From Bradyrhizobium sp. SRS-191 (GTDB lineage: Bacteria > Pseudomonadota > Alphaproteobacteria > Rhizobiales > Xanthobacteraceae): a stretch of 64,000 bases of DNA. Shown piece after piece: positions 1 to 64,000 of the stretch. How positions within the stretch are numbered: position 1 is the stretch's first letter; each line of letters begins with the position of its first letter. The notes beneath the pieces were generated by a model. That model was not told the origin of the DNA. It ran no database searches and was given only the letters and a program-made list of their open reading frames with translations. The stretch spans positions 124,001 through 188,000 of the forward strand of contig NZ_JANBVS010000002.1 in assembly GCF_024586915.1 (NCBI RefSeq), given 5' to 3'. Both the position numbers and the translations under genes were made by a program.

Positions 1-65
1 CGGCGCGGCCCGCAACGGTCGCCGTGCGCGACCGGTGAGACGCACCGGGTCCAAAGGGGGATGCG

Positions 66-824
66 ATGCTGTTGAAGCGTTTGGTTCAGGCCGCCTGTGC
101 GGCGCTCGTCGTGGCCGCGGTGACGCCAGCCTCTGCGCAGCAGGTGCTCAAGGTTGGCTCGACCCCGACCGGCATTCCCTTCACCTTCCTCGACACCAAG
201 ACCAACCAGATCCAGGGCGTGATGGTCGATCTCATGACCGAGATCGGCAAGGACGCCGGCTTCAACGTGCAGATCGAGCCGATGCAGTTCTCGGCGCTGA
301 TCCCCTCTCTCACCTCCAGCAAGATCGACATCATCGCCGCGGCGATGTTCATCACGCCGCCGCGCAAGGAGGTCGTCGATTTCTCCGATCCGATCTACAC
401 CTATGGCGAGGGCCTGATCGTGCCCAAGGCCGACACCAAGGCCTATGCCTCGCAGGAGGATCTCAAGGGCGAGGTGGTCGGCGCGCAGGTCGGTACCGCC
501 TTCGTCGATGCGCTGAAGAAGTCCGGCCTGTTCTCGGACGTGAAGGCCTACGACACCATTCCCGACATCCTGCGTGATGTGAACACCGGCCGCCTCAAGG
601 CCGGCTTCGCCGACTATCCGATCCTCGCCTACAATCTCAAGCAGGGGGCCTTTCCCGATGCGCGGCTCGTCGCCAGCTACAAGCCCGTCACGGTCGGCTC
701 GGTCGGCATCGCCGTGCGCAAGGGCGAGGCCGAGCTGCTCGGCAAGATCAACGCTTCGCTGGCCAAGCTGAAGGCGAACGGGACGGTAGACAAGATCCTC
801 GACAAATGGGGCCTGAAGGGCTGA
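66..824 (+). CDS. Amino-acid/amine ABC transporter, substrate-binding protein
   Basis: A 252-residue periplasmic solute-binding protein of family 3 (polar amino acids, opines, amines). The first 25 residues form a Sec signal peptide (two basic residues, Ala/Val-rich core, cleavage after ASA). The mature part begins with the family pattern LKVGSTPTGIPFTFLD, and the ligand-domain segments GVMVDLMTEIGKDAGF and QVGTAF follow. An AAAGGGGG Shine-Dalgarno sequence lies just before the ATG. The gene is followed after 7 bases by the permease gene, then the ATPase and an FAD oxidase, so this is the binding component of a complete importer. The ligand cannot be read from the sequence; the oxidase suggests an amine or amino acid. 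Confidence 0.9.
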   Translation: MLLKRLVQAACAALVVAAVTPASAQQVLKVGSTPTGIPFTFLDTKTNQIQGVMVDLMTEIGKDAGFNVQIEPMQFSALIPSLTSSKIDIIAAAMFITPPRKEVVDFSDPIYTYGEGLIVPKADTKAYASQEDLKGEVVGAQVGTAFVDALKKSGLFSDVKAYDTIPDILRDVNTGRLKAGFADYPILAYNLKQGAFPDARLVASYKPVTVGSVGIAVRKGEAELLGKINASLAKLKANGTVDKILDKWGLKG

Positions 825-831
825 CCCGACA

Positions 832-1485
832 ATGAGCAGGTTCTGGCACGACGCCGTCGAGTTCTTTCCGATCCTGCTCAACGGCGTGGTGCTGACGATC
901 GTCGTCACCCTGGGATCGCTGCTGCTCTCCACGGTGCTGGGCCTGGTCTGGGCGATGATGCGGGTGTCCGGCATCCGCGTCCTCTCGGGCGTGAGCGCCG
1001 GCCTGATCAATTTGATCCGCGGCATCCCGATCATCGTGCTGCTGTTCTATCTGTACTTCGTGATGCCCGATCTCGGCGTCACTCTGTCAGCGCTGCAGGC
1101 GGCCATCCTCGGCCTCGGCATCGCCTATTCGGCCTATCAGGCCGAGAACTTCCGCGCCGGCATGGAGGCCATCGACAAGGGGCAGATCGAGGCCGCGCAA
1201 TCGATCGGCATGGGCTGGTGGATGACGATGCGCCGCGTGGTGCTGCCGCAGGCGGTGCGCATCGTGCTGCCGCCCTACGGCAACGTCATGATCATGATGC
1301 TGAAGGATTCCTCGCAGGCCTCCACCATCACGGTCGCCGAGCTGGCGCTGCAGGGCAAGCTGATCGCATCCTCGACCTTCAAGAACTCCAGCGTCTTCAC
1401 GCTGGTCGCGCTGATGTATCTCACCATGAGCGTGCCGCTGATCCTGCTGGTCAGGCACTTCGAGAAGCGAGCGGCGCGGAGATGA
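832..1485 (+). CDS. Amino-acid/amine ABC transporter, permease
   Basis: A 217-residue inner-membrane permease of the HisM/GlnP type. It has about five hydrophobic helices and the EAA loop that contacts the ATPase ([20 protein letters not shown], residues about 121-140). Length and helix layout are normal for polar amino-acid permeases. Its TGA stop overlaps the ATG of the ATPase gene in an ATGA arrangement, which suggests translational coupling. It is probably the only permease of the system and would act as a homodimer, since no second permease gene is present. Confidence 0.92.
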
Positions 1486-2213
1486 TCGAGCTCGTCGACG
1501 TCCACAAGAGTTTTGGCAAGGTCGAGGTGCTGAAGGGCATCACGGCCTCGGTCGAGAAGGGCGAGGTGGTCTGCATCATCGGCCCGTCAGGCTCCGGCAA
1601 GTCGACCATCCTCCGCTGCATCAACGGGCTGGAAAACTACGATCGCGGCACGATCAGCGTCGAGGGGCTGCGCGTGGACCGCGCTGCGCCGTCGATCGTG
1701 GCGATCCGCACCCAGGTCTCCATGGTGTTCCAGCGCTTCAACCTGTTCCCGCATCGCACCGCGCTCGACAATGTCATCGAAGGGCCGCTGTACGTGAAGA
1801 AGGAGCCGCGCGCGGCGACGCTGGAGCGCGGCCGGGCGCTGCTCGCCCAGGTCGGGCTGGCCGACAAGGCCGACATGCATCCGCCGCAGCTCTCCGGCGG
1901 TCAGCAGCAGCGTGTCGCGATCGCCCGCGCGCTGGCGATGCAGCCCAAGGCGATCCTGTTCGACGAGCCGACCTCGGCGCTCGACCCGGAGCTGGTCGGC
2001 GACGTGCTCGGCGTGATGCGCAAGCTTGCCGATGACGGCATGACCATGGTCGTTGTCACCCATGAGATCGGCTTTGCCCGCGAGGTCGCCGACCGCGTGC
2101 TGTTCATCGACTGCGGCGTCATCGTTGAGCAGGGGCCCGCGAAGGCGATGCTCAATCAACCGCAGCACCCGCGCACGCAGGACTTCCTGCGCCGCGTGCT
2201 GCATCCGATGTGA
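1482..2213 (+). CDS. Amino-acid/amine ABC transporter, ATP-binding protein
   Basis: A 243-residue ATPase of the GlnQ/HisP type that powers the importer. Visible motifs are Walker [10 protein letters not shown], the Q-loop in [13 protein letters not shown], the signature [15 protein letters not shown], Walker [13 protein letters not shown], and the H-loop [10 protein letters not shown]. The start at [12 protein letters not shown] is chosen because the ABC fold begins there and the ATG overlaps the permease stop; the open frame extends further upstream only as out-of-frame permease sequence. The FAD oxidase gene follows directly. Confidence 0.93.
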
Positions 2214-2230
2214 TGTTCGAAAGATCCGCC

Positions 2231-3523
2231 ATGACGACTCCTGATCGCCTTCCGCTGCCGCCATCGGTCTATGCCGTGACGGCGGTTGAGCCTGTGGCGA
2301 CCCCACCGCTCGACGTCGACCGCAGCGTCTCGGTCGCGATCATCGGCGGCGGCTTCACCGGCCTGTCGACGGCGCTGCATCTGGCGGAGCAGGGCACCGA
2401 CTGCGTCGTGCTCGAGGCGCAGGAGCCCGGCTGGGGCGCCTCCGGCAACAATGGCGGCCACACCAATCCCGGCATGAAGCATGATCCGGATCAGATCGAG
2501 GCCGATTTCGGCGCCGAGCTCGGCCGTCGCATGATCGACTTCGCCTATGGCACGACAAACTTCACCCACGACCTGATCCGCCGCTACCAGATCCCCTGCG
2601 AGGCGCGGCAGCAGGGCACGCTGCGAGCCGCCTATCATCCCGCGAGCGCCACGGCGATCGAGCGCACCGCCGAGCAGTGCATCCGCCGCGGCATGCCGGT
2701 TGAGCTGTACGACCGCGCAAAGCTGCGCGAGGTCACCGGCAGCGACCGATATGTCTGTGCGATGTTCGACGCGCGCGGCGGCGACCTGCATCCGCTGAAC
2801 TACGCGCGCGGGCTGGCGCGGGCGGCGGTCTCGGCCGGCGCCGCCGTCCATGGCGACACGCCGGCGCTGTCCTTGCGCCGCGATGGCGCGCGCTGGCGGA
2901 TCGAGACGCCGCGCGCGGTGGTGCATGCCGACAAGGTGCTGATCGCCACCAACGGCTTCACCGGCGATCTCTGGCCGGAGCTGCGCCAGACCGTGATCCC
3001 GGTGTTCTCCTCGATCGCCGCGACGGCGCCGCTGCCCGACGACATCGTGCGCGCGATCATGCCGACGCGCTCGGTGCTGTATGAGAGCGGCCACATCACC
3101 GTCTACTACCGTATCGACCAGAACAACCGCCTGCTGATGGGCGGCCGCGGGCCGATGCGCTGGATCAATTCGCCGGGCGACGTCGCCTATCTCATGCGCT
3201 ATGCCGAGCAGCTCTGGCCGCAGCTCAAGGGCGTCGCCTGGACCCATGGCTGGAACAGCCGGCTCGCCATCACCAAGGACCACTATCCGCATGTGCACGA
3301 GCCGGCCGAGAGTGTGCTGATCTCGCTCGGCTGCAACGGCCGCGGCGTCGCGCTGTCCACGGCGATGGGCGCGCAACTGGCGCGCCGGCTGATCGGCGGC
3401 ACGACTGCCGAGATCGACATGCCCGTCACCGGCATCACGCCGATCCCGCTGCATGCCCTCTGGCCCATCGCCGTGACCAGCGCCGTCATCGCCGGCCGGG
3501 TGCGCGACCGGCTGGGGCTCTGA
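2231..3523 (+). CDS. FAD-dependent oxidoreductase, DAO/PuuB-like
   Basis: A 430-residue flavoprotein of the D-amino-acid-oxidase superfamily. The N-terminal dinucleotide fold is clear (VAIIGGGFTGLSTALHLAEQ), and GASGNNGGH matches the conserved GASGRNGGQ stretch of the PuuB/OrdL subgroup, which oxidises gamma-glutamylputrescine and other amines. A C-terminal FAD-contact segment is present near GCNGRGVALSTAMG. The ATG at 2231 is preferred (CGAAAGA upstream); GTG 2210 and ATG 2213 are in-frame alternatives that would overlap the ATPase stop. Gene order makes it likely that it oxidises the imported compound. A small ACGGCT/AGCCGT hairpin lies just after the stop, between this gene and its convergent neighbour. 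Confidence 0.85.
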   Translation: MTTPDRLPLPPSVYAVTAVEPVATPPLDVDRSVSVAIIGGGFTGLSTALHLAEQGTDCVVLEAQEPGWGASGNNGGHTNPGMKHDPDQIEADFGAELGRRMIDFAYGTTNFTHDLIRRYQIPCEARQQGTLRAAYHPASATAIERTAEQCIRRGMPVELYDRAKLREVTGSDRYVCAMFDARGGDLHPLNYARGLARAAVSAGAAVHGDTPALSLRRDGARWRIETPRAVVHADKVLIATNGFTGDLWPELRQTVIPVFSSIAATAPLPDDIVRAIMPTRSVLYESGHITVYYRIDQNNRLLMGGRGPMRWINSPGDVAYLMRYAEQLWPQLKGVAWTHGWNSRLAITKDHYPHVHEPAESVLISLGCNGRGVALSTAMGAQLARRLIGGTTAEIDMPVTGITPIPLHALWPIAVTSAVIAGRVRDRLGL

Positions 3524-3568
3524 CGGCTTCGCCAGCCGTGACGATGCCGCCGGGCGCTCGCAGCAGGC

Positions 3569-4348
3569 TCAGGCCGGCTGCGCGCCAGGCCACAGGATCT
3601 CGATGTGCTCGTTGTTGAAATGCGGATCGTCGTCGGCGCCTCTGCGCCAGCACGTCATGCCGTCCGGCAGCGTGTTCATCCGGATGTCCTGACCGTCCGG
3701 CACCAATCCTCCCAACGCGAGCAGGTCGATGAACCGGTTGATGAGGTCGAAGACGGCGTCCCGGTGCTCGGCGCGGACCCGGTGGATGCTGAGGTCCGGA
3801 CGGCCGAACTTGCGCATGCCCCTGGTGTGGATCCACTCGGTGCCGTCGGCTTCCTGTGAGATCAGGGTGATGACGTGCTGCCGTGGCGTGCAATGGCCGA
3901 CGTTGAAAATGCGTGCGCGCCATTCCGGCGGGGTCCACCATTTCAGGATCAGCGGGTCGTAGATCGCGACCCCGCCGGCATCGAGGCAGAAGGTCAGCAG
4001 GCCGACCATGTCGCGAAGATAGCCCAATGTCGGGGGATCGCTCACCTCGCCTCTGATGACGAGGCAAAAGTCCTGTGCCGCGACCACGGCCGCCAGATCC
4101 GGGTCCTCGGTCGTGAGCCTGGTCCAGGCATGGCCGGTCCGGAAGCGCGTGACCACCGTGGGATTGGCTTCCGGGCCGAAGGCCAGCAGGTCGAAGCCCT
4201 CAGGGACGCCGCGCGAACGATAGATGCTCCGGGACAGCGGCCGATCGATGTCCACCCAGCCATAGACGATGTACATCAGGCAGGGATTCCTGCCTCCGGC
4301 GGCGAAGTAGGGGCGGGGCCAGTCGATGAGGGGGAGGGGGGCGTTCAT
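3569..4348 (-). CDS. Uncharacterised protein, first of two tandem paralogues
   Basis: A 259-residue soluble protein with no signal peptide and no family that I recognise. It aligns along its whole length with the gene at 4659-5450: both share a WPRP-x-FAAGG opening, a CLVIRGEV-x-DPPTL-x-Y block, TFCLDAGGVAIYDP, KWW-x-P-x-EWRAR, a TEW-x-HTRG-x-RKFGRPD-x-S block, and an FNNEHIEI ending. The TRG-x-RKFG-x-PD block vaguely recalls immunity-type proteins of polymorphic toxin loci, but I cannot support that name and see no toxin gene nearby. Convergent with the oxidase gene. Confidence 0.75.
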   Translation of the reverse strand: MNAPLPLIDWPRPYFAAGGRNPCLMYIVYGWVDIDRPLSRSIYRSRGVPEGFDLLAFGPEANPTVVTRFRTGHAWTRLTTEDPDLAAVVAAQDFCLVIRGEVSDPPTLGYLRDMVGLLTFCLDAGGVAIYDPLILKWWTPPEWRARIFNVGHCTPRQHVITLISQEADGTEWIHTRGMRKFGRPDLSIHRVRAEHRDAVFDLINRFIDLLALGGLVPDGQDIRMNTLPDGMTCWRRGADDDPHFNNEHIEILWPGAQPA

Positions 4349-4658
4349 CCGCCTGGCTCCGACGATTGCCGAGACCCGACCTCACGGGTTGGCGATATCC
4401 AGATTCGAATGGCGGGCGCGACGGCCTGGCCGCCCCGTGTCGGAGCTCCCGGCAACAACAGCGACAGAATCGGGATCGGACGCACGGCTGGCTCTCCGAC
4501 GGCGGCACAACGAAGACGGGCCACGCCAATGGCGTAGTCCGCTGATCGTTGGCGACAGCGAAGGCGGAAATGAGATCAATTTCGATTCTCAGACGACCGC
4601 TGGCGTCTTTCGGCTTGCGGCATGATCTGGGCGTCGGACACAACCGGCGCGGATGGGG
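4349..4658. other. 310-base spacer between the tandem paralogues
   Basis: Open frames here are short and arginine/serine-rich and continue into the paralogue in the wrong frame. I see no convincing gene, strong hairpin or promoter. It presumably holds the promoter of the 3569-4348 gene, because 310 bases is long for a shared transcript. Confidence 0.4.
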
Positions 4659-5450
4659 TCAGGGGTGGCCGACCTGGCTGTCGGGCCAAACGATCTCGAT
4701 GTGCTCGTTGTTGAAATCGGGATCGTCGCTGCTGCCCTTGCGCCAGCAGGTCATCCCGGCCGGCAAGGCGTGCATCCGGATCTCCTGACCGTCAGGGACC
4801 CGTCCGCCCGAAGCGAGCAGCTCGATGAAGCGATTGATGAGCTCGACAATGGCCGTGCGATGCTCTGCGCGGACCCGGTGCACGCTGATGTCCGGGCGTC
4901 CAAACTTGCGCAGGCCGCGCGTGTGATACCATTCGGTGCCATCGGCATCCTCGGAGACCAGCGTGACGACGTGCTCATGCAGCGCCGACTGGCCGCTATC
5001 AAACGCTCGCGCGCGCCACTCCGACGGACGCCACCATTTGAACATCTGTGGGTCGTAAATGGCGACGCCGCCGGCATCGAGGCAAAAAGTCAGCAGACCA
5101 CTGACGTCGCGAAAGTAGTTCAGCGTCGGCGGATCGTCGACCTCGCCTCGAATGACCAGACAGGAATCCTGCGCCGCAATCTGTGCCGCGAGCTCGGGGT
5201 CTGTGCTGATAAGACGGTCCCAGAGGAAGCCGCTCCGAAAGCCGCTCACGACATCAGGATGAACGGTCGGGCTGTAGCCCATGAGCTCGACTCCCTCCGG
5301 GATCCCTTCCGTCCGGTAGGCGATGCGGGACAGCGGCTGCGCGAAATCGACTCTGCCGAAGACCACATAAAATAGAAAGGGATTGTTGCCACCGGCAGCG
5401 AATTGCGGTCGCGGCCAGTCAGCCAAGGGCAAGCTCGTCTCGTTCTCCAT
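4659..5450 (-). CDS. Uncharacterised protein, second of two tandem paralogues
   Basis: A 263-residue paralogue of the protein at 3569-4348, collinear with it from the WPRP-x-FAAGG opening to the FNNEHIEI ending. Invariant aromatic and charged residues (KWW, EWRAR, HTRG, RKFGRPD) suggest one fold and one function kept since duplication. The two copies differ most at the extreme ends. No transmembrane helix, signal peptide or known catalytic motif is visible, so the function is unknown. The ATG at 5450 is the first start in a frame that agrees with the paralogue. Confidence 0.75.
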   Translation of the reverse strand: MENETSLPLADWPRPQFAAGGNNPFLFYVVFGRVDFAQPLSRIAYRTEGIPEGVELMGYSPTVHPDVVSGFRSGFLWDRLISTDPELAAQIAAQDSCLVIRGEVDDPPTLNYFRDVSGLLTFCLDAGGVAIYDPQMFKWWRPSEWRARAFDSGQSALHEHVVTLVSEDADGTEWYHTRGLRKFGRPDISVHRVRAEHRTAIVELINRFIELLASGGRVPDGQEIRMHALPAGMTCWRKGSSDDPDFNNEHIEIVWPDSQVGHP

Positions 5451-5482
5451 GCCTCGTCACCCCGCGTATCCGGTTGTGCACC

Positions 5483-5989
5483 TCACTCCTTCTTCAGGAA
5501 CACGTAATCCGCCGCGTAGGCCACGCTGCGAAACTGTCCGGCGGTCTCGCAGGCGCCTTCCAGCTTGCCGCCCGCCGTATTGATCCGCTGCACCGTGGTC
5601 ACGTCCGACAGCACGCCCTGGCCACCGCGGTGGGAGACGACGGTGAGCTTCAGCCAGGGGATGTCGGCCTCGGTGGCGCCGATGGCGGTCCCCACGACGC
5701 GGCCGGTCACGATCGAGCCGTCCTGGTGCTCCCAATTCGGTCCGGCGTAGTGCCGGCCGACGGTCTTGCCATCCGCGGACAAAGTGGCGATCGGCTCGCG
5801 GAACGCCCAGGCGAGCTTGCCGTCCTTGTCCGTCTTGCATTCGTAGACCTGCGCGCCCTCGGCATGCAGTGTCAGCACCGGCTTCTCGCCGGCGGCCACC
5901 AGAGCGTCGGGGATCGTGGTCTCGGCGGCATGAGCCGGGATGGTCAGGGCGCCCAGCAGCACCAGCGACAAGGTCGGGATCACGCGCAT
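5483..5989 (-). CDS. DUF3455 family secreted protein
   Basis: A 168-residue exported protein. Residues 1-21 are a signal peptide ending in AHA. The mature part has the features I associate with DUF3455: V-x-ALHAEG-like start (here LTLHAEGAQVYECK), a HYAGPNWEHQDGS core, and a late RINTAGG-x-LEG-x-C segment. Function is unknown in the family; members are often found in the envelope of proteobacteria and fungi. It is downstream of icd on the same strand, but a terminator-like hairpin separates them. Confidence 0.8.
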   Translation of the reverse strand: MRVIPTLSLVLLGALTIPAHAAETTIPDALVAAGEKPVLTLHAEGAQVYECKTDKDGKLAWAFREPIATLSADGKTVGRHYAGPNWEHQDGSIVTGRVVGTAIGATEADIPWLKLTVVSHRGGQGVLSDVTTVQRINTAGGKLEGACETAGQFRSVAYAADYVFLKKE

Positions 5990-6013
5990 GGTCTAGTCCT
6001 CAGGTGACAGCGG

Positions 6014-6049
6014 AAAATGAAACGGGCCACGCTTGTGGCGCGGCCCGTT
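6014..6049 (-). terminator. Rho-independent terminator of icd
   Basis: Read on the minus strand, an AACGGGCC...GGCCCGTT stem (6049-6042 paired with 6028-6021) closes a loop of 13 bases and runs into TTTCATTTT. It lies about 40 bases past the icd stop, the expected place for an intrinsic terminator. Confidence 0.7.
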
Positions 6050-6086
6050 GATAGGTGACGTCAGCGAAAGGCGAAAGTGGGGAAAC

Positions 6087-7301
6087 TTACGCCGCCATCG
6101 CCTTGGTCAGGTTCTCGGCGATCTTGTCGAGGAACCCGGTGGTGGACAGCCAGCGCTGGTCGGCGCCGACCAGCAGCGCGAGGTCCTTGGTCATGTAGCC
6201 GGCCTCGACGGTGTCGACGCAGACCTTCTCCAGGGTCGAGGCGAACTTTGCCAGCTCGGCATTGTTGTCGAGCTTGGCGCGGTGCGACAGGCCACGGGTC
6301 CAGGCGAAGATCGAGGCGATCGAGTTGGTCGAGGTCTCCTTGCCCTTCTGGTGCTCGCGGTAGTGGCGGGTCACCGTGCCGTGGGCGGCCTCAGCCTCCA
6401 TTGTCTGGCCGTCCGGGGTCATCAGCACCGAGGTCATCAGGCCGAGCGAGCCGTAGCCCTGCGCCACGGTGTCGGACTGCACGTCGCCGTCATAGTTCTT
6501 ACAGGCCCAGACGTAACCGCCCGACCACTTCAGCGCCGCGGCGACCATGTCGTCGATCAGGCGGTGCTCGTAGGTGATCTTCTTGGCCTCGAACTTGTCC
6601 TTGAACTCCTTCTCATACACCTCCTGGAAGATGTCCTTGAAGCGGCCGTCATAGACCTTCAAAATCGTGTTTTTGGTCGAGAGATAGACCGAATAGTTCT
6701 TGGAGAGGCCCATGTTGAGCGAGGCGCGGGCGAAGTCGTAGATCGACTCGTCGAGGTTGTACATCTCCATGGCGATGCCCGGGCCGGGCGCCTTGAAGAC
6801 TTCCTTCTCGATCACGGTGCCGTCGTCACCGACGAACTTCATCGTCAGCACGCCCTTGCCGGGGAACTTGAAGTCGGTGGCGCGGTACTGGTCGCCATAG
6901 GCGTGGCGGCCGATGATGATCGGCTTGGTCCAGCCGGGGACGAGCCGCGGCACGTTCTTGCAGATGATCGGCTCGCGGAACACAACGCCGCCAAGGATGT
7001 TGCGGATGGTGCCGTTCGGCGACTTCCACATCTCCTTGAGGCCGAATTCCTTCACCCGGGCTTCGTCGGGGGTGATGGTCGCGCACTTGACGCCGACGCC
7101 GACCTTCTTGATCGCGTTGGCCGCATCGATCGTGATCTGGTCGTTGGTCTTGTCGCGGCTCTCCATCCCCAGGTCGTAATACTGCAGCTCGATGTCAAGG
7201 AACGGGTTGATCAGCTTGTCCTTGATGTACTGCCAGATGATCCGGGTCATCTCGTCGCCGTCGAGCTCGACGACCGGGTTGGTCACCTTGATTTTTGCCA
7301 T
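6087..7301 (-). CDS. icd: NADP-dependent isocitrate dehydrogenase
   Basis: A 404-residue homodimeric isocitrate dehydrogenase (EC 1.1.1.42) that makes 2-oxoglutarate, CO2 and NADPH in the TCA cycle. It is the eukaryote-like type common in alphaproteobacteria, recognisable from [13 protein letters not shown] at the N-terminus, KSPNGTIRN (isocitrate binding), [20 protein letters not shown] (metal and substrate aspartates), and [14 protein letters not shown] (coenzyme region). The start at [18 protein letters not shown] is the family start; the open frame runs further upstream without similarity. A terminator follows at 6049-6014. Confidence 0.97.
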
Positions 7302-7602
7302 GATCGATGGGGCCTTCTTGGAAACAGCGCGCCAGGAATGGAAAGCGCTTGTGAAATCAAGCGCGTCATAGCACTGCTGCACCGCATGCGGAAGCGCACC
7401 CGGTAGGCTCACGGTGCTGATTTTCGCAGCCCGCTCATGCGGTGGGCAAAGCCGGCAAGGCGACGGCCTGCGATTTCGAGCAAACTGCAAATTTCTTGGC
7501 TAAGCCGATTATTTTGCTTGAGAATTCTGGCCAGCCGGGCCAACGGAGCGGGCAGGGCGCCGCAGCGGCGCTTCATCTGACATGGAAGTTGAGGATCGAC
7601 CG

Positions 7603-8802
7603 GTGTCGGGCACCGACAAGACCAAGGCAGGAATGGAGATCGCCGGCCCAGTGGTGATCCTTGTCGAGCCGCAGCTCGGCGAGAACATCGGCATGGCTGC
7701 GCGCGCCATGGGCAACTTTGCGCTGACCGAGCTGCGCCTGGTGAACCCGCGCGACGGCTGGCCGAACATCGCGGCCGAGCGGGCAGCCGCCGGCGCCGAT
7801 CACATCATCGACCATGTCCGCCTCTTCGACACGCTGCCGGAGGCGATCGCCGATCTCGACCTGGTGTTCGCCACCACCGCGCGCTCCCACGACCAGGCCA
7901 AGCCGGTGATGGGCCCGGAGGGGGCGGCGCGGGAGATGCAGGGCCAGATCGCCGCCGGCGGCCGGGCCGGCATCCTGTTCGGCCGCGAGCGGGCCGGCCT
8001 CACCAACGAGGAGGTCGCCCGGGCCAACCGCATCATCACGTACCCGGTCAATCCGGGCTTCGCCTCGCTCAACCTCGCCCAGGCCGTGCTGCTGATGGGC
8101 TATGAATGGTTCAAGCTGGTCACCTCGGGCTCGCTGCCGTTCGAGATGCCCGAGCGCTCCGAGCGCGCCAGCCAGGGGCAGATGGAGGCCTTCTTCGAGA
8201 ACCTCGTGCGCGAGCTCGACCGGGTCGAATTTCTGCGGCCTGCCGAGAAGCGCGAGACCATGCTGGTCAATCTGCGCAACATCTTCTTCCGCATGGAGCC
8301 GAGCCGGCAGGACATTCATACGTTGCACGGCATCGTCATGGCGATCGCCGAGGGGCGCAAGGGGCCGGCCAAGGGCGGCGTGCTCGACAGCGAACAGGCG
8401 ATGCGCTTGCGGGCGCTGATCGCGGAGCAGGGCACAATCGCCAACCTGCCGGATTCCCGCGGCTCGCTGCGTGGGCTGGCGCGGCTGCTCCGCCGCAACC
8501 CGACCGATGCCGAGCGCGCGCTGTGGCATGCGCTGTCGCGCGACCGGCGCTTCGCCGGCCAGTTCAAGCGCCAGACCCCGGTCGGCCGCCACATCCCGGA
8601 TTTCGTCTCCTTCATCCACCGCCTTGCGATCGAGCTGGTGGGGACCGACGAGAGCGAAGGCGTGGTCGCAGACCGTGCGCAGCGCCGGGCTTGGCTGGAG
8701 AGCCGCGACTACCGCGTCACCGAGGTGAGGACGGCGGATGTCGAGGCGGATCTGGAAGCCGAGCTGGTCAGGCTGCAGGCGCTGATTGCGCAGACGAAGT
8801 AG
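7603..8802 (+). CDS. TrmJ-family tRNA methyltransferase fused to a DUF559-like nuclease domain
   Basis: A 399-residue protein (406 from an upstream ATG at 7582). The GTG at 7603 is preferred because GAGGA lies 8 bases before it. Residues about 10-255 are a SPOUT methyltransferase of the TrmJ type, which 2'-O-methylates position 32 of tRNAs with SAM: VVILVEPQLGENIGMAARAM, the LVNPRDGWPN block, ILFGRERAGLTNEE (knot loop) and NPGFASLNLAQAV. After a linker, residues about 285-395 match DUF559, a Vsr/PD-(D/E)xK-like domain (LRRNPTDAERALWHALSRDR, F-x-RQTPVGRHIPDFV, then a WLES-x-DYRV tail). In the second half the usual VEVDGGQH stretch reads IELVGTDES, so the nuclease site may be altered. Confidence 0.85.
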   Translation: MSGTDKTKAGMEIAGPVVILVEPQLGENIGMAARAMGNFALTELRLVNPRDGWPNIAAERAAAGADHIIDHVRLFDTLPEAIADLDLVFATTARSHDQAKPVMGPEGAAREMQGQIAAGGRAGILFGRERAGLTNEEVARANRIITYPVNPGFASLNLAQAVLLMGYEWFKLVTSGSLPFEMPERSERASQGQMEAFFENLVRELDRVEFLRPAEKRETMLVNLRNIFFRMEPSRQDIHTLHGIVMAIAEGRKGPAKGGVLDSEQAMRLRALIAEQGTIANLPDSRGSLRGLARLLRRNPTDAERALWHALSRDRRFAGQFKRQTPVGRHIPDFVSFIHRLAIELVGTDESEGVVADRAQRRAWLESRDYRVTEVRTADVEADLEAELVRLQALIAQTK

Positions 8803-9038
8803 CGATCGCGCAGCTCGATCCGCTCGACGGCGAACGCTGCGTTTGTCGTCCCATCGTCTTGTGCCGCTAACGGCTTGCAATCTCACAACGCCGACGGCGA
8901 GGTGCCGTTCAATGCAGCCGAGTCCGCGATCCCGTTTACACCGGCTGAACGATGATTCCCGAATGCAATTGCCGATTGTGGTCCACCCCGCCGGCATCGG
9001 TAACATCAGTGCACCACAACGATAACAGGGGGACACAC

Positions 9039-10127
9039 ATGGCGATGCGACGATGGTGCCTGCTCGCAGGTCAGGCGCTGATCATCGGTTTGATCTTCAA
9101 CTCATCAGTGACAGCGGCACCGGCAGACGCGGCGCGCTGCACGAGCGGGGCCGACGCCCAGGCGCGCATTGCCGGCTGCACTCTCGTGATGGAGCAGAGA
9201 AGGCCGGCGCCCCCGCAGGTGATCAAAGCTCATCTGGCGCGCGCCAGCGCGCAGTTTCACCGCGGCGATCTGGACCATGCGATCGATGACTACAAGTGGG
9301 TGATCGCGCATGTCTCGGCCGATCCTCTCGCTGCCTACAATCGCGCACCTGACTTACGCGCAGGGGAGCCTCTGTCACTCTCCAGCGCCGAGCCGGTGCT
9401 TGGACGCGACAGCGACCGCGCCCGAGCCTATCGCGGGCTGGGAATTGCGAGCTTTCAGGCCGGCCTCCTGGAGCAATCTCAGCATGAGTTCAAACAGCTC
9501 ACCGCGATGGATCCAGGCAATGCCGATGCGGCCTTGTGGCTCGATCTAGCCCGCCGGCGTGCCGGACAGGCCAGCGAACTCGCCAACGAGGCTAAGCGTC
9601 TCGACATGCGCAAATGGCCGGCTCCGCTGGTCCGTCTCTTCCTTGGGCGAGAAACGGTCGACGGCGTGCTCGCGGCGGCCGACCGCAGCGGCCCGGCTCT
9701 GCGCGGCATACGGCGCTGCGAGGCAAGCTTCTTCGCCGGCGAGCTGATGCTGCAGCAAAGCCGTGACGCTGAGGCTGTCAGGTTGATCGACAAGGCACTC
9801 GCCGAATGCCCGGTCGGATCGGACATGCGATCGGTCGCCAGCGCGGAGGGGCGCGTTCTCAGCGTGATCCCGTAATCCCAAAGCGGCGAACTCCTCCGGG
9901 AAGCGTTCGCCGCTGCGGACAACCCGCCGGTCTTCAAGAAGCGTGGGCAGATCTGCGAGGTCAATTCCCATGCAGGCGAGCTCGCACTCGCGCAGCATGA
10001 ACCAGCCAAGGGCATCAGTTTTGCTCGAGGCCGCAGCTCAGGATTGCCCCAAGAGCTATCTCGCAAGAGCTATCTTGAATGGCTCGTCGCTCAGGCCGAG
10101 CTCCGAGCGCTCGACGCCAAGCGGTGA
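9039..10127 (+). pseudogene. Decayed gene for a secreted TPR protein
   Basis: An open frame starts at 9039 (AGGGGG before the ATG, signal peptide ending VTAAPADA) and stops at 9875, but the coding signal jumps frames. TPR-like residues run in frame to about 9345 (AAYNRA), continue as LTYAQG one frame over, return to the first frame by about 9415 (ARAYRGLGIASFQAG), meet a TAA at 9873, then resume (FKKRGQICEV, AGELALAQ), shift again to LLEAAAQDCPKSYLARA near 10022-10075, and return to EWLVAQAELRALDAKR ending at 10127. Several compensating single-base changes therefore seem to have broken one tetratricopeptide gene. A genuine 278-residue shortened protein from 9039-9875 is possible. Sequencing error is the alternative. 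Confidence 0.55.
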
Positions 10128-10379
10128 CACGACCCTGCGCGACTGAGGAGCCGCGCGGATGCCGGCACGTGGTGCCCGTACGACTACGGCCTTCGCATCA
10201 TTTGTCGTCGATCCGTAAATCCCTACCGACCGAACGGCCGTGGGATACAGCTGATCGAGACAAATTTCTAAAATTTGAACGGATCGCGCAGCTTTGCCGC
10301 AACGGCTGATGCGAACGATGGCGGGCCGGTCGCACATGCGATCAGGACCAGTCACATCGTTCACGGAGAGCCTCGACCA

Positions 10380-12098
10380 ATGCCGATCCAGCCGCAGGGC
10401 CTACGCAAGCCGCAGACCGACCGGAACAGCGACCAGACCGGATTCTTCGAGAACGACAGCTGGTTCACATCCGACCTCGCCCCGTTGTGGCTGCCGAACC
10501 AGGCCCCTGCGGCCCCCGCAGCGCCCGCGGCTCCGCCGGCAGCAGCAACGGCGGATACGTCGGCAGCCATCGCGATCTACGGCAATTTCTGCAGCGTCGC
10601 TGCGACCGTGACCACGACGCCCGGCACGACCTCGGGCGTGAGCTCGACGACGTCGACCTCGACGGTTGCGGCAACGTCCACGACCAAGACCCCCGCGCCG
10701 GCCTGGGTGAATACCCTCACCAACGCCCAGATCAAGGCCGACATGACGGCCGCGATCACCAATGGCACGGTCACCTATGCCGGCCTGCTGAAGATCTTCA
10801 CCGATATCGATGCGACGCTCGCCGCGACCAAGACCAAGCTGAGCGCGAGCCAGTTTGCCGATCTCAAGACGATCGCCGCCAATCTCAACAACGGCGTATC
10901 GACCTCGAGCTATCTCACCTACATCACCCAGGCGTTCGTCAACGGCAATGCCGCGAACGCGACCTGGACCGGCGGCGCGGCGAGCTCGGTTGCGCTCGGC
11001 AATCTCGCTAGCGGCTCGACCGAGCTGCAATTCGCCGAGCTGATCGGCAAGTGGTTCCTCGGCACCGACCTGCCGTCGTCGAAGGTGATCCTCGGCAGCA
11101 CGCAATTCTCGGTGTCCTATTCGAACTCGACCAAGCCGCTGTTCTCCGCCGCCGGCGCCAGCATGAACGACATCAACCAGGGCTATCTGGGTGATTGCTA
11201 CCTGCTCGCCGGGCTCGCCGAGGTCGCCTACAAGGAGCAGTCGGTGATCTCCTCGATGTTCACGACCAACGGCAACGGCAGCTATGGCGTGCGCTTCTAC
11301 GTCAATGGCACGGCGCGCTACGTGACCGTCAACAGCGCGCTTGCCAATGGCGGCAACATCTTCAACAATGGCGGCGCTGCGATCTGGGCGAGTCTCGCCG
11401 AAAAGGGCTATGCCGAGCTGCAGGCCAGCGGCGTCTACACCGGCAACTCCATCAACTACGGCAATTCCTACACCACGATCGGCAATGGCGGCGCGCCCGA
11501 GATCGCGCTGGAGGCGATCACCGGCGCGACCCAGATCACCGACTTCCGCGCCATGGGCGGCTCCTGGGGCAAGGTGGTCTACAATTCGTCGTTCGGCGTG
11601 ACGAACTATACCACGGGCAATTCGACGTCGGGCGTGCTGTCGACCATCGCGGCCAGTCTCGCGGCCGGCGACGACGTCATCCTCTCGTCCTACACCAACG
11701 CCAAGGATGCGACCGGCAAGACGACGCTGGTCGCCAACCACGCGATGTCGATCTACGGCTACAACAGCGCCAACTGCATGCTGCAGATCCGCAATCCCTG
11801 GGGCTCGGCGGCCGGCCAGTACTGGCAGACCACCTTCGAGGTCAGCCTCGCGACCCTGCTCGCCGCCGGCGACACCATCACGATCGACAATGTCGGCGAC
11901 GCCAAGAAGCTGGCGGCGGCAACGATCACCACGTCATCGGGACTGAAGCTGACGTCCGATGTCAACGACCTCGCGGGCGCGGCCTCCGGCTTCGTCCAGG
12001 CGATCGCATCGCTGACCGATGGCGGTGCGTCGAACGTGGCGTTCACGCAGGGCCTGGCCTCGCAGCAGCATACGCTGGCAATGCCGCTGGCGGCGTGA
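10380..12098 (+). CDS. Calpain-like (family C2) cysteine protease, likely type I secretion substrate
   Basis: A 572-residue protein whose centre carries a calpain catalytic core: QGYLGDCYLLAGLAE (Cys273), NHAMSIYGY (His454) and IRNPWGS (Asn472), in the right order and spacing. Residues 1-100 are low-complexity (Ala/Pro then Thr/Ser), followed by a helical part (about 105-200). There is no Sec signal peptide and no RTX glycine repeat. The C-terminus is hydrophobic (QQHTLAMPLAA), as in uncleaved type I export signals. ATG 10380 is chosen because GGAGAG precedes it by 9 bases; the frame extends upstream without support. The next two genes encode a type I secretion ATPase and adaptor, so this is probably their cargo. 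Confidence 0.82.
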   Translation: MPIQPQGLRKPQTDRNSDQTGFFENDSWFTSDLAPLWLPNQAPAAPAAPAAPPAAATADTSAAIAIYGNFCSVAATVTTTPGTTSGVSSTTSTSTVAATSTTKTPAPAWVNTLTNAQIKADMTAAITNGTVTYAGLLKIFTDIDATLAATKTKLSASQFADLKTIAANLNNGVSTSSYLTYITQAFVNGNAANATWTGGAASSVALGNLASGSTELQFAELIGKWFLGTDLPSSKVILGSTQFSVSYSNSTKPLFSAAGASMNDINQGYLGDCYLLAGLAEVAYKEQSVISSMFTTNGNGSYGVRFYVNGTARYVTVNSALANGGNIFNNGGAAIWASLAEKGYAELQASGVYTGNSINYGNSYTTIGNGGAPEIALEAITGATQITDFRAMGGSWGKVVYNSSFGVTNYTTGNSTSGVLSTIAASLAAGDDVILSSYTNAKDATGKTTLVANHAMSIYGYNSANCMLQIRNPWGSAAGQYWQTTFEVSLATLLAAGDTITIDNVGDAKKLAAATITTSSGLKLTSDVNDLAGAASGFVQAIASLTDGGASNVAFTQGLASQQHTLAMPLAA

Positions 12099-12121
12099 TC
12101 CCGCGTTCCAGCGACTGAGAA

Positions 12122-12150
12122 TGGACCGCCCCCGCGCAGCGGGGGCGGTC
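12122..12150 (+). terminator. Perfect 12-bp hairpin after the calpain gene
   Basis: GACCGCCCCCGC (12124-12135) pairs perfectly with 12139-12150 around a 3-base loop. There is no T-run behind it, so it may act as a weak or Rho-assisted terminator or an RNA-stabilising hairpin between the cargo gene and the exporter genes. Confidence 0.55.
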
Positions 12151-12188
12151 GTGTCGTATCAGCCGATTCCTGCTGCATCCATACCCAC

Positions 12189-12232
12189 CGTCATTCCGGG
12201 GCAAGGCCGCAGGCCTTGAGCCGGGAATGACG
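12189..12232. repeat. Short palindromic intergenic repeat
   Basis: CGTCATTCCGG at the left end is answered by CCGGGAATGACG at the right end, giving a hairpin. The same CGTCATTCC ends recur at 61151-61258, and CGTCAT ends at 50077-50107, so this is one copy of a dispersed REP-like element. Confidence 0.65.
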
Positions 12233-12397
12233 AGGCAAGCCGCGACTGACCCGCATGTTGTGACGCGGATCGTGGAGTGCCCCGGATGCGGCCGGCAACG
12301 CCGTACGTCACCTGTTAATCATCCGATTTAACGCCATGCGAACGCAGGTCCCGGAGGGTGTCGGCGGGGACGTCGGACCAAGAGGCGGGATCGATCG

Positions 12398-14515
12398 ATG
12401 CAGGCGTGTACGGATCAGGGCGCATGGGCGCTGGCGCTGTCGCTGCATTTGCTCGGCATCGTCGCCGATCCCGGCCGCATCCAGCACGAGGCCGGCCGCA
12501 GCGATGCGCTCACGATCGATGATCTCCTGCGCGCCACAGCGCGCTTTCCGGTCAAGGCCAAGCTCGTCACGTCCAAGGCCGCGCGGCTGAAGAGCACGCC
12601 GCTGCCGACGGTCGCCGTGCTCAAGGATGGCGGCTTCGCCGTGATCGGCAAGGTCACCGAGACCGGCGTCCTCGTTCAAGGGCTGAACGATTCGGGGCCG
12701 CGTCTCCTGACCTTTGCTGAATTCGACGCGATCTGGTCCGGTCAGCTGATCCTGATCGCCAAGCGCGCGGAGCTGTCCGACACGGCGCGGCGGTTCAATT
12801 TGGGCTGGTTCGTCGCGGCGATCGGAAAATATCGCCGCATCCTGATCGAGGTGCTGCTGGCCTCGTTCGTGATCCAGCTGTTCGGCCTGGCGACCCCGAT
12901 GATCTTCCAGGTCGTGATCGACAAGGTGCTGGTGCATCGCGGCCTGTCGACGCTGGAGGTGATGGTCGCGGGCCTCGCGCTGATCGCGCTGTTCGAGGCG
13001 GTGCTGTCGGGCCTGCGCACCTACCTGTTCACCCATACGTCGAACCGCATCGACGTCGAGCTCGGCGCGCGGCTGTTCCGGCACCTGATGCGGTTGCCGC
13101 TGGCCTATTTCGAGAGCCGCCGCGTCGGCGACAGCGTCGCGCGCGTGCGCGAGCTGGAGACGATCCGGCAGTTCATCACCTCATCCTCGATCACGCTGGT
13201 GCTCGATCTCGCCTTCGCCGCGGTCTTCATCGGCGTGATGTTTCTCTACAGCGCCACGCTGGCCTGGATCGTCTGCGCCACGCTGCCGGTTTATGCGCTG
13301 CTGTCGCTCGCAACGACGCCGGCATTCCGGACGCGACTGGACGAGAAATTCCGCCGCGGCGCCGAGAACCAGGCGTTCCTGGTCGAGAGCGTCACCGGGG
13401 TCGAGACCATCAAGGCGATGGCGGTCGAGCCGCTGATGCAGCGGCGCTGGGAGGAGCAGCTCGCGAGCTATGTCGGCGCCTCGTTCTCGGCCTCGCAGAT
13501 CGGCAATTGGGCGAGCCAGGCCGCGAGCCTGCTGAACAAGGGCGTCGGCGCGCTGACGCTGTTCGTGGGCGCAGGCCTCGTGATCGCCAACAAGATGACG
13601 GTCGGCGAGCTCGTCGCCTTCAACATGCTCGCAAACCAGGTCTCCGGCCCGGTGCTGCGGCTGGTGCAGGTCTGGCAGGATTTCCACCAGGTGCGGCTGT
13701 CGGTCGAGCGGCTCGGCGACATCCTCAACACGCCGGTGGAGGCGCAGAGTGGCGGCGCCGAGCAGAACCTTCCGCCGGTCGAAGGCGCCATCGAGTTCGA
13801 GCGCGTGACCTTTCGTTACGGCCTCAACACCCAGCCGGTGCTGCGCGAGGTGTCGCTCAGTATCGGGGCAGGGCAGGTGGTCGGCATCGTCGGACCGTCC
13901 GGGTCCGGCAAGAGCACGATCGCCAAGCTGGCGCAGCGGCTGTACCAGCCGGAAGCAGGACGCGTGCTGGTCGACGGCGTGGACACCGCCGTGCTCGATC
14001 CGTCCTGGCTGCGGCGGCAGATCGGCGTGGTGCTGCAGGAGAACGTGCTGTTCAACCGCTCGGTGCGCGACAACATCGCGCTCGCCGATCCCGCGCTGCC
14101 GATGGAGCGGATCGTCGAGGCCGCGAGGCTCGCCGGCGCGCATGAGTTCATCTGCCGGATGCCGCAGGGCTATGACACGGTCATCGGCGAGCGCGGCGTG
14201 TCGCTGTCCGGCGGCCAGCGCCAGCGTATCGCGATCGCGCGCGCGCTGGTCGGCGATCCCCGCATCCTGATTTTCGACGAGGCGACGTCGGCGCTCGACT
14301 ACGAGTCCGAGAGCATCATCCAGGCCAACATGCGCGACATCGTGCGCGGCCGCACCGTGCTGATCATCGCGCACCGGCTGTCGACGGTGCGCCATGCCGA
14401 CCGCATCCTGACGATCGAGAGCGGCGTGATCGTCGAGGACGGCACGCATGAGCAATTGGTAGCCGGCGGCGGCCGCTATGCCACGCTGCACCGGATCCAG
14501 TCCGCAGGCCGTTGA
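12398..14515 (+). CDS. Type I secretion ABC transporter (HlyB-like, with C39-like domain)
   Basis: A 705-residue inner-membrane exporter. Residues 1-125 align with the HlyB C39-like domain (DQGAWALALSLHLLGI, then LPTVAVLKDGGFAVIGKV and FDAIWSGQLILIAKR). The catalytic Cys of true C39 peptidases is missing at the expected site, so the domain should bind rather than cut the substrate. About six transmembrane helices follow (roughly 150-420). The ATPase domain has Walker [10 protein letters not shown] (about 499-507), LSGGQRQRIAIARAL, and ILIFDEATSALD. This pattern marks a type I secretion system for uncleaved C-terminal signals. It sits between the calpain gene and the HlyD adaptor; no TolC-like gene is in the window. 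Confidence 0.93.
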   Translation: MQACTDQGAWALALSLHLLGIVADPGRIQHEAGRSDALTIDDLLRATARFPVKAKLVTSKAARLKSTPLPTVAVLKDGGFAVIGKVTETGVLVQGLNDSGPRLLTFAEFDAIWSGQLILIAKRAELSDTARRFNLGWFVAAIGKYRRILIEVLLASFVIQLFGLATPMIFQVVIDKVLVHRGLSTLEVMVAGLALIALFEAVLSGLRTYLFTHTSNRIDVELGARLFRHLMRLPLAYFESRRVGDSVARVRELETIRQFITSSSITLVLDLAFAAVFIGVMFLYSATLAWIVCATLPVYALLSLATTPAFRTRLDEKFRRGAENQAFLVESVTGVETIKAMAVEPLMQRRWEEQLASYVGASFSASQIGNWASQAASLLNKGVGALTLFVGAGLVIANKMTVGELVAFNMLANQVSGPVLRLVQVWQDFHQVRLSVERLGDILNTPVEAQSGGAEQNLPPVEGAIEFERVTFRYGLNTQPVLREVSLSIGAGQVVGIVGPSGSGKSTIAKLAQRLYQPEAGRVLVDGVDTAVLDPSWLRRQIGVVLQENVLFNRSVRDNIALADPALPMERIVEAARLAGAHEFICRMPQGYDTVIGERGVSLSGGQRQRIAIARALVGDPRILIFDEATSALDYESESIIQANMRDIVRGRTVLIIAHRLSTVRHADRILTIESGVIVEDGTHEQLVAGGGRYATLHRIQSAGR

Positions 14516-14525
14516 GGAGAAGGCG

Positions 14526-15944
14526 ATGAGTACACCTGCTGGCCTTCTGCGTGGCTTTTCGTTCGGCGGCACGACGTCGGAGCGCGAGTTCCTTCCCGCC
14601 GCGCTGGAGATCACGCAGACGCCGCCCAATCCGCTCGGACGCATCACGGCGCTGGCGCTGTGCACCGTCACCTTTGCGGCGCTCGGCTGGGCCGTTTTCG
14701 GCAAGGTCGACATCGTCGCGGTCGCCAGCGGCAAGGTGATCTCGCATACCCGCACACAGGTGGTGCAGCCGTTCGAGACCGCGAGCGTGAAGGCGGTGCT
14801 GGTGCAGCCCGGCCAGCGCGTAAGCGCGGGTGATCCGCTGATCGAGCTCGACAAGACCGCTGTCACCGCCGAGGCTGATCGCGCCCGCAGCGATCTGATC
14901 GCGAGCCTGCTCGACGAGGTCCGGCTGGCGGCGTTCCTCGATGGCGTCGCGAACGGACCGTTCGATCTGGTGGTCGGCGCCGAGCCGCTGGACCGCGCTC
15001 GCGCGCAGGCGCAACTCACGGCACAGCTGGCGATGCGCGCCAGCCAGCTGGCGGCGCTGGCGCAGGAGCGAGCGCAGCACATTGCCGAGCGCGAGGCGCT
15101 GCAGCAGACGGTGGCCAAATACGAGCAGACGCTGCCGATGGTGACGCAGCGCGCCGACATCCGCACCAAGGCGAGCGAGATCGGCAACGCTTCGATCATC
15201 GCCCGGCTGGAGAGCCAACAGCTGCTGGTCGAGACCCGCTCCGAGCTGGAGATCAACAAGGCCAAGATCATCGCGTTGGATGCCACCGTCGCAGGACTCG
15301 ATCAGAAGATCGCGGCGACCGAGGCCGACATGCGCGACAAGGCGATGCGTGACCTCGCCACCGCGCGCGAGCGCGCCCGCGCGGCCGGAGAGGCGCTGAC
15401 CAAGGCCACCCGCCGCGCCGAGCTGCAGACCTTGCGCGCGCCGATCGACGGTACGGTGCAGCAGATGCACGTCGCCGCCGCCGGCGCGGTCGTGACACCG
15501 GCGCAGCAGCTGTTGTCCGTGGTGCCCGACGACGACAGGATCGAGGTCGAGGCGGTGGTGGAGAACCGCGACGTCGGCTTCGTCGAAGCCGGGCAGCGCG
15601 TCGAGCTCAAGGTCGACGCCTTCCCGTTCACGCGTTACGGCCTGCTCGGCGGCAAGGTGACCTCGGTCGATCGCGACGCCGAGGCCGCGCCCGTCAATCC
15701 CCAGGGCGTGCAAGGTGCCGAGCGGCAGGCCGACCAGACCGACCGCGTCGAGGCCAGCGAGCGGCTGCGCTACATGGTGCACATCGCGCTCGACCGAGCG
15801 ACGCTCGACGTCGACGGCCGGATGGCAACGCTCGTGCCGGGCATGTCGGTGAAGGCGGAGATTCTCACCGGCAAGCGCCGCATCGTCGACTTCCTGCTGG
15901 CGCCGCTGCGCGAGCATGTTCACGACGCCATGCGCGAGCGCTGA
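14526..15944 (+). CDS. Type I secretion periplasmic adaptor, HlyD family
   Basis: A 472-residue membrane-fusion protein that would link the HlyB-like ATPase to an outer-membrane channel. A single transmembrane helix lies near residues 38-58 (ITALALCTVTFAALGWAVFG), followed by a split lipoyl/barrel-sandwich domain (VVQPFETASVKAVLVQPGQR ... LRAPIDGTVQQMHV) around a long alpha-helical hairpin rich in Ala, Arg and Glu (about 115-310). The RTX-type C-terminal block LVPGMSVKAEILTGKRRIVDFLLAPL is typical. GAGGAGAAGG lies before the ATG, 10 bases after the exporter stop, so the two genes are co-translated from one message. Confidence 0.93.
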   Translation: MSTPAGLLRGFSFGGTTSEREFLPAALEITQTPPNPLGRITALALCTVTFAALGWAVFGKVDIVAVASGKVISHTRTQVVQPFETASVKAVLVQPGQRVSAGDPLIELDKTAVTAEADRARSDLIASLLDEVRLAAFLDGVANGPFDLVVGAEPLDRARAQAQLTAQLAMRASQLAALAQERAQHIAEREALQQTVAKYEQTLPMVTQRADIRTKASEIGNASIIARLESQQLLVETRSELEINKAKIIALDATVAGLDQKIAATEADMRDKAMRDLATARERARAAGEALTKATRRAELQTLRAPIDGTVQQMHVAAAGAVVTPAQQLLSVVPDDDRIEVEAVVENRDVGFVEAGQRVELKVDAFPFTRYGLLGGKVTSVDRDAEAAPVNPQGVQGAERQADQTDRVEASERLRYMVHIALDRATLDVDGRMATLVPGMSVKAEILTGKRRIVDFLLAPLREHVHDAMRER

Positions 15945-16088
15945 TCGACCGGCATGCTTAACGTGCTCCCGCGCATTTGAGCAAAAACGTAACCTCAAAT
16001 CCGTACGCGAACGCTTACGGAACGCTCGCGTTCGGACGGTATGTTTCGCGCATTCGCTTTCCTCATTGCGGTGTTGTGGCTTCTCATC

Positions 16089-17207
16089 ATGAACGAGACA
16101 AAATCGGTATTGCGCGAGCTGGAAGACGCGATTGCGCGGGGCACGGCCGACAGCCGCGAGCGCGCGCTGTGGCACGCGACCGACCTGCTGCTCGCCGGCC
16201 GCTATTGCGAGGAGGAGATCGCGACGTTCGGCGAGGTGATCAACCGGCTCGCCGACGAGATCGAGGTCGAGGCCCGCGCCAAGCTCGCCGACCGTCTCGC
16301 CAAGATCGAATATTCGCCGGCCAGCGTCATCCGCAAGCTCGCCTTCGATGACGAGATCTGGGTCGCCGGTCCGGTGCTGCGCGAGTCCGAACGCCTCGAC
16401 GACGCTGCGCTGGTCGAGAATGCCAGCACCAAGAGCCAAGCCCATCTGCTCGCCATCGCCGAGCGCAAGACGCTGAGCCCGGAGGTGACGGACGTGCTGG
16501 CGCGGCGCGGTGACCGCGATGTCGCGACCGCAGTGGCGCGCAATCACGGCGCGCAGTTCTCCGGCGCCGGCTTCCTGCACATGGTGAAACGCGCCGAGAA
16601 CGACTCCATCCTGGCCGAGCATCTCGGCCGTCGGCTCGACATCCCGCGCCACCTGTTCCAGCAATTGATCGCCAAGGCGTCCGACGAGGTCGGCAAGCGG
16701 CTGGCGAGCGAGCGCCCTGAGCTGCTCGGCGAGATCGAGAGCTCGGTCGCCAACATCGCCGGCGATCTGCAATCGAAATTCGGGCCCGGCTCGCGCAACT
16801 ACTTCGTCGCCAAGCGCACCGTGACGATCCAGCACCGCCTCGGCAATCTGCACGAGAGCACCATTGCCGGCTATGCGACGTCGCACAAGGTCGACGAGGT
16901 GACGATCGGTCTGTCGCTGCTCTCGGGACTGCCGGTCGACGTGGTCGATCGGGCGCTGTTCGATCGCAATCGCGAGATGCTGTTGATGCTGGCGAAGGCG
17001 CTCGGCTTCAGCTGGGACACGATGATGGCATTGGCCTTCCTCGGCGCCCGCGAGCATCGGATCACCGCGGGCGAACTGGACGAGCTGGAGCGGAGCTACG
17101 TCCGGCTGCAGACGCAGACTTCGCGGAGCGTCCTCGAATTCTACCAGTCGCGCAAGAATGCCGGGAAGGCTGGCGGCACACACGCGCCGCGCGCGGTAGC
17201 GCATTGA
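16089..17207 (+). CDS. DUF2336 domain-containing protein
   Basis: A 372-residue helical protein (388 if the upstream ATG at 16041 is used). It contains paired-helix repeats typical of DUF2336, for example GEVINRLADEIEVEARAKLADRLA near the N-terminus and SELD/ERSYVRLQ-type helices near the end. No signal peptide is seen from the chosen start; starting at 16041 would add a hydrophobic segment (FAFLIAVLWLLIM) that looks like read-in from upstream DNA, so 16089 is preferred. The family is common in alphaproteobacteria and has no settled function. It follows the type I secretion genes after 144 bases, so co-transcription is not obvious. Confidence 0.82.
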   Translation: MNETKSVLRELEDAIARGTADSRERALWHATDLLLAGRYCEEEIATFGEVINRLADEIEVEARAKLADRLAKIEYSPASVIRKLAFDDEIWVAGPVLRESERLDDAALVENASTKSQAHLLAIAERKTLSPEVTDVLARRGDRDVATAVARNHGAQFSGAGFLHMVKRAENDSILAEHLGRRLDIPRHLFQQLIAKASDEVGKRLASERPELLGEIESSVANIAGDLQSKFGPGSRNYFVAKRTVTIQHRLGNLHESTIAGYATSHKVDEVTIGLSLLSGLPVDVVDRALFDRNREMLLMLAKALGFSWDTMMALAFLGAREHRITAGELDELERSYVRLQTQTSRSVLEFYQSRKNAGKAGGTHAPRAVAH

Positions 17208-17233
17208 GTGTCAGCGAGAAGAGGTGAGCGCGG

Positions 17234-17458
17234 ATGATCGGCATGGGACGTCATCTCCACGCCGCGCAGCGGCGGGGCAGCCGACACGCCGCGGTGGACC
17301 GCGCCGCCGTCGATGCCGCCTGGCACGTTCTCGAAGCCGCCAATGAGCTCGGCGACGAAACCACCGTCGCCGCCTGCCGCCGCATCATCGACGCGAGCCT
17401 CAATGGGGCGGGGGCCGACGAGGCCGACCTGCAGCGAGTGGCAGACTATTTCCGCTAG
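17234..17458 (+). CDS. Small hypothetical protein (74 residues)
   Basis: A 74-residue protein with two predicted helices (residues about 20-45 and 58-72) and no cysteine except one in AACRRIID. A strong AGAAGAGGTGAG Shine-Dalgarno sequence precedes the ATG, and the codon pattern matches neighbours, so I take it as real. It lies 26 bases after the DUF2336 gene and is probably co-transcribed with it. I do not recognise the family. Confidence 0.6.
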   Translation: MIGMGRHLHAAQRRGSRHAAVDRAAVDAAWHVLEAANELGDETTVAACRRIIDASLNGAGADEADLQRVADYFR

Positions 17459-17488
17459 GTCTGTTGGCGCCTAGGTCGCGCAGTCGGC

Positions 17489-18178
17489 TCAAACCGCCGC
17501 AAGCTGCGGATCCGCCTTGCTGCCGCGCTTGCCGGCTTTCCCCTTCGCCGGCTCGAACAGGGCGCTCGCCGCGATGCCGGCCGTATCAGCGACCTCCGGA
17601 TTGCGCGACACCATGGCGGCGACGATCGCGCCGTCGATCAGCAGCGCCAGCTGATGCGCAAAACTCTCCGGCTCCGCCGCGCCCATCTCGCGCGCCAGCT
17701 TCTCGATATGCGCCAGCACCACCTTCTTATGGCGCAGCGCGATGGTGCGGAACTGCTTCTGATCCTTGTCGTGCTCGCCGACCGCGTTGATGAAGGGGCA
17801 GCCGTAGAAGCGCTCCTCGCTGAACCAGCTCTTCAGCGCCGGGAAGATGCGCGTGAGCTTGGTCTCGGCGTCGCCGCCGCCGCTTTCCATCGCAGCGATG
17901 AACCATTCCCGCCACTGCTTGCCCTCGCTTTCGAGCACGGCGGTGACGAGCGCGGTCTTCGAACCGAATAGTTTGTACAGCGTCGTCTTTGCGGTGCCGG
18001 CCTCGCTGATGATCGCGTCGATGCCGGTGGCGTTGATGCCGTTCTTGCAGAACAGGTGCGTCGCCGCGCCGAGCAGGCGGCCGCGCGCCGACTCGTCGTC
18101 ACCAGCGGCGATCGGTCGCGCGAGCGCCTTCTTGGCTGACGGTTTGCCCGCGGCGGACTTGATCTCTTTCTTGCCCAT
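17489..18178 (-). CDS. TetR family transcriptional regulator
   Basis: A 229-residue DNA-binding repressor. A Lys/Ala-rich tail of about 30 residues precedes the helix-turn-helix domain (LLGAATHLFCKNGINATGID ... GTAKTTLYKLFGSKTALV, residues about 36-80). The C-terminal ligand domain contains ERFYGCPFINA, a pattern of the YcdC/AcrR-like subgroup. It is divergent from the OsmC-to-cyanase run; the 248-base spacer between them holds a sigma-54 promoter and a TCAGC-N6-GCTGA inverted repeat at 18209-18224 that could be its operator. Regulation of that cluster or of itself is inference. Confidence 0.88.
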   Translation of the reverse strand: MGKKEIKSAAGKPSAKKALARPIAAGDDESARGRLLGAATHLFCKNGINATGIDAIISEAGTAKTTLYKLFGSKTALVTAVLESEGKQWREWFIAAMESGGGDAETKLTRIFPALKSWFSEERFYGCPFINAVGEHDKDQKQFRTIALRHKKVVLAHIEKLAREMGAAEPESFAHQLALLIDGAIVAAMVSRNPEVADTAGIAASALFEPAKGKAGKRGSKADPQLAAV

Positions 18179-18208
18179 GCGCGCAAGCTTAATCGCGGTG
18201 CGCGTGAG

Positions 18209-18224
18209 TCAGCAAGACCGCTGA
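18209..18224. promoter_or_regulatory. Inverted repeat, possible TetR operator
   Basis: TCAGC and GCTGA are separated by 6 bases, 31 bases before the TetR start codon on the minus strand. Position fits autoregulation; the arms are short, so the assignment is weak. A direct repeat GCGGTGCGC also occurs near 18195 and 18239. Confidence 0.3.
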
Positions 18225-18365
18225 TGCGTATGAGGCAGCGGTGCGCTCAATTTCATCGCCGAGAGCAGCACTCTGCATCGCACGTGGGCAGGCGAGGGGA
18301 GGCCAAATCCCGCCTTCTTCTTCTAAGCCGCGAAGATCATTCCGCCTTTTGATTTCCTGGGTCCC

Positions 18366-18381
18366 TGGCACGCTTCGTGCA
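18366..18381 (+). promoter_or_regulatory. Sigma-54 (RpoN) promoter of the cyanase cluster
   Basis: TGGCACGCTTCGTGCA matches the sigma-54 consensus TGGCACG-N4-TTGCA at every defined position but one (G for T). The GG and GC dinucleotides have the required 10-base spacing. Transcription would start near 18391, about 36 bases before the OsmC start, leaving room for its GGGAGAG ribosome site. Such promoters need an enhancer-binding activator such as NtrC and fit nitrogen control of cyanate use. I could not identify a convincing NtrC site upstream. Confidence 0.75.
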
Positions 18382-18426
18382 GGAAACAGACCGTTCGGTA
18401 TCCTCGATCCCAGGGAGAGAAATGAG

Positions 18427-18969
18427 ATGACCGCTGTGGTTCAGAAGACGGCCCTCACGGGCTGCCTCGCACCCATCGACAAAAACGGGCTCGAACAGCT
18501 CATCATCAACGGCAAGGCCAACCCCAAGGTCATCAAGACCCTGAAGTGCAAGACCGTCGCGGAGGGCAAGTTCCGCCACGCCAACTACATCCGCAACCTC
18601 GCTCCTTATATCGTCGACGAGCCGCCGGGCCTGCTCGGCGACGACACCGCGCCGAACCCGTCGGAGGCCTCGCTCGCCGCGCTCGGTTCGTGCCTGGCGG
18701 TCGGCCTGCACGCCAATGCCGTGCATCGCGGCTGGATCGTCAACAAGCTCGAGCTGGAGCTCGAGGGCGACCTCAACATCACCGCGGTCTGGGGCACGGG
18801 CGACGTCTCCGAGAAGCCGGTCGGCTTCACCGATGTGCGCGTCAAGGTCGACATGGAGTGCGAGGGCATTTCGAAGGACGAGGTCCAGGCGCTGATCGAT
18901 CACGTCAAGAAGTGGTCGCCGGTCGCCAACACCTTCACGCGCCCCGTCAATCTTGAGGTCGGACTCTGA
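18427..18969 (+). CDS. OsmC family protein
   Basis: A 180-residue OsmC/Ohr-fold protein, the first gene of the run leading to cynS. The family core is clear: PSEASLAALGSCLAVGLHANA with the first reactive cysteine, a hydrophobic strand stretch, and VKVDMECEGISKDEVQALID with the second cysteine region. Canonical OsmC proteins reduce peroxides with thiols; members clustered with rhodaneses may handle sulfur compounds instead. The ATG at 18427 is preferred because GGGAGAG lies upstream. It lies about 36 bases from the predicted sigma-54 start site. Confidence 0.9.
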   Translation: MTAVVQKTALTGCLAPIDKNGLEQLIINGKANPKVIKTLKCKTVAEGKFRHANYIRNLAPYIVDEPPGLLGDDTAPNPSEASLAALGSCLAVGLHANAVHRGWIVNKLELELEGDLNITAVWGTGDVSEKPVGFTDVRVKVDMECEGISKDEVQALIDHVKKWSPVANTFTRPVNLEVGL

Positions 18970-19001
18970 TCTGACCACGACGCGCAGCGGAGGGCTTCAT
19001 C

Positions 19002-20123
19002 ATGGGTTCACTCGGACAGCATCTGGCGGTCGATGGGGCGGGCGTGATGCCTGTCGCGTCGACCGTGGAGCAGGTGGCGGCGATTGCGCGCAACGAGCTT
19101 GCGCCGCTCGCCTCTGGCATCGACGCCGGCACGGTGTACCCGGCTGACGTGCTCCGCCGCTTCGGCGAAGTCGGCGCGTGGAGCAGCCATGTGCCGGAGG
19201 ATGGCGCAGCCGATCTCAACTGCGCCATCGACTCGATTGCCGCGATCGGCGAGGTCTGCGGCGCCTCGGCCTTCATGGCGTGGTGCCAGAACACGCTGGT
19301 CTGGTACATCGCCAACTCCGGCAACACGGCGCTGGTCGATCGTCTGCTCGACGATGCGTCGAGTGGCCGGCTGCTCGGCGGCACCGGGCTCTCGAATCCG
19401 ATGAAGAGCTTCTTCGGCATCGAGAAGCTCAAGCTCAAGGGGCGCAAGGTCGAGGGCGGCTACGTCGTGCGCGGCGTGCTGCCCTGGGTCTCCAATCTCG
19501 GGCCGGACCACATGTTCGGCACGATCTTCGAGCGCGAGGATGCGCCCGGCGAGATCGTCATGTTCGTCGCCGATTGCGCTGATCCGGCGGTGACGCTGTC
19601 GACGTGCCAGCCGTTCCTCGCCATGGATGGCACCGGCACCTACGGCATCCAGTTCCGTGACCTGTTCGTCCCGGACGAGCTGATCCTGGCCGATCCCGCG
19701 GGTCCCTTCGTCAAGAAGATCCGGGCCGGCTTCATCCTGCTGCAGGCCGGCATGGCGCTCGGCCTGATCAAGGACTGCATCAAGATCATGCAGGAGGTCG
19801 CGACGCCGCTCGGCCACGTCAATCGCTATCTGCCGCAACAGCCGGTCGATTTCAGCGCGCTTGCCGACGAACTCGCTCGGGAGACGGCCGAGCTCGCCCG
19901 CGATCCCTACAACACGGACGAGACCTACTGGCGCAAGGTCGTCGCGCTGCGCTTGCGCGCAGGCGAAGCCAGCGTCGCAGCGGCTCACGCCGCGATGCTC
20001 CATTGCGGAGCGCGCGGCTACATCAAGGGCAATCGCGCCGAACGTCGCCTGCGCGAGGCCTATTTCGTCGCGATCGTCACCCCCGCGACCAAGCAGCTCC
20101 GCAAGATGCTCGCCGACGGCTGA
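19002..20123 (+). CDS. Acyl-CoA dehydrogenase-like flavoprotein
   Basis: A 373-residue protein with the acyl-CoA dehydrogenase fold. An N-terminal helical domain (residues about 20-110) precedes the beta domain (GVLPWVSNLGPDH, LAMDGTGTYGIQFRDLFVP) and the C-terminal helices (ALRLRAGEASVAAAHAAMLH, then GYIKGNRAERRLREAYFVAI). The usual catalytic glutamate context is not evident, and no CoA-metabolism gene is near. Together with OsmC, rhodanese and an ABC importer this suggests a role like the flavin monooxygenases of the same fold (SfnB/DszC types) rather than beta-oxidation. It lies 33 bases after OsmC in the same operon. Confidence 0.82.
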   Translation: MGSLGQHLAVDGAGVMPVASTVEQVAAIARNELAPLASGIDAGTVYPADVLRRFGEVGAWSSHVPEDGAADLNCAIDSIAAIGEVCGASAFMAWCQNTLVWYIANSGNTALVDRLLDDASSGRLLGGTGLSNPMKSFFGIEKLKLKGRKVEGGYVVRGVLPWVSNLGPDHMFGTIFEREDAPGEIVMFVADCADPAVTLSTCQPFLAMDGTGTYGIQFRDLFVPDELILADPAGPFVKKIRAGFILLQAGMALGLIKDCIKIMQEVATPLGHVNRYLPQQPVDFSALADELARETAELARDPYNTDETYWRKVVALRLRAGEASVAAAHAAMLHCGARGYIKGNRAERRLREAYFVAIVTPATKQLRKMLADG

Positions 20124-20172
20124 CGCCGGCGAGAACGGCAAACAACGAAGTTTAGACCAGGAGAGGCCTGCC

Positions 20173-21048
20173 ATGACGGACGTTCTGATTACTGCCGGCG
20201 AACTCGCTGACTTCATCAAGACCGAGCCGTGTGTCGTCATCGACACCCGCAATCCCGATGCCTACGGTGCGGGACATCTTCCCGGCGCCGTCAACGTCCA
20301 CGAGATCTTCACCTATCTCGCGACCTCGACGCCGGAGGGCATCGCGGAGCTGAAGACGAAATTCGCCGACGCGTTCGGCGCGGCCGGCCTGTCCGGCGCT
20401 GAGACCGCCGTGGTCTACGAGCAGTCGATGAACTCCGGCTTCGGCCAGTCGTGCCGCGGCTATTTCCTGCTGACGATGCTCGGCTATCCCAAGGTGAAGG
20501 TGCTGCATGGCGGCTACGACGCCTGGGTCGCGGCTGGTCTGCCGGTCACGACCGACGCGCCGACGCCGGCCAAGGCTTCGTTCGCGATCGTGCCGGAGGC
20601 TGGCAGCATCCTGATCGACGCCAAGGCGATGCTCGCGGCGGTCGGCAATCCCGCGATCGCGATCCTCGACGTCCGCGACGTCGACGAATGGATCGGCGAC
20701 TCGTCCTCGCCCTACGGCAAGGATTTCTGCCCGCGCAAGGGCCGCATCCCGGGCGCCGTCTGGCTCGAATGGTACCGCATGATGAAGCCGACCGGCGAAG
20801 GCCCGCGCTTCAAGTCGAAGGACGAGATCCTCGCCGAATGCGCCACCGTCGGCATCACGGTCGATACACCGGTCTATCTCTATTGCTTCAAGGGCGCGCG
20901 TGCGTCGAACACGTTCCTGGCGCTGAAGAACGCCGGGGTGAAGGATGTGCGGATGTATTTCGGCTCGTGGAACGAGTGGTCGCGCGACCCGTCGCTGCCG
21001 ATCGAGGAAGGCCTGCCGATGCCGGCGATGACCAGCAAAGCGGCATAG
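20173..21048 (+). CDS. Two-domain rhodanese-like sulfurtransferase
   Basis: A 291-residue protein with two rhodanese domains (residues about 1-130 and 145-285). The second domain holds the catalytic loop LYCFKGARAS with Cys238; the first is the inactive kind, although it carries a lone cysteine in GFGQSCRGYF. The acidic EWIGDSSSPYGKDF insert in the second domain resembles thiosulfate sulfurtransferases, which move sulfur from thiosulfate to cyanide or another thiophile. AGGAGAGG precedes the ATG. In a cluster with cyanase it could process cyanide or thiocyanate-derived sulfur; this is inference. Confidence 0.88.
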   Translation: MTDVLITAGELADFIKTEPCVVIDTRNPDAYGAGHLPGAVNVHEIFTYLATSTPEGIAELKTKFADAFGAAGLSGAETAVVYEQSMNSGFGQSCRGYFLLTMLGYPKVKVLHGGYDAWVAAGLPVTTDAPTPAKASFAIVPEAGSILIDAKAMLAAVGNPAIAILDVRDVDEWIGDSSSPYGKDFCPRKGRIPGAVWLEWYRMMKPTGEGPRFKSKDEILAECATVGITVDTPVYLYCFKGARASNTFLALKNAGVKDVRMYFGSWNEWSRDPSLPIEEGLPMPAMTSKAA

Positions 21049-21144
21049 AAGCTGCATGAGATGCACGTCCGGCCGCTGAAAAATGCGGCCGGATGAGCAG
21101 TTTGAAGGCGCAGTTAGCGCAGGTGTGACAAAGGGGCGCAGCAC

Positions 21145-22530
21145 ATGTCGATTTTCGATGATCCGTTCGATGCCGATTCCCGCGTGAATGCCGGTTGTAT
21201 TTGCGGCCAGCATCGCAGCCCGGCCGAACATGAGCACGCGATGTCGGCGCTGCGCTGTGAGCCGGTCGTGGAGTCCCAAGAGAAGCGCTACGAGAACGTC
21301 GTGGCGTCGGCTGTGCTGCGCGCTGTTTTCCCCGAGGCCACGACGCGCCGCGCGTTTCTGAAAACCGTCGGAGCCGCGACGGCGCTTGCGGCGGTGTCGC
21401 AGTTCTTCCCGTTGAAGACGGCGACGGAAGCCTTTGCCGAAGCGGGCACGCCGGAGAAGAAGGATCTGAAGGTCGGCTTCATCCCGATCACCTGCGCGAC
21501 GCCGATCATCATGGCTGCGCCGCTGGGCTTCTATGCGAAGGCCGGCCTGAACGTCGAGGTCGTCAAGACCGCCGGCTGGGCTGTCATCCGCGACAAGACC
21601 ATCAACAAGGAATACGACGCCGCCCACATGCTGGCGCCGATGCCGATCGCAATCTCGCTGGGCCTCGGCGCGCAGCCGATCCCGTTCACGGTACCCGCGA
21701 TCGAGAACATCAACGGGCAGGGCATCGTGCTGTCGATGAAGCACAAGGACAAGCGCGATCCGAAGGACTGGAAGGGGCTGAAATTCGCCATTCCATTCGA
21801 CTATTCGATGCACAATTATCTGCTACGCTATTATCTGGCCGAGCACGGTATCGACCCGGATACCGACGTGCAGCTGCGCTCGGTGCCGCCGCCGGAGATG
21901 GTCGCCAATCTCAGGGCCGACAACATCGACGGCTTCCTGGCGCCCGACAACATCTGCCAGCGCGCGATCTATGACGGCGTCGGCTTCCTGCACATTCTCT
22001 CCAAGGAGATCTGGGACGGCCATCCCTGCTGCAGCTTTGCCGCCAGCCGCGAGTTCATCACGTCAGCTCCGAACAGCTTCGCCGCGCTAACCCGCGCCAT
22101 CGTCGACGCGACCGCTTATGCGTCCAAGGCCGAGAACCGCAAGCAGATTGCTGAAGCCATCGCCCCGGCCAATTACATCAACGCGCCGGTGACGGTGCTG
22201 GAGCAGGTGCTGACCGGCACCTATGCCGACGGTCTCGGCGGCGTGAAGACCGACCCGAAGCGCGTCGATTTCGATCCGTTCCCGTGGCAGTCTTTCGCGG
22301 TGTGGATGCTGACCCAGATGAAGCGCTGGGGCCAGATCAAGGGCGACGTCGACTACAAGGCGGTGGCCGAGCAGATCTACCTCGCCACCGACACCCGCAA
22401 GGTCATGATCGAGATGGGGCTGACGCCGCCGAAGGACTCCTACAAGTCGTTCTCGGTGATGGGCAAGAGCTTCGATCCGACCAAGCCGGACGATTATGTT
22501 GCGAGCTTCAAGATCAAGAAGGCGTCGTGA
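21145..22530 (+). CDS. NrtA/CmpA-type ABC transporter substrate-binding protein (probable cyanate importer)
   Basis: A 461-residue Tat-exported solute-binding protein of the nitrate/bicarbonate/cyanate family. Unusually, about 65 residues precede the twin-arginine signal TTRRAFLKTVG (Arg68-Arg69), including a Cys/His-rich GCICGQHRS segment (Cys18, Cys20, His23). The mature part has KVGFIPITCATPIIMAAPLG, AHMLAPMPIAISLGLG, and DGFLAPDNICQRA, conserved in NrtA/CmpA. With the permease and ATPase genes and cynS downstream, cyanate is the most likely ligand (the CynA role), but nitrate, sulfonates or thiocyanate cannot be excluded. Confidence 0.85.
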   Translation: MSIFDDPFDADSRVNAGCICGQHRSPAEHEHAMSALRCEPVVESQEKRYENVVASAVLRAVFPEATTRRAFLKTVGAATALAAVSQFFPLKTATEAFAEAGTPEKKDLKVGFIPITCATPIIMAAPLGFYAKAGLNVEVVKTAGWAVIRDKTINKEYDAAHMLAPMPIAISLGLGAQPIPFTVPAIENINGQGIVLSMKHKDKRDPKDWKGLKFAIPFDYSMHNYLLRYYLAEHGIDPDTDVQLRSVPPPEMVANLRADNIDGFLAPDNICQRAIYDGVGFLHILSKEIWDGHPCCSFAASREFITSAPNSFAALTRAIVDATAYASKAENRKQIAEAIAPANYINAPVTVLEQVLTGTYADGLGGVKTDPKRVDFDPFPWQSFAVWMLTQMKRWGQIKGDVDYKAVAEQIYLATDTRKVMIEMGLTPPKDSYKSFSVMGKSFDPTKPDDYVASFKIKKAS

Positions 22531-22601
22531 TGGGAGCGATGGGCGCGACGTTGCTTGCCAAGCCGACGGTGACGAATACGACGCAGTCGACCAGACCAAC
22601 A

Positions 22602-22727
22602 GTGTCGTCCCCGCGAACGCGGGGACCCGTACGCCGTGACCTCGCTGGGGGCAGGGCTGGTCGCGAGGATCTTTTCCACCAACACCCGCCTGGGGTTATG
22701 GGTCCCTGCGTTCGCAGGGACGACACC
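22602..22727. repeat. Palindromic intergenic repeat inside the cyanate operon
   Basis: GTGTCGTCCCCGCGAAC at the left matches, inverted, GTTCGCAGGGACGACAC at the right, with about 90 bases between. The right half (GGTTATGGGTCCCTGCG) recurs at 34742-34759 in a related element. It fills most of the 214-base gap between the binding-protein and permease genes. Confidence 0.75.
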
Positions 22728-22744
22728 GGCGGTGGAGCGACGGC

Positions 22745-23584
22745 ATGATTGCCTCACTTCGCCTGCGCGCCGCCGTCGTCTCCATCGTGCTGCTCGCCGT
22801 GTTCCTCGGCGCATGGCATCTGGCCACGCGCAGCACGGGCACGGCGGCCAACATGAGCCCCGAATACGCCAAGCTGATGGGCATGACCGCCACGCAAGGC
22901 AAATCCGCCATGCCAGGGCCGCTTGATGTTGGCGCCAAGCTGTGGGAGCATTTGCGGCGGCCGTTCTACGACAATGGCCCGAACGATAAGGGTCTCGGAA
23001 TCCAGCTCGCCTTTTCGCTCGGGCGGGTGATGCTCGGCTATCTGATCGCGGTTGCGATCGCGATTCCCCTGGGCTTCCTGATCGGCATGTCGCCCCTGAT
23101 GAGCAAGGCGCTCGATCCATTCATCCAGATCCTCAAACCGATCTCGCCGCTCGCGTGGATGCCGCTGGCGCTCTACACCATCAAGGATTCCAGCCTGTCG
23201 GCGATCTTCGTGATCTTCATCTGCTCGGTCTGGCCGATGCTGATCAACACCGCATTCGGCGTCGCCAGCGTGCGGAAGGAGTGGATTAACGTCGCGCGCA
23301 CGCTCGAGGTCGGTAATTTCAGGCGCGCCTTTACGGTGATCCTGCCGGCGGCCGCGCCGACGATCCTCACGGGCATGCGGATCTCGATCGGCATCGCCTG
23401 GCTCGTGATCGTGGCGGCCGAGATGCTCGTCGGCGGCACCGGTATCGGTTACTTCGTCTGGAACGAGTGGAACAACCTCTCGATCACCAACGTGATCATC
23501 GCGATCCTGCTGATCGGCCTTGTCGGAATGGTGCTGGATCAGATCCTGGCCCGCGTCTCGCGGCTCGTGACGTTTCCGGAGTAG
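22745..23584 (+). CDS. NrtB/CynB-type ABC transporter permease
   Basis: A 279-residue inner-membrane permease of the nitrate/sulfonate/bicarbonate/cyanate type with six hydrophobic segments. The cytoplasmic EAA-like loop reads VARTLEVGNFRRAFTVILPAAAPTI (residues about 180-204), and the family segment ISPLAWMPLALYTIKDSS is present. It lies in order between the binding protein and the ATPase. The gaps on both sides carry repeats, but the gene order, orientation and family membership support one operon. Confidence 0.92.
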   Translation: MIASLRLRAAVVSIVLLAVFLGAWHLATRSTGTAANMSPEYAKLMGMTATQGKSAMPGPLDVGAKLWEHLRRPFYDNGPNDKGLGIQLAFSLGRVMLGYLIAVAIAIPLGFLIGMSPLMSKALDPFIQILKPISPLAWMPLALYTIKDSSLSAIFVIFICSVWPMLINTAFGVASVRKEWINVARTLEVGNFRRAFTVILPAAAPTILTGMRISIGIAWLVIVAAEMLVGGTGIGYFVWNEWNNLSITNVIIAILLIGLVGMVLDQILARVSRLVTFPE

Positions 23585-23621
23585 GAGCGTGATGTCAGCT
23601 CAGAACGGCGCTGCTTACTTA

Positions 23622-23801
23622 CCTCGCCCCGCTTGCGGGGAGAGGTCGGATTGCATCGAAGATGCAATCCGGGTGAGGGGGTACAGGTCTCTCGACACAC
23701 ACAGCTGGCGCGTGTGCCTCGCAGGACCTTTTTCGACGCGCACCTCCCGTGCAGCTGCCCCTCACCCCGACCCTCTCCCCGTGAAGGACGGGGAGAGGGA
23801 G
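23622..23801. repeat. Composite palindromic repeat between permease and ATPase genes
   Basis: The left end has two hairpins (GCCCCGCTTGCGGGG and GGATTGCATC...GATGCAATCC), the right end CCGACCCTCTCCCCG...CGGGGAGAGGG. The same modules in the same order recur at 31541-31670, showing that it is one copy of a dispersed element. Confidence 0.78.
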
Positions 23802-23827
23802 CGCACCGTGCCCGGAGAGCCTGCTCG

Positions 23828-24733
23828 ATGACATCGGACAAATTCATCTCCATCGAGGGGATCGCCAAGCGCTACGACGGCGCGCGGAGCACGACGATCT
23901 TCGAGAACCTCTGGCTCGCGATGGCCCGGGGTGAGTTCGTTTGCGTGATCGGGCATTCCGGCTGTGGCAAGACCACTGTGCTCAACATTCTCGCCGGGCT
24001 CGACGTGCCGAGCGAGGGGGCCGTGATCGTCGACGGCCAGGCCATCGAGGGGCCGAGCCTCGACCGTGCCGTGATCTTCCAGAGCCACGCGCTGCTGCCG
24101 TGGCGGACGGTGCTTGGCAACGTGGCCTATGCGGTCTCGTCAAAGTGGCGCAAATGGGATCGCGCCAAGGTCAAGGCGCATGCGCTGAAATACATCGAAC
24201 TCGTCGGTCTCGGCGGCTCCGAGCACAAGCGGCCGTCGGAGCTGTCCGGCGGCATGAAGCAGCGGGTCGGCATTGCGCGGGCGCTGTCGATCACGCCGAA
24301 GATCATGCTGATGGACGAGCCGTTTTCGGCGCTGGACGCGCTGACCCGCGGCACGCTGCAGGACGAGGTCCGGCGCATCTGCGTCGAGACCGGGCAGACC
24401 GTGTTCATGATCACCCACGACGTCGACGAAGCGATCTATCTCGCCGACAAGATCGTGCTGATGACCAACGGCCCGGGCGCGGTGCTGGCGGAGATCGTCG
24501 AGAACCCGCTGCCGAAGGACCGGCTGCGCGGCGATCTGCATCGCCATCCGCTGTACTACGCGCTGCGCAACCACATCATCGATTTCCTGGTCAGCCGCAG
24601 CAAGACCTTCACCGCGGAGACGCCGGAGCATGATCCGCGCAAGGTGGCCGTGGTGAAGATCGGCCGGACCGAGCCGATCATCGTCGCATCCAAGCCGGCC
24701 GAGAGCGACGCACCGCAGGCGCTCGCGCGCTGA
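23828..24733 (+). CDS. NrtD/CynD-type ABC transporter ATP-binding protein
   Basis: A 301-residue ATPase that drives the importer. Motifs: Walker [10 protein letters not shown], signature [15 protein letters not shown], Walker [14 protein letters not shown]-loop [10 protein letters not shown]. An approximately 60-residue C-terminal extension follows the ATPase core, as in NrtD/CmpD proteins. The ATG at 23828 is used because it begins the ABC fold and GGAGAG lies upstream; the frame extends into the repeat before it. The gene is 46 bases upstream of cynS. Confidence 0.93.
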
Positions 24734-24779
24734 GCTCAAAAGAAACCCATCAACGAAGGCCCATCAAGGGAGACCAAGC

Positions 24780-25268
24780 ATGAAGCGATCCGACCTCACC
24801 GAGAAGCTGCTCGACATCAAGCGCGAGAAGGGCTGGAGCTGGAAGTACATCTGCGAAAAGATCGGCGGCTACTCCGAGGTGCTGATCGTCGGCGCCATTC
24901 TCGGCCAGATGAAGCTGACCAAGCCGCAGGCCGCCAATGCCGGCGAGCTGTTCGGTCTGTCCAAGAGCGAAATCTCGATGCTGAACGAGACGCCGATGCG
25001 TGGCGAGGGCGTGCAGATGCCGCCGACCGATCCCTTGATCTACCGTTTTTATGAGCTCGTCATGATCAACGGGCCGGCGTGGAAGGAGCTGATCCAGGAG
25101 GAGTTCGGCGACGGCATCATGTCGGCGATCGACTTCGACATGGTGATGGAGCGCCTGCCCAATCCGAAGGGCGATCGCGTCAAGATCTCGATGTCGGGCA
25201 AGTTCCTGCCGTACAAATATTACGGCGCCAGCGGCAATGTGCCGGAGTATGGATTTAAAGAAGAATAA
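24780..25268 (+). CDS. cynS: Cyanase (cyanate hydratase)
   Basis: A 162-residue cyanase (EC 4.2.1.104), which decomposes cyanate with bicarbonate to ammonia and CO2. Catalytic residues known from the E. coli enzyme are all present: Arg89 and Glu92 in LIYRFYEL and Ser115 in GDGIMSAIDF. The N-terminal half is the helical DNA-binding-like domain of the family. Length is normal (E. coli has 156). It ends the operon behind the ABC importer. A cynT carbonic anhydrase and a cynR regulator, which go with cynS in E. coli, are absent here. Confidence 0.97.
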   Translation: MKRSDLTEKLLDIKREKGWSWKYICEKIGGYSEVLIVGAILGQMKLTKPQAANAGELFGLSKSEISMLNETPMRGEGVQMPPTDPLIYRFYELVMINGPAWKELIQEEFGDGIMSAIDFDMVMERLPNPKGDRVKISMSGKFLPYKYYGASGNVPEYGFKEE

Positions 25269-25340
25269 GCGAATAGCGAATTGCGAGTAGCGAATAGGGG
25301 AAGGACATCCCTATTCGCCACTCCCTATTCGCTATTCGCC
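25269..25340. repeat. GCGAATAG repeat array, probable bidirectional terminator
   Basis: GCGAATAG and close variants occur twice on the left and in inverted form (CTATTCGC) twice on the right, folding into a long A/T-rich hairpin around GGAAGGACATCC. It sits exactly between the convergent cynS and DUF1476 genes, so it may end both transcripts. Confidence 0.65.
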
Positions 25341-25345
25341 CTATT

Positions 25346-25663
25346 TCACTGTCCCGCCTTGACCTGCGCCACCGCGGTGGCCAGCAGCTCGCTCATCTTG
25401 GCGCGAATCTCGGCCTCGGTGACGCCCTTGGCGGAGAGGTCGCCCAGCACCTTGCGCACCACGTCGGCGTCGCCGGCTTCCTCGAAATCGGACGCCACCA
25501 CTTCCTTGGCATAGGCGTCGGCATCGGCGCCGGCTTTGCCGAGCTTTTCGGCCGCCCACAGACCGAGGAGCTTGTTGCGGCGGGCTTCCGCCTTGAATTT
25601 CAATTCCTCGTCATGAGCGAACTGCTTCTCGAACGCGTCCTCGCGCTTGTCGAACGTGGTCAT
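25346..25663 (-). CDS. DUF1476 protein, F1-ATPase zeta-type inhibitor
   Basis: A 105-residue helical protein of DUF1476. The family's N-terminal FDKREDAFEKQFAHDEELKFKA and the RRNKLLGLWAAEKLG block are complete. In Paracoccus the homologue (zeta subunit) inhibits ATP hydrolysis by the F1 sector by inserting its N-terminal segment. Function here is by family. The gene is divergent from purC, as is common in Rhizobiales. Confidence 0.93.
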   Translation of the reverse strand: MTTFDKREDAFEKQFAHDEELKFKAEARRNKLLGLWAAEKLGKAGADADAYAKEVVASDFEEAGDADVVRKVLGDLSAKGVTEAEIRAKMSELLATAVAQVKAGQ

Positions 25664-25974
25664 AGCCGGAACTTCCAGTGTTGCCGAAAAGGGTTAACCG
25701 CGCAGGCGGTTGCGGGGTGATGGTCGCATGCCTAAATAATTGGAACACAAAGCCAATACAACGGGCACGAGGCCGCAGGAAGGCCGGTAAAACTAAGGTC
25801 TGGAGATCCGGATCGATTGTGCTCGGGACACCAATGGGATAGGTTTCCCACAGGCCCGGTTCTTGTTCTGTTTCCATTCAGGTCCAGGCCCTCGCGGCAG
25901 CTCCGTCGTGGTCCTGTCCAAAGTCATCCGGAGCCCACCATTTCATGGATTTCAACAAAACACGGTACATCCCA
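25664..25974. other. Divergent promoter region, DUF1476 / purC
   Basis: 311 bases without a gene. It must hold both divergent promoters and any purine control site, but I see no clear sigma-70 pair, riboswitch or PurR-like box. A GGAGC lies 15 bases before the alternative purC start at 25945. Confidence 0.4.
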
Positions 25975-26742
25975 ATGAGCCGTCGGCGTCGCATTTATGA
26001 AGGCAAGGCCAAGGTCCTTTACGAAGGTCCCGAGCCGGGCACCCTGATCCAGCACTTCAAGGACGACGCCACCGCCTTCAATGCCAAGAAACACCAGGTG
26101 ATCGAAGGCAAGGGCGTCCTCAACAACCGCATCTCGGAGTACCTGTTTCAGCACCTCAACGACATCGGGGTGCCGACCCACTTCATCCGCCGCCTCAACA
26201 TGCGCGAGCAGCTGATTCGCGAGGTCGAGATCGTCCCGCTCGAGGTCGTGGTGCGCAATGTGGCGGCGGGCTCGCTGTCGCAGCGCCTCGGCATCGAAGA
26301 GGGCACCCAGCTGCCGCGTTCGATCATCGAATTCTATTACAAGAACGACCAGCTCAACGACCCCATGGTGTCGGAGGAGCACATCACCGCGTTCGGCTGG
26401 GCGACCCCCCAGGAGATCGACGACATCATGGCGCTGGCCATCCGCGTCAACGACTTCCTGACCGGTCTCTTCCTCGGCATCGGCATCCGTCTGGTCGATT
26501 TCAAGATGGAATGCGGCCGGCTGTTCGAGAACGAGATGATGCGGATCATCGTCGCCGACGAGATTTCCCCCGATTCCTGCCGGCTGTGGGACATCAAGTC
26601 GAACGAGAAGCTCGACAAGGACCGCTTCCGTCGTGATCTTGGCGGCCTTCTGGAGGCCTATACCGAGGTCGCCAAGCGGCTCGGCATCCTCATGGAGAAC
26701 GAGCGTCCGGCGGGCTCCGGCCCGGTTCTGGTCAAGAGCTAA
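25975..26742 (+). CDS. purC: SAICAR synthase
   Basis: A 255-residue phosphoribosylaminoimidazole-succinocarboxamide synthase (EC 6.3.2.6), which joins CAIR and aspartate in purine synthesis. Motifs: [42 protein letters not shown] and [13 protein letters not shown], all typical. The [10 protein letters not shown] start is that of alphaproteobacterial relatives; an ATG 30 bases upstream (25945) has a better ribosome site and would add ten residues. purS follows after 13 bases. Confidence 0.96.
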
Positions 26743-26755
26743 GGGAATCACAGAC

Positions 26756-26998
26756 GTGAAAGCGCGTGTCACGGTGACACTGAAAACCGGCATCCTCGAT
26801 CCCCAGGGCAAGGCGATCGAGGGCGCCCTCAAATCGCTCGGCGTCGACGGCGTCGCCAGCGTGCGTCAGGGCAAGGTGTTCGACATCGAGCTCGCGGGCG
26901 CCGACAAGGCCCAGGCGGAGGCGGCGCTGAAGGCCGCCGCCGACAAGCTGCTCGCCAACACGGTGATCGAGAATTACCGGGTGGAGTTGTTGGGGTAG
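26756..26998 (+). CDS. purS: FGAM synthase subunit PurS
   Basis: An 80-residue protein with a GTG start (MKARVTVTLKTGILDPQGKA). PurS forms the small bridging subunit between PurQ and PurL in the three-part phosphoribosylformylglycinamidine synthase. The ILDPQGKAI block and the C-terminal ANTVIENYRVEL are conserved. It is 13 bases behind purC; purQ is about 570 bases further on, with a small secreted-protein gene between. Confidence 0.94.
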   Translation: MKARVTVTLKTGILDPQGKAIEGALKSLGVDGVASVRQGKVFDIELAGADKAQAEAALKAAADKLLANTVIENYRVELLG

Positions 26999-27071
26999 GG
27001 CGAAGCGGAGCGATGGCGTCCGATCTCGAAGCGATTGATGCTTGTGAAGTCAGACTTGCATTGTCTGCGAC

Positions 27072-27560
27072 ATGACCCTGCTTAAGGAAATTGGAAAACT
27101 CGGGTCTTTGGCCGTTGTTTTCGCGGCGGCGCTATCCGCCGCCAAAGCTGCGGCGCCTGTCACCTTGGATGGCTGGCGCTACATTGATGGCGGCGACAGT
27201 CTGCACGTGTTTGTCTGCGAACGCGGAGACTGCGTGCCGGGATCACGGGTGTTCTGCCATGTTGGGCAACGTGGTTCAGCGGTCGCTCCGGGTATTTTGA
27301 GGACCGAAGAGAGGAGAGCAGCGGCGCTGGCAGGCGAGCAATCTAGGCCGCCAACGAACGCACCGAGCGTCGGTCTTGATCTGTCCGGAGGCTCGCGCAT
27401 CATCGAGACCGTCGACGATGTGATTTCAAGGTATAGAACATCCGGCGTCGTCAACAACGAGACCTCGCAGTTCATTTTGGTCAGTTCCGCGACAGACGAA
27501 CAAGCCAGCCGAGCCAATCTCGCGCGTTTTGAGAAGGCTCTGCAGGAAATCAGCAAATAG
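27072..27560 (+). CDS. Small exported protein, paralogue of 28409-28975
   Basis: A 162-residue protein with a signal peptide (residues 1-27, ending AKA). The mature N-terminus reads DGWRYIDGG then FVCERGDCVPGSRV; the same GW...F-x-CE-x3-C-x-PGS-x-V pattern appears in the exported protein at 28409-28975 on the other side of purQ. The paired cysteines probably form a disulfide in the periplasm. I do not know the family. It lies within the purine gene run, 9 bases before purQ, so it is likely co-transcribed with it. Confidence 0.7.
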   Translation: MTLLKEIGKLGSLAVVFAAALSAAKAAAPVTLDGWRYIDGGDSLHVFVCERGDCVPGSRVFCHVGQRGSAVAPGILRTEERRAAALAGEQSRPPTNAPSVGLDLSGGSRIIETVDDVISRYRTSGVVNNETSQFILVSSATDEQASRANLARFEKALQEISK

Positions 27561-27569
27561 GCCGCAAGC

Positions 27570-28271
27570 ATGAAATCCGCCGTCCTCGTCTTCCCCGGCA
27601 TCAATCGCGAGCGCGACATGGCGCGCGCGCTGCGCATGATCTCTGGCCATGAGCCGGCGATGGTCTGGCACGCCGAGACGGCGCTGCCCAAGGGCACCGA
27701 TCTCGTCGTCGTCCCCGGCGGCTTCTCCTATGGCGATTATCTGCGCTGTGGCGCGATCGCCGCGCGAGCGCCAGTCATGGATGCGGTGCGCGATCACGCA
27801 GCCCGAGGCGGGCTCGTGCTTGGCGTCTGCAACGGCTTCCAGATCCTGTGCGAATCGGGTCTGCTGCCGGGCGTGCTGATGCGCAACGACCGGCTGAAGT
27901 TCATCTGCAAGGACGTGCATCTGCGCGTCGAGCGCTCGGACTCGCCGTTCACCCGCGGCTACAATGCGGGGCAGGTCATCCGCGTGCCCGTCGCCCATGG
28001 CGAGGGCAACTACGCGGCCGACGAGGAGACCTTGAAGCGGCTGAATGGCGACGGGCGCGTGCTCTATCGCTACTGCTCGGCCGACGGCGAGGTCGGCGAC
28101 CTCAGCAACATCAACGGCGCGGCGCATTCGATCGCCGGCATCGTCAACGAGAGCGGGAATGTGCTCGGCATGATGCCGCATCCCGAGAATCACGTCGAGG
28201 ACATCATGGGCTGCACTGACGGCCGCGGCCTGTTCGCCGGCCTTGTCGCGCATCTCGACCGCGCCGCCTGA
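27570..28271 (+). CDS. purQ: FGAM synthase subunit PurQ (glutaminase)
   Basis: A 233-residue class I glutamine amidotransferase that gives ammonia to PurL. Visible: [29 protein letters not shown], nucleophile [10 protein letters not shown] (Cys in GVCNG), and the His/Glu pair in [12 protein letters not shown]. Normal length. It forms FGAM synthase (EC 6.3.5.3) with PurS and PurL. One exported-protein gene lies on each side. Confidence 0.96.
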
Positions 28272-28408
28272 TCGCTTCGCTGCGCATGTTCAGCCGGGCT
28301 CGCCCGGCGGACCCACGACCGACTGGTGATCGAGGGGGCCGGGACGTTCCTCAATCTCCCGGGATCGTCCATGACGTCCGCCCTTGTCTCGATCCCGACG
28401 GTGCCTTG

Positions 28409-28975
28409 ATGTCGACGCTGCCTCTCACTCAGCGCGCTCTGCGCTTGCTCCTCTTGTCCGCGCTGCTCTCGGTCGGCGTCGGCACGGCGCAGGCCGAGAC
28501 CCCGGCGGCTGCACCCACGGCCGCCGCTGCGCCGTTCGCTGTGAGCGGCTGGAAGCCGCAGCGGCCGAACGGCACCGACGTAACCTTCTTCCTCTGCGAG
28601 GACGCCAAGTGCGGCCCCGGCTCGAAGGTCAGCTATCGGCTCTACCCGCCGAACACGACGATGACGATCGAGCAATTCCGAGCCTCCCAGGAACAGACCA
28701 TCAAGCTGCTGGACCAGCGCGTGCCCGGCCAGACCACCACGATCCTGGGCGTCGACGGCGACAAGGGCACCAAGTTGCCGCGTGTATTTCGTGTGCGGCG
28801 CCTGAAGGTGGCGCCTGATGGGACCAAGGAATATCAGGTCAGCGGCGTGCTGTTCGGGCTGAAGGGCAGCGCGAGCCTGATCAGTTCGGCGGACAGCGAG
28901 AAAGGCAGCACCACCAACTTCGCGCAGTTCGCGATTCCCGTCATGGTCCTGCTCGGCCTGCCGCCGCGACAATGA
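28409..28975 (+). CDS. Exported protein, paralogue of 27072-27560
   Basis: A 188-residue protein with a signal peptide (cleavage near GTAQA) and an Ala/Pro-rich spacer. The core has SGWKPQRPNG and FFLCEDAKCGPGSKV, matching the paralogue upstream of purQ, then a beta-rich domain containing PPNTTMTIEQFRASQEQ and RVFRVRRLKVA. The start ATG 28409 puts the signal peptide at the N-terminus; the frame is open further upstream. No function can be named. Together the two genes bracket purQ. Confidence 0.7.
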   Translation: MSTLPLTQRALRLLLLSALLSVGVGTAQAETPAAAPTAAAAPFAVSGWKPQRPNGTDVTFFLCEDAKCGPGSKVSYRLYPPNTTMTIEQFRASQEQTIKLLDQRVPGQTTTILGVDGDKGTKLPRVFRVRRLKVAPDGTKEYQVSGVLFGLKGSASLISSADSEKGSTTNFAQFAIPVMVLLGLPPRQ

Positions 28976-29158
28976 TAGTGAGCGCGGCAATCTGAGAGGG
29001 CGACGCCTCGCGCCTTCGCCTCCCGCGAATATCGGCTTCGATGAAGAGGCCGTTCATCGAAATCGTTCCGCGCGATTTTTATCCGGCTTCCGGCAACGCC
29101 GGGCGGCTGTTCGCGTTGTCCGCCCGCGAATGGGGCAGGGAACCAAGGAGGTTCTCTC

Positions 29159-30508
29159 ATGACGACGAAACATTGGCTGGGAACGGCCGCAATCATCCTG
29201 GCGATCGGCACGGCATCAGGTGCTGCATCGGCCCAGGGCGACATGAAGCGTGAGGGCGGGGCGGCTGCTCCGACGGCCCGCGAGGCCACACGGCCTGCCG
29301 GCGAGGCTAAGAGTGAGGTCAAGGGTGGTGCCGCAGCGGCCGAGCGCGGCGCGTCTGAGACGCGGCAGAGCGCGCAGGAGCGCCGGAGCGAACCGGCAGC
29401 CGGTGGGCGCGAGCAGGCACAGGAACGGGCCGCCGAGCGGCCGGCGCGCGACGCCAAGCAGAGCGCCGAAAGCAAGGGCGGTGCAGCCGCCGAGCGCGGC
29501 CGCGACGCGAAGGAGAGCGCAAAGGAAAGCGCTGAGACGAAGTCGGCCACCGACAGCAAGCAGGCCGACAAGCAGTCGGATAGCAAACAGTCGGAGAGCA
29601 GGACCAAGGCTGAGTCCAAGCAGGAGCAGGACCGCGCCGCCGAGTCCAAGTCGGGCGCGACGGACCGGAAGTCCGACCGCGAGGCCGATCGCAACGCGCC
29701 TGACAAGGACAAGACCCGGCAGAGCCAGGACGAGCGCAAGACCGGCACGTCCGACAAGGCCGCGGACAAGGCTGGCGACAAGCAGGACAGCGACCGCAGC
29801 AAACAGGCCAATCAGCCCGGCGGCACCGACACCAAGAGCTCGACCGCGCAGCAGAACCAGCAGACCGGTCCGGCCGGCGCTGGTCCGCAGACGGGGCAGG
29901 CCAGCACCCAGACACAACCCAACGGCAACCGCACCAACGCCCAGGTCCAGGTCAACGATCAGCAGAAGACCCGCGTGGTCGATCAGCTGCGCCGCGATCA
30001 CGACTTCGACCGCGCGCGCACCGACATCAACATCAACGTCAATATCGGCGAGCGCCTGCCGGAGCGTGTCCGGCCGCGTCCGCTGCCGTCGGATATCGTG
30101 ACCATCGTGCCGGAATATCGCGGCTACGAATACACCGTCGTGCATGACGAGATCGCGATCGTCGACCCGCGCAGCCGCGAGATCATCGACGTCATCTCGC
30201 CGGACGGCAGGCGTGCCGACCGTGGCTATGACCGAGGCGGGTATGGCGTAAGCTCGACCCGCATCGTGCTCTCGGACGACCAGCGACAGATCCTGCGCCG
30301 TGCGGCCACCGAGACCGGCACGGTCGGTTCGACGACGTCTTCGTCCTCGACCGGCTCGAGCTGCCTGAGCCTGCGCCGCGTGCCTGATGAGCTCGCTCGC
30401 GCCAATCCGGAGCTGGCCAACTACCAGTATCTGGCGATCGGCGAGCAGGTCATCCTGGTCGATCCGCGCGATCAGAAGGTGGTGCAGGTCATCGATCAGC
30501 AGCAGTAA
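29159..30508 (+). CDS. DUF1236 protein with long disordered region
   Basis: A 449-residue exported protein: signal peptide (about 1-25, ending ASA), then about 260 residues of low-complexity sequence almost free of hydrophobics (Ala, Lys, Ser, Glu, Asp, Gln, Thr), and a C-terminal folded part. That part carries two DUF1236-like units (DIVTIVPEYRGYEYTVVHDE and a later VPDELARANPELANYQYLAI), each ending in a D-PR-D/S-x-K/E-x-V/I-x-V motif. The disordered part resembles hydrophilins. A strong AAGGAGG precedes the ATG. A GC-rich terminator follows. Confidence 0.85.
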   Translation: MTTKHWLGTAAIILAIGTASGAASAQGDMKREGGAAAPTAREATRPAGEAKSEVKGGAAAAERGASETRQSAQERRSEPAAGGREQAQERAAERPARDAKQSAESKGGAAAERGRDAKESAKESAETKSATDSKQADKQSDSKQSESRTKAESKQEQDRAAESKSGATDRKSDREADRNAPDKDKTRQSQDERKTGTSDKAADKAGDKQDSDRSKQANQPGGTDTKSSTAQQNQQTGPAGAGPQTGQASTQTQPNGNRTNAQVQVNDQQKTRVVDQLRRDHDFDRARTDININVNIGERLPERVRPRPLPSDIVTIVPEYRGYEYTVVHDEIAIVDPRSREIIDVISPDGRRADRGYDRGGYGVSSTRIVLSDDQRQILRRAATETGTVGSTTSSSSTGSSCLSLRRVPDELARANPELANYQYLAIGEQVILVDPRDQKVVQVIDQQQ

Positions 30509-30533
30509 TGCCGCAGTCATAGATTTGTCACGG

Positions 30534-30572
30534 AAGGGGCGGGAGCGCGGAGCGCTTCCGCCCTTTGTCTTG
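30534..30572 (+). terminator. Terminator after the DUF1236 gene
   Basis: AAGGGGCGGGAGCG (from 30534) pairs with CGCTTCCGCCCTTT (to 30566), allowing G-U pairs, with a short loop and TTGT behind. It is 26 bases past the stop codon. Confidence 0.6.
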
Positions 30573-30764
30573 TCCGGTCGTGATGCGGGAGGTCGCCGTA
30601 CGCCCAGCGAACTTGATCTCGAGACGGCTTGAACCCGCCGTTGCAGCCATGCGTCAAAGCAGCAGGACTGGCGAGCCAGCGCCGGCCACAGGATTGTCCA
30701 TCGCGCATGGCCACGCTATCAACGCCGGCGTGTAACGTTGTTGGCTGTGGGGTGGGGGTCTGCC

Positions 30765-31502
30765 GTGCCGATTGCACTTGTCGTTCTGTTGCTCGACATC
30801 TCGCTGATCTATCATGCCTCCCGCACCGGCCGCCTGCAGCCCTGGGCTTTCATCATCCTGATGGTCCCGATGATCGGCGCGCTGGCCTATATCGTCGTCG
30901 AGCTGGTGCCGGAATGGCTGGGGAGCCACGACGTGCAAAAGGCGCGCAAGCGCGTCGCCAACAAGCTCGATCCCGAGAAATACTACCGCGAGTTGTCGGA
31001 TCGCGTTGCGGTGACGGATACGATCGCCAACCGCGCCGCGCTCGCGGAGGAGTGCGTCGTCGTCGGTCGCTATGACGAGGCCGAGCAGCACTACGACCAC
31101 ATCCTGAGCCTGCCGATGGGTCACGAAGCGATCTTCGCGCTCGGCAAGGCCAAGGCGCAGTTCGCGCGGCGCCGTCCGGCCGACGCGCTGGCGACGCTCG
31201 ACGAGCTGCAGAAGACGTGGCCGGACTACAATTCGGCCGAGGCGCATCTGTTGTATGCGCGGGCGTTGCAGGACGCCGGACGTACCGACGAGGCGCTGGA
31301 GGAGTACCAGGCGCTCTTGGACTACGCGCCGAGCAGCGAGGCCAAGGCGCGCTACGGCACGCTGCTCAAGCTGGTCGGGCGCGTCGACGAGGCCAAGGTG
31401 GTCTTCACCGAGCTCCTGATCCAGATGAAGCGCTCACCCCGTCACGTCCGCAAGGCCCAGGCCGAGTGGATCGCGATCGCCGAGAAGCAGATCGCGGGGT
31501 AG
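30765..31502 (+). CDS. Membrane-anchored TPR protein
   Basis: A 245-residue protein with two N-terminal transmembrane helices of the phospholipase-D N-terminal-like kind (PIALVVLLLDISLIYHASRT and the following IILMVPMIGALAYIVVELVPEW), then about four tetratricopeptide repeats (YDEAEQHYDHILSLP, EAHLLYARALQDAGRTDEAL, SEAKARYGTLLKLVGRVDEA). The GTG at 30765 is preferred because GGGTGGGGGTC precedes it; TTG 30738 and GTG 30747 are alternatives. It probably holds protein partners at the inner membrane; no specific role can be read. Confidence 0.8.
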   Translation: MPIALVVLLLDISLIYHASRTGRLQPWAFIILMVPMIGALAYIVVELVPEWLGSHDVQKARKRVANKLDPEKYYRELSDRVAVTDTIANRAALAEECVVVGRYDEAEQHYDHILSLPMGHEAIFALGKAKAQFARRRPADALATLDELQKTWPDYNSAEAHLLYARALQDAGRTDEALEEYQALLDYAPSSEAKARYGTLLKLVGRVDEAKVVFTELLIQMKRSPRHVRKAQAEWIAIAEKQIAG

Positions 31503-31540
31503 CTGTTGGACGGGCACCGTGAGCGGCGAGCGAGGTCTTC

Positions 31541-31670
31541 GCCTCTCCCGCGTGCGGGGAGAGGCCGGATTGCATCGATAGATGCAATCCGGGTGAGGGG
31601 GCTATCCGCGAGTCTGATGCGCGTGCCCCTCACTCCGACCCGCTCCCCCGTAAAGAACGGGGAGAGGGAG
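31541..31670. repeat. Composite palindromic repeat, second copy
   Basis: Same modules as 23622-23801: CTCTCCC...GGGGAGAGG, GGATTGCATC...GATGCAATCC, GGGTGAGGGGG, then CCCCTCAC and a closing ACGGGGAGAGGGAG. The middle part is shorter than in the first copy. Confidence 0.78.
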
Positions 31671-31720
31671 CACACCGCCTTCGCCGCTCTATCTCGAGTG
31701 CAATTCCGTGTAAGAGCCGC

Positions 31721-32203
31721 CTACGGCGAGCTCGCCGCCTCCGGCGTTCGCCGCCTGACGCGCTTGATGGTGCCCGAAAACGAGAACAGCGGCTTCGTCC
31801 CGGAATGCAGCATGCCGCGCAGGAAGATCAGCGAGGCGCCGGAGCGGGTGACCTCGCCGGTGGCTTCGATCAATTCGCCCTCGCGCGCGGCATCGAGGAA
31901 TTCGGACGAGAACGAGACCGTGACGCCCGGGCCCTGCAGAATCGGGGCGGCGAAGGCGAACAGGCAATAGTCGGCGAAGGTCATCAGGCAGCCGCCATGG
32001 ACGTTGCCGGCGCCGTTGAGGTGCTTCCTCTCGACCCGGAAGGCGCAGCGGATCGAGCCGTCCTCCTCCATCCGGTGCCAGAACGGCCCGGTATGGGATT
32101 CGTAGCTGTCGCGCATCCAGGTGCGCCAGCCGGCGAATTCGCCATCGGAGGCGATGTGGATGCCGGGGCGGTTCTCGAAGGCGGAACGGGACAGATCGTG
32201 CAC
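31721..32203 (-). CDS. Hotdog-fold thioesterase, PaaI-like
   Basis: A 160-residue hotdog protein. The central helix motif NVHGGCLMTFADYCLF carries the HGG and Asp typical of the PaaI/4-HBT thioesterases, which hydrolyse acyl- or aroyl-CoA. The beta strands FSSEFLDAAREGELIEATGEV and FLRGMLHSG complete the fold. It is divergent from purL; the spacer has an ATTGACC-N18-GGTCAAT inverted repeat (32226-32257). Confidence 0.85.
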   Translation of the reverse strand: MHDLSRSAFENRPGIHIASDGEFAGWRTWMRDSYESHTGPFWHRMEEDGSIRCAFRVERKHLNGAGNVHGGCLMTFADYCLFAFAAPILQGPGVTVSFSSEFLDAAREGELIEATGEVTRSGASLIFLRGMLHSGTKPLFSFSGTIKRVRRRTPEAASSP

Positions 32204-32225
32204 GTGACGGGGCCTTTAACTGTTG

Positions 32226-32257
32226 ATTGACCGTCTTAAATCCGATCAGTGGTCAAT
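32226..32257. promoter_or_regulatory. Perfect 7-bp inverted repeat between thioesterase gene and purL
   Basis: ATTGACC (32226-32232) and GGTCAAT (32251-32257) are separated by 18 bases in the divergent spacer. It could be an operator for a dimeric regulator. Nothing links it to a named protein. Confidence 0.3.
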
Positions 32258-32400
32258 CTGCAAATATCCCGCCAGGCGGTCCGGGCCAAAGCTCTGGACA
32301 GGGCGGATGAGGGCCGTAAAAGGCCTTTTCGCATCAGGCCCGGCTTTCTATGAAGCAGGGTTTAAGGGACCAGCGGCCCACGGGGCAAAGGCATTTCTCC

Positions 32401-34611
32401 ATGCGCAATGAACCGCAGATCACCCCCGAGCTCGTCGCCGCCCACGGCCTGAAGCCCGACGAATATGAGCGCATCCTGAAGCTGATCGGCCGGGTGCCGA
32501 CCTTCACCGAGCTCGGCATCTTCTCGGCGATGTGGAACGAGCACTGCTCGTACAAATCGTCGCGCATCCATCTCAAGGGCCTGCCGACCAAGGCGCCCTG
32601 GGTGATCCAGGGCCCGGGCGAGAACGCCGGCGTGATCGACATCGGCGACGGCCAGGCCGTCGTGTTCAAGATGGAGAGCCACAACCACCCGAGCTACATC
32701 GAGCCGTACCAGGGTGCCACCACCGGCGTCGGCGGTATTCTGCGCGACGTGTTCACGATGGGCGCCCGTCCGATCGCCTGCCTGAACGCCCTGTCGTTCG
32801 GCGCGCCCGAACACCCCAAGACCAAGCACCTCGTGTCCGGCGTCGTCGCCGGCATCGGCGGCTACGGCAACTCGTTCGGCGTGCCCACGGTGGGCGGCCA
32901 GACCCGCTTCCACACCCGCTATGACGGCAACATCCTGGTCAACGCTATGGCGGTCGGCCTCGCCGACGCCGACAAGATCTTCTATGCGGCGGCCTCCGGC
33001 GTGAACATGCCGATCGTCTATTTGGGCTCCAAGACCGGCCGCGACGGCATCCATGGCGCCTCGATGGCCTCGGCCGAATTCGACGACTCGTCCGAGGAGA
33101 AGCGCCCGACCGTGCAGGTCGGCGACCCCTTCGCCGAGAAGCTGCTGCTGGAGGCGTGCCTCGAGATCATGGCCGCCGACTGCGTGATCGCGATCCAGGA
33201 CATGGGCGCGGCCGGCCTGACCTGCTCGGCGGTCGAGATGGGCGCCAAGGGCGACCTCGGCGTCGACCTCGATCTCGATTCCGTGCCGACCCGCGAGACC
33301 GGCATGAGCGCCTATGAGATGATGCTCTCCGAGAGCCAGGAGCGGATGCTCATGGTGCTCAAGCCGGAGAAGGAAAAGGAAGCCGAGGCGATCTTCCGCA
33401 AATGGGGCCTCGATTTCGCTGTGGTCGGCTACACCACGCCCAGCAAGCGCTTCGTGGTCAAGCATGGCGGCGACGTCATGGCCGACCTGCCGATCAAGGA
33501 GCTTGGCGACGAGGCGCCGCTCTATGACCGCCCGCATGTCGCGTCATCAGCTCTGCCGGTGATCCATGCCCGCGAGGTCAAGCCGCCCCTGGACATCATC
33601 CCGGCGCTGGAGAAGCTGATCGCGACGCCCGACCTGTGCTCCAAGCGCTGGATCTGGGAGCAGTACGACCACGTCATCCTCGGCAACACCGTGCAGCGTC
33701 CGGGTGGCGATGCCGCCGTCGTGCGCGTGCAGGACGGGCCGAAGGGCCTGGCGATGACCGTCGACGTCACGCCGCGCTATTGCGAGGCCGATCCTTATCA
33801 GGGGGGCATGCAGGCCGTCGCCGAGGCCTGGCGCAACATCACCGCTGTGGGCGGCCGGCCGCTCGCCATCACCGACAATCTCAACTTCGGCAATCCGGAG
33901 CGGCCCGAGATCATGGGCCAGTTCGTCGGCTGCCTGAAGGGCATCTCGGAGGCCTGCCGCGCGCTCGACTTCCCGGTCGTGTCCGGCAACGTCTCGCTCT
34001 ACAACGAGACCAACGGCCGCGCGATCCTGCCGACGCCCTCGATCGGCGGCGTCGGCCTGCTCGATGACTTCACCAAGTCCGCCAGTATCGCCTTCAAGGC
34101 CGAGGGCGAGGCGATCCTGTTGATCGGCGAGACCCATGGCTGGCTCGGCCAGTCGGTGTACCTGCGCGACATCTGCGGCCGCGAGGAGGGCGCTCCGCCG
34201 CCGGTCGATCTCGCCGCCGAGAAGCGCATCGGCGATGTCGTGCGCGGCATGATCCATGCGGGCACCGCGACGGCCGCGCATGATTTGTCCGACGGCGGTC
34301 TCCTGGTGGCGCTCGCCGAGATGGCGATGGCCTCGGGCATCGGCGCGCGCCTCTTGGCCGCGCCGGGGTCGATCGTGCCGCATGCCTATTGGTTCGGCGA
34401 GGATCAGGCGCGCTATCTCGTGACGGTGCCGGAGACCGAAGCCGGCCGCGTGCTCGCGAAAATGCGCGGCGCCAACGTGCCGTGCACGCGCATCGGCACG
34501 ACGGGTGGCACGGCCCTGGCGATCGCGGGAGAGGCCTCGGTCGAGGTCGCCACGCTCAAGAGCCGGTTCGAAAGCTGGCTGCCGAGCTACATGGGCGGTA
34601 GCGCCGCATAA
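32401..34611 (+). CDS. purL: FGAM synthase large subunit PurL
   Basis: A 736-residue PurL of the short, PurSQ-dependent type (EC 6.3.5.3). Conserved segments: [81 protein letters not shown] and, in the second half, [19 protein letters not shown] 32401 is the family start ([20 protein letters not shown]); the frame is open 51 bases upstream. A small GGCC hairpin with TTTT (about 32312-32331) lies in the leader and might attenuate. Confidence 0.97.
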
Positions 34612-34617
34612 CCCCCC

Positions 34618-34775
34618 GCTGTCGTCCCGGACAAGCTACGGCGGCGCACCGCGCCGCCGTAGCGCCGATCCGGGACCCATACTCCGTGTACGGAGTCGTC
34701 GGGCAGGCTGGTCATCGACCTGCGCCAACAACAACAGCCTGTGGTTATGGTCCCTGCGTTCGCAGTGACGACAGC
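34618..34775. repeat. Palindromic intergenic repeat after purL
   Basis: Ends GCTGTCGTC and GACGACAGC are inverted, with an inner CGGCGGCGCACCGCGCCGCCG hairpin-like run broken by one base, and a right half GGTTATGGTCCCTGCG shared with 22602-22727. A mosaic of the same repeat family. Confidence 0.7.
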
Positions 34776-34819
34776 GGAGTTTGTCGTCTGAGCATCGGTC
34801 CCGCTCGGCCAGTGAGAGC

Positions 34820-36016
34820 CTACAGCACGTTCTTCGCGCCCGGGATCTGCCTGAGCACCCATGTCGCGCCCCAGCTCAGCAGAACGGTGCCGACGAACGC
34901 AATCGTCGCCTTGGCGATCGCCGGCAGATTGAGGTCGAACAGCCAGTATTGAAGCCACAGCACGATCGGATAGTGCACCAGGAACATGCCGTAGGCGTCG
35001 GCCTGAAGGCGGTCGAGCACGGAGAATTCAGAGCGGCGGTGGTTGAGGAAGTAGGACAGGATCGCGAACATCATCGCGGTGCTGAAGATCACGAAGAAGA
35101 AGCCGTAGGCTCCCTCATACCAATGCGGCAGGTCAGGCGGATTGCCGAGCACCTGGCGCTTGATCGTGATCAGCACCCACAGCAGCGCGTAGGGCACGAG
35201 CGTCACCACAATCCACGCGCCGAGTCCGCGCTGTGACATCTGGCCTTCCGCCGCCAGCAGCCCGCGCTCGAAATTCGCCGCGCCGATGCCGGCCCCGACG
35301 TAGAAATAGGCGGCGTAGAGCAGGACGCGGCTGGCCTGCACTGAGAATGGCCCGGCTTCGAACCAGTAGGTCGGTCCGAAGAACAGCCGCGAGGGAATGT
35401 AGAGCAGGCCGGTGATCAACAGGAAGACGAAGAAGAAGTCGCGTGGATGCTCGAAGCCGCGCAGCGACAGCCGGTTGATCGGACCGAGCAGGCCGGGCGA
35501 GATGCGGTACAGCAGGGCCGCCGATGCGTCGAACGCCAGCAGCACCCAGATGAACCAGATCGGCCCGCTCGGCCAGGGACCGACGGTCACGGTCTTCCAC
35601 CAGAAGGCGGAGAAGCTGGCGTCGGGATTGGCGCGCAGCTCGATCGCATAATAAGCGATCGGAATCAGCGTCAGCGCGGCGATGACGAAGGGCAGGCCGA
35701 GCCGCAGCAGACGATCGCGCAGGTGCTGCCAGGTCGACTTGTGCGCAAGGCCGGACCACGCGAACAGGCCCGACAGGAAGAAGAACATGGCCATGAAGAA
35801 GCTGTCGGTGGCCAGCACGATGCCGTCGAAGCCGAGGAAGGAGGTCGGGTCGGTGTGCCCGAAATAGGTGTAGGGAATCACGGCGTGATGCAGCAGCACC
35901 ACCAGCGTGAGAAAAGTGCGGGCGTGATCGAGCGCGGCGTTTCGCGCTCGCGCCTTTGGCCGGACCTGAAGCTCGACCTTGGCGGCCGCCGCCGATTGCG
36001 TAACCGATATGACCAT
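34820..36016 (-). CDS. Acyltransferase 3 family membrane protein
   Basis: A 398-residue integral membrane protein with about ten helices, of the acyltransferase 3 (OafA/NodX/ExoZ) family that acylates polysaccharides or lipids. The N-terminal motif LTLVVLLHHAVIPY holds the conserved histidine, and a large loop contains WWKTVTVGPWPSGPIWF. The C-terminal helix SWGATWVLRQIPGAKNVL ends it. The ATG at 36016 is used rather than the in-frame TTG at 36025. The acceptor is unknown. Confidence 0.88.
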   Translation of the reverse strand: MVISVTQSAAAAKVELQVRPKARARNAALDHARTFLTLVVLLHHAVIPYTYFGHTDPTSFLGFDGIVLATDSFFMAMFFFLSGLFAWSGLAHKSTWQHLRDRLLRLGLPFVIAALTLIPIAYYAIELRANPDASFSAFWWKTVTVGPWPSGPIWFIWVLLAFDASAALLYRISPGLLGPINRLSLRGFEHPRDFFFVFLLITGLLYIPSRLFFGPTYWFEAGPFSVQASRVLLYAAYFYVGAGIGAANFERGLLAAEGQMSQRGLGAWIVVTLVPYALLWVLITIKRQVLGNPPDLPHWYEGAYGFFFVIFSTAMMFAILSYFLNHRRSEFSVLDRLQADAYGMFLVHYPIVLWLQYWLFDLNLPAIAKATIAFVGTVLLSWGATWVLRQIPGAKNVL

Positions 36017-36211
36017 GTGCCCCAAGCCCCGCTGTCGTCTCGCTCGATTTTGACCGGTGCTGCAAATCAGTTGCCGAAGCCGCCCGCAACCCGATTTCTC
36101 ACACCTCCCGCTACTTTGTCGTCATCTCCAGCTTACGAAGCAGCAGCCGCGAAAGTTACGAGCCGGCCTGCTCGAAGTTGCGGATGTTCTCCGGCTGGCT
36201 CGATCTCTGAA

Positions 36212-36236
36212 GGAACCGGTTCCCGGCAGCGTCGTT
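36212..36236 (+). promoter_or_regulatory. EcfG-type general stress promoter
   Basis: GGAAC (36212-36216), 16 bases, CGTT (36233-36236): an exact match to the alphaproteobacterial EcfG consensus GGAAC-N16/17-CGTT. Transcription would start near 36243, about 40 bases before the DUF1328 start codon. Confidence 0.78.
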
Positions 36237-36282
36237 AGTGAGGCGAATGCGCCGGCACGGCGCCTGACCGGAGGACCATACC

Positions 36283-36456
36283 GTGACTATTCTCAAATGG
36301 GCGCTGCTGTTTTTCTTGATCTCGGTCGTCGCCGGTGTTCTCGGCTTCACGGGAATCTCGGCGGCTTCCGCAGACATAGCGCGGATCCTGTTCTACATCT
36401 TCCTGGTGATCTTCCTCGTGCTTCTGATCCTCGGCCTGACGATCTTCAGGGTGTAG
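36283..36456 (+). CDS. DUF1328 small membrane protein (YtjA family)
   Basis: A 57-residue protein, mostly two transmembrane helices: [20 protein letters not shown] and [20 protein letters not shown], joined by [10 protein letters not shown], then TIFRV. This is the DUF1328/YtjA pattern, found next to stress genes in many proteobacteria. GTG start with GGAGG 8 bases upstream. An exact EcfG promoter about 47 bases upstream fits general-stress induction. Confidence 0.9.
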
Positions 36457-36507
36457 CAGGCCGCGAACCAAACTCCCGCCGCACCGGTACCCACCGGGCG
36501 GCGGCGA

Positions 36508-36873
36508 TCAGCCGGCCGCAACTTCCTCGATCCGCACCTTGTCGGGATAGAACGCCAGATGGCCCGAAATCTCGGCCATCGCCGGGAAGGGCGCTTCATA
36601 GCTCCATATCGCGTTGTCCAGCGTCTTGCCGCCCACGGCGATGCTGAAATAGCTGGCATCGCCCTTGTAGGGACAATGGGTGACGCGATCGGTTTTCTGC
36701 AGCGCCGTCATGTTGGCATCGGCCCGCGGCACGTAGTGGACGGCCGGGTAGCTCGCCTCCTTCAAGGTCAGCGCGTGCGTGGTATCCGCGATGACGACGC
36801 CGTGGGCGATGACGCGCACCCGTCTCGGATTTGGGGTGATGGTGATCGGGTGATCCGGCCCTGGAAGCTTCAT
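36508..36873 (-). CDS. DUF427 domain-containing protein
   Basis: A 121-residue cytoplasmic protein of DUF427. The family core is visible: RRVRVIAHGVVIADTTHAL, YFPR-like HYVPRADANMTALQKTDRVTHCPYKGDASYFSI, NAIWSYEAPFPAMAEI and YFPD-like AFYPDKVRI. Members form small beta-barrels; the function is not established. It is convergent with the DUF1328 gene. Confidence 0.92.
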   Translation of the reverse strand: MKLPGPDHPITITPNPRRVRVIAHGVVIADTTHALTLKEASYPAVHYVPRADANMTALQKTDRVTHCPYKGDASYFSIAVGGKTLDNAIWSYEAPFPAMAEISGHLAFYPDKVRIEEVAAG

Positions 36874-37099
36874 GTCGTCTCCCTCGCGATCAGACCCGGG
36901 TGCGTCACCCGGTCCAGCGCATTGTATGTGAGCCGGATATATAGTGGTTCCGGGCGTGACCCCGAAACCGGTTCACGTTAAATTCCGCCATCACGGTCGC
37001 GCGAGAGCGCCTTGATTCGTGCCGTTCGACGGGCCACACAGGGGAGCTGCGGCCGGCAGCTCTTCGGCCGCTCGCTGCTACAGAAGGAGATGGACTGGG

Positions 37100-37339
37100 A
37101 TGCCCATGGATGCCCACGTGATCGAGCAGATGATCAAGGCCGCCATTCCCGACGCCCAGGTGACGATTCGTGATCTCGCCGGCGACGGCGACCACTACGC
37201 TGCGACCGTCATCTCCGAGGCTTTCCGCGGCAAGTCCCGCGTGCAACAGCATCAGCTCGTCTATCAGTCGCTGCGCGGCCAGATGGGCGACGTCCTGCAC
37301 GCGCTGGCCCTTCAGACCGGGGTGCCGGACCAGCGCTGA
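37100..37339 (+). CDS. bolA: BolA family protein
   Basis: A 79-residue BolA-fold protein. The helix-turn region VIEQMIKAAIPDAQVTIRDL and the KSRVQQHQLVYQSLRGQMG loop-helix with the conserved His are typical of the BolA group that binds monothiol glutaredoxins (Grx4) through a shared [2Fe-2S] cluster. AGAAGGAGA precedes the ATG by 9 bases; a second ATG at 37106 is possible. grxD is at 40044-40382, separated by the ergothioneine genes on the other strand. Confidence 0.9.
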   Translation: MPMDAHVIEQMIKAAIPDAQVTIRDLAGDGDHYAATVISEAFRGKSRVQQHQLVYQSLRGQMGDVLHALALQTGVPDQR

Positions 37340-37372
37340 CGCCGGTATCGGCCGTTTTCATCCCGGTTGATC

Positions 37373-37399
37373 GCATCCGCGCCGGGCGGGCGCGGATGC
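37373..37399. terminator. Hairpin between convergent bolA and egtD
   Basis: GCATCCGCGC (37373-37382) pairs perfectly with GCGCGGATGC (37390-37399). No T-run follows on the plus strand. It lies in the 119-base gap between convergent genes and may serve both. Confidence 0.55.
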
Positions 37400-37458
37400 C
37401 TGTATTCCAGCAATCGCAGTGCCGTGGGGACGCTATCCCATCCAGCGAAGCCGGAGCC

Positions 37459-38430
37459 TCATGCTTCGGCCACCAGCGCCTGAACCGAGAACATCTTCTC
37501 GGCATCGGTCCAGACGGTCTGGACCTTCCAGCCTGAGCCGCGGGCCAGCGCCCCGAAGCGTTCGATGCTGTATTTGTAGCTGTTCTCGGTGTGGATGCTC
37601 TCGCCGGCACGGAAGGAGATCGTGCTGCCGAGCAGACGAACCGTTTGCGGCTTCCGCGCCACCAGATGCATTTCGATCCTGTGCTGCTCGCGATTATAGA
37701 TCGCACGGTGGACGAAGGCGGAGAGGTCGAAATTGCCGCCGAGCTCGCGGTTGATCCGTAGCAGCAGATTGAGATTGAAGCGCGCGGTGACGCCGGCTGC
37801 GTCGTTGTAGGCAGCGTGCAGAGCGCGCTCGTCCTTCTCCAGGTCGACGCCGACGATCATCAGCGCGCCGACGCCGAGGATCTCCCGCGCCGAACGCAGG
37901 AAGCGGCAGGCCTCGTGCGGCTCGAAATTGCCGATCGTCGATCCCGGGAAGAAGCCGACCTTCGGCTTGCCTGCGATCGCCTCGGGCAGCCTGAAGGCGG
38001 TGGTGAAGTCCGCAATGACGGGATGCACGGCCAGATCGGGAAAATCGTGGCGCAGAGCATCGGCCTGTGCGGTGAGGAAGTCGCCGGAGATGTCGACCGG
38101 AACGTAAGCTGCAAAACGGCAGCTCTCCAGCAGCAGTCGCACCTTGGTCGTCGCGCCGGCGCCGAACTCGATCAGCGCCGCATCCTCGGGGATGATCGCG
38201 GCAATTTCGGTACCGCGGTCTCGGAGAATGCCGAGTTCGGTCCGCGTCGGATAGTATTCCGGCAGCCGCGTGATCTGCTCGAACAGGTCCGATCCGGCGG
38301 CGTCATAGAAGTATTTCGGCGATAGCTGCTTGGGCTGCTGGCTGAGACCTGCGACCGCCTCCTGCGCGAAGGCCGACGTCTTGTCGTCGGGAAGATGGGC
38401 ATCGACCAGAGCGTTGACGTGCACGTTCAT
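37459..38430 (-). CDS. egtD: L-histidine N-alpha-methyltransferase (ergothioneine synthesis)
   Basis: A 323-residue SAM-dependent enzyme (EC 2.1.1.44) that trimethylates histidine to hercynine. Family marks: QLSPKYFYDAAGSDLFEQIT, LPEYYPTRTE, IEFGAGATTKVRLLL (SAM), VPVDIS, and FFPGSTIGNFEP. ATG 38430 has GGAGAG ahead of it; a second in-frame ATG lies 21 bases upstream. It follows egtB after 57 bases in the same direction, so both are probably read from the EcfG promoter at 39787-39763. Confidence 0.95.
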   Translation of the reverse strand: MNVHVNALVDAHLPDDKTSAFAQEAVAGLSQQPKQLSPKYFYDAAGSDLFEQITRLPEYYPTRTELGILRDRGTEIAAIIPEDAALIEFGAGATTKVRLLLESCRFAAYVPVDISGDFLTAQADALRHDFPDLAVHPVIADFTTAFRLPEAIAGKPKVGFFPGSTIGNFEPHEACRFLRSAREILGVGALMIVGVDLEKDERALHAAYNDAAGVTARFNLNLLLRINRELGGNFDLSAFVHRAIYNREQHRIEMHLVARKPQTVRLLGSTISFRAGESIHTENSYKYSIERFGALARGSGWKVQTVWTDAEKMFSVQALVAEA

Positions 38431-38487
38431 GATACTCTCCTGGACGCGCAAGAGGCGCGATGATCGGCAACAATGTTCGCGACTCTC

Positions 38488-39738
38488 TCAGACGTAGTCG
38501 GCGAGACGCAGCCCCGTGAATTGCCAGCGGTGATGCGGATAGAAGAAGTTGCGGTAGGTGACGCGGCTGTGGTCCGCCGGCGTGGCAAGCGATGAGCCGC
38601 GCAGCACGAGCTGGTTGACCATGAACTTGCCGTTGTACTCGCCGAGCGCACCTTCCGTGGCACGGTAGCCGGGATAGGGGCTGTAGGCGCTGCGGGTCCA
38701 CTGCCAGACGATGCCGAAGGCGTCATGCAGCTGGTTAGCGCGCGCGGCGACCTCCCATTCCATCTCGGTCGGCAGGTGCTTGCCGGACCAGCGCGCGAAT
38801 GCGTCGGCCTCGTAATAGCTGACGTGGCAGACCGGAGCATCGGGATCGACCGGCTGAAGGCCGCCGAGCGTCATGATGCGCCATTCGCCCTCGACCTCAT
38901 ACCAATGGCCAGGCGCCTGCCAGCCTTCGCGGCTGGCTGCGGCGAAGCCGTCCATCAGCCACAGCGTGGCGGTGCGGTAGCTGCCGTCGGCCATGAAGGC
39001 GAGCCACTCGGCATTGGTGACGAGGTTGCGCGCCAGTTTCACCGGCCCGACGAGCGCGCGATGCGCCGGTCGCTCATTGTCGAAATGATAGCCGTCACCG
39101 GCGTGACCGACGGTGTGAATGCCCTCGGGGAGGCTGATCCAATCCTCGCCGCGGCTGGCCGGGACGGGGAAGCGCCATGAGGGATCATAGGCCGGCGCCG
39201 TCGGGTTCTGGGCGAAGGCATGCAGGATGTCGGTCAGCATCAGCTCCTGATGCTGCTGCTCATGGTTGAGCCCGACTTCCACCAGCGGGGCTACGGCTTC
39301 CAAAGTCGCGACATCGGCGCGGCCTAGGAAGTCGACAACGGCCTCATCGACGTGGCGGCGATAGGCGGTGATGTCGGCCATTCCCGGGCGGGTGATCAGG
39401 CCGCGCTCGCCACGCGTGTGGCGCGGACCGGCGCTGACGTAATAGGAATTGAACAGGAAGGCATAGTCCGGATGGAAAGGCTGATATCCTCGGCAATGCG
39501 CGCCGAGCACGAACTGCTCGAAAAACCACGTCGTATGGGCCCGATGCCATTTCGTTGGACTGGCATCCGGCATCGACTGGATGACCTGGTCCTCCGGACT
39601 GAGCGGCGCGGCCCGGCGCTCGGTCTCGCCGCGGACCACCAGAAACGCATCGATCAGGCTCCCGGCGAGAGGGCCGAGCCTCGGGGTCTGCGTGGCGGTG
39701 ACGGGAAACGAGGCTGTGGCGGAGGCTGAACTGGTCAC
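38488..39738 (-). CDS. egtB: Hercynine oxygenase EgtB
   Basis: A 416-residue iron-dependent sulfoxide synthase of ergothioneine synthesis. The N-terminal DinB-like domain has KWHRAHTTWFFEQFVL and LNHEQQHQELMLTDILHA, giving the three histidine iron ligands. The C-terminal FGE/sulfatase-modifying domain contains HVSYYEADAFARWSGKHLPT and ends HHRWQFTGLRLADYV. The GTG at 39738 is chosen: GGAG is 6 bases before it and the predicted EcfG start site (near 39757) lies just upstream, so earlier starts would be outside the message. Confidence 0.95.
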   Translation of the reverse strand: MTSSASATASFPVTATQTPRLGPLAGSLIDAFLVVRGETERRAAPLSPEDQVIQSMPDASPTKWHRAHTTWFFEQFVLGAHCRGYQPFHPDYAFLFNSYYVSAGPRHTRGERGLITRPGMADITAYRRHVDEAVVDFLGRADVATLEAVAPLVEVGLNHEQQHQELMLTDILHAFAQNPTAPAYDPSWRFPVPASRGEDWISLPEGIHTVGHAGDGYHFDNERPAHRALVGPVKLARNLVTNAEWLAFMADGSYRTATLWLMDGFAAASREGWQAPGHWYEVEGEWRIMTLGGLQPVDPDAPVCHVSYYEADAFARWSGKHLPTEMEWEVAARANQLHDAFGIVWQWTRSAYSPYPGYRATEGALGEYNGKFMVNQLVLRGSSLATPADHSRVTYRNFFYPHHRWQFTGLRLADYV

Positions 39739-39762
39739 GCGGGTCTCCGTTTGGGTGGAGAG

Positions 39763-39787
39763 AACGATTTTCGACGGAACAAGTTCC
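39763..39787 (-). promoter_or_regulatory. EcfG-type general stress promoter of egtBD
   Basis: On the minus strand GGAAC (39787-39783), 16 bases, CGTT (39766-39763): exact match to GGAAC-N16-CGTT. The start site would be near 39757, giving a leader of about 19 bases to the egtB GTG. Confidence 0.78.
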
Positions 39788-40043
39788 TTCGGACAGTTCG
39801 TCCTAGATGGGGGCTTGGTGACGGGATGAAACCCTCGCCGCGGCGATAATATTGCCGTCATCAGCCCATGGCCCGCGCGGGGGCCTGCCTTGCGGGCCGA
39901 TCGTTGGCATTTTACTTTGGCACACCAACGGTTTGCGCTACATATAGGGGAAGTGACGGTCGTCCCCGGGCGAAATCGGCCCGACGCGACCGGAGCGGCA
40001 CCGAGCCCCAGGCGTTCCTTGAGGCGCCCTAGAGGAAGCGAAG
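39788..40043. other. Spacer holding the grxD promoter
   Basis: Together with the egtB leader, about 305 bases lie between the egtB and grxD starts. An A/T-rich stretch near 39903-39950 is the likely grxD promoter area, but I cannot assign elements with confidence. Confidence 0.35.
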
Positions 40044-40382
40044 ATGAGCATCGAGCAATTCATTGACAATGAAGTGAAGTCGAACGACGTCGTCCTGTTC
40101 ATGAAGGGGACGCCGCAGTTTCCGCAGTGCGGATTTTCCGGCCAGGTCGTGCAGATCCTCGACCATGTCGGCGTCGGCTATAAGGGCCTGAACGTCCTGG
40201 AATCGGCCGAGCTGCGCAACGGCATCAAGACGTTCTCCAACTGGCCGACCATTCCGCAGCTCTACGTGAAGGGCGAGTTCGTCGGCGGCTGTGACATCGT
40301 GCGTGAGATGTTCCAGAGCGGCGAGCTGCAGCAGCTGTTCACCGACAAGGGCATCCCGGTCGGCACGGCGGCCTCAGCCTGA
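40044..40382 (+). CDS. grxD: Monothiol glutaredoxin Grx4
   Basis: A 112-residue CGFS glutaredoxin. The active motif [14 protein letters not shown], the GSH-binding [20 protein letters not shown] and the C-terminal helix are complete. Such proteins carry [2Fe-2S] clusters and work with BolA in iron-sulfur trafficking and iron regulation. The TGA stop overlaps the macrodomain frame. Confidence 0.96.
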
Positions 40383-40948
40383 GCTACCCTGTCCGCGAGA
40401 TCGGCGCGACCCGCTTCGAGGTCATCAAGGCCGACATCACCAAGCTCGGCGTTGACGCCATCGTCAACGCCGCGAATTCGTCTTTGCTTGGCGGTGGCGG
40501 CGTCGATGGCGCCATCCACCGCGCCGCCGGTCCCGACCTCGTCATGGAGTGCCGCATGCTCCATGGCTGCAAGACCGGCGAGGCCAAGATCACCAAGGGC
40601 TATCGGCTGCCCGCGCGCCATGTGATCCACACCGTCGGCCCGGTCTGGCAAGGCGGCGAGCGCGGCGAGCCGGAGCTTTTGGCCTCGTGCTATCGGCGCT
40701 CGATCGAGCTGTGCCACAAGCATCTCTTGGACTCCGTCGCCTTTCCCGCGATCTCGACCGGGATCTTTCGGTTTCCCGCGGATCGCGCCGCATCCATTGC
40801 GGTCGCGACCTCCATCGCGGCCGTCAGCGAGGAGACCTCGCTGTCGCAGATCGTGTTCTGCTGCTTCTCCGATCAGAGCGCCGAGCTGCACGATCACGCG
40901 CTCAGTGAAGCGATCGCCAGTCGCGCTCGTGCGGGTTCGCCGCGGTGA
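40379..40948 (+). CDS. Macrodomain protein, probable O-acetyl-ADP-ribose deacetylase, non-canonical start
   Basis: A 189-residue macrodomain. [24 protein letters not shown] (about residues 12-35; the NAAN motif binds ADP-ribose), [26 protein letters not shown] and [12 protein letters not shown] are typical of YmdB/OAADPr deacetylases. No ATG, GTG or TTG occurs in frame before the TTG at 40484, which would remove the whole first strand and the NAAN motif. The CTG at 40379, overlapping the grxD stop as CTGA, or the ATC at 40397 would be the start. Translational coupling to grxD is likely. Confidence 0.82.
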
Positions 40949-40978
40949 CAGCGATCTCTCTGCAGCGAAGCAGCTAAC

Positions 40979-42199
40979 GTGGATCGGCCGGTCTCGCGAC
41001 GGACGCTGCTCGGCGCCATGCTCACGGCGCCGATACTGCCGGCTCTGGCTCGCGCCGATGTCACATCGCGGCGCAATCTCGATCGGCAGCGCCTCGATCA
41101 GGTCTCGGCCTACTTCCGCAACGAGGTTGCCGCCGGCAACATTCCCGGCTCCGTCGTCCTGGTCCAGCAGCACGGCAGTTCGGTCCTGCTGCAGAGCTTC
41201 GGCTTTCGCGATCCCGCGACCCGCGCGGCGATGACGGAGGATGCGATCTTCCGGATCTACTCGATGTCGAAGCCGATCACGTCGGTGGCTGCGATGATGC
41301 TGATCGACGACGGCGGTCTGAGGCTCGATGACCCCTTGGCCAAGTTCATCCCGGCCTTCGCTGACGTGAAGGCCGCCGGCGGACCGCTCGCGCGTCCGAT
41401 CACCATTCTCGACCTGCTGCGCCATACCTCGGGCATCACCTACGGCTTCTACGGCGAGACGGCCGTGCGGAGGCTCTATGCGCATGCGCCGCTGTTCGAT
41501 GGCGATATCGACAACGCCGCTTTCGTCGAGCGTCTTGCCAGGCTGCCGCTGGCCGAGCAGCCTGGCACGCTGTGGGACTACGGCCACTCCACCGACGTGC
41601 TCGGCCGGGTGATCGAAATCGTCTCGGGCCGCTCGCTTTATCAGTTCGAGCAGGAGCGGCTGCTCGGTCCGCTCGGCATGGCCGAGACGAGGTTCTTCCT
41701 CGCCGACCAGAGCCAGCGCGGCCGCGTCGCCGAGCCGTCGCCACGCGACTGGTTCGATCGTCCGATCGCCGGCCTCGATGATCCCATTCGGCCGCGGCGC
41801 TGGCAGTCGGGCGGGGCGGGGATGATCAGCACGATCTCCGACTACGCGCGGTTCGCGCAGATGCTGCTGAACGGCGGCGAGCTCGACGGGCGCCGCTATC
41901 TCAAGCCCGAAACCGTCGCGCTGATGACGCGGGATCATGTCGTGGGGGCGGGGATACGTCGTGACGACCTCTACTTTCCGGGCGCCGAGCACGGCTTCGG
42001 CTTGGGTTTCTCCGTACGTCTCGCGGCGAAGCCCCCGCTGCCGGCAGGCGAATATGGCTGGGATGGCGTCGGCGGGACGTTCTTCTTCATCGATCCCACC
42101 GACGATCTCTTCGTCATCGTCATGATGCAGGCGCCGTCGCAGCGCGGCCGTATCGCGAGCGATGTGCGGCAGCTGGTCTACTCGGCGCTCGTGCCATGA
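40979..42199 (+). CDS. Serine hydrolase, class C beta-lactamase-like
   Basis: A 406-residue exported enzyme of the beta-lactamase/esterase/D-Ala-D-Ala-peptidase (S12) fold. A twin-arginine-like signal VSRRTLLGAML opens it. The catalytic SxxK is in IYSMSKPI; the second motif is YGHS in place of YxN. The start is GTG 40979. The gene directly follows the macrodomain gene. The substrate cannot be told (esterase, peptidase or lactamase). Confidence 0.87.
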   Translation: MDRPVSRRTLLGAMLTAPILPALARADVTSRRNLDRQRLDQVSAYFRNEVAAGNIPGSVVLVQQHGSSVLLQSFGFRDPATRAAMTEDAIFRIYSMSKPITSVAAMMLIDDGGLRLDDPLAKFIPAFADVKAAGGPLARPITILDLLRHTSGITYGFYGETAVRRLYAHAPLFDGDIDNAAFVERLARLPLAEQPGTLWDYGHSTDVLGRVIEIVSGRSLYQFEQERLLGPLGMAETRFFLADQSQRGRVAEPSPRDWFDRPIAGLDDPIRPRRWQSGGAGMISTISDYARFAQMLLNGGELDGRRYLKPETVALMTRDHVVGAGIRRDDLYFPGAEHGFGLGFSVRLAAKPPLPAGEYGWDGVGGTFFFIDPTDDLFVIVMMQAPSQRGRIASDVRQLVYSALVP

Positions 42200-42202
42200 T
42201 CC

Positions 42203-43270
42203 TCATGCGCCGCGAACGATCTCTCTGACGTGGCCGACCATCTCCTCGATCATCGCGGCTGACACATCGAGATGCGTGCAGGCGCGGATGCGGCCGTCCA
42301 TCATCGCGAGCAGCACGCCGCGCTTGCGCAGCTCGCGCACCATCTTTTCGCCGGGGACGCCCGCGCCATCAGGCTTGAAGAACACGAGATTGGTCTCGGG
42401 CTCCTGCACCTCGATGCCTTGGATCTGCGACAGACCGCGCGCCAGCGCGCGCGCATTGGCGTGATCGTCGGCGAGACGGTCGACGTGATGATCGAGCGCG
42501 TAGATGCAGGCGGCGGCGACCACGCCGGCCTGGCGCATCGCGCCGCCGAGGCGCTGCTTCCAGCGCCAGACCTCGTCGATGAAGGCGGCGCTGCCGGCAA
42601 GCACGCCGCCGATCGGTGCGCCCAGGCCCTTGGAAAAGTCGATCCAGGCGGAATCCCAGCCGGCCGTCATCTCGGCCGCCGAGATGCCGGTCGCCACGGT
42701 GGCATTCAGCAGCCGCGCGCCATCCATGTGCGTCGCCATGCCATTCGCCTTGGCGATCTCGACGATTGCGTCGAGGTCAGCCTTCTTCCAGATCGTGCCG
42801 CCGCCGATATTGGCGGTCTGCTCGACGCTGACGACGGTCTGCGGCGGCTGGTAGCGGCTGCGCGGATGCAGCGCGGCGCGGAAGGTCTCGGGCGTGAACT
42901 GGCCGTCGGGACCCTTGAGCTGCGTCACCTGAAAACCGCCGAGCGCGGCATGCGCGCCGCCCTCGCGCGAGATGATGTGCGCGGTTTCGTGCGCCAGGAT
43001 CTCGTCGCCCGGGCGGCAATGCACCAACGTGGCGGCGACGTTGCACATCGTGCCAGAGGGCATCAGCACCGCGGCTTCCTTGCCGAGCAGGGCGGCGACC
43101 CGGGCGGTGAGCTCGTGCACGGTCGGATCGTCGCCAATCTGCTCGTCGCCGACCTCGGCCCGCGCCATGGCTTCGCGCATCGCGGCTGTGGGGCGGGTCT
43201 GCGTGTCCGACAGCAGGTTGACGCGCACGGGCGGCGCCTTGGGATCGCGCGGGGGCGGGGTGTAATACAT
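42203..43270 (-). CDS. Low-specificity threonine aldolase family enzyme
   Basis: A 355-residue PLP enzyme of the beta-eliminating lyase/threonine aldolase group (EC 4.1.2.48 type), cutting threonine or allo-threonine to glycine and acetaldehyde. NLLSDTQTRPTAAMREAMA, VLMPSGTMCN, HMDGARLLNA (PLP Asp) and DFSKGLGAPIGG (Schiff-base lysine) are visible. The ATG 43270 has GAGGA upstream. It ends 3 bases from the convergent hydrolase gene. Confidence 0.9.
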   Translation of the reverse strand: MYYTPPPRDPKAPPVRVNLLSDTQTRPTAAMREAMARAEVGDEQIGDDPTVHELTARVAALLGKEAAVLMPSGTMCNVAATLVHCRPGDEILAHETAHIISREGGAHAALGGFQVTQLKGPDGQFTPETFRAALHPRSRYQPPQTVVSVEQTANIGGGTIWKKADLDAIVEIAKANGMATHMDGARLLNATVATGISAAEMTAGWDSAWIDFSKGLGAPIGGVLAGSAAFIDEVWRWKQRLGGAMRQAGVVAAACIYALDHHVDRLADDHANARALARGLSQIQGIEVQEPETNLVFFKPDGAGVPGEKMVRELRKRGVLLAMMDGRIRACTHLDVSAAMIEEMVGHVREIVRGA

Positions 43271-43347
43271 CGGCAGTCCTCGTTCGGCTTTCATTTGAGG
43301 ACCTTACCCAACTCGGACCGCTCCCGCAAAACGCGCCTCCGTTGCAA

Positions 43348-43890
43348 TCACGCCGCGAGCCAGATGTCGGGCCGCAGCGGCCTGGAGATATCGATCGGCC
43401 GGCTCACCAGCAGCGGCGCCTCCGCGCAATCGAACACCCACGACTCCAGCGGGCTGCGCCGCGAGGGTGAAAGAAGCAGTGCGGCGCCCGGGCGCTGGCG
43501 CTTGATGTTCCAGCCCATGTTCACCGCCGCCCAGCCGACCAGCATGGTCTGCCATTCGTCGAGGGGCTCGGGCGATTCGTCGAAACAATGGAGAAGTTCG
43601 AGCGCGAACGGATCGTAGCCGAGCTGCGCGTCGGCAAAGGTGAGCCCTGTTCCGACGTGACGGATCACATGGGCTGTCGCATCGGACTGGACGTGCCAGC
43701 AGGAGCGTTCGAGAAGGTCGAAGACGGTCGAAGGATAGAGGCCGTCGTTGAAGCGGTAGCGGATCCCGGAGGGTCGCGCGCGTAACGGAGAAGCATCGAG
43801 GGGCGGCGGCCGCAACGGCGGCAGAGGTGGAGCGCCGACCGCCTCGGTCGGCAACGCACCGAAGATGATATTGCGCCTGTTGAACTCCAT
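43348..43890 (-). CDS. Uncharacterised protein (180 residues)
   Basis: A 180-residue protein starting MEFNRRNIIFGALPTEAVGA, with a Pro-rich stretch (about 21-36), then FNDGLYPSTVFDLLERSCW and LLHCFDESPEPLDEWQTML. It has no signal peptide or transmembrane helix. I do not recognise the family. It could be co-transcribed with the aldolase gene 77 bases further on. Confidence 0.6.
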   Translation of the reverse strand: MEFNRRNIIFGALPTEAVGAPPLPPLRPPPLDASPLRARPSGIRYRFNDGLYPSTVFDLLERSCWHVQSDATAHVIRHVGTGLTFADAQLGYDPFALELLHCFDESPEPLDEWQTMLVGWAAVNMGWNIKRQRPGAALLLSPSRRSPLESWVFDCAEAPLLVSRPIDISRPLRPDIWLAA

Positions 43891-44020
43891 GGCGAACGCC
43901 CCGCTACTTTACAACTGACGGCAGTGAATCACGGGACGGATTCGCTGTCAGCCCAGGTTGGGGCGAATTCGTGGCAAGTGTGGCATTCGGGAATCGGTTT
44001 GCCGCATCCGAAACAAATCC

Positions 44021-44054
44021 AAAAAACAAAGGCCCCGGCGCGTGCCAGGGCCTT
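44021..44054 (-). terminator. Rho-independent terminator of rpsD
   Basis: On the minus strand AAGGCCC-t-GGC ... GCC-g-GGGCCTT forms a strong stem (44054-44029), followed by TGTTTTTTGG. It is 40 bases past the rpsD stop. Confidence 0.85.
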
Positions 44055-44093
44055 CGGATTATCAGATGTGGACGGAGCGGCGCTCCGTCAAGA

Positions 44094-44711
44094 TCAGCGC
44101 GAGTAGAACTCGACGATCAGATGCGGCTCCATCTGCACCGCGAACGGCACGTCCGACAGCGCGGGAATGCGGATGAACTTCGCGGTCATCTTGGAGTGAT
44201 CGACCTCGATGTAGTCGGGCACGTCGCGCTCTGCGAGCTGGCTGGCCTCGAGCACCACGGCGAGCTGCTTCGAGGCTTCCTTGACCTCGATCACGTCGCC
44301 CGGCTTGACCTGATAGCTCGAGATGTTGACCTTGCGGCCGTTCACCTTGATGTGGCCGTGGTTGATGAACTGGCGCGCGGCGAACATCGTCGAGACGAAC
44401 TTGGCGCGGAACACCACGGTGTCGAGACGGCGCTCGAGAATGCCGATCAGGTTCTCGCCGGTGTCACCCTTGATGCGGCCGGCCTCGACATAGATGCCGT
44501 GGAACTGGCGCTCGGAGATGTTGGCGTAGTAGCCCTTCAGCTTCTGCTTGGCGCGCAGCTGCACGCCGAAGTCGGAGAGCTTGCCTTTGCGGCGCTGGCC
44601 GTGCTGGCCGGGGCCGTATTCGCGGCGGTTGACGGGGCTCTTCGGGCGGCCCCAGATGTTCTGGCCCATGCGGCGATCGATCTTGTACTTCGCCTCACTG
44701 CGCTTAGTCAT
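44094..44711 (-). CDS. rpsD: 30S ribosomal protein S4
   Basis: A 205-residue ribosomal protein S4, normal length. [26 protein letters not shown] at the start, the S4 RNA-binding domain [25 protein letters not shown], and [20 protein letters not shown] are plain. It nucleates 30S assembly by binding the 5' domain of 16S rRNA. As usual in Rhizobiales it stands alone, away from the alpha operon. Confidence 0.98.
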
Positions 44712-44927
44712 CGCGTCCTCTTTAAGTCTTTCGTTCGGGGTTGAGGAAACGCGCCCTCCTGTGTGTCCGGGAAACCCGGTCCACCGACAGGCCGATCCCC
44801 AAAGCGTGAGGGGACGAGGCCACGGGTCGCGAAACGCAACGCGGGCCGAAAGCGGCCCGCGAGCAGGGCGGTTCTTAAGGGAGAAACCGCTGGTCTGTCA
44901 AACTGTAACCGCCGATTTGACGGCAAA

Positions 44928-45743
44928 TCACCCCTGCGGCCCCCCGATCGCGGTGATTTTCGGCCGGTTCGCCTCGCACGCCCGGTCGGTCACTGCCAAT
45001 CCCGGCGGTAAAGCCCTGAGCTCGGCCGCGATCTCCCCGTTCAGCACCTCCTCGAGCCGTATCGCAGTCCTGGCGATCATGGCGCCGTCGGTAACCCGGT
45101 GATCCCAGCGGATCAGGATGGAAATCGTCTGGTCCGGCCGGACGACGTCGTAATTGAGGATGAATGGCCCCGGACTCAAAGCGAGCAGCTGGCCGCCGCC
45201 GCAGGCGGCCACGCTGGTGACCGAGAAATTGCCGAACCAGTTGGCGCGCTGGCGGCCGAAATTCAGCCCGACCCACCAGGCGAACCGGCGCAAGGGAAGC
45301 GGCAGCCGGGTCGCCCGCATCATCTTGCGGAACATGGCGACGTCCTCGATCGGCGCCTCCTTGCCCTCCCGGATCACGGCATCGATCTCCGCCAGCGACA
45401 TGGCGTCCGGCCGGGAGACGCGCTGCGGCAGCACGCAATCCTCGCCATTCTCGACCCTGGCGATGGTGACGGTGGCGACGCTGCGCGGCAGCTCGTAGAG
45501 GCAGCGCTGCGGCCAGCCGGTGTAGAGCGTGCGCAGCACCGGCTCGTCACGGGCGACCAGCGCGAACGCCTTGACGAAAATGGCGGCAAAACCGGGCGGC
45601 CGGACGGCCGCGGCGCGCGCCTCCAGCAACGGGCCGATCTCGATCATGCGCGCCAGCGAGACGAACGGCACGTCGCGCGAGGCGTGCATCAGATCGATGA
45701 TCAGACGGCGGTGCAGCGAGATCGGCCTGGTCTTTCCGCGCAT
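44928..45743 (-). CDS. Lone E2-type acyltransferase domain protein
   Basis: A 271-residue protein made only of a 2-oxoacid dehydrogenase E2 / chloramphenicol acetyltransferase-like domain. The catalytic HxxxDG motif appears in RWDHRVTDGAMIA, and GNFSVTSVAACGGGQLLAL corresponds to the active-site strand region of E2. There is no lipoyl or subunit-binding domain, so it is not a working E2 subunit. It may acylate a small molecule or protein. No partner gene is adjacent. Confidence 0.78.
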   Translation of the reverse strand: MRGKTRPISLHRRLIIDLMHASRDVPFVSLARMIEIGPLLEARAAAVRPPGFAAIFVKAFALVARDEPVLRTLYTGWPQRCLYELPRSVATVTIARVENGEDCVLPQRVSRPDAMSLAEIDAVIREGKEAPIEDVAMFRKMMRATRLPLPLRRFAWWVGLNFGRQRANWFGNFSVTSVAACGGGQLLALSPGPFILNYDVVRPDQTISILIRWDHRVTDGAMIARTAIRLEEVLNGEIAAELRALPPGLAVTDRACEANRPKITAIGGPQG

Positions 45744-45839
45744 TCTGAACCCGTCACTCCCGATCTATCATTGGTGGCCTGCCGGTCTCCGGCGGCGGCT
45801 GCTGTTAGCACCGCCTGCCGGTCCGGCGAAAGCCCCCCT

Positions 45840-46226
45840 CTATGGCGCCGGCGAGGCCAGCGGCTTGGTCTTGTCGACGACGTAGACGCCGAGCACCTTC
45901 AGCCCCTTGTCGCCATGAACCTTCGCGTCGTGAACGACGCCGGCCGGGATCTGGAACGAGTCGCCAGGTTTCAGGTGCCGGTCGGGCTGGCCCTCGACGA
46001 TCAGCTCGGCCTCGCCCTCGAGGATATAGGCCGTCTCCACGCCCGGGTGGGTATGCCGGCCCGCGGCACCGCCGGCCGGGACCTCGGCGATCGCCTGCAC
46101 GATGGTATGGCCGTCCGGAAAATCGGTCTTGTTCAACAGCGTGCGCTTGATTGCCGGCTGCTGCGCCAGGGCGGCGCCGAGTCCGAGCACGGCCAGCGTC
46201 AGGCCGAAAATCGTCTTCTTCATCAT
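45840..46226 (-). CDS. Exported cupin-domain protein
   Basis: A 128-residue protein: a signal peptide (about 1-20, MMKKTIFGLTLAVLGLGAAL) then one cupin barrel. The metal ligands sit in GRHTHPGVETAYILEGEAEL and GDSFQIPAGVVHDAKV. It has GGGGGAGAAG before the start. Function unknown; exported single-cupin proteins of this kind are common. Confidence 0.85.
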   Translation of the reverse strand: MMKKTIFGLTLAVLGLGAALAQQPAIKRTLLNKTDFPDGHTIVQAIAEVPAGGAAGRHTHPGVETAYILEGEAELIVEGQPDRHLKPGDSFQIPAGVVHDAKVHGDKGLKVLGVYVVDKTKPLASPAP

Positions 46227-46284
46227 GAGCTTCTCCCCCAATGTTGTTTTTCGTTTGGAACGTGAAGTTCGGCGTGTTCTCGGT

Positions 46285-47058
46285 TTAGCGCTTGATCCCC
46301 TCGAAGCTCGCAGCAATGCCGCGCTGGAACAAGGACCAGTCGAAGCCGAGCGCGAGTGCGAGGTAGCCGCGTTCGATCATCGCATTGGCCTGCTCGGCCG
46401 ACCGGGCCGCGCCGCCGATCGGCACGCCGGATTTGAGGATGCCGGCCTCGGCGCGGGCGATCAGGGATTTGACTTGGGGATCATCGAGTTGGCCGCGCTT
46501 GTTGATCGAGGTGGCGAGATCGCCGGGGCCGATCACCGCGATGTCGATGCCGGGCGTGGCCATGATCTCGTCGATGCGTTCGACGGCCTCGACATGCTCG
46601 ATCGTGACCATGCAGATCATGTCGTCGTCGGCGGTCGCCATGTAATCGGCCATCGACACGTTCCAGTGGAACGGCGCATGGAACGGGCCCCACAGCCGGT
46701 CGCCGCGGGGCGGATAGCGCACGGCGCGCACCGCCTTCTCGGCATCCGCGCGGCTGGAGATCATCGGGAAGTTGATGCCGAGCGCGCCGAGATCCATCGG
46801 TGCTTTCGCCAGATGCGGCTCGTTGGCGGCGATGCGCACCAGCGGCACGCAGGGGGTGCCCGCAGTCGCCGTGATCATCGCATGCGCGGTGGAGAGATCG
46901 ATCGGCCCGTGCTCGAGGTCGACGATGATCCAGTCGAGCGACTGCGCCATGATGCGCACAGTCTGGATGCTCGGGATGGTGGCGATGGCGCCGAAGGTCG
47001 GCCGCTTGTCGCGCCAGGCCTGCTTGAGGCGGTTGAGCGGTTTGGGTGTCGCAGACAT
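46285..47058 (-). CDS. HpcH/HpaI family aldolase
   Basis: A 257-residue class II aldolase (TIM barrel) that splits or forms 2-keto-3-deoxy/hydroxy acids. Metal and substrate residues: IIVDLEHGPIDL (Glu), PLVRIAANEP, MVTIEHVEAVERIDEI and IAVIGPGDLATSI. The catalytic histidine of HpcH is not clear. It lies 12 bases from murI in the same direction, but no common pathway is evident. Confidence 0.88.
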   Translation of the reverse strand: MSATPKPLNRLKQAWRDKRPTFGAIATIPSIQTVRIMAQSLDWIIVDLEHGPIDLSTAHAMITATAGTPCVPLVRIAANEPHLAKAPMDLGALGINFPMISSRADAEKAVRAVRYPPRGDRLWGPFHAPFHWNVSMADYMATADDDMICMVTIEHVEAVERIDEIMATPGIDIAVIGPGDLATSINKRGQLDDPQVKSLIARAEAGILKSGVPIGGAARSAEQANAMIERGYLALALGFDWSLFQRGIAASFEGIKR

Positions 47059-47070
47059 CCTGGGCCTCCG

Positions 47071-47868
47071 TCAGGCCGGCACGCGGCCGCCGAAATAGGG
47101 CGTCAGCGCGCGGCTGAGCTGATGCGGCTTGTTCGAGGTGAAGATCATGCTGGCGGCGCCGTCGCCGGCGCTCGTGGTCGACGGCCCCAGGAGATCGACG
47201 ACGCGGCGCGCGATCGCCGGCGCGGGATCGATCCATGCGACCGGCCAGGGTGCCAGCCTCTGCAGGCGGTCGAGCAGCAGCGGATAATGCGTGCAGGCGA
47301 GCACCACCGTGTCGGTGCGGGTGCCGGCGTTGTCGGCATCGCCGGTGAAGCAAGGCGCGATCTCGGCCGCGATTGCGGCATCGCCGACGCTGGTTCCGCT
47401 GAGCGCGGCTTCGGCCAGCGAAGCCAGGTCCGGCGAGCCGACCAGCGTGACCGCGCAGCCTTGCGCGAAGTCGCGGATGAGGGCGTGGGTGTATTCGCGC
47501 TGCACGGTGGCCTTGGTGCCGAGCACGGAGACGCGCTTGGTGTGCGACTGCGCGCAGGCCGGCTTGATCGCCGGCACGGTGCCGACGAACGGCGTCGCAT
47601 AGGCGGCGCGCAGCGGCGCCAGCGTCTGCACCGAGGCGGTGTTGCACGCGATCACGATCAGGTCCGGCCGGTGCGCTGATATCAGTTCGCCCATCAGCGG
47701 CACCACGCGCGCGATCAGCGCCGGCTCGCTGTGATGGCCATAGGGAAAGAAGGCGTCGTCGGCGACGTAGACGTAATGCGCATCGGGCCGCGCGCCCACC
47801 ACCTCGCGCAAAACGCTGAGGCCGCCGAGGCCGGAGTCGAACACGAGAATCGTCGGGCGGTGGGTCAC
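47071..47868 (-). CDS. murI: Glutamate racemase
   Basis: A 265-residue racemase (EC 5.1.1.3) supplying D-glutamate for peptidoglycan. The two catalytic cysteines are in VIACNTASVQ and VLACTHYPLLL; ILVFDSGLGGLSVL starts the fold. GTG 47868 is used; the frame upstream has no similarity to the family. Read together with the HpcH gene downstream. Confidence 0.96.
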   Translation of the reverse strand: MTHRPTILVFDSGLGGLSVLREVVGARPDAHYVYVADDAFFPYGHHSEPALIARVVPLMGELISAHRPDLIVIACNTASVQTLAPLRAAYATPFVGTVPAIKPACAQSHTKRVSVLGTKATVQREYTHALIRDFAQGCAVTLVGSPDLASLAEAALSGTSVGDAAIAAEIAPCFTGDADNAGTRTDTVVLACTHYPLLLDRLQRLAPWPVAWIDPAPAIARRVVDLLGPSTTSAGDGAASMIFTSNKPHQLSRALTPYFGGRVPA

Positions 47869-48715
47869 GTCGCGAGTGTACCGGATCGGGGAGGGTTCAG
47901 TCGGTTTTTCTGCCGGGTTTGGCGGGAGTAGGGCGTCTCGGTGTGTTCCGTGGCGGAGGCGAAGGTTCAAACATGTATCCGTAAGCCCCCGCAGCCGCCA
48001 AACATTCAGTGTCATCCCGGCGTACGCCGGGATCCATAACCACCGGCTTGCATGGGCGCAAAGGCTGCCAGCTCCATCCTGCCTTACACGACCGCCGCGG
48101 AGTCCGGGTCCCGGGTCGGCGCCGCGCCGCCGCTGTCGCGTCGTCGCGGCTTGCCCGGGACGACAACTCAGTGTGGAGGCACAGCATCTCATCCTCGCAC
48201 CCGCTTTCGCGTCCGAGTGTTGCTCGTCTCATCGCCCTCTCGACAATGAGGGCGCGGGGAAGGCCGGGTGCCGGTCGCACCCATGGCCCGCCTGCAGAAA
48301 AAAAGCAGGCGGCAGTCACCACAGGTACGGGCCGGATCATCCGGCCTTCCCCGCGCGATGGCGCTACGGCTTATACGTGCTCTCCCCGGGGACCGGCTTT
48401 TGACCCCGTCGCCTTGCGCGCTCGTCCAGACTTGGCAGCGCAGGCTTGATCTCAGCACCGGGAGACCAGGACCACACGATTTCGCCGTGCGCATCGGATC
48501 GTTCGTCGGCATGATCGCTCACGCTGCAACCCGACACGCCCACCGCATCCCGCACTCCACGCTCGTGACGATCGCGATGCGCCCCTCAAGTGAGGCGGGA
48601 TGCAGCAACATAGCATGTTCTTCTGAAAAACGGAAGAAGAAAGATTCGGATTTTCGGATGAGGCCGGCGCGCCGGAAGAGCGCAGGGAGGGGACGAGTTC
48701 CCGGAATAATTAGCA
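47869..48715. repeat. Repeat-rich intergenic region
   Basis: More than 800 bases without a credible gene. 48008-48173 is a palindromic element (AGTGTCATCCCGG ... CCCGGGACGACA). From about 48225 to 48600 runs a different sequence (starting near GAGGGCGCGGGGAAGG with a GCCTGC-A7-GCAGGC hairpin) that I recall as a widespread bradyrhizobial repeat whose frames are often called hypothetical proteins (MARLQKKSRRQSP here at 48283). That memory could not be checked. Confidence 0.55.
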
Positions 48716-48744
48716 TTGACTAATTCATTAGTGAGCGCTATTGT
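48716..48744 (+). promoter_or_regulatory. Sigma-70 promoter with ArsR operator, leaderless
   Basis: TTGACT (48716-48721) and TATTGT (48739-48744) are 17 bases apart. The palindrome ACTAAT-TC-ATTAGT (48719-48732) lies between them, the usual place for an ArsR repressor site. The expected start site is at or next to the ATG at 48751, and no Shine-Dalgarno sequence exists. Confidence 0.65.
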
Positions 48745-48750
48745 TTCTGC

Positions 48751-49083
48751 ATGATCGAAGCAGCCGAACCCATTACTGCCGTCATGCGCGCCTTGGCGGA
48801 TCCGACGCGGCGGGCCGTGTTCGAGCGCATCGTCGACGCTGACGAGATCACCGTGGTCGAGCTGACCCGCGGCAGCAGCGTCACGCAGGGCGCGATCTCG
48901 CAGCATTTGAAAGCCTTGAAGCAGGCGGGCCTCGTCTGCGAGCGTCCGGAGGGGCGCAAGGTCTACTACCGCGCCGAGCCACGCGGCCTGGAGCCGCTGG
49001 CGAACTGGATGAGCCATTACGGCGTGTTCTGGCGCGACCGCTTCGCCGATCTGAGAAAACTGCTGAAGGACATCGATCCATGA
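48751..49083 (+). CDS. ArsR family regulator, partner of an AHSA1 protein
   Basis: A 110-residue winged-helix repressor. RALADPTRRAVFERIVDADE, VTQGAISQHLKALKQAGLV (recognition helix) and GRKVYYRAEP (wing) are clear. No metal-binding cysteine set is present, as in the SRPBCC-linked subgroup. Its stop overlaps the next ATG (ATGA). The promoter lies over the operator palindrome and the message is probably leaderless. Confidence 0.92.
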   Translation: MIEAAEPITAVMRALADPTRRAVFERIVDADEITVVELTRGSSVTQGAISQHLKALKQAGLVCERPEGRKVYYRAEPRGLEPLANWMSHYGVFWRDRFADLRKLLKDIDP

Positions 49084-49559
49084 CTCAAATCGTGAAGCCG
49101 GACACGCACGCCATCGTGGTGGAGGAGGTCTTCCCGCATGCGCCTGATGTCATCTGGAAGGTGCTGACGAATGGCGATCTGATCGGCCGCTGGCTGATGG
49201 CGCCGAAGGGGTTTGAAGCCGTGGTGGGGACGCGCTTCACCTTCCAGACCACGCCGGCCGGGGAATGGGACGGCACCATTCATTGCGAGGTGCGGGAGGT
49301 CGTGCCGAACGAGCGGCTGTCCTATGCGTGGAAAGGCGGCCATGCCGGCAATGTCGGCTACGGCGCGCCGTTGGAGACCTTGGTCACCTTCACCCTTGCA
49401 ACAGCGGACAAGGGCACGCGCCTGCGCCTCGTCCATTCCGGGTTCGTGCTGCCGGCCAACGAGACCGCGTATCGCAAGATGGGCGAGGGCTGGAAGACGG
49501 TGGTCAAGAAGCTCGATCAGCTCGTCACCGACGAGACATCGCTGCAGCGGCCGCATTGA
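49080..49559 (+). CDS. SRPBCC/AHSA1 domain protein
   Basis: A 159-residue helix-grip (START-like) protein. HAPDVIWKVLTNGDLIGRWLM, VVGTRFTFQTTPAGEWDGTI and ERLSYAWKGG are typical of Aha1-like proteins paired with ArsR genes; they probably bind a hydrophobic small molecule. Translationally coupled to the ArsR gene. A second ArsR/AHSA1 pair is at 61282-62021. Confidence 0.92.
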   Translation: MTQIVKPDTHAIVVEEVFPHAPDVIWKVLTNGDLIGRWLMAPKGFEAVVGTRFTFQTTPAGEWDGTIHCEVREVVPNERLSYAWKGGHAGNVGYGAPLETLVTFTLATADKGTRLRLVHSGFVLPANETAYRKMGEGWKTVVKKLDQLVTDETSLQRPH

Positions 49560-49577
49560 CGCCGAGGGAGAGCCACC

Positions 49578-49991
49578 ATGACGAATGTCTATGCCGGCGG
49601 TTGCGCCTGCGGCGCGGTGCGCTACGAAATCAAGGGAGAGCCGGCTGTGATGCTGGACTGCCAATGCCGGCAGTGCCAGCGCGACAGCGGCACCGGCCAT
49701 CAGTCGCACCTCACCTTCGTCGCGGCGGAGGTGAAGGTCGACGGCGAGGTGTCGCATTGGCAGACGACCGGCGACGGCGGCACCGTGAAGCGGCGCGCCT
49801 TCTGCCCGACCTGCGGCTCGTCGATGCACATGACGTTCCCGGCGATGCCCGATGTGTTCATCGTCACCCCGGCAAGCCTCGACGATCCCAGCCGTTACCG
49901 GCCGCAACTGGTGTCCTGGACGGCGGCCGGATATGCCTGGGATCACCTCGATCCGGCGCTGCCGGCATTCGAGAAGATGCCGCCGCGATGA
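49578..49991 (+). CDS. GFA family protein
   Basis: A 137-residue zinc protein of the glutathione-dependent formaldehyde-activating (GFA/CENP-V) fold. Zinc ligands: GGCACGAVRY, CQCRQCQRDSG and FCPTCGS. It lies 18 bases after the AHSA1 gene and completes a three-gene operon. Most members are not proven formaldehyde enzymes. Confidence 0.92.
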   Translation: MTNVYAGGCACGAVRYEIKGEPAVMLDCQCRQCQRDSGTGHQSHLTFVAAEVKVDGEVSHWQTTGDGGTVKRRAFCPTCGSSMHMTFPAMPDVFIVTPASLDDPSRYRPQLVSWTAAGYAWDHLDPALPAFEKMPPR

Positions 49992-50076
49992 GTAGGGCGG
50001 CGCGGTGACAGTTCTGGATTGTCACCGCAGGCCGATCGCGTACGGCGCTCCATCTCGGGCTGGACTGTTTCCACGT

Positions 50077-50107
50077 CGTCATGGCCGGGACAAGCCCGGG
50101 CATGACG
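50077..50107. repeat. Short palindromic repeat
   Basis: CGTCATGGCCGGG and CCCGGGCATGACG form a hairpin. It shares the CGTCAT ends of the elements at 12189 and 61151. Confidence 0.6.
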
Positions 50108-50268
50108 GAGTCACTAATTGGGAGTCGTTTTGCCGCGATGGGCGCATTCTCCAATGCGATAGCCGTGTCTGTGGGCGTCCTCCCAAAGAAACTTAGAGAG
50201 CCACAGACCCAAAACCCTCGCGCGGACGTTTAAGCTCCGGGACCGGTGTCGGTGTCTTGGAGATCCGC

Positions 50269-50673
50269 ATGGCGCCAGAGTCTGCACAATCGACCGTCTA
50301 CTTCGACGGCTCCTGCCCGCTGTGCCGGGCGGAGATCGGCTACTACGGCCGGACGGACCAGGCCGGCGCGCTGTGTTTCGTCGACGTCTCCCAACCGGGT
50401 GCCGAGACGCCGGAGGGCTTGACGCAGGGGCAGGCGATGGCGCGGTTTCATGTGCGCGCCAGAGACGGGCGGCTGTTGTCCGGCGCCGCCGCGTTCGTCG
50501 AGGTCTGGCGCCGTCTGCCGCGCTGGCGCTGGGCGGCGCGTGTGGCCTCGCTGCCTGGGGCGCTGGCGGTGCTCGAGCTTGGCTACAGGCTGTTTCTTCC
50601 CGTGCGGCCGTTGATCTCCCGCAAGCTGGGACGCATCCTGCAGCGTCAGGGGCAGGAGGGACGCCGAGCGTGA
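50269..50673 (+). CDS. DCC family (DUF393) thiol-disulfide oxidoreductase-like protein
   Basis: A 134-residue protein with the DCC motif VYFDGSCPLCRAEIGYY (DGxCxxC), a thioredoxin-like redox pair, and a C-terminal hydrophobic helix typical of DUF393. ATG 50269 has GGAG eight bases upstream. The stop overlaps a GTG of the following small-protein frame. The substrate is unknown. Confidence 0.9.
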   Translation: MAPESAQSTVYFDGSCPLCRAEIGYYGRTDQAGALCFVDVSQPGAETPEGLTQGQAMARFHVRARDGRLLSGAAAFVEVWRRLPRWRWAARVASLPGALAVLELGYRLFLPVRPLISRKLGRILQRQGQEGRRA

Positions 50674-50693
50674 CCGGGCAAGCTGGCGGTGTG

Positions 50694-50945
50694 ATGTCGC
50701 GTTTTATCGACTGGTTCTTCCGCAATCGCGAAACCGGCGAGATCACCATCGCGCAGATGCCGAACCCGGCGCTATGGATCGCGCTGGTGGGGAGCCTCAT
50801 AGGCTGGGTCTGGCACCCGCAGGGCCCAACCGGCGACAAGCTGGATGGCCTCGTCAAGGCCAGTCTCGTCGTCTGGGCCGTCGATGAGCTCGCGCGGCGT
50901 CAATCCGTGGCGGCGCTGCCTCGGGGCGGCCGTGCTGATCTATGA
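50694..50945 (+). CDS. Small protein downstream of the DCC gene
   Basis: An 83-residue protein (MSRFIDWFFRNRETGEITIA start) with one likely membrane helix (ALWIALVGSLIGWVW) and a second amphipathic helix (KASLVVWAVDELAR). GTG 50670, overlapping the DCC stop as GTGA, and GTG 50691 are alternative starts. I do not recognise the family; the coupling suggests a shared task with the DCC protein. Confidence 0.65.
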   Translation: MSRFIDWFFRNRETGEITIAQMPNPALWIALVGSLIGWVWHPQGPTGDKLDGLVKASLVVWAVDELARRQSVAALPRGGRADL

Positions 50946-51142
50946 GGTCGCGACCTTGGTGTAATCGATTTGCGCTGGGAACGTGAGCAGTGGTCCGTCG
51001 CTCCATGCCATCCTGCTATTGAGAGCAAAGCCTTCAGCAGTTTGCGAGCTACGCGGTCGTCTGGCCTCGCTGCGCCACCTGGTAGCGCTCGTCCCGGCAG
51101 TGCTGCCATCATTTGCGAACAGGAGCGCGGTGGCTGCAACTG
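50946..51142. other. Spacer before the palindromic element
   Basis: No gene or clear signal seen. With the element at 51143-51299 and the stretch up to 51554 it makes about 609 bases without coding sequence. Confidence 0.4.
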
Positions 51143-51299
51143 TGCCCTCTCCCCTTGTGGGAGAGGGCATGTAGGTGGCGCGGCATATTCACTTGGGTGA
51201 GGGATATGTCTCCGCGAATGATACTTGAGGAGACATACCCCTCACCCAACCGCGCATGCGGATCGGCCGTACATGCCCTCTCCCACAAGGGGAGAGGGC
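51143..51299. repeat. 157-base MITE-like palindrome
   Basis: The outer 30 bases at each end (from 51144 and to 51299) are perfect inverted repeats, and each end is itself a hairpin (GCCCTCTCCCC...GGGAGAGGGC). Further in, TTGGGTGAGGGATATGTCTC is answered by GAGACATACCCCTCACCCAA. The whole would fold into a long cruciform. No transposase is encoded. Confidence 0.75.
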
Positions 51300-51554
51300 G
51301 CTGCATCTGGCGGCGTCGTTGGCTCATGACATCGCTCGTGAGAGGTCGGCAAAAACCCGTCGGCGGCGCATTCTGCCCTGAGATGGGGGGCACGGCGGCA
51401 TGACGAGCTCGGGATGACACGACGGGCGGCTGCGCCTTTTGCCCACGCACAGACTGATCCATCGTCGCCGGATCCTCGATCGCCGCGACACCGGGCTAGT
51501 AGATCTCTGAGGAAGGTCGGTTCAGCATGCCACGGCCTGACCGCGCCCAGCGCT

Positions 51555-51770
51555 TCAGTCCTCGTCGTGCTCGCTTTCGTCGAGCTCCTCCAGCTCCTCG
51601 CTCGCGTGGTCGATCACGTCGATGGCTTGCTGGACCTCGACGAGGCTCTTGACCGCAATTTCGGTTTCGCCCTTCTTGTAACCGGCCGAAACGGCCTTGG
51701 CCAAATTCAGGCGCATTTCGACCAGCACGTTGCGCGCGGTCAGGAAGATTTCGAGGTCGTTGTCGGCCAT
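51555..51770 (-). CDS. Small acidic-tailed protein (71 residues)
   Basis: A 71-residue helical protein: MADNDLEIFLTARNVLVEMR, then AVSAGYKKGETEIAVKSLVE and an acidic tail EELEELDESEHDED. GAGGAG precedes the ATG by 5 bases. Codon use is like the neighbours. Family not recognised, but the pattern (two helices and an acidic tail) is too regular for chance. Confidence 0.65.
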   Translation of the reverse strand: MADNDLEIFLTARNVLVEMRLNLAKAVSAGYKKGETEIAVKSLVEVQQAIDVIDHASEELEELDESEHDED

Positions 51771-51909
51771 GGTGCTCCTCGTCAAGGCTGTGCGTTCGAT
51801 TGGTAGCCGCGGCGTATGGCGGGCGTATGTCGGATCGGGCGTCAATCGGCATGACGCCGTTGTGTTTCGCCCCCGAGCTCGCTCGATCGGCGTTGGGCCG
51901 AAGGCAGCA

Positions 51910-52545
51910 TCACTGAAGTTGCTCGCGTGTAGGCCAGGGCGGCGCGGTCCATAACGTCTTCCATGCACCCGCTCCACAATTGTCCAGCCGGAAGTCGACC
52001 CTTATCAGTGACAGCCCTTTGTCATAGGGCGCGATCTTGTAGATGTGTCTGAGTGCTCCCGTACACATGTCGTTTCCCCCGGTGGCCTCGAACACCTGGT
52101 CATCCCTGTTCCAGGTGACGAAGCCGGCACTGTCGGCTGCCACCAAGCCGCGTTCGGGGGCCATCTTCGCGAGCGGCAGCAACCGGGGCCGTCGGCGGTC
52201 CTGAAGGTCGAAGATCTCGTGCCACGTGGTAGCCATGCCGAAACAGGGAACGAGCACGAACGGCTTGGTTTCGACGACAAGGAAGCGGACTGGCACCGTC
52301 TTGAGGTCCTCCTTGTAGCGGCAGTTGGTCAGCTCGATCGCCCTCACGAGCTGCTTCGGTAAGAGGTCTGGATCGTGAATTTCGAATTCGCTTTGTCCCT
52401 TGAAGTCGATGCCGTCGAACTCACTTTTCTCGAATTTCTTGATGTGCGAGGCTTCGTCCTCGCCCCGCGCGGGTGCGCCAATCGCAGCGACCAGACAGAG
52501 CGCGATCAGCAAGGTCCTGAGGATAGAGGCGCGGTGTCTGCTCAA
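51910..52545 (-). CDS. Exported protein of unknown function (211 residues)
   Basis: A 211-residue protein with a clear signal peptide (1-28, TLLIALCLVAAIGAPARG). The mature part has four or so cysteines (TNCRYKED, VPCFGMAT, DMCTGALRH, DNCGAGAW) that could form disulfides, and the start FKGQSEFEIHDPDLLPKQLV. No known domain recognised. Confidence 0.7.
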   Translation of the reverse strand: MSRHRASILRTLLIALCLVAAIGAPARGEDEASHIKKFEKSEFDGIDFKGQSEFEIHDPDLLPKQLVRAIELTNCRYKEDLKTVPVRFLVVETKPFVLVPCFGMATTWHEIFDLQDRRRPRLLPLAKMAPERGLVAADSAGFVTWNRDDQVFEATGGNDMCTGALRHIYKIAPYDKGLSLIRVDFRLDNCGAGAWKTLWTAPPWPTREQLQ

Positions 52546-52956
52546 TTGATATCCTTGCCATGATCGCGATTGCTTAGGTCAACCCGTGGACCTGAGGCGA
52601 CGACGTGCTGGCCGGATATAGGCGCTCTGCGCTGCGGCGCCAGTTCCGTAACCACGAATGCCGTGCCGGGCTTGGGCGATCAGGCGGTCGATCAGCGCGG
52701 GGGCGTGAGGGCGGGTGGTTTCGCCCATCCTCGTGGGACATGCTGGGTGGCGGCACTCCTCGGCGGCGTGCTGATTGACGTAGTCGTAGCCGTGGAATGG
52801 ACATGAGCCGGTGTGAGGTCAGGCCCTGGCGCCGGTGATGCCGCGCGCTTGACCTGCATCAACTGGCGCGGGCGGCTGCAGACCGATGGTCAGAGATGTG
52901 GTCCAGTGCCACGGGAACAGGCATGGAAGGCGTGCCTCCACGGCAGGAATGACGGT
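52546..52956. other. 411-base region before the exporter operon
   Basis: Short frames occur on both strands (52570-52806 plus, 52574-52804 minus) but neither has a ribosome site or a protein-like composition. It should hold the promoter of the exporter operon. No clear element was found. Confidence 0.4.
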
Positions 52957-53717
52957 TTGACGAGTCCGGCCACCACCAACGACGCGAGTGCTGCCGCACC
53001 TCCGGAGCCACCGGGCGCCGCGCCGGTGTTTCGTGCCCGTAAGCTATCCAAGACCTATCGCATGGGCGAGGTCGAGGTACATGCGTTACGGGATGTCGAT
53101 CTCGACATCTACGAGGGCGAGTTCGTCGTGCTGCTCGGGCCGTCGGGGTCCGGCAAGTCGACCTTGCTGAACATCCTCGGCGGGCTCGACAGTCCGACGT
53201 CGGGCGATGCGCAATGGCGGGATCACCAGCTGGTCGGGGCCGATGATGCCGAGCTCACGCGCTACCGGCGTGAGCATGTCGGCTTCGTGTTCCAGTTCTA
53301 CAATCTGATCCCGAGCCTGACCGTGCTCGAAAACGTCCAACTGGTCACCGAGATCGCCGAGAGGCCGCTCGATGCCCTGGAGGTACTCAAGCTCGTCGGC
53401 CTCGAGAAGCGGATGGAGCATTTTCCCTCGCAACTGTCCGGCGGCGAGCAGCAGCGGGTGGCCGTGGCCCGCGCCATCGTCAAGGCGCCGGACGTGCTGT
53501 TGTGTGACGAGCCGACCGGCGCGCTCGACTACGAGACCGGCAAGGTCGTGCTGGCCGCGATCGCGCGGGCCAATGAGCGGCTCGGCACCACCACGGTCGT
53601 GATCACCCACAATGCGGCGATCGCCGGCATGGCCGATCGCGTGCTGCGGCTCGGCGGCGGCCGCATCGTCGGCGAGACGCGCAATCCGCGACGGCTCTCG
53701 GCCGAGGAGGTGACGTG

Positions 53718-53721
<4 letters not shown>
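52957..53721 (+). CDS. ABC exporter ATPase, MacB/LolD type
   Basis: A 254-residue ATPase: [20 protein letters not shown], Walker [30 protein letters not shown], signature [40 protein letters not shown]. The TTG at 52957 with AGGAA upstream is my choice; GTG 52813 would add 48 residues of unlikely sequence, and GTG 53029 is possible. It pairs with the FtsX-type permease that follows in GTGA overlap. Confidence 0.9.
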
Positions 53722-56077
<2,356 letters not shown>

Positions 56078-56081
<4 letters not shown>

Positions 56082-57283
56082 GCATGCGTTTGGTGTTGCG
56101 CCGTATCATTATCTTGTCAGCGGCTCTGGCGGTCGCCGCCGGTGTCGCCTGGATGATGATGCCGAGCCCGGTCCCGGTTGAGACGGCTGTCGTGACGCGA
56201 GGGCGGTTCGTTGCGACCGTCGAGGACGACGGCAAGACGCGGGTGCGCCAGCGCTACGTCGTGGCCGCGCCGCTTGCCGGCCGGCTCGGACGCATCCGCT
56301 TCAAGGCCGGCGACCAGGTCAAGGCCGACGACGTCGTCGCCACCATCACGCCGGCGCCGGCCCCGCTGCTGGATCCGCGCGCGCGCCGCGAGGTCGAGGA
56401 GCGGCTCGGCGCGGCCGATGCCAATGTCGAGCGCGCCAAGGCGGTTGTTGCGCGGGCGCAGGCGCAGAGCGCGCAGGCGAGCGCCGATCTGGCGCGCACG
56501 ACCGCACTCGCCGCGAGCGGAGCGGCGTCGACGCAGGCGAAGGAGCGCGCCGAGCTCGCGATGCGCATCGCCGAACGCGACCTGCGCGCCGCAGAATATG
56601 TCGACCATGCTGCCGGACACGAGCTCAACCAGCTCCGCGCGCTGCTGTCGCGCTACGGCGGCAACACCGATGCCGATGCGCCCGCGGAGAGTTGGACCAT
56701 CACAGCGCCGGTCGGCGGGCTCGTGCTGAAGGTGACGCAGGAAAGCGAGACCGCGGTGTTGCCGGGGGCGCCGCTGCTCGACGTCGGCGATCCCCACGAT
56801 CTCGAAGTGGTGATCGACGTGCTGAGCACCGATGCGGTGGAGATCCGTCCGGGCGCCGATGTGACGATCGATCGCTGGGGCGGCCCGGGCCGCCTGTCGG
56901 GGCGGGTCCGGCGCGTCGAGCCGGCGGCCTTCACCAAGATCTCGACGCTCGGCGTCGAGGAGCAGCGCGTCAACGTGCTGATCGACATCGTCTCGCCGGC
57001 CGAGCAGTGGTCGCGGCTCGGCGATGGCTATCAGCTCGATGCCCAGATCGTCGTCTTCACCCAGGACGACGTCACCATCGTGCCGACCGGGGCGCTGTTC
57101 AAGCGCGGCGAGGACTGGTCGGTGTTCGTGCTGAAGGACGGCCGCGCCGAGTTGCGCACATTGCGGATCATCCGCCGCTCCGGCCGGTTCGCGGCGGTGG
57201 CCGACGGCATCGCCAGCGGCGATGTCGTGATCATCTATCCCAGCGATCGCGTTGCTGACGGCGCCAAGGTCGCGCCGCGCTGA
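56078..57283 (+). CDS. HlyD/MacA-like periplasmic adaptor
   Basis: A 401-residue membrane-fusion protein: N-terminal helix (IIILSAALAVAAGVAWMMM), a lipoyl part (GRFVATVEDDGKTRVRQ, VVAAPLAGRLGRIRF), a helical hairpin rich in Ala/Arg (about 105-200), and a beta-barrel. The ATG overlaps the permease stop (ATGA). Together with ATPase and permease it forms a tripartite exporter; an outer-membrane channel gene is not seen. Substrate unknown. Confidence 0.92.
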
Positions 57284-57307
57284 TCCGCGCTGCTCGTGGA
57301 AGCGGCC

Positions 57308-58405
57308 TCACCGCTGCGACGCCAGCGCCCTCAGCCGCGCGTGCCGCGCCAGCGCGTGCGCGATCAGCTCGTCCATCAGCGCGGGCTGCGGCAGGCCGGT
57401 GGCCTCCCACATCTTCGGATACATGCTGATGTTGGTGAAGCCGGGCAGGGTGTTCACCTCGTTGACGTAGATCTCCTCGCCGCGGACGAAGACATCGACG
57501 CGCGCCAGGCTCTCGCAGCAGAGCACGCCGAACACCTCGGTGGCCATCTTGCGAATGCGCGCGGCGAGGGCCGGCTCGACCTGCGCGGGGACATGCAGCG
57601 AGGCGCCGGAGGCGTCGGTGTATTTCGCCTCGTAGGAGTAGAAGCCGTGGCTGTCCGCCGGCACGATCTCGCCGAGCTCGGAAGCCTTGATCTCGCCGTT
57701 CGCGTGCTCCAGCACGGCGCATTCGATTTCGCGCACCGGGGAGATGCAGCGCTCGATCAGGATTTTCAGGTCGAAGCGCAGCGCAAGCTTGCAGGCGGCA
57801 TCGAATTCAACGGCGTTGCGCGCCTTGGAGATGCCGACGGAGGAGCCGAGATTGGCCGGCTTGACGAACAGCTCGGGCGAACCCACCGCGCGCGCGGCGT
57901 CTTCGTAGCTCACCGGCGCTGCCTCCGTCATGGTGACGAACGGCACGATCGGCAGGCCGGCGTCGCGCAGCAGGCGCTTGGCGACGTCCTTGTCCATCGC
58001 CGCCGCCGATCCCATCACGCGCCCGCCGACATAGGCGACGTCGGCCAGCTCGAGAGCGCCCTGAACGGTGCCGTCCTCGCCGTTCGGACCATGCAGCACC
58101 GGGAAGATGACGTCGAAAGCGAGCTCGCGCGGGGCGCCGTCGCCGAGCACCAGCGCGCGGCCCCGGCCGGCGGGCAGCAGCACGATGTCGGGCCCGTCCG
58201 CAGGCACCGTCAGCGCCGTCCCGGGCGCATCATTCGCGGCATCGGCGAGCACCCAGCGGCCGTCAGGAGTGATGCCGATCAAGGTGATCGCGTAGCGGCC
58301 GGCATCGAGCGAGCGGAAGATGTTGGCAGCGGAGGCGCGGGACACGTCGTGCTCCGCCGAGCGTCCGCCGAACAGGATCGCCACGCGTGTCTTTGTGTCA
58401 GTCAT
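57308..58405 (-). CDS. ddl: D-alanine--D-alanine ligase
   Basis: A 365-residue ATP-grasp ligase (EC 6.3.2.4). Motifs: VAILFGGRSAEHDVSRASA, FPVLHGPNGEDGTVQG, LFVKPANLGSSVGISK (ATP lysine), YEAKYTDA, and VNEVNTLPGFTNISMYP. Length matches DdlA-type enzymes (E. coli 364). No cell-wall cluster surrounds it, so it may be a second ddl next to one in the division cluster; this is inference. Confidence 0.96.
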   Translation of the reverse strand: MTDTKTRVAILFGGRSAEHDVSRASAANIFRSLDAGRYAITLIGITPDGRWVLADAANDAPGTALTVPADGPDIVLLPAGRGRALVLGDGAPRELAFDVIFPVLHGPNGEDGTVQGALELADVAYVGGRVMGSAAAMDKDVAKRLLRDAGLPIVPFVTMTEAAPVSYEDAARAVGSPELFVKPANLGSSVGISKARNAVEFDAACKLALRFDLKILIERCISPVREIECAVLEHANGEIKASELGEIVPADSHGFYSYEAKYTDASGASLHVPAQVEPALAARIRKMATEVFGVLCCESLARVDVFVRGEEIYVNEVNTLPGFTNISMYPKMWEATGLPQPALMDELIAHALARHARLRALASQR

Positions 58406-58478
58406 CGTTCGTCACCAGCCTGAGACTTTGCGGTGCGAGACCGTACAGCGAGAGCTCGGCCCGTCGCAATCGCGCCGT

Positions 58479-59027
58479 TCACCGCGAGCGCATCTCGCCA
58501 TCCGAGCACAGCAGCGTTGTGCCGCCGGCATGCATGCAGCTGCGGTAGACCGGCGGCTCGACGAAGCGGCCGGACCAGATGCCGCGCCCGGAGCGGCGCG
58601 CGGCGAGCTGGTCGGCCGCGTAGGCGCCGTGGGAATATTGCGGCTCTTCGAGCGCTAGCCCGCGCGATACCATGAACTGGCCGAGATCAGCACCGCCGGC
58701 GGCGCAGCGTGCGACGATGCGGCCGTAGCGATCGCCCTCGATCGGTCGACAGCGCACGAGCTTGCCGCGCGCAAAGGCGTCGAGCGTGTTGGCGGCCAGC
58801 GCGCCGCACCGATAGGGCTTGCGGTCGCGACCACGGCAGAATTGCGCACTCTCGGGCGCATCGATGCCCCAGAGACGGATGCGCTCGCCGTGGACATCCA
58901 GGGTGTCGCCATCGACGATGCTGGCGCGGCCGATGAGATCGGCTGCGGCCGCAGGCAGAGTGGCCATGACGGGAAGAACGACGACGGGAAGAACGATGCA
59001 GCAGAGGCGAAGGAGGATGGATCGCAA
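58479..59027 (-). CDS. Exported thermonuclease-family protein
   Basis: A 182-residue SNase-like protein with a signal peptide (1-28). IVDGDTLDVHGERIRLWGIDAPE is the calcium- and substrate-binding OB-fold start with Asp residues; the RDRYGRIVARC block (here GDRYGRIVARC) carries the catalytic arginine region. Six cysteines suggest disulfides. Many alphaproteobacteria have several such proteins. Confidence 0.9.
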   Translation of the reverse strand: MRSILLRLCCIVLPVVVLPVMATLPAAAADLIGRASIVDGDTLDVHGERIRLWGIDAPESAQFCRGRDRKPYRCGALAANTLDAFARGKLVRCRPIEGDRYGRIVARCAAGGADLGQFMVSRGLALEEPQYSHGAYAADQLAARRSGRGIWSGRFVEPPVYRSCMHAGGTTLLCSDGEMRSR

Positions 59028-59171
59028 GACGGGGACCTATGGCAGAGAAGGGCGTGAGCGCGTCGTCGGACGAATCGATCGCGAATCATCGTGCCTTATA
59101 GCGGAGCCCAGTCGTCCGATTGTGTCGCCGAGCATCGCGACGCCGTTGCGGCGGACGTGATCGGCGGCGTT

Positions 59172-59354
59172 TCAGCTGACGCGTGATCCGGCGGCGCGCG
59201 CGGCGCGTTCGACTTCGGCCGCGAGGTTGCTCAGATGTTCGGCGAGGCGCGCGAACAATTCGCGCTTGTCGCGGTCGGTGGCGAGATCGCGGATGAGGGC
59301 GCATTCGGCCGCGTCGGCCCGCAGCTTGTCCGGCTGGGTCATCAACTCTGACAT
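59172..59354 (-). CDS. Small protein under EcfG control (60 residues)
   Basis: A 60-residue helical protein: TQPDKLRADAAECALIRDLA, TDRDKRELFARLAEHLSNLA, AEVERAARA. The pattern (AAEC...KRELF-x-RLA-x-HL-x-LA-x-EVE) is one I associate with small alphaproteobacterial proteins of unknown role. AGGGAAG lies before the ATG. An exact EcfG promoter sits 35 bases upstream of the start, which supports reality and a general-stress role. Confidence 0.78.
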   Translation of the reverse strand: MSELMTQPDKLRADAAECALIRDLATDRDKRELFARLAEHLSNLAAEVERAARAAGSRVS

Positions 59355-59388
59355 CTTTCGCTTCCCTGCCGCGCCGGCAAGTTTTCGA

Positions 59389-59413
59389 AACGACGGTCGT
59401 TCAACATTGTTCC
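59389..59413 (-). promoter_or_regulatory. EcfG-type general stress promoter
   Basis: Minus strand GGAAC (59413-59409), 16 bases, CGTT (59392-59389), an exact consensus match. The start site would be near 59382, 28 bases before the ATG of the 60-residue gene. Confidence 0.78.
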
Positions 59414-59612
59414 GTGATGCCGCGAGAATTTTGCACCGGCTTGCTCATTGCCCGACCAGAGTACCTCCAGATGACATCTTCGTTCGCTAAGCCGAGCAAC
59501 GGGGCATGAAGCGCACGCTGATCGGGCGCCGTCTGCGAGAAGGTCGCCGCGCTTTTCAGCTGCGACAGACCGCGTATAAGTTCCCCGGTCAAAGCGATCG
59601 ACGGGGGACCCG

Positions 59613-60839
59613 ATGCGGCGATGGATGGTGCTGGCGTTGGCAGCATTGAGTTGGCTTAGCCTGTGCGGCACTGGGCTCGCCGATACGCGCATCGCGCTGG
59701 TCATCGGCAACTCCGCCTATCGCAGCGTCAGCCGGCTCGACAATCCCAAGCACGATGCGGAGCTGATGGCGGAGACGCTTCAGGGTCTCGGCTTCGACCT
59801 GGTCGGCGGCAGTGCGCGGCTCGATCTCGACGAGGCCACGATGCGTCGCGCCGTGCAGGAGTTCGGTGCCAAGGCGCGCGGCGCCGATGTCGCGCTGGTG
59901 TATTATGCCGGCCATGGCGTGCAGGTGCGCGGCGCCAACTATCTGGTGCCCGTCGATGCCAATCCGTCGCGCGAGGCCGACGTCGACTTCCAGATGCTCG
60001 ACGTCAACGTCGTGCTGCGGCAGATGGAGAGCGCGGGCACCAAGCTCAATCTCGTGATCCTCGATGCCTGCCGCAACAATCCGTTCGGCGGCCGCGGCCT
60101 GCGCGATGGCGTCGGCGGGCTTGCGCAGATGCGCGCGCCCGAGGGCACGCTGATCTCGTTCGCGACCCAGCCCGGCAACGTCGCGCTCGATGGCCGCGAC
60201 GGCAACAGCCCGTTCACGAAGGCGCTCGCCGAGACGATCCGGCGGCCCGGCCTCGACATCTTCAAGACCTTCAACCAGGTCGGGCTGGAGGTGAAGCGGG
60301 CGACCGGCGGCACCCAGCAGCCCTGGGTGTCGAGCTCGCCGGTCGACGGCGACTTCTTCTTCGCGGGTCAGGCGTTCGCGCCGGCGTCGACAGCGCCGCC
60401 CGCAGCAGGCGCGTCGTCGGATCCGGCCGAGCGTGCCTGGGCGGTGACGCAGAACACCACCAGCATCGCCGTGCTCGAGGATTTCGTGCGCCAGTTCGGC
60501 GCGACGCCCTACGGCTCGATGGCGCGGGCGCGCATCGAGGAGATGAAGAAGACGCAGACGGCCGCGCGCCCGGTGGAGTCGCCGATCGAGCGCGCGCAGG
60601 CGATCCTGCCCAATCCGCATCTCGTGCCGCGCATGATCAAGCGCAATGTCTCGCAGGGCTATCTCAATCTGCGCCGAGAGCCCGGGCAGAAGTCGGAGAT
60701 TCTGACGCGCATTCCCGCCGGCGAGACCGCGATGGTCGGAGGCTGCGTGATGCCCGGCGACGGTGTCAGCCGGTTCACGTCGTGCCGCGCGGTCTGGAAC
60801 GGTGTCGTCGGCTGGGTGTCGTCGAACGGGCTGGAGTAG
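59613..60839 (+). CDS. Caspase-like (peptidase C14) exported protein
   Basis: A 408-residue protein: signal peptide (1-23), a caspase p20-like domain RIALVIGNSAYRSVSRLDNP, catalytic VYYAGHGVQV (His101) and VILDACRNNPF (Cys153), then FNQVGLEVKRATGGTQQPWV, a Pro/Ala spacer, and a C-terminal SH3-like domain (SQGYLNLRREPGQKSEILTR ... GWVSSNGLE). Such proteins are frequent in rhizobia; the site is intact, so it should be an active metacaspase-like (orthocaspase) protease in the periplasm. ACGGGGGA precedes the ATG. Confidence 0.92.
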   Translation: MRRWMVLALAALSWLSLCGTGLADTRIALVIGNSAYRSVSRLDNPKHDAELMAETLQGLGFDLVGGSARLDLDEATMRRAVQEFGAKARGADVALVYYAGHGVQVRGANYLVPVDANPSREADVDFQMLDVNVVLRQMESAGTKLNLVILDACRNNPFGGRGLRDGVGGLAQMRAPEGTLISFATQPGNVALDGRDGNSPFTKALAETIRRPGLDIFKTFNQVGLEVKRATGGTQQPWVSSSPVDGDFFFAGQAFAPASTAPPAAGASSDPAERAWAVTQNTTSIAVLEDFVRQFGATPYGSMARARIEEMKKTQTAARPVESPIERAQAILPNPHLVPRMIKRNVSQGYLNLRREPGQKSEILTRIPAGETAMVGGCVMPGDGVSRFTSCRAVWNGVVGWVSSNGLE

Positions 60840-60877
60840 GCGGCGCCGAAGCGTCAGCCTTCAGCGATGACGTCGGC

Positions 60878-61093
60878 TCAGCTTTCGGCCCTGACCGTTC
60901 TCGGCGCGAGATAGGGCCGCGCGAACAGATAGAGCCCGGTGCCCAAGAGCACGATCAGCGGGATCAATGCCAGCAGGCCGATCCAAAACGCCGGCTGCGT
61001 CTGCGTCATCGCCACGATGTTGACGATGACGCCGAGCGTGAAGGCGATCGAGACCCAGCGATGGATCTGGCGGATCGTGTTGGTCGAATTCAT
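60878..61093 (-). CDS. Small membrane protein (71 residues)
   Basis: A 71-residue protein with two transmembrane helices (VSIAFTLGVIVNIVAMT and FWIGLLALIPLIVLLGTGLY) and a positively charged C-terminus. GAGGAACCG precedes the ATG. I do not recognise the family. It is convergent with the caspase gene. Confidence 0.75.
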   Translation of the reverse strand: MNSTNTIRQIHRWVSIAFTLGVIVNIVAMTQTQPAFWIGLLALIPLIVLLGTGLYLFARPYLAPRTVRAES

Positions 61094-61150
61094 CGGTTCC
61101 TCCCTGTGATGACAACCTTAGATAAGATGAATGCGCGAGAAACTCTCCTT

Positions 61151-61258
61151 CGTCATTCCGGGGTGTGCGAAGCACGAGCCGGAATCCATCAAGCGGCAGT
61201 TTCCGCTGCTCAGTGGATTCCGGGCTCGCCGCGCTGCGCGCGTCGCCCCGGAATGACG
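61151..61258. repeat. Palindromic intergenic repeat
   Basis: CGTCATTCCGGGG at the left and CCCCGGAATGACG at the right are perfect inverted ends, with an inner GGAATCCA...TGGATTCC pair. Related to 12189-12232. Confidence 0.75.
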
Positions 61259-61281
61259 ATGGAGTTGTCCGTCAGTGCGGC

Positions 61282-61692
61282 TCAGTCGAGCCGCGCCAGA
61301 GTCTGCTCCAGCCCGTCGAGGAATTTCGGCCAGCCGTAGCGTGCGCCCTGATAGGCGCGGGTCTGGTCGGCGGCGAAGCCGGTCTGCTCCATGCGCAGGT
61401 GCGTTCCTGTCGCGGTCGGCGTCAGCGTCCAGGTCACGACGCTGTCGAGGCCGAGCGCGGCCCAGCTGTAGGACAGCATCTTCTGCGGCTCGATGGTCAT
61501 GACCTGGCAGTCGACGACGCCCCAGTCGGCCTTCAGCTTGAAGCGATGATCGATGGCCGGCACGAAATCATTCGCCATCAGCCATTCCGCGATCAGATGC
61601 GGCTGCGTCAGCGCGCGCCAGAGTTTTTCCGGCGGATGCGCGAACTCGCGCTCGACGATGACGGTGCGGGTCTCCGGCGCGGCTGTGGTCAT
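61282..61692 (-). CDS. SRPBCC/AHSA1 domain protein (second pair)
   Basis: A 136-residue helix-grip protein: VEREFAHPPEKLWRALTQPH, LIAEWLMANDF and DSVVTWTLTPTATGTHLRME. The ATG 61692 overlaps the stop of the ArsR gene. It parallels the pair at 48751-49559 but shares only family-level similarity. Confidence 0.92.
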   Translation of the reverse strand: MTTAAPETRTVIVEREFAHPPEKLWRALTQPHLIAEWLMANDFVPAIDHRFKLKADWGVVDCQVMTIEPQKMLSYSWAALGLDSVVTWTLTPTATGTHLRMEQTGFAADQTRAYQGARYGWPKFLDGLEQTLARLD

Positions 61693-62021
61693 TGATCCAT
61701 CCTGTTGAGCAGAGTTTCCAGATCGTCGAACCGGGCCTCCCAGAACGCGGCCATCTTGCTGGTCCAGTCGAGCAGCGGCGCCAGCGCCTTCGGCTGCGCG
61801 CGATAATGCGTGAGGCGGCCTTCGTGCCGCTCGCGCACCAGGCCCGCCTGCTTGAGTTGGCCGAGATGCTTCGACACCGCCGGCTGCGACACGCCGGCCT
61901 TGGCGGTCAGCGCGCCGACCGTCTGCTCGCCATGACGGCAAAGCCCCTCGAAGATCGCGCGCCGCGTCGGATCGGCGAGCGTTCGGAACAGCAGGTCGGG
62001 AGAGCGCGGCATTCGATCCAT
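61689..62021 (-). CDS. ArsR family regulator (second pair)
   Basis: A 110-residue winged-helix repressor: FRTLADPTRRAIFEGLCRHG, GVSQPAVSKHLGQLKQAGLV and GRLTHYRAQP. No metal-binding cysteines. Two copies of CATAAC-N6-GTTATG lie at the promoter, the inner one over the start codon. ATG 62012 (three codons in) is an alternative start. Confidence 0.92.
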   Translation of the reverse strand: MDRMPRSPDLLFRTLADPTRRAIFEGLCRHGEQTVGALTAKAGVSQPAVSKHLGQLKQAGLVRERHEGRLTHYRAQPKALAPLLDWTSKMAAFWEARFDDLETLLNRMDQ

Positions 62022-62071
62022 AACTCGTTGGTTATGGATTAATGCATAACTGTTCGGTTATGAACTGGCAA
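62019..62071 (-). promoter_or_regulatory. ArsR promoter with two tandem operators
   Basis: Two 18-base palindromes CATAAC-N6-GTTATG occupy 62019-62036 and 62045-62062. A sigma-70-like pair, TTGCCA (62071-62066) and TATGCA (62048-62043) with 17 bases between, is covered by the upstream operator. Confidence 0.72.
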
Positions 62072-62199
62072 GCGGAAAGGCTTTGCCGGCGCGACGCGGG
62101 ACGGGGGCGGCCGTCCGTCTCGGCGCGGTGATCAACCCTCGGCATTGTGGGTGATCCGGACGGAAGCGCCGTCCGGATCATGCGTCGTGGCGAGGCGGA

Positions 62200-63912
62200 T
62201 CAGGGCGTCAACGTCCACTGCTGCGATCCGGCGGCCGAGGCGGTCGCGGTCAGCAGCTGATTGCCGAGAGAGGTCCCGTTCTGGCTCATCACCTCGACCG
62301 GATAGCTGCGCACCGCGATCGTGCCGGCGGCCGCATCATAGCGGAAGCGCTGGTTGTTGTTGCCGGTGCAGGTCCAGATGATCAGCTGCGCGCCGTCGCC
62401 ATAGGTGCCGTTGTTGTCGAGGCAGTAGTGCGGGTCCTGCATGCTGCGGATCATGCCGGAGGCGTCGTCGTAGCTCCAGGTCTGGTTGGCGGCGCCGGTG
62501 CAGTTCCACTGGATCACGGCCGTGCCGTCGGCCATGGTGCCGCCGCTGATGTCCATGCACAGCGCCGACGTGCGGTTGACGATGCGGACCGGCTGGCGCG
62601 ACGGTGCCGCTCCGGTGGAGACCGGCGCGTAGACGACGCCGAGCTTGTCGATGCCGTCGCCGGAGCGGCCATGGAAGCCTGTGATCTGCCAGCCGCCCGG
62701 AGCGGTGTAGCTGGTGCAGTTCGACGTCGTCGTGCCGCCCGACAGGGTGCGGCCTGCGCTGGTGCCGAACGCGATCCTGAAGATGCGGGTGTGGCCCTGA
62801 TACTGGTCGCTGCACAGATTGACCGAGGTGAGATACTCGCCGCTGCCGAGCGCCAGGCTCTGCGCCGTACCGCCGGTGCCGCCATGGCTGTAGACATAGC
62901 CGTTCGAAAGCGTCAGCTCGACCTGGTCGACGCGATTGCCGGTGCGGATGGTCAGCTTGCTGACGACGGGATTGGCGGGCAGCGCGGAGACATCGTTGTA
63001 GCTCGTGCCGTGCGGGCCGCCGAACTGGTCGCTGAGCTTGCGGTTCGATGCCGTCGCGTAGCTCCAGTCGACCTCGACGGGGTGATGATCGGACAGCTGC
63101 GCGCCGTTTGAATCCAGCGCATCCTGGCGGTCGACATAACCGGACGCCTGCAGGGTCAGGAAGCCGTTGTTGCGCCACAGCACCTTGTCGACGATCTCGC
63201 AATCCGGCCGTGCCGTCTGCGTATCGCCGCACACCAGCGGATCGCCGATCGGCGGCACGCTGCCGCCGCGCACCGCCTCGACCCAGGCGTCGCTGAAGCC
63301 ATGATGCAGGAACTCCCACATGTTCTGGCCGGCCCGCGTGTAGCGCGTGTTGGTGTCACCCATCACCATGACGGCATTGCCGGCGGAATTCGCCTCGATA
63401 TAGCTCAGGATCTGCGCGACGTCGGACTCGCTGTCGGTGAGATCGGTGGCCGACGTGCCGGACTGGGCGTGCAGATTGTAGAAATCGAGATAGACGCCCT
63501 CGGCCAGCCGCGTGCGGACCAGCGAGAATCCCTTCGGCGTCAGCGCGTCGGAATCGGCGCGCTTGGTCCAGGTGACGCGGTCGAGATCGTCGAACCCATA
63601 GGTGCTGAGCGTGTTGAGGCCGTCGCCGATTCCGGCGGTGCCGGAGGTCGGCGTGCGATAGGGATGGTTGTCGCAGGTGTCGTACAACGCAGCATGCCAG
63701 AGGAAATCCTCCTGCACGTTGACGATGCCGAACTGGCGCAGATAGCAGCTGATCACGCGCGAATGCGCGTCGCTGCCGCCGTTGTAGGCGGTCGGCGTTT
63801 CCGCGACGTTGTAGGTCAGCGTGTTGAAAGTTCCGTCGGCGGCGTGCAGCGCGCTGCCGAGCAGGCTGGCGCATCCGAACGCGATTGCGCCGGCCCATAG
63901 GCGAAGTGTCAT
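62200..63912 (-). CDS. Exported endonuclease/phosphatase-fold protein with jacalin-like and ricin-type lectin domains
   Basis: A 570-residue secreted protein: signal peptide (1-25); an endonuclease/exonuclease/phosphatase domain (about 28-285) with TYNVAETPT, NVQEDFL (Glu), VMGDTNTRY and QLSDHHPVEVDW; a jacalin-like lectin (about 295-430, GGPHGTSYNDV ... GFHGRSGDGIDKLGV); a ricin-type beta-trefoil (about 440-570, VNRTSALCMDISGG, VIQWNCTGAANQTW, LIIWTCTGNNNQRF). ATG 63912 has GGGGAAA before it; ATG 63927 is possible. It probably cuts a phosphodiester or phosphate ester on a glycan-rich surface. Confidence 0.85.
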   Translation of the reverse strand: MTLRLWAGAIAFGCASLLGSALHAADGTFNTLTYNVAETPTAYNGGSDAHSRVISCYLRQFGIVNVQEDFLWHAALYDTCDNHPYRTPTSGTAGIGDGLNTLSTYGFDDLDRVTWTKRADSDALTPKGFSLVRTRLAEGVYLDFYNLHAQSGTSATDLTDSESDVAQILSYIEANSAGNAVMVMGDTNTRYTRAGQNMWEFLHHGFSDAWVEAVRGGSVPPIGDPLVCGDTQTARPDCEIVDKVLWRNNGFLTLQASGYVDRQDALDSNGAQLSDHHPVEVDWSYATASNRKLSDQFGGPHGTSYNDVSALPANPVVSKLTIRTGNRVDQVELTLSNGYVYSHGGTGGTAQSLALGSGEYLTSVNLCSDQYQGHTRIFRIAFGTSAGRTLSGGTTTSNCTSYTAPGGWQITGFHGRSGDGIDKLGVVYAPVSTGAAPSRQPVRIVNRTSALCMDISGGTMADGTAVIQWNCTGAANQTWSYDDASGMIRSMQDPHYCLDNNGTYGDGAQLIIWTCTGNNNQRFRYDAAAGTIAVRSYPVEVMSQNGTSLGNQLLTATASAAGSQQWTLTP

Positions 63913-64000
63913 TGGTCGTTTCCCCATCGATGATGCTGGATAGAGGGGCGCGCGATATCATCCGCCGAATGTCGGTGTGATGACGGATCGATGGATGTTC

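What the first reader, a model, noticed from the sequence alone, without database searches (positions are those of the whole stretch)
10380..15944. Type I secretion locus with a calpain-like protease as likely cargo
An intact C-H-N calpain triad (Cys273, His454, Asn472) in a protein without Sec signal or RTX repeats stands just before an HlyB-like ATPase with an inactive C39 domain and an HlyD adaptor. Calpains are uncommon in bacteria and most type I protease cargo is of the serralysin type. A secreted calpain from a soil or plant-linked bacterium could act on host proteins.
Basis: partly seen in the sequence, partly recalled or inferred. Interest (0 to 1): 0.7.

Follow-up and report, generated by a model that had tools for sequence, protein, structure and literature searches.

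The report
Calpain protease with its own exporter
In a Bradyrhizobium genome, the gene for a calpain-type protease sits directly beside the two genes of a type I export pump, and the protease is likely shipped out of the cell by that pump, which would make it a secreted bacterial calpain.

Summary
Window 10380-12098 encodes a 572-residue calpain (PF00648) with an intact Cys273/His454/Asn472 triad, no RTX repeats and no hydrophobic N-terminal segment. A HlyB-class ATPase whose C39-like domain lacks the catalytic Cys and a HlyD adaptor follow. Four lines support the cargo reading: (1) at strict thresholds the same 8 of 265 Bradyrhizobium genomes hold the calpain and the HlyD orthologues, the other 257 neither; (2) 14 of 65 calpain loci from a genome scan have HlyB and HlyD close by, three in divergent orientation, and no fourth gene family is common to all; (3) a C-terminal tail is kept although its distance from the protease varies widely, and it tracks exporter linkage; (4) three RTX proteins beside related HlyB genes end in a similar motif. 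Against: most loci (51 of 65) are not linked in the DNA held, and the tail's role is untested. Calcium dependence is doubtful: one site-1 ligand is Ala and site 2 has no aligned counterpart. Nothing found points specifically to host proteins. Export and protease activity are inferred, not shown. New variant of a known kind: a type I exporter with a calpain as likely cargo.

The parts
10380..12098 (+). calpain-family cysteine protease (C2), 572 aa, likely type I secretion cargo
10689..10964 (+). conserved helical N-terminal domain (residues about 104-195), present in distant relatives too, no Pfam family found
   Evidence: conserved in alignment A2; pLDDT mostly above 90; no convincing Pfam or PDB sequence match
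11196..11198 (+). codon of catalytic Cys273
   Evidence: Cys in 89 of 90 aligned sequences
11739..11741 (+). codon of catalytic His454
   Evidence: 90 of 90
11793..11795 (+). codon of catalytic Asn472
   Evidence: 90 of 90
11946..12095 (+). C-terminal tail (residues about 523-572), inferred type I secretion signal; low-confidence helix 529-543, end ...TLAMPLAA
   Evidence: tail profile matches 100 of 227 proteins (its 69 seeds and the window included) at varying distance from the protease; tracks exporter linkage; similar ends on RTX proteins beside HlyB
12398..14515 (+). HlyB-class type I secretion ATPase/permease
   Evidence: TIGR01846 988 bits, cut-off 725.55; E. coli HlyB 7sgr E=8.8e-228; only match over that cut-off in the genome
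12398..12790 (+). C39-like domain without catalytic Cys
   Evidence: aligned with HlyB C39-like domain 3zua E=8.5e-9; DCG replaced in this and 14 linked HlyBs
14526..15944 (+). HlyD-class periplasmic adaptor (frame open from 14478; likely start 14526)
   Evidence: TIGR01843 327 bits, cut-off 208.65; start

Best explanation
The locus encodes a calpain-type cysteine protease directly followed by a HlyB-class ATPase and a HlyD adaptor, and the protease is likely the cargo that this pump would carry out of the cell. Inferred path: the protein is made without an evident Sec signal, its last about 50 residues (a short helix, then a ...TLAMPLAA end) are recognised by HlyB in the inner membrane, HlyB and HlyD join one of the genome's unlinked TolC-type channels, and the chain is threaded to the outside, where it would fold and act as an extracellular endopeptidase. 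The C39-like domain of HlyB lacks its catalytic Cys, so no leader would be cut off. Shown: gene order, domains, catalytic residues, linkage, co-occurrence, the shared tail. Inferred: export, the role of the tail, protease activity. The substrate is unknown.
For: Domains and triad. Co-occurrence of orthologues in the same 8 of 265 Bradyrhizobium genomes; 7 of the 8 have both on one contig, the HlyD match 2.3-2.8 kb downstream on the same strand; the eighth (G184) is an 800-contig draft whose calpain contig looks the same as L025, which ends 156 bases after the gene. Linkage in 14 of 65 loci of the genome scan, from Bradyrhizobium to a Neisseriaceae genome whose protease is 29% identical; the genes are divergent in L034, L047 and L049, so adjacency outlived rearrangement. 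Calpain, HlyB and HlyD are the only gene families common to the window and all 14 loci in the stretches held. Tail profile against linkage: 11 of 13 tail-positive assessable loci linked, 2 of 30 tail-negative. Tail kept although 12-473 residues lie between the TTFEV motif near the end of the protease core and the tail in 98 proteins. Three of three complete RTX proteins next to related HlyB genes end in ...LAPPQHA or ...LALPHAA. Other relatives end in RTX/serralysin-type modules (P0196: PF00353 and PF08548; P0048: PF00353).
Against: 51 of 65 loci show no HlyB plus HlyD in the DNA held; 21 of the 51 have under 3 kb on a side or a gene cut by the contig end, 30 do not. None of the ten 36-42%-identical Bradyrhizobium calpains has an exporter in its fetched stretch. 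L033 and L042 are tail-positive but unlinked; L050 and L067 are linked but tail-negative; L087's tail match is borderline (E=0.00097, threshold 0.001). Below 50% identity the tail test is not significant (1 of 1 against 2 of 22, P=0.13). The end motif was defined after seeing the sequences, the tail profile scores the RTX proteins only weakly (best E=0.027), and two other HlyB neighbours (L144, L149) do not match the end motif. Low content of basic residues is no mark of the tail: 4.3% K, R, H, C against 4.4% in the catalytic part. TolC partner not identified. No expression, secretion or activity data.
Confidence: 0.8

Rival explanations
1. The calpain is an accessory protease that processes or releases another cargo of this exporter (as the periplasmic protease LapG does for LapA; recalled), not the cargo itself.
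For: It is a protease beside an exporter.
Against: No other gene family is shared by the window and the 14 linked loci in the stretches held. It has no hydrophobic N-terminal segment to reach the periplasm by Sec. It carries the tail itself, and some relatives carry RTX or serralysin-type ends (by eye).
Confidence: 0.08
2. A cytoplasmic calpain that stands beside an unrelated exporter by chance or shared regulation.
For: Most eukaryotic calpains are intracellular (PMC4631099). Many relatives are not beside an exporter.
Against: Strict co-occurrence of orthologues in 265 genomes and recurrent adjacency in distant genomes, also in divergent orientation.
Confidence: 0.06
3. The calpain is only one of several cargos of this exporter, or a minor one; the main cargo is encoded elsewhere in the genome.
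For: Exporters can serve several cargos. The genome was not screened with every known tail type.
Against: The calpain tail has no second convincing copy in the genome (next best E=1.26), and this is the only HlyB over the TIGR01846 cut-off.
Confidence: 0.15

Closest known systems
HlyB/HlyD/TolC alpha-hemolysin type I secretion system
   Same: HlyB over the TIGR01846 cut-off, HlyD over the TIGR01843 cut-off, C39-like domain without catalytic Cys; likely cargo gene directly upstream of hlyB
   Different: likely cargo is a calpain without RTX repeats; the Trp77/His83 pair of the HlyB C39-like domain is absent, but the Trp is absent in 12 of 12 and the His in 11 of 12 other Bradyrhizobium HlyBs too
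Serralysin-type proteases and PrtDEF exporter
   Same: extracellular protease as type I cargo (here inferred); one calpain relative matches the serralysin C-terminal module (P0196)
   Different: cysteine protease instead of metalloprotease; exporter of HlyB class rather than PrtD class (360 bits to TIGR01842, cut-off 510.15)
Eukaryotic calpains (C2 family, calpain-1, -2, -3, -8, -9)
   Same: protease-core fold and C-H-N triad
   Different: no further calpain domain or EF-hand found by Pfam; calcium site 1 incomplete; own N-terminal helical domain and secretion-type tail
Bacterial calpains surveyed by Rawlings 2015 (PMC4631099; seen: sections 12 and 14 whole, passages of the abstract and other sections)
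   Same: same peptidase domain; that paper already suggests that a Gloeobacter homologue may act outside the cell because of its hemolysin-type repeats
   Different: no exporter linkage or tail is described in the parts seen; 'ABC transporter' and 'Bradyrhizobium' have 0 occurrences in the main text

Membership tests
Calpain family C2 (PF00648) | significant profile match | tested here: met
   66.4 bits, cut-off 23.8
Calpain family C2 (PF00648) | catalytic Cys, His, Asn | tested here: met
   C273, H454, N472; 89, 90 and 90 of 90 aligned sequences
Calpain family C2 (PF00648) | calpain protease-core fold | tested here: met
Calpain family C2 (PF00648) | peptidase activity | not testable with these tools
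   no assay
Classical calcium-dependent calpains | complete calcium site 1 of the protease core | tested here: not met
   Gly259 and Asp264 kept (88 and 90 of 90), but the Glu175 equivalent is Ala334 in this protein; Asp or Glu in 52 of 90
Classical calcium-dependent calpains | calcium site 2 of the protease core | tested here: inconclusive
   no aligned counterpart: the Pfam match ends at profile position 245 of 297 and only 12 residues lie from Asn472 to the TTFE motif; absence inferred from spacing
Type I secretion system, HlyB class | HlyB-class ATPase/permease | tested here: met
   TIGR01846 988 bits over 725.55
Type I secretion system, HlyB class | HlyD-class adaptor in the same locus | tested here: met
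   TIGR01843 327 over 208.65
Type I secretion system, HlyB class | TolC-class outer membrane channel | tested here: inconclusive
   three over the TIGR01844 cut-off in the genome, none in the locus; which one pairs is unknown
Type I secretion system, HlyB class | C39-like domain lacking catalytic Cys | tested here: met
Type I secretion cargo | gene linked to the exporter across genomes | tested here: met
   same 8 of 265 genomes; 14 of 65 loci linked; distant relatives mostly unlinked
Type I secretion cargo | C-terminal secretion signal | tested here: inconclusive
   conserved terminal tail; 73% of the last 60 residues are LDAVTSIF, a feature named in PMC8861453 (passages); function untested
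Type I secretion cargo | exporter-dependent appearance outside the cell | not testable with these tools
   needs secretome
RTX proteins | GGxGxDxUx repeats | tested here: not met
   none; PF00353 not matched

The most novel reading that the evidence does not exclude
Many alphaproteobacterial calpains are not cellular proteases but a modular class of type I exoproteases: one helical N-domain plus calpain core, joined to exchangeable C-terminal export modules (LAxP tails, RTX/serralysin ends, adhesin-type ends), each matched to its exporter. Secretion, not calcium signalling, would then be the ancestral setting of these bacterial calpains.
Probability: 0.4. Interest if true: 0.7.

Novelty: new variant of a known kind. 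Interest (0 to 1): 0.55.

Why it matters
Calpains are known mainly as calcium-controlled proteases inside eukaryotic cells, and what the bacterial ones do is open. A locus in which a calpain travels with its own exporter makes location and function testable by a single gene deletion. If export is confirmed, it would add a calpain to type I cargo and give a case against the stated pairing of C39-like-domain exporters with RTX cargo (PMC8277102, passages).

Tried and rejected
1. Loss of the Trp77/His83 pair in the C39-like domain as a mark of non-RTX cargo: rejected. In 12 other Bradyrhizobium HlyBs the Trp is absent in 12 of 12 and the His in 11 of 12, including three beside RTX proteins.

2. 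A C39-like exporter with RTX-less cargo as unique to the calpain: rejected. Other Bradyrhizobium HlyB genes stand beside long proteins without RTX families (L144 AIDA-type repeats, L145 beta helix, L146 no family). That these are cargo is inferred.

3. The perfect 12-base hairpin 12124-12150 as a conserved terminator between cargo and exporter: not supported. No T-run terminator was found. In the same gap of eight linked loci the longest perfect stems are 9, 8 and 8 bases in three (L024, L026, L030) and none of 8 or more in five, one of which is only 15 bases long.

4. N-terminal domain as an EF-hand pair: not established. The loops look like degenerate EF-hand loops in some relatives (by eye), but the PDB profile search gives calmodulin only at E about 1 and the Pfam scan of 17 members lists no EF-hand family. 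The domain alone was not folded or searched by fold.

5. First AlphaFold2 run with 17 sequences was poor (mean pLDDT 39.9) and was not used.

6. ABC transporters near L036, L039 and L088 as type I exporters: rejected, best NCBIfam match MsbA (below its cut-off) and TIGR01846 far below its cut-off.

7. Symbiosis or host role: no support found, not excluded.

8. Papers: the listings of seven searches with calpain terms (long lists were capped) showed no report of type I export of a calpain; two further searches on type I cargo were used for background. Open-licence full texts only.

Full report
What is there. The window lies in a 7.6 Mb genome. Its genus is Bradyrhizobium: contigs of genus-mates G044 and G042 have the same lengths as named B. 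macuxiense and B. oropedii contigs, and the closest loci are from Bradyrhizobium sp. BTAi1, STM 3809 and SSBR45G. Three genes on the + strand form the locus: a calpain (10380-12098), hlyB (12398-14515) and hlyD (14526 or 14478 to 15944). Profile scores are over the curated cut-offs for all three.

The exporter. HlyB is closest in the PDB to E. coli HlyB (7sgr, E=8.8e-228). Its N-terminal C39-like domain aligns with 3zua and lacks the catalytic Cys, as do the other 14 linked HlyBs. It is the only match over the TIGR01846 cut-off in the genome. Three TolC-class proteins over cut-off lie elsewhere, so the channel is not assigned.

Co-occurrence. At strict thresholds the HlyD orthologue is in 8 of 265 Bradyrhizobium genomes (E<=1e-150) and the calpain orthologue in the same 8 (E<=1e-100). 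The eight are not independent: the window's own, six at 87-91% calpain identity and one (G219) at 64%. In seven of eight the two matches are on one contig, same strand, 2.3-2.8 kb apart; G184 has them on two contigs of an 800-contig draft.

Linkage beyond the genus. One scan of genome contigs gave 65 loci. With the window's HlyB (aligned over at least 250 residues) and HlyD as queries, 14 of 65 have both close by: L024, L026, L027, L028, L029, L030, L034, L035, L047, L049, L050, L053, L067, L087. In L034, L047 and L049 the exporter genes point away from the calpain. The other 51 do not show both; 21 of these have under 3 kb on a side or a gene cut by the contig end, 30 do not. Clustering all open frames of the window and the 14 loci shows three protein families common to all 15 and no fourth (its other large clusters are antisense or out-of-frame readings of the same genes; stretch lengths differ, so a gene further off would be missed).

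The tail. The closest relatives end in a short hydrophobic helix (FVQAIASL) and a ...TLAxPLx end. A profile of 69 tails, chosen by an end motif from the 120 proteins, was run against the calpain C-termini of the loci. Among 43 assessable loci, 11 of 13 tail-positive and 2 of 30 tail-negative ones are linked (Fisher P about 1e-6). For proteases 50-66% identical it is 7 of 9 against 0 of 8 (P about 0.002); below 50% it is 1 of 1 against 2 of 22 (P=0.13). Left out: six genes cut by the contig end, L029 (tail masked) and 15 unlinked loci with under 3 kb on a side; linked loci were kept whatever their flanks, which favours linkage, and some seed proteins come from the same organisms as loci. The loci are related, so the P values are a guide only. 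L087 is of note: its protease is only 29% identical, yet it has the exporter and a borderline tail match (E=0.00097). Over all 227 proteins held, 100 match the tail profile, its seeds included; in 98 of these, 12 to 473 residues lie between the TTFEV motif near the end of the protease core and the tail. In some the insert is Ig-like domains (PF05345), so the tail behaves as a separate terminal module.

Control from other cargo. Twelve Bradyrhizobium loci around HlyD relatives of 38-45% identity were fetched (picked from the list). All 12 carry a HlyB (55-64% identical). Three complete RTX proteins sit directly beside HlyB (L140, L141, L143; 21-23 GGxGxD motifs) and all three end in LAPPQHA or LALPHAA; two more RTX-bearing frames (L142, L150) run off the stretch. 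Of four RTX-less proteins directly beside HlyB, L145 and L146 match the end motif, L144 and L149 do not. The motif L[AST]xP near the end occurs in 10 of 331 open frames there, the three RTX proteins included; it was set after looking, so this is suggestive only. The calpain tail profile ranks L141 and L140 first and second, at weak E-values (0.027 and 0.79).

Other members. Ten of the 146 genomes besides the own hold a calpain of 36-42% identity, in nine of ten with an open frame of 1125-1462 residues, without an exporter in the stretch fetched. The ends of their kind (LLGNYMASTFVAASDGHGGT...LAPPQHA) resemble by eye those of the L140, L141 and L148 proteins. Other relatives end in RTX or serralysin-type modules (P0196: PF00353 and PF08548; P0048: PF00353) or carry DUF4214, Ig or Hint domains. 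This fits a family of exoproteins with exchangeable ends.

Known work. Rawlings 2015 (PMC4631099; sections 12 and 14 whole, passages elsewhere) found bacterial calpains rare, mostly without calcium sites, and noted possible export for a Gloeobacter homologue with hemolysin-type repeats. The 2022 paper on cyanobacterial calpains (PMC9380684, passages) suggests a cytosolic location. A review (PMC8277102, passages) states that a C39-like domain in the exporter goes with RTX repeats in the cargo and vice versa; this locus, and L144-L146 if their neighbours are cargo, do not fit that rule. The listings of seven paper searches with calpain terms showed no description of a calpain as type I cargo.

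Verdict. The host-protein and calcium parts are not supported.

Noticed in passing
window 7582-8802 (+): SpoU-family RNA methylase fused to a C-terminal DUF559 domain.
   Followed up: partly
window 12189-12232: Inverted repeat CGTCATTCCGGG...CCGGGAATGACG between the calpain gene and hlyB, like a dispersed REP-type element (the resemblance is recalled); the gap folds better than shuffles (z -4.2).
   Followed up: no
L028, L034, L067 (Siculibacillus lacustris): Three calpain genes on three contigs of one genome, each with its own HlyB and HlyD.
   Followed up: partly
L144 9091-12480, L145 10022-12271, L146 9658-11937: Bradyrhizobium HlyB genes with C39-like domains beside long proteins without RTX families: AIDA-type repeats, beta helix, no family.
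   Followed up: partly
P0202: A relative whose catalytic Cys is replaced by Gly, perhaps an inactive calpain.
   Followed up: no
P0213: Calpain followed by a Hint_2 domain in one 1489-residue protein, possibly self-cleaving.
   Followed up: no
window 16041-17207 (+): DUF2336 protein downstream of hlyD, also there in BTAi1 (L024) and SSBR45G (L026) but not matched in the other linked loci.
   Followed up: partly
window 10689-10964: Conserved N-terminal domain of two helix-loop-helix units whose loops resemble degenerate EF-hands in some relatives; no significant match.
   Followed up: partly
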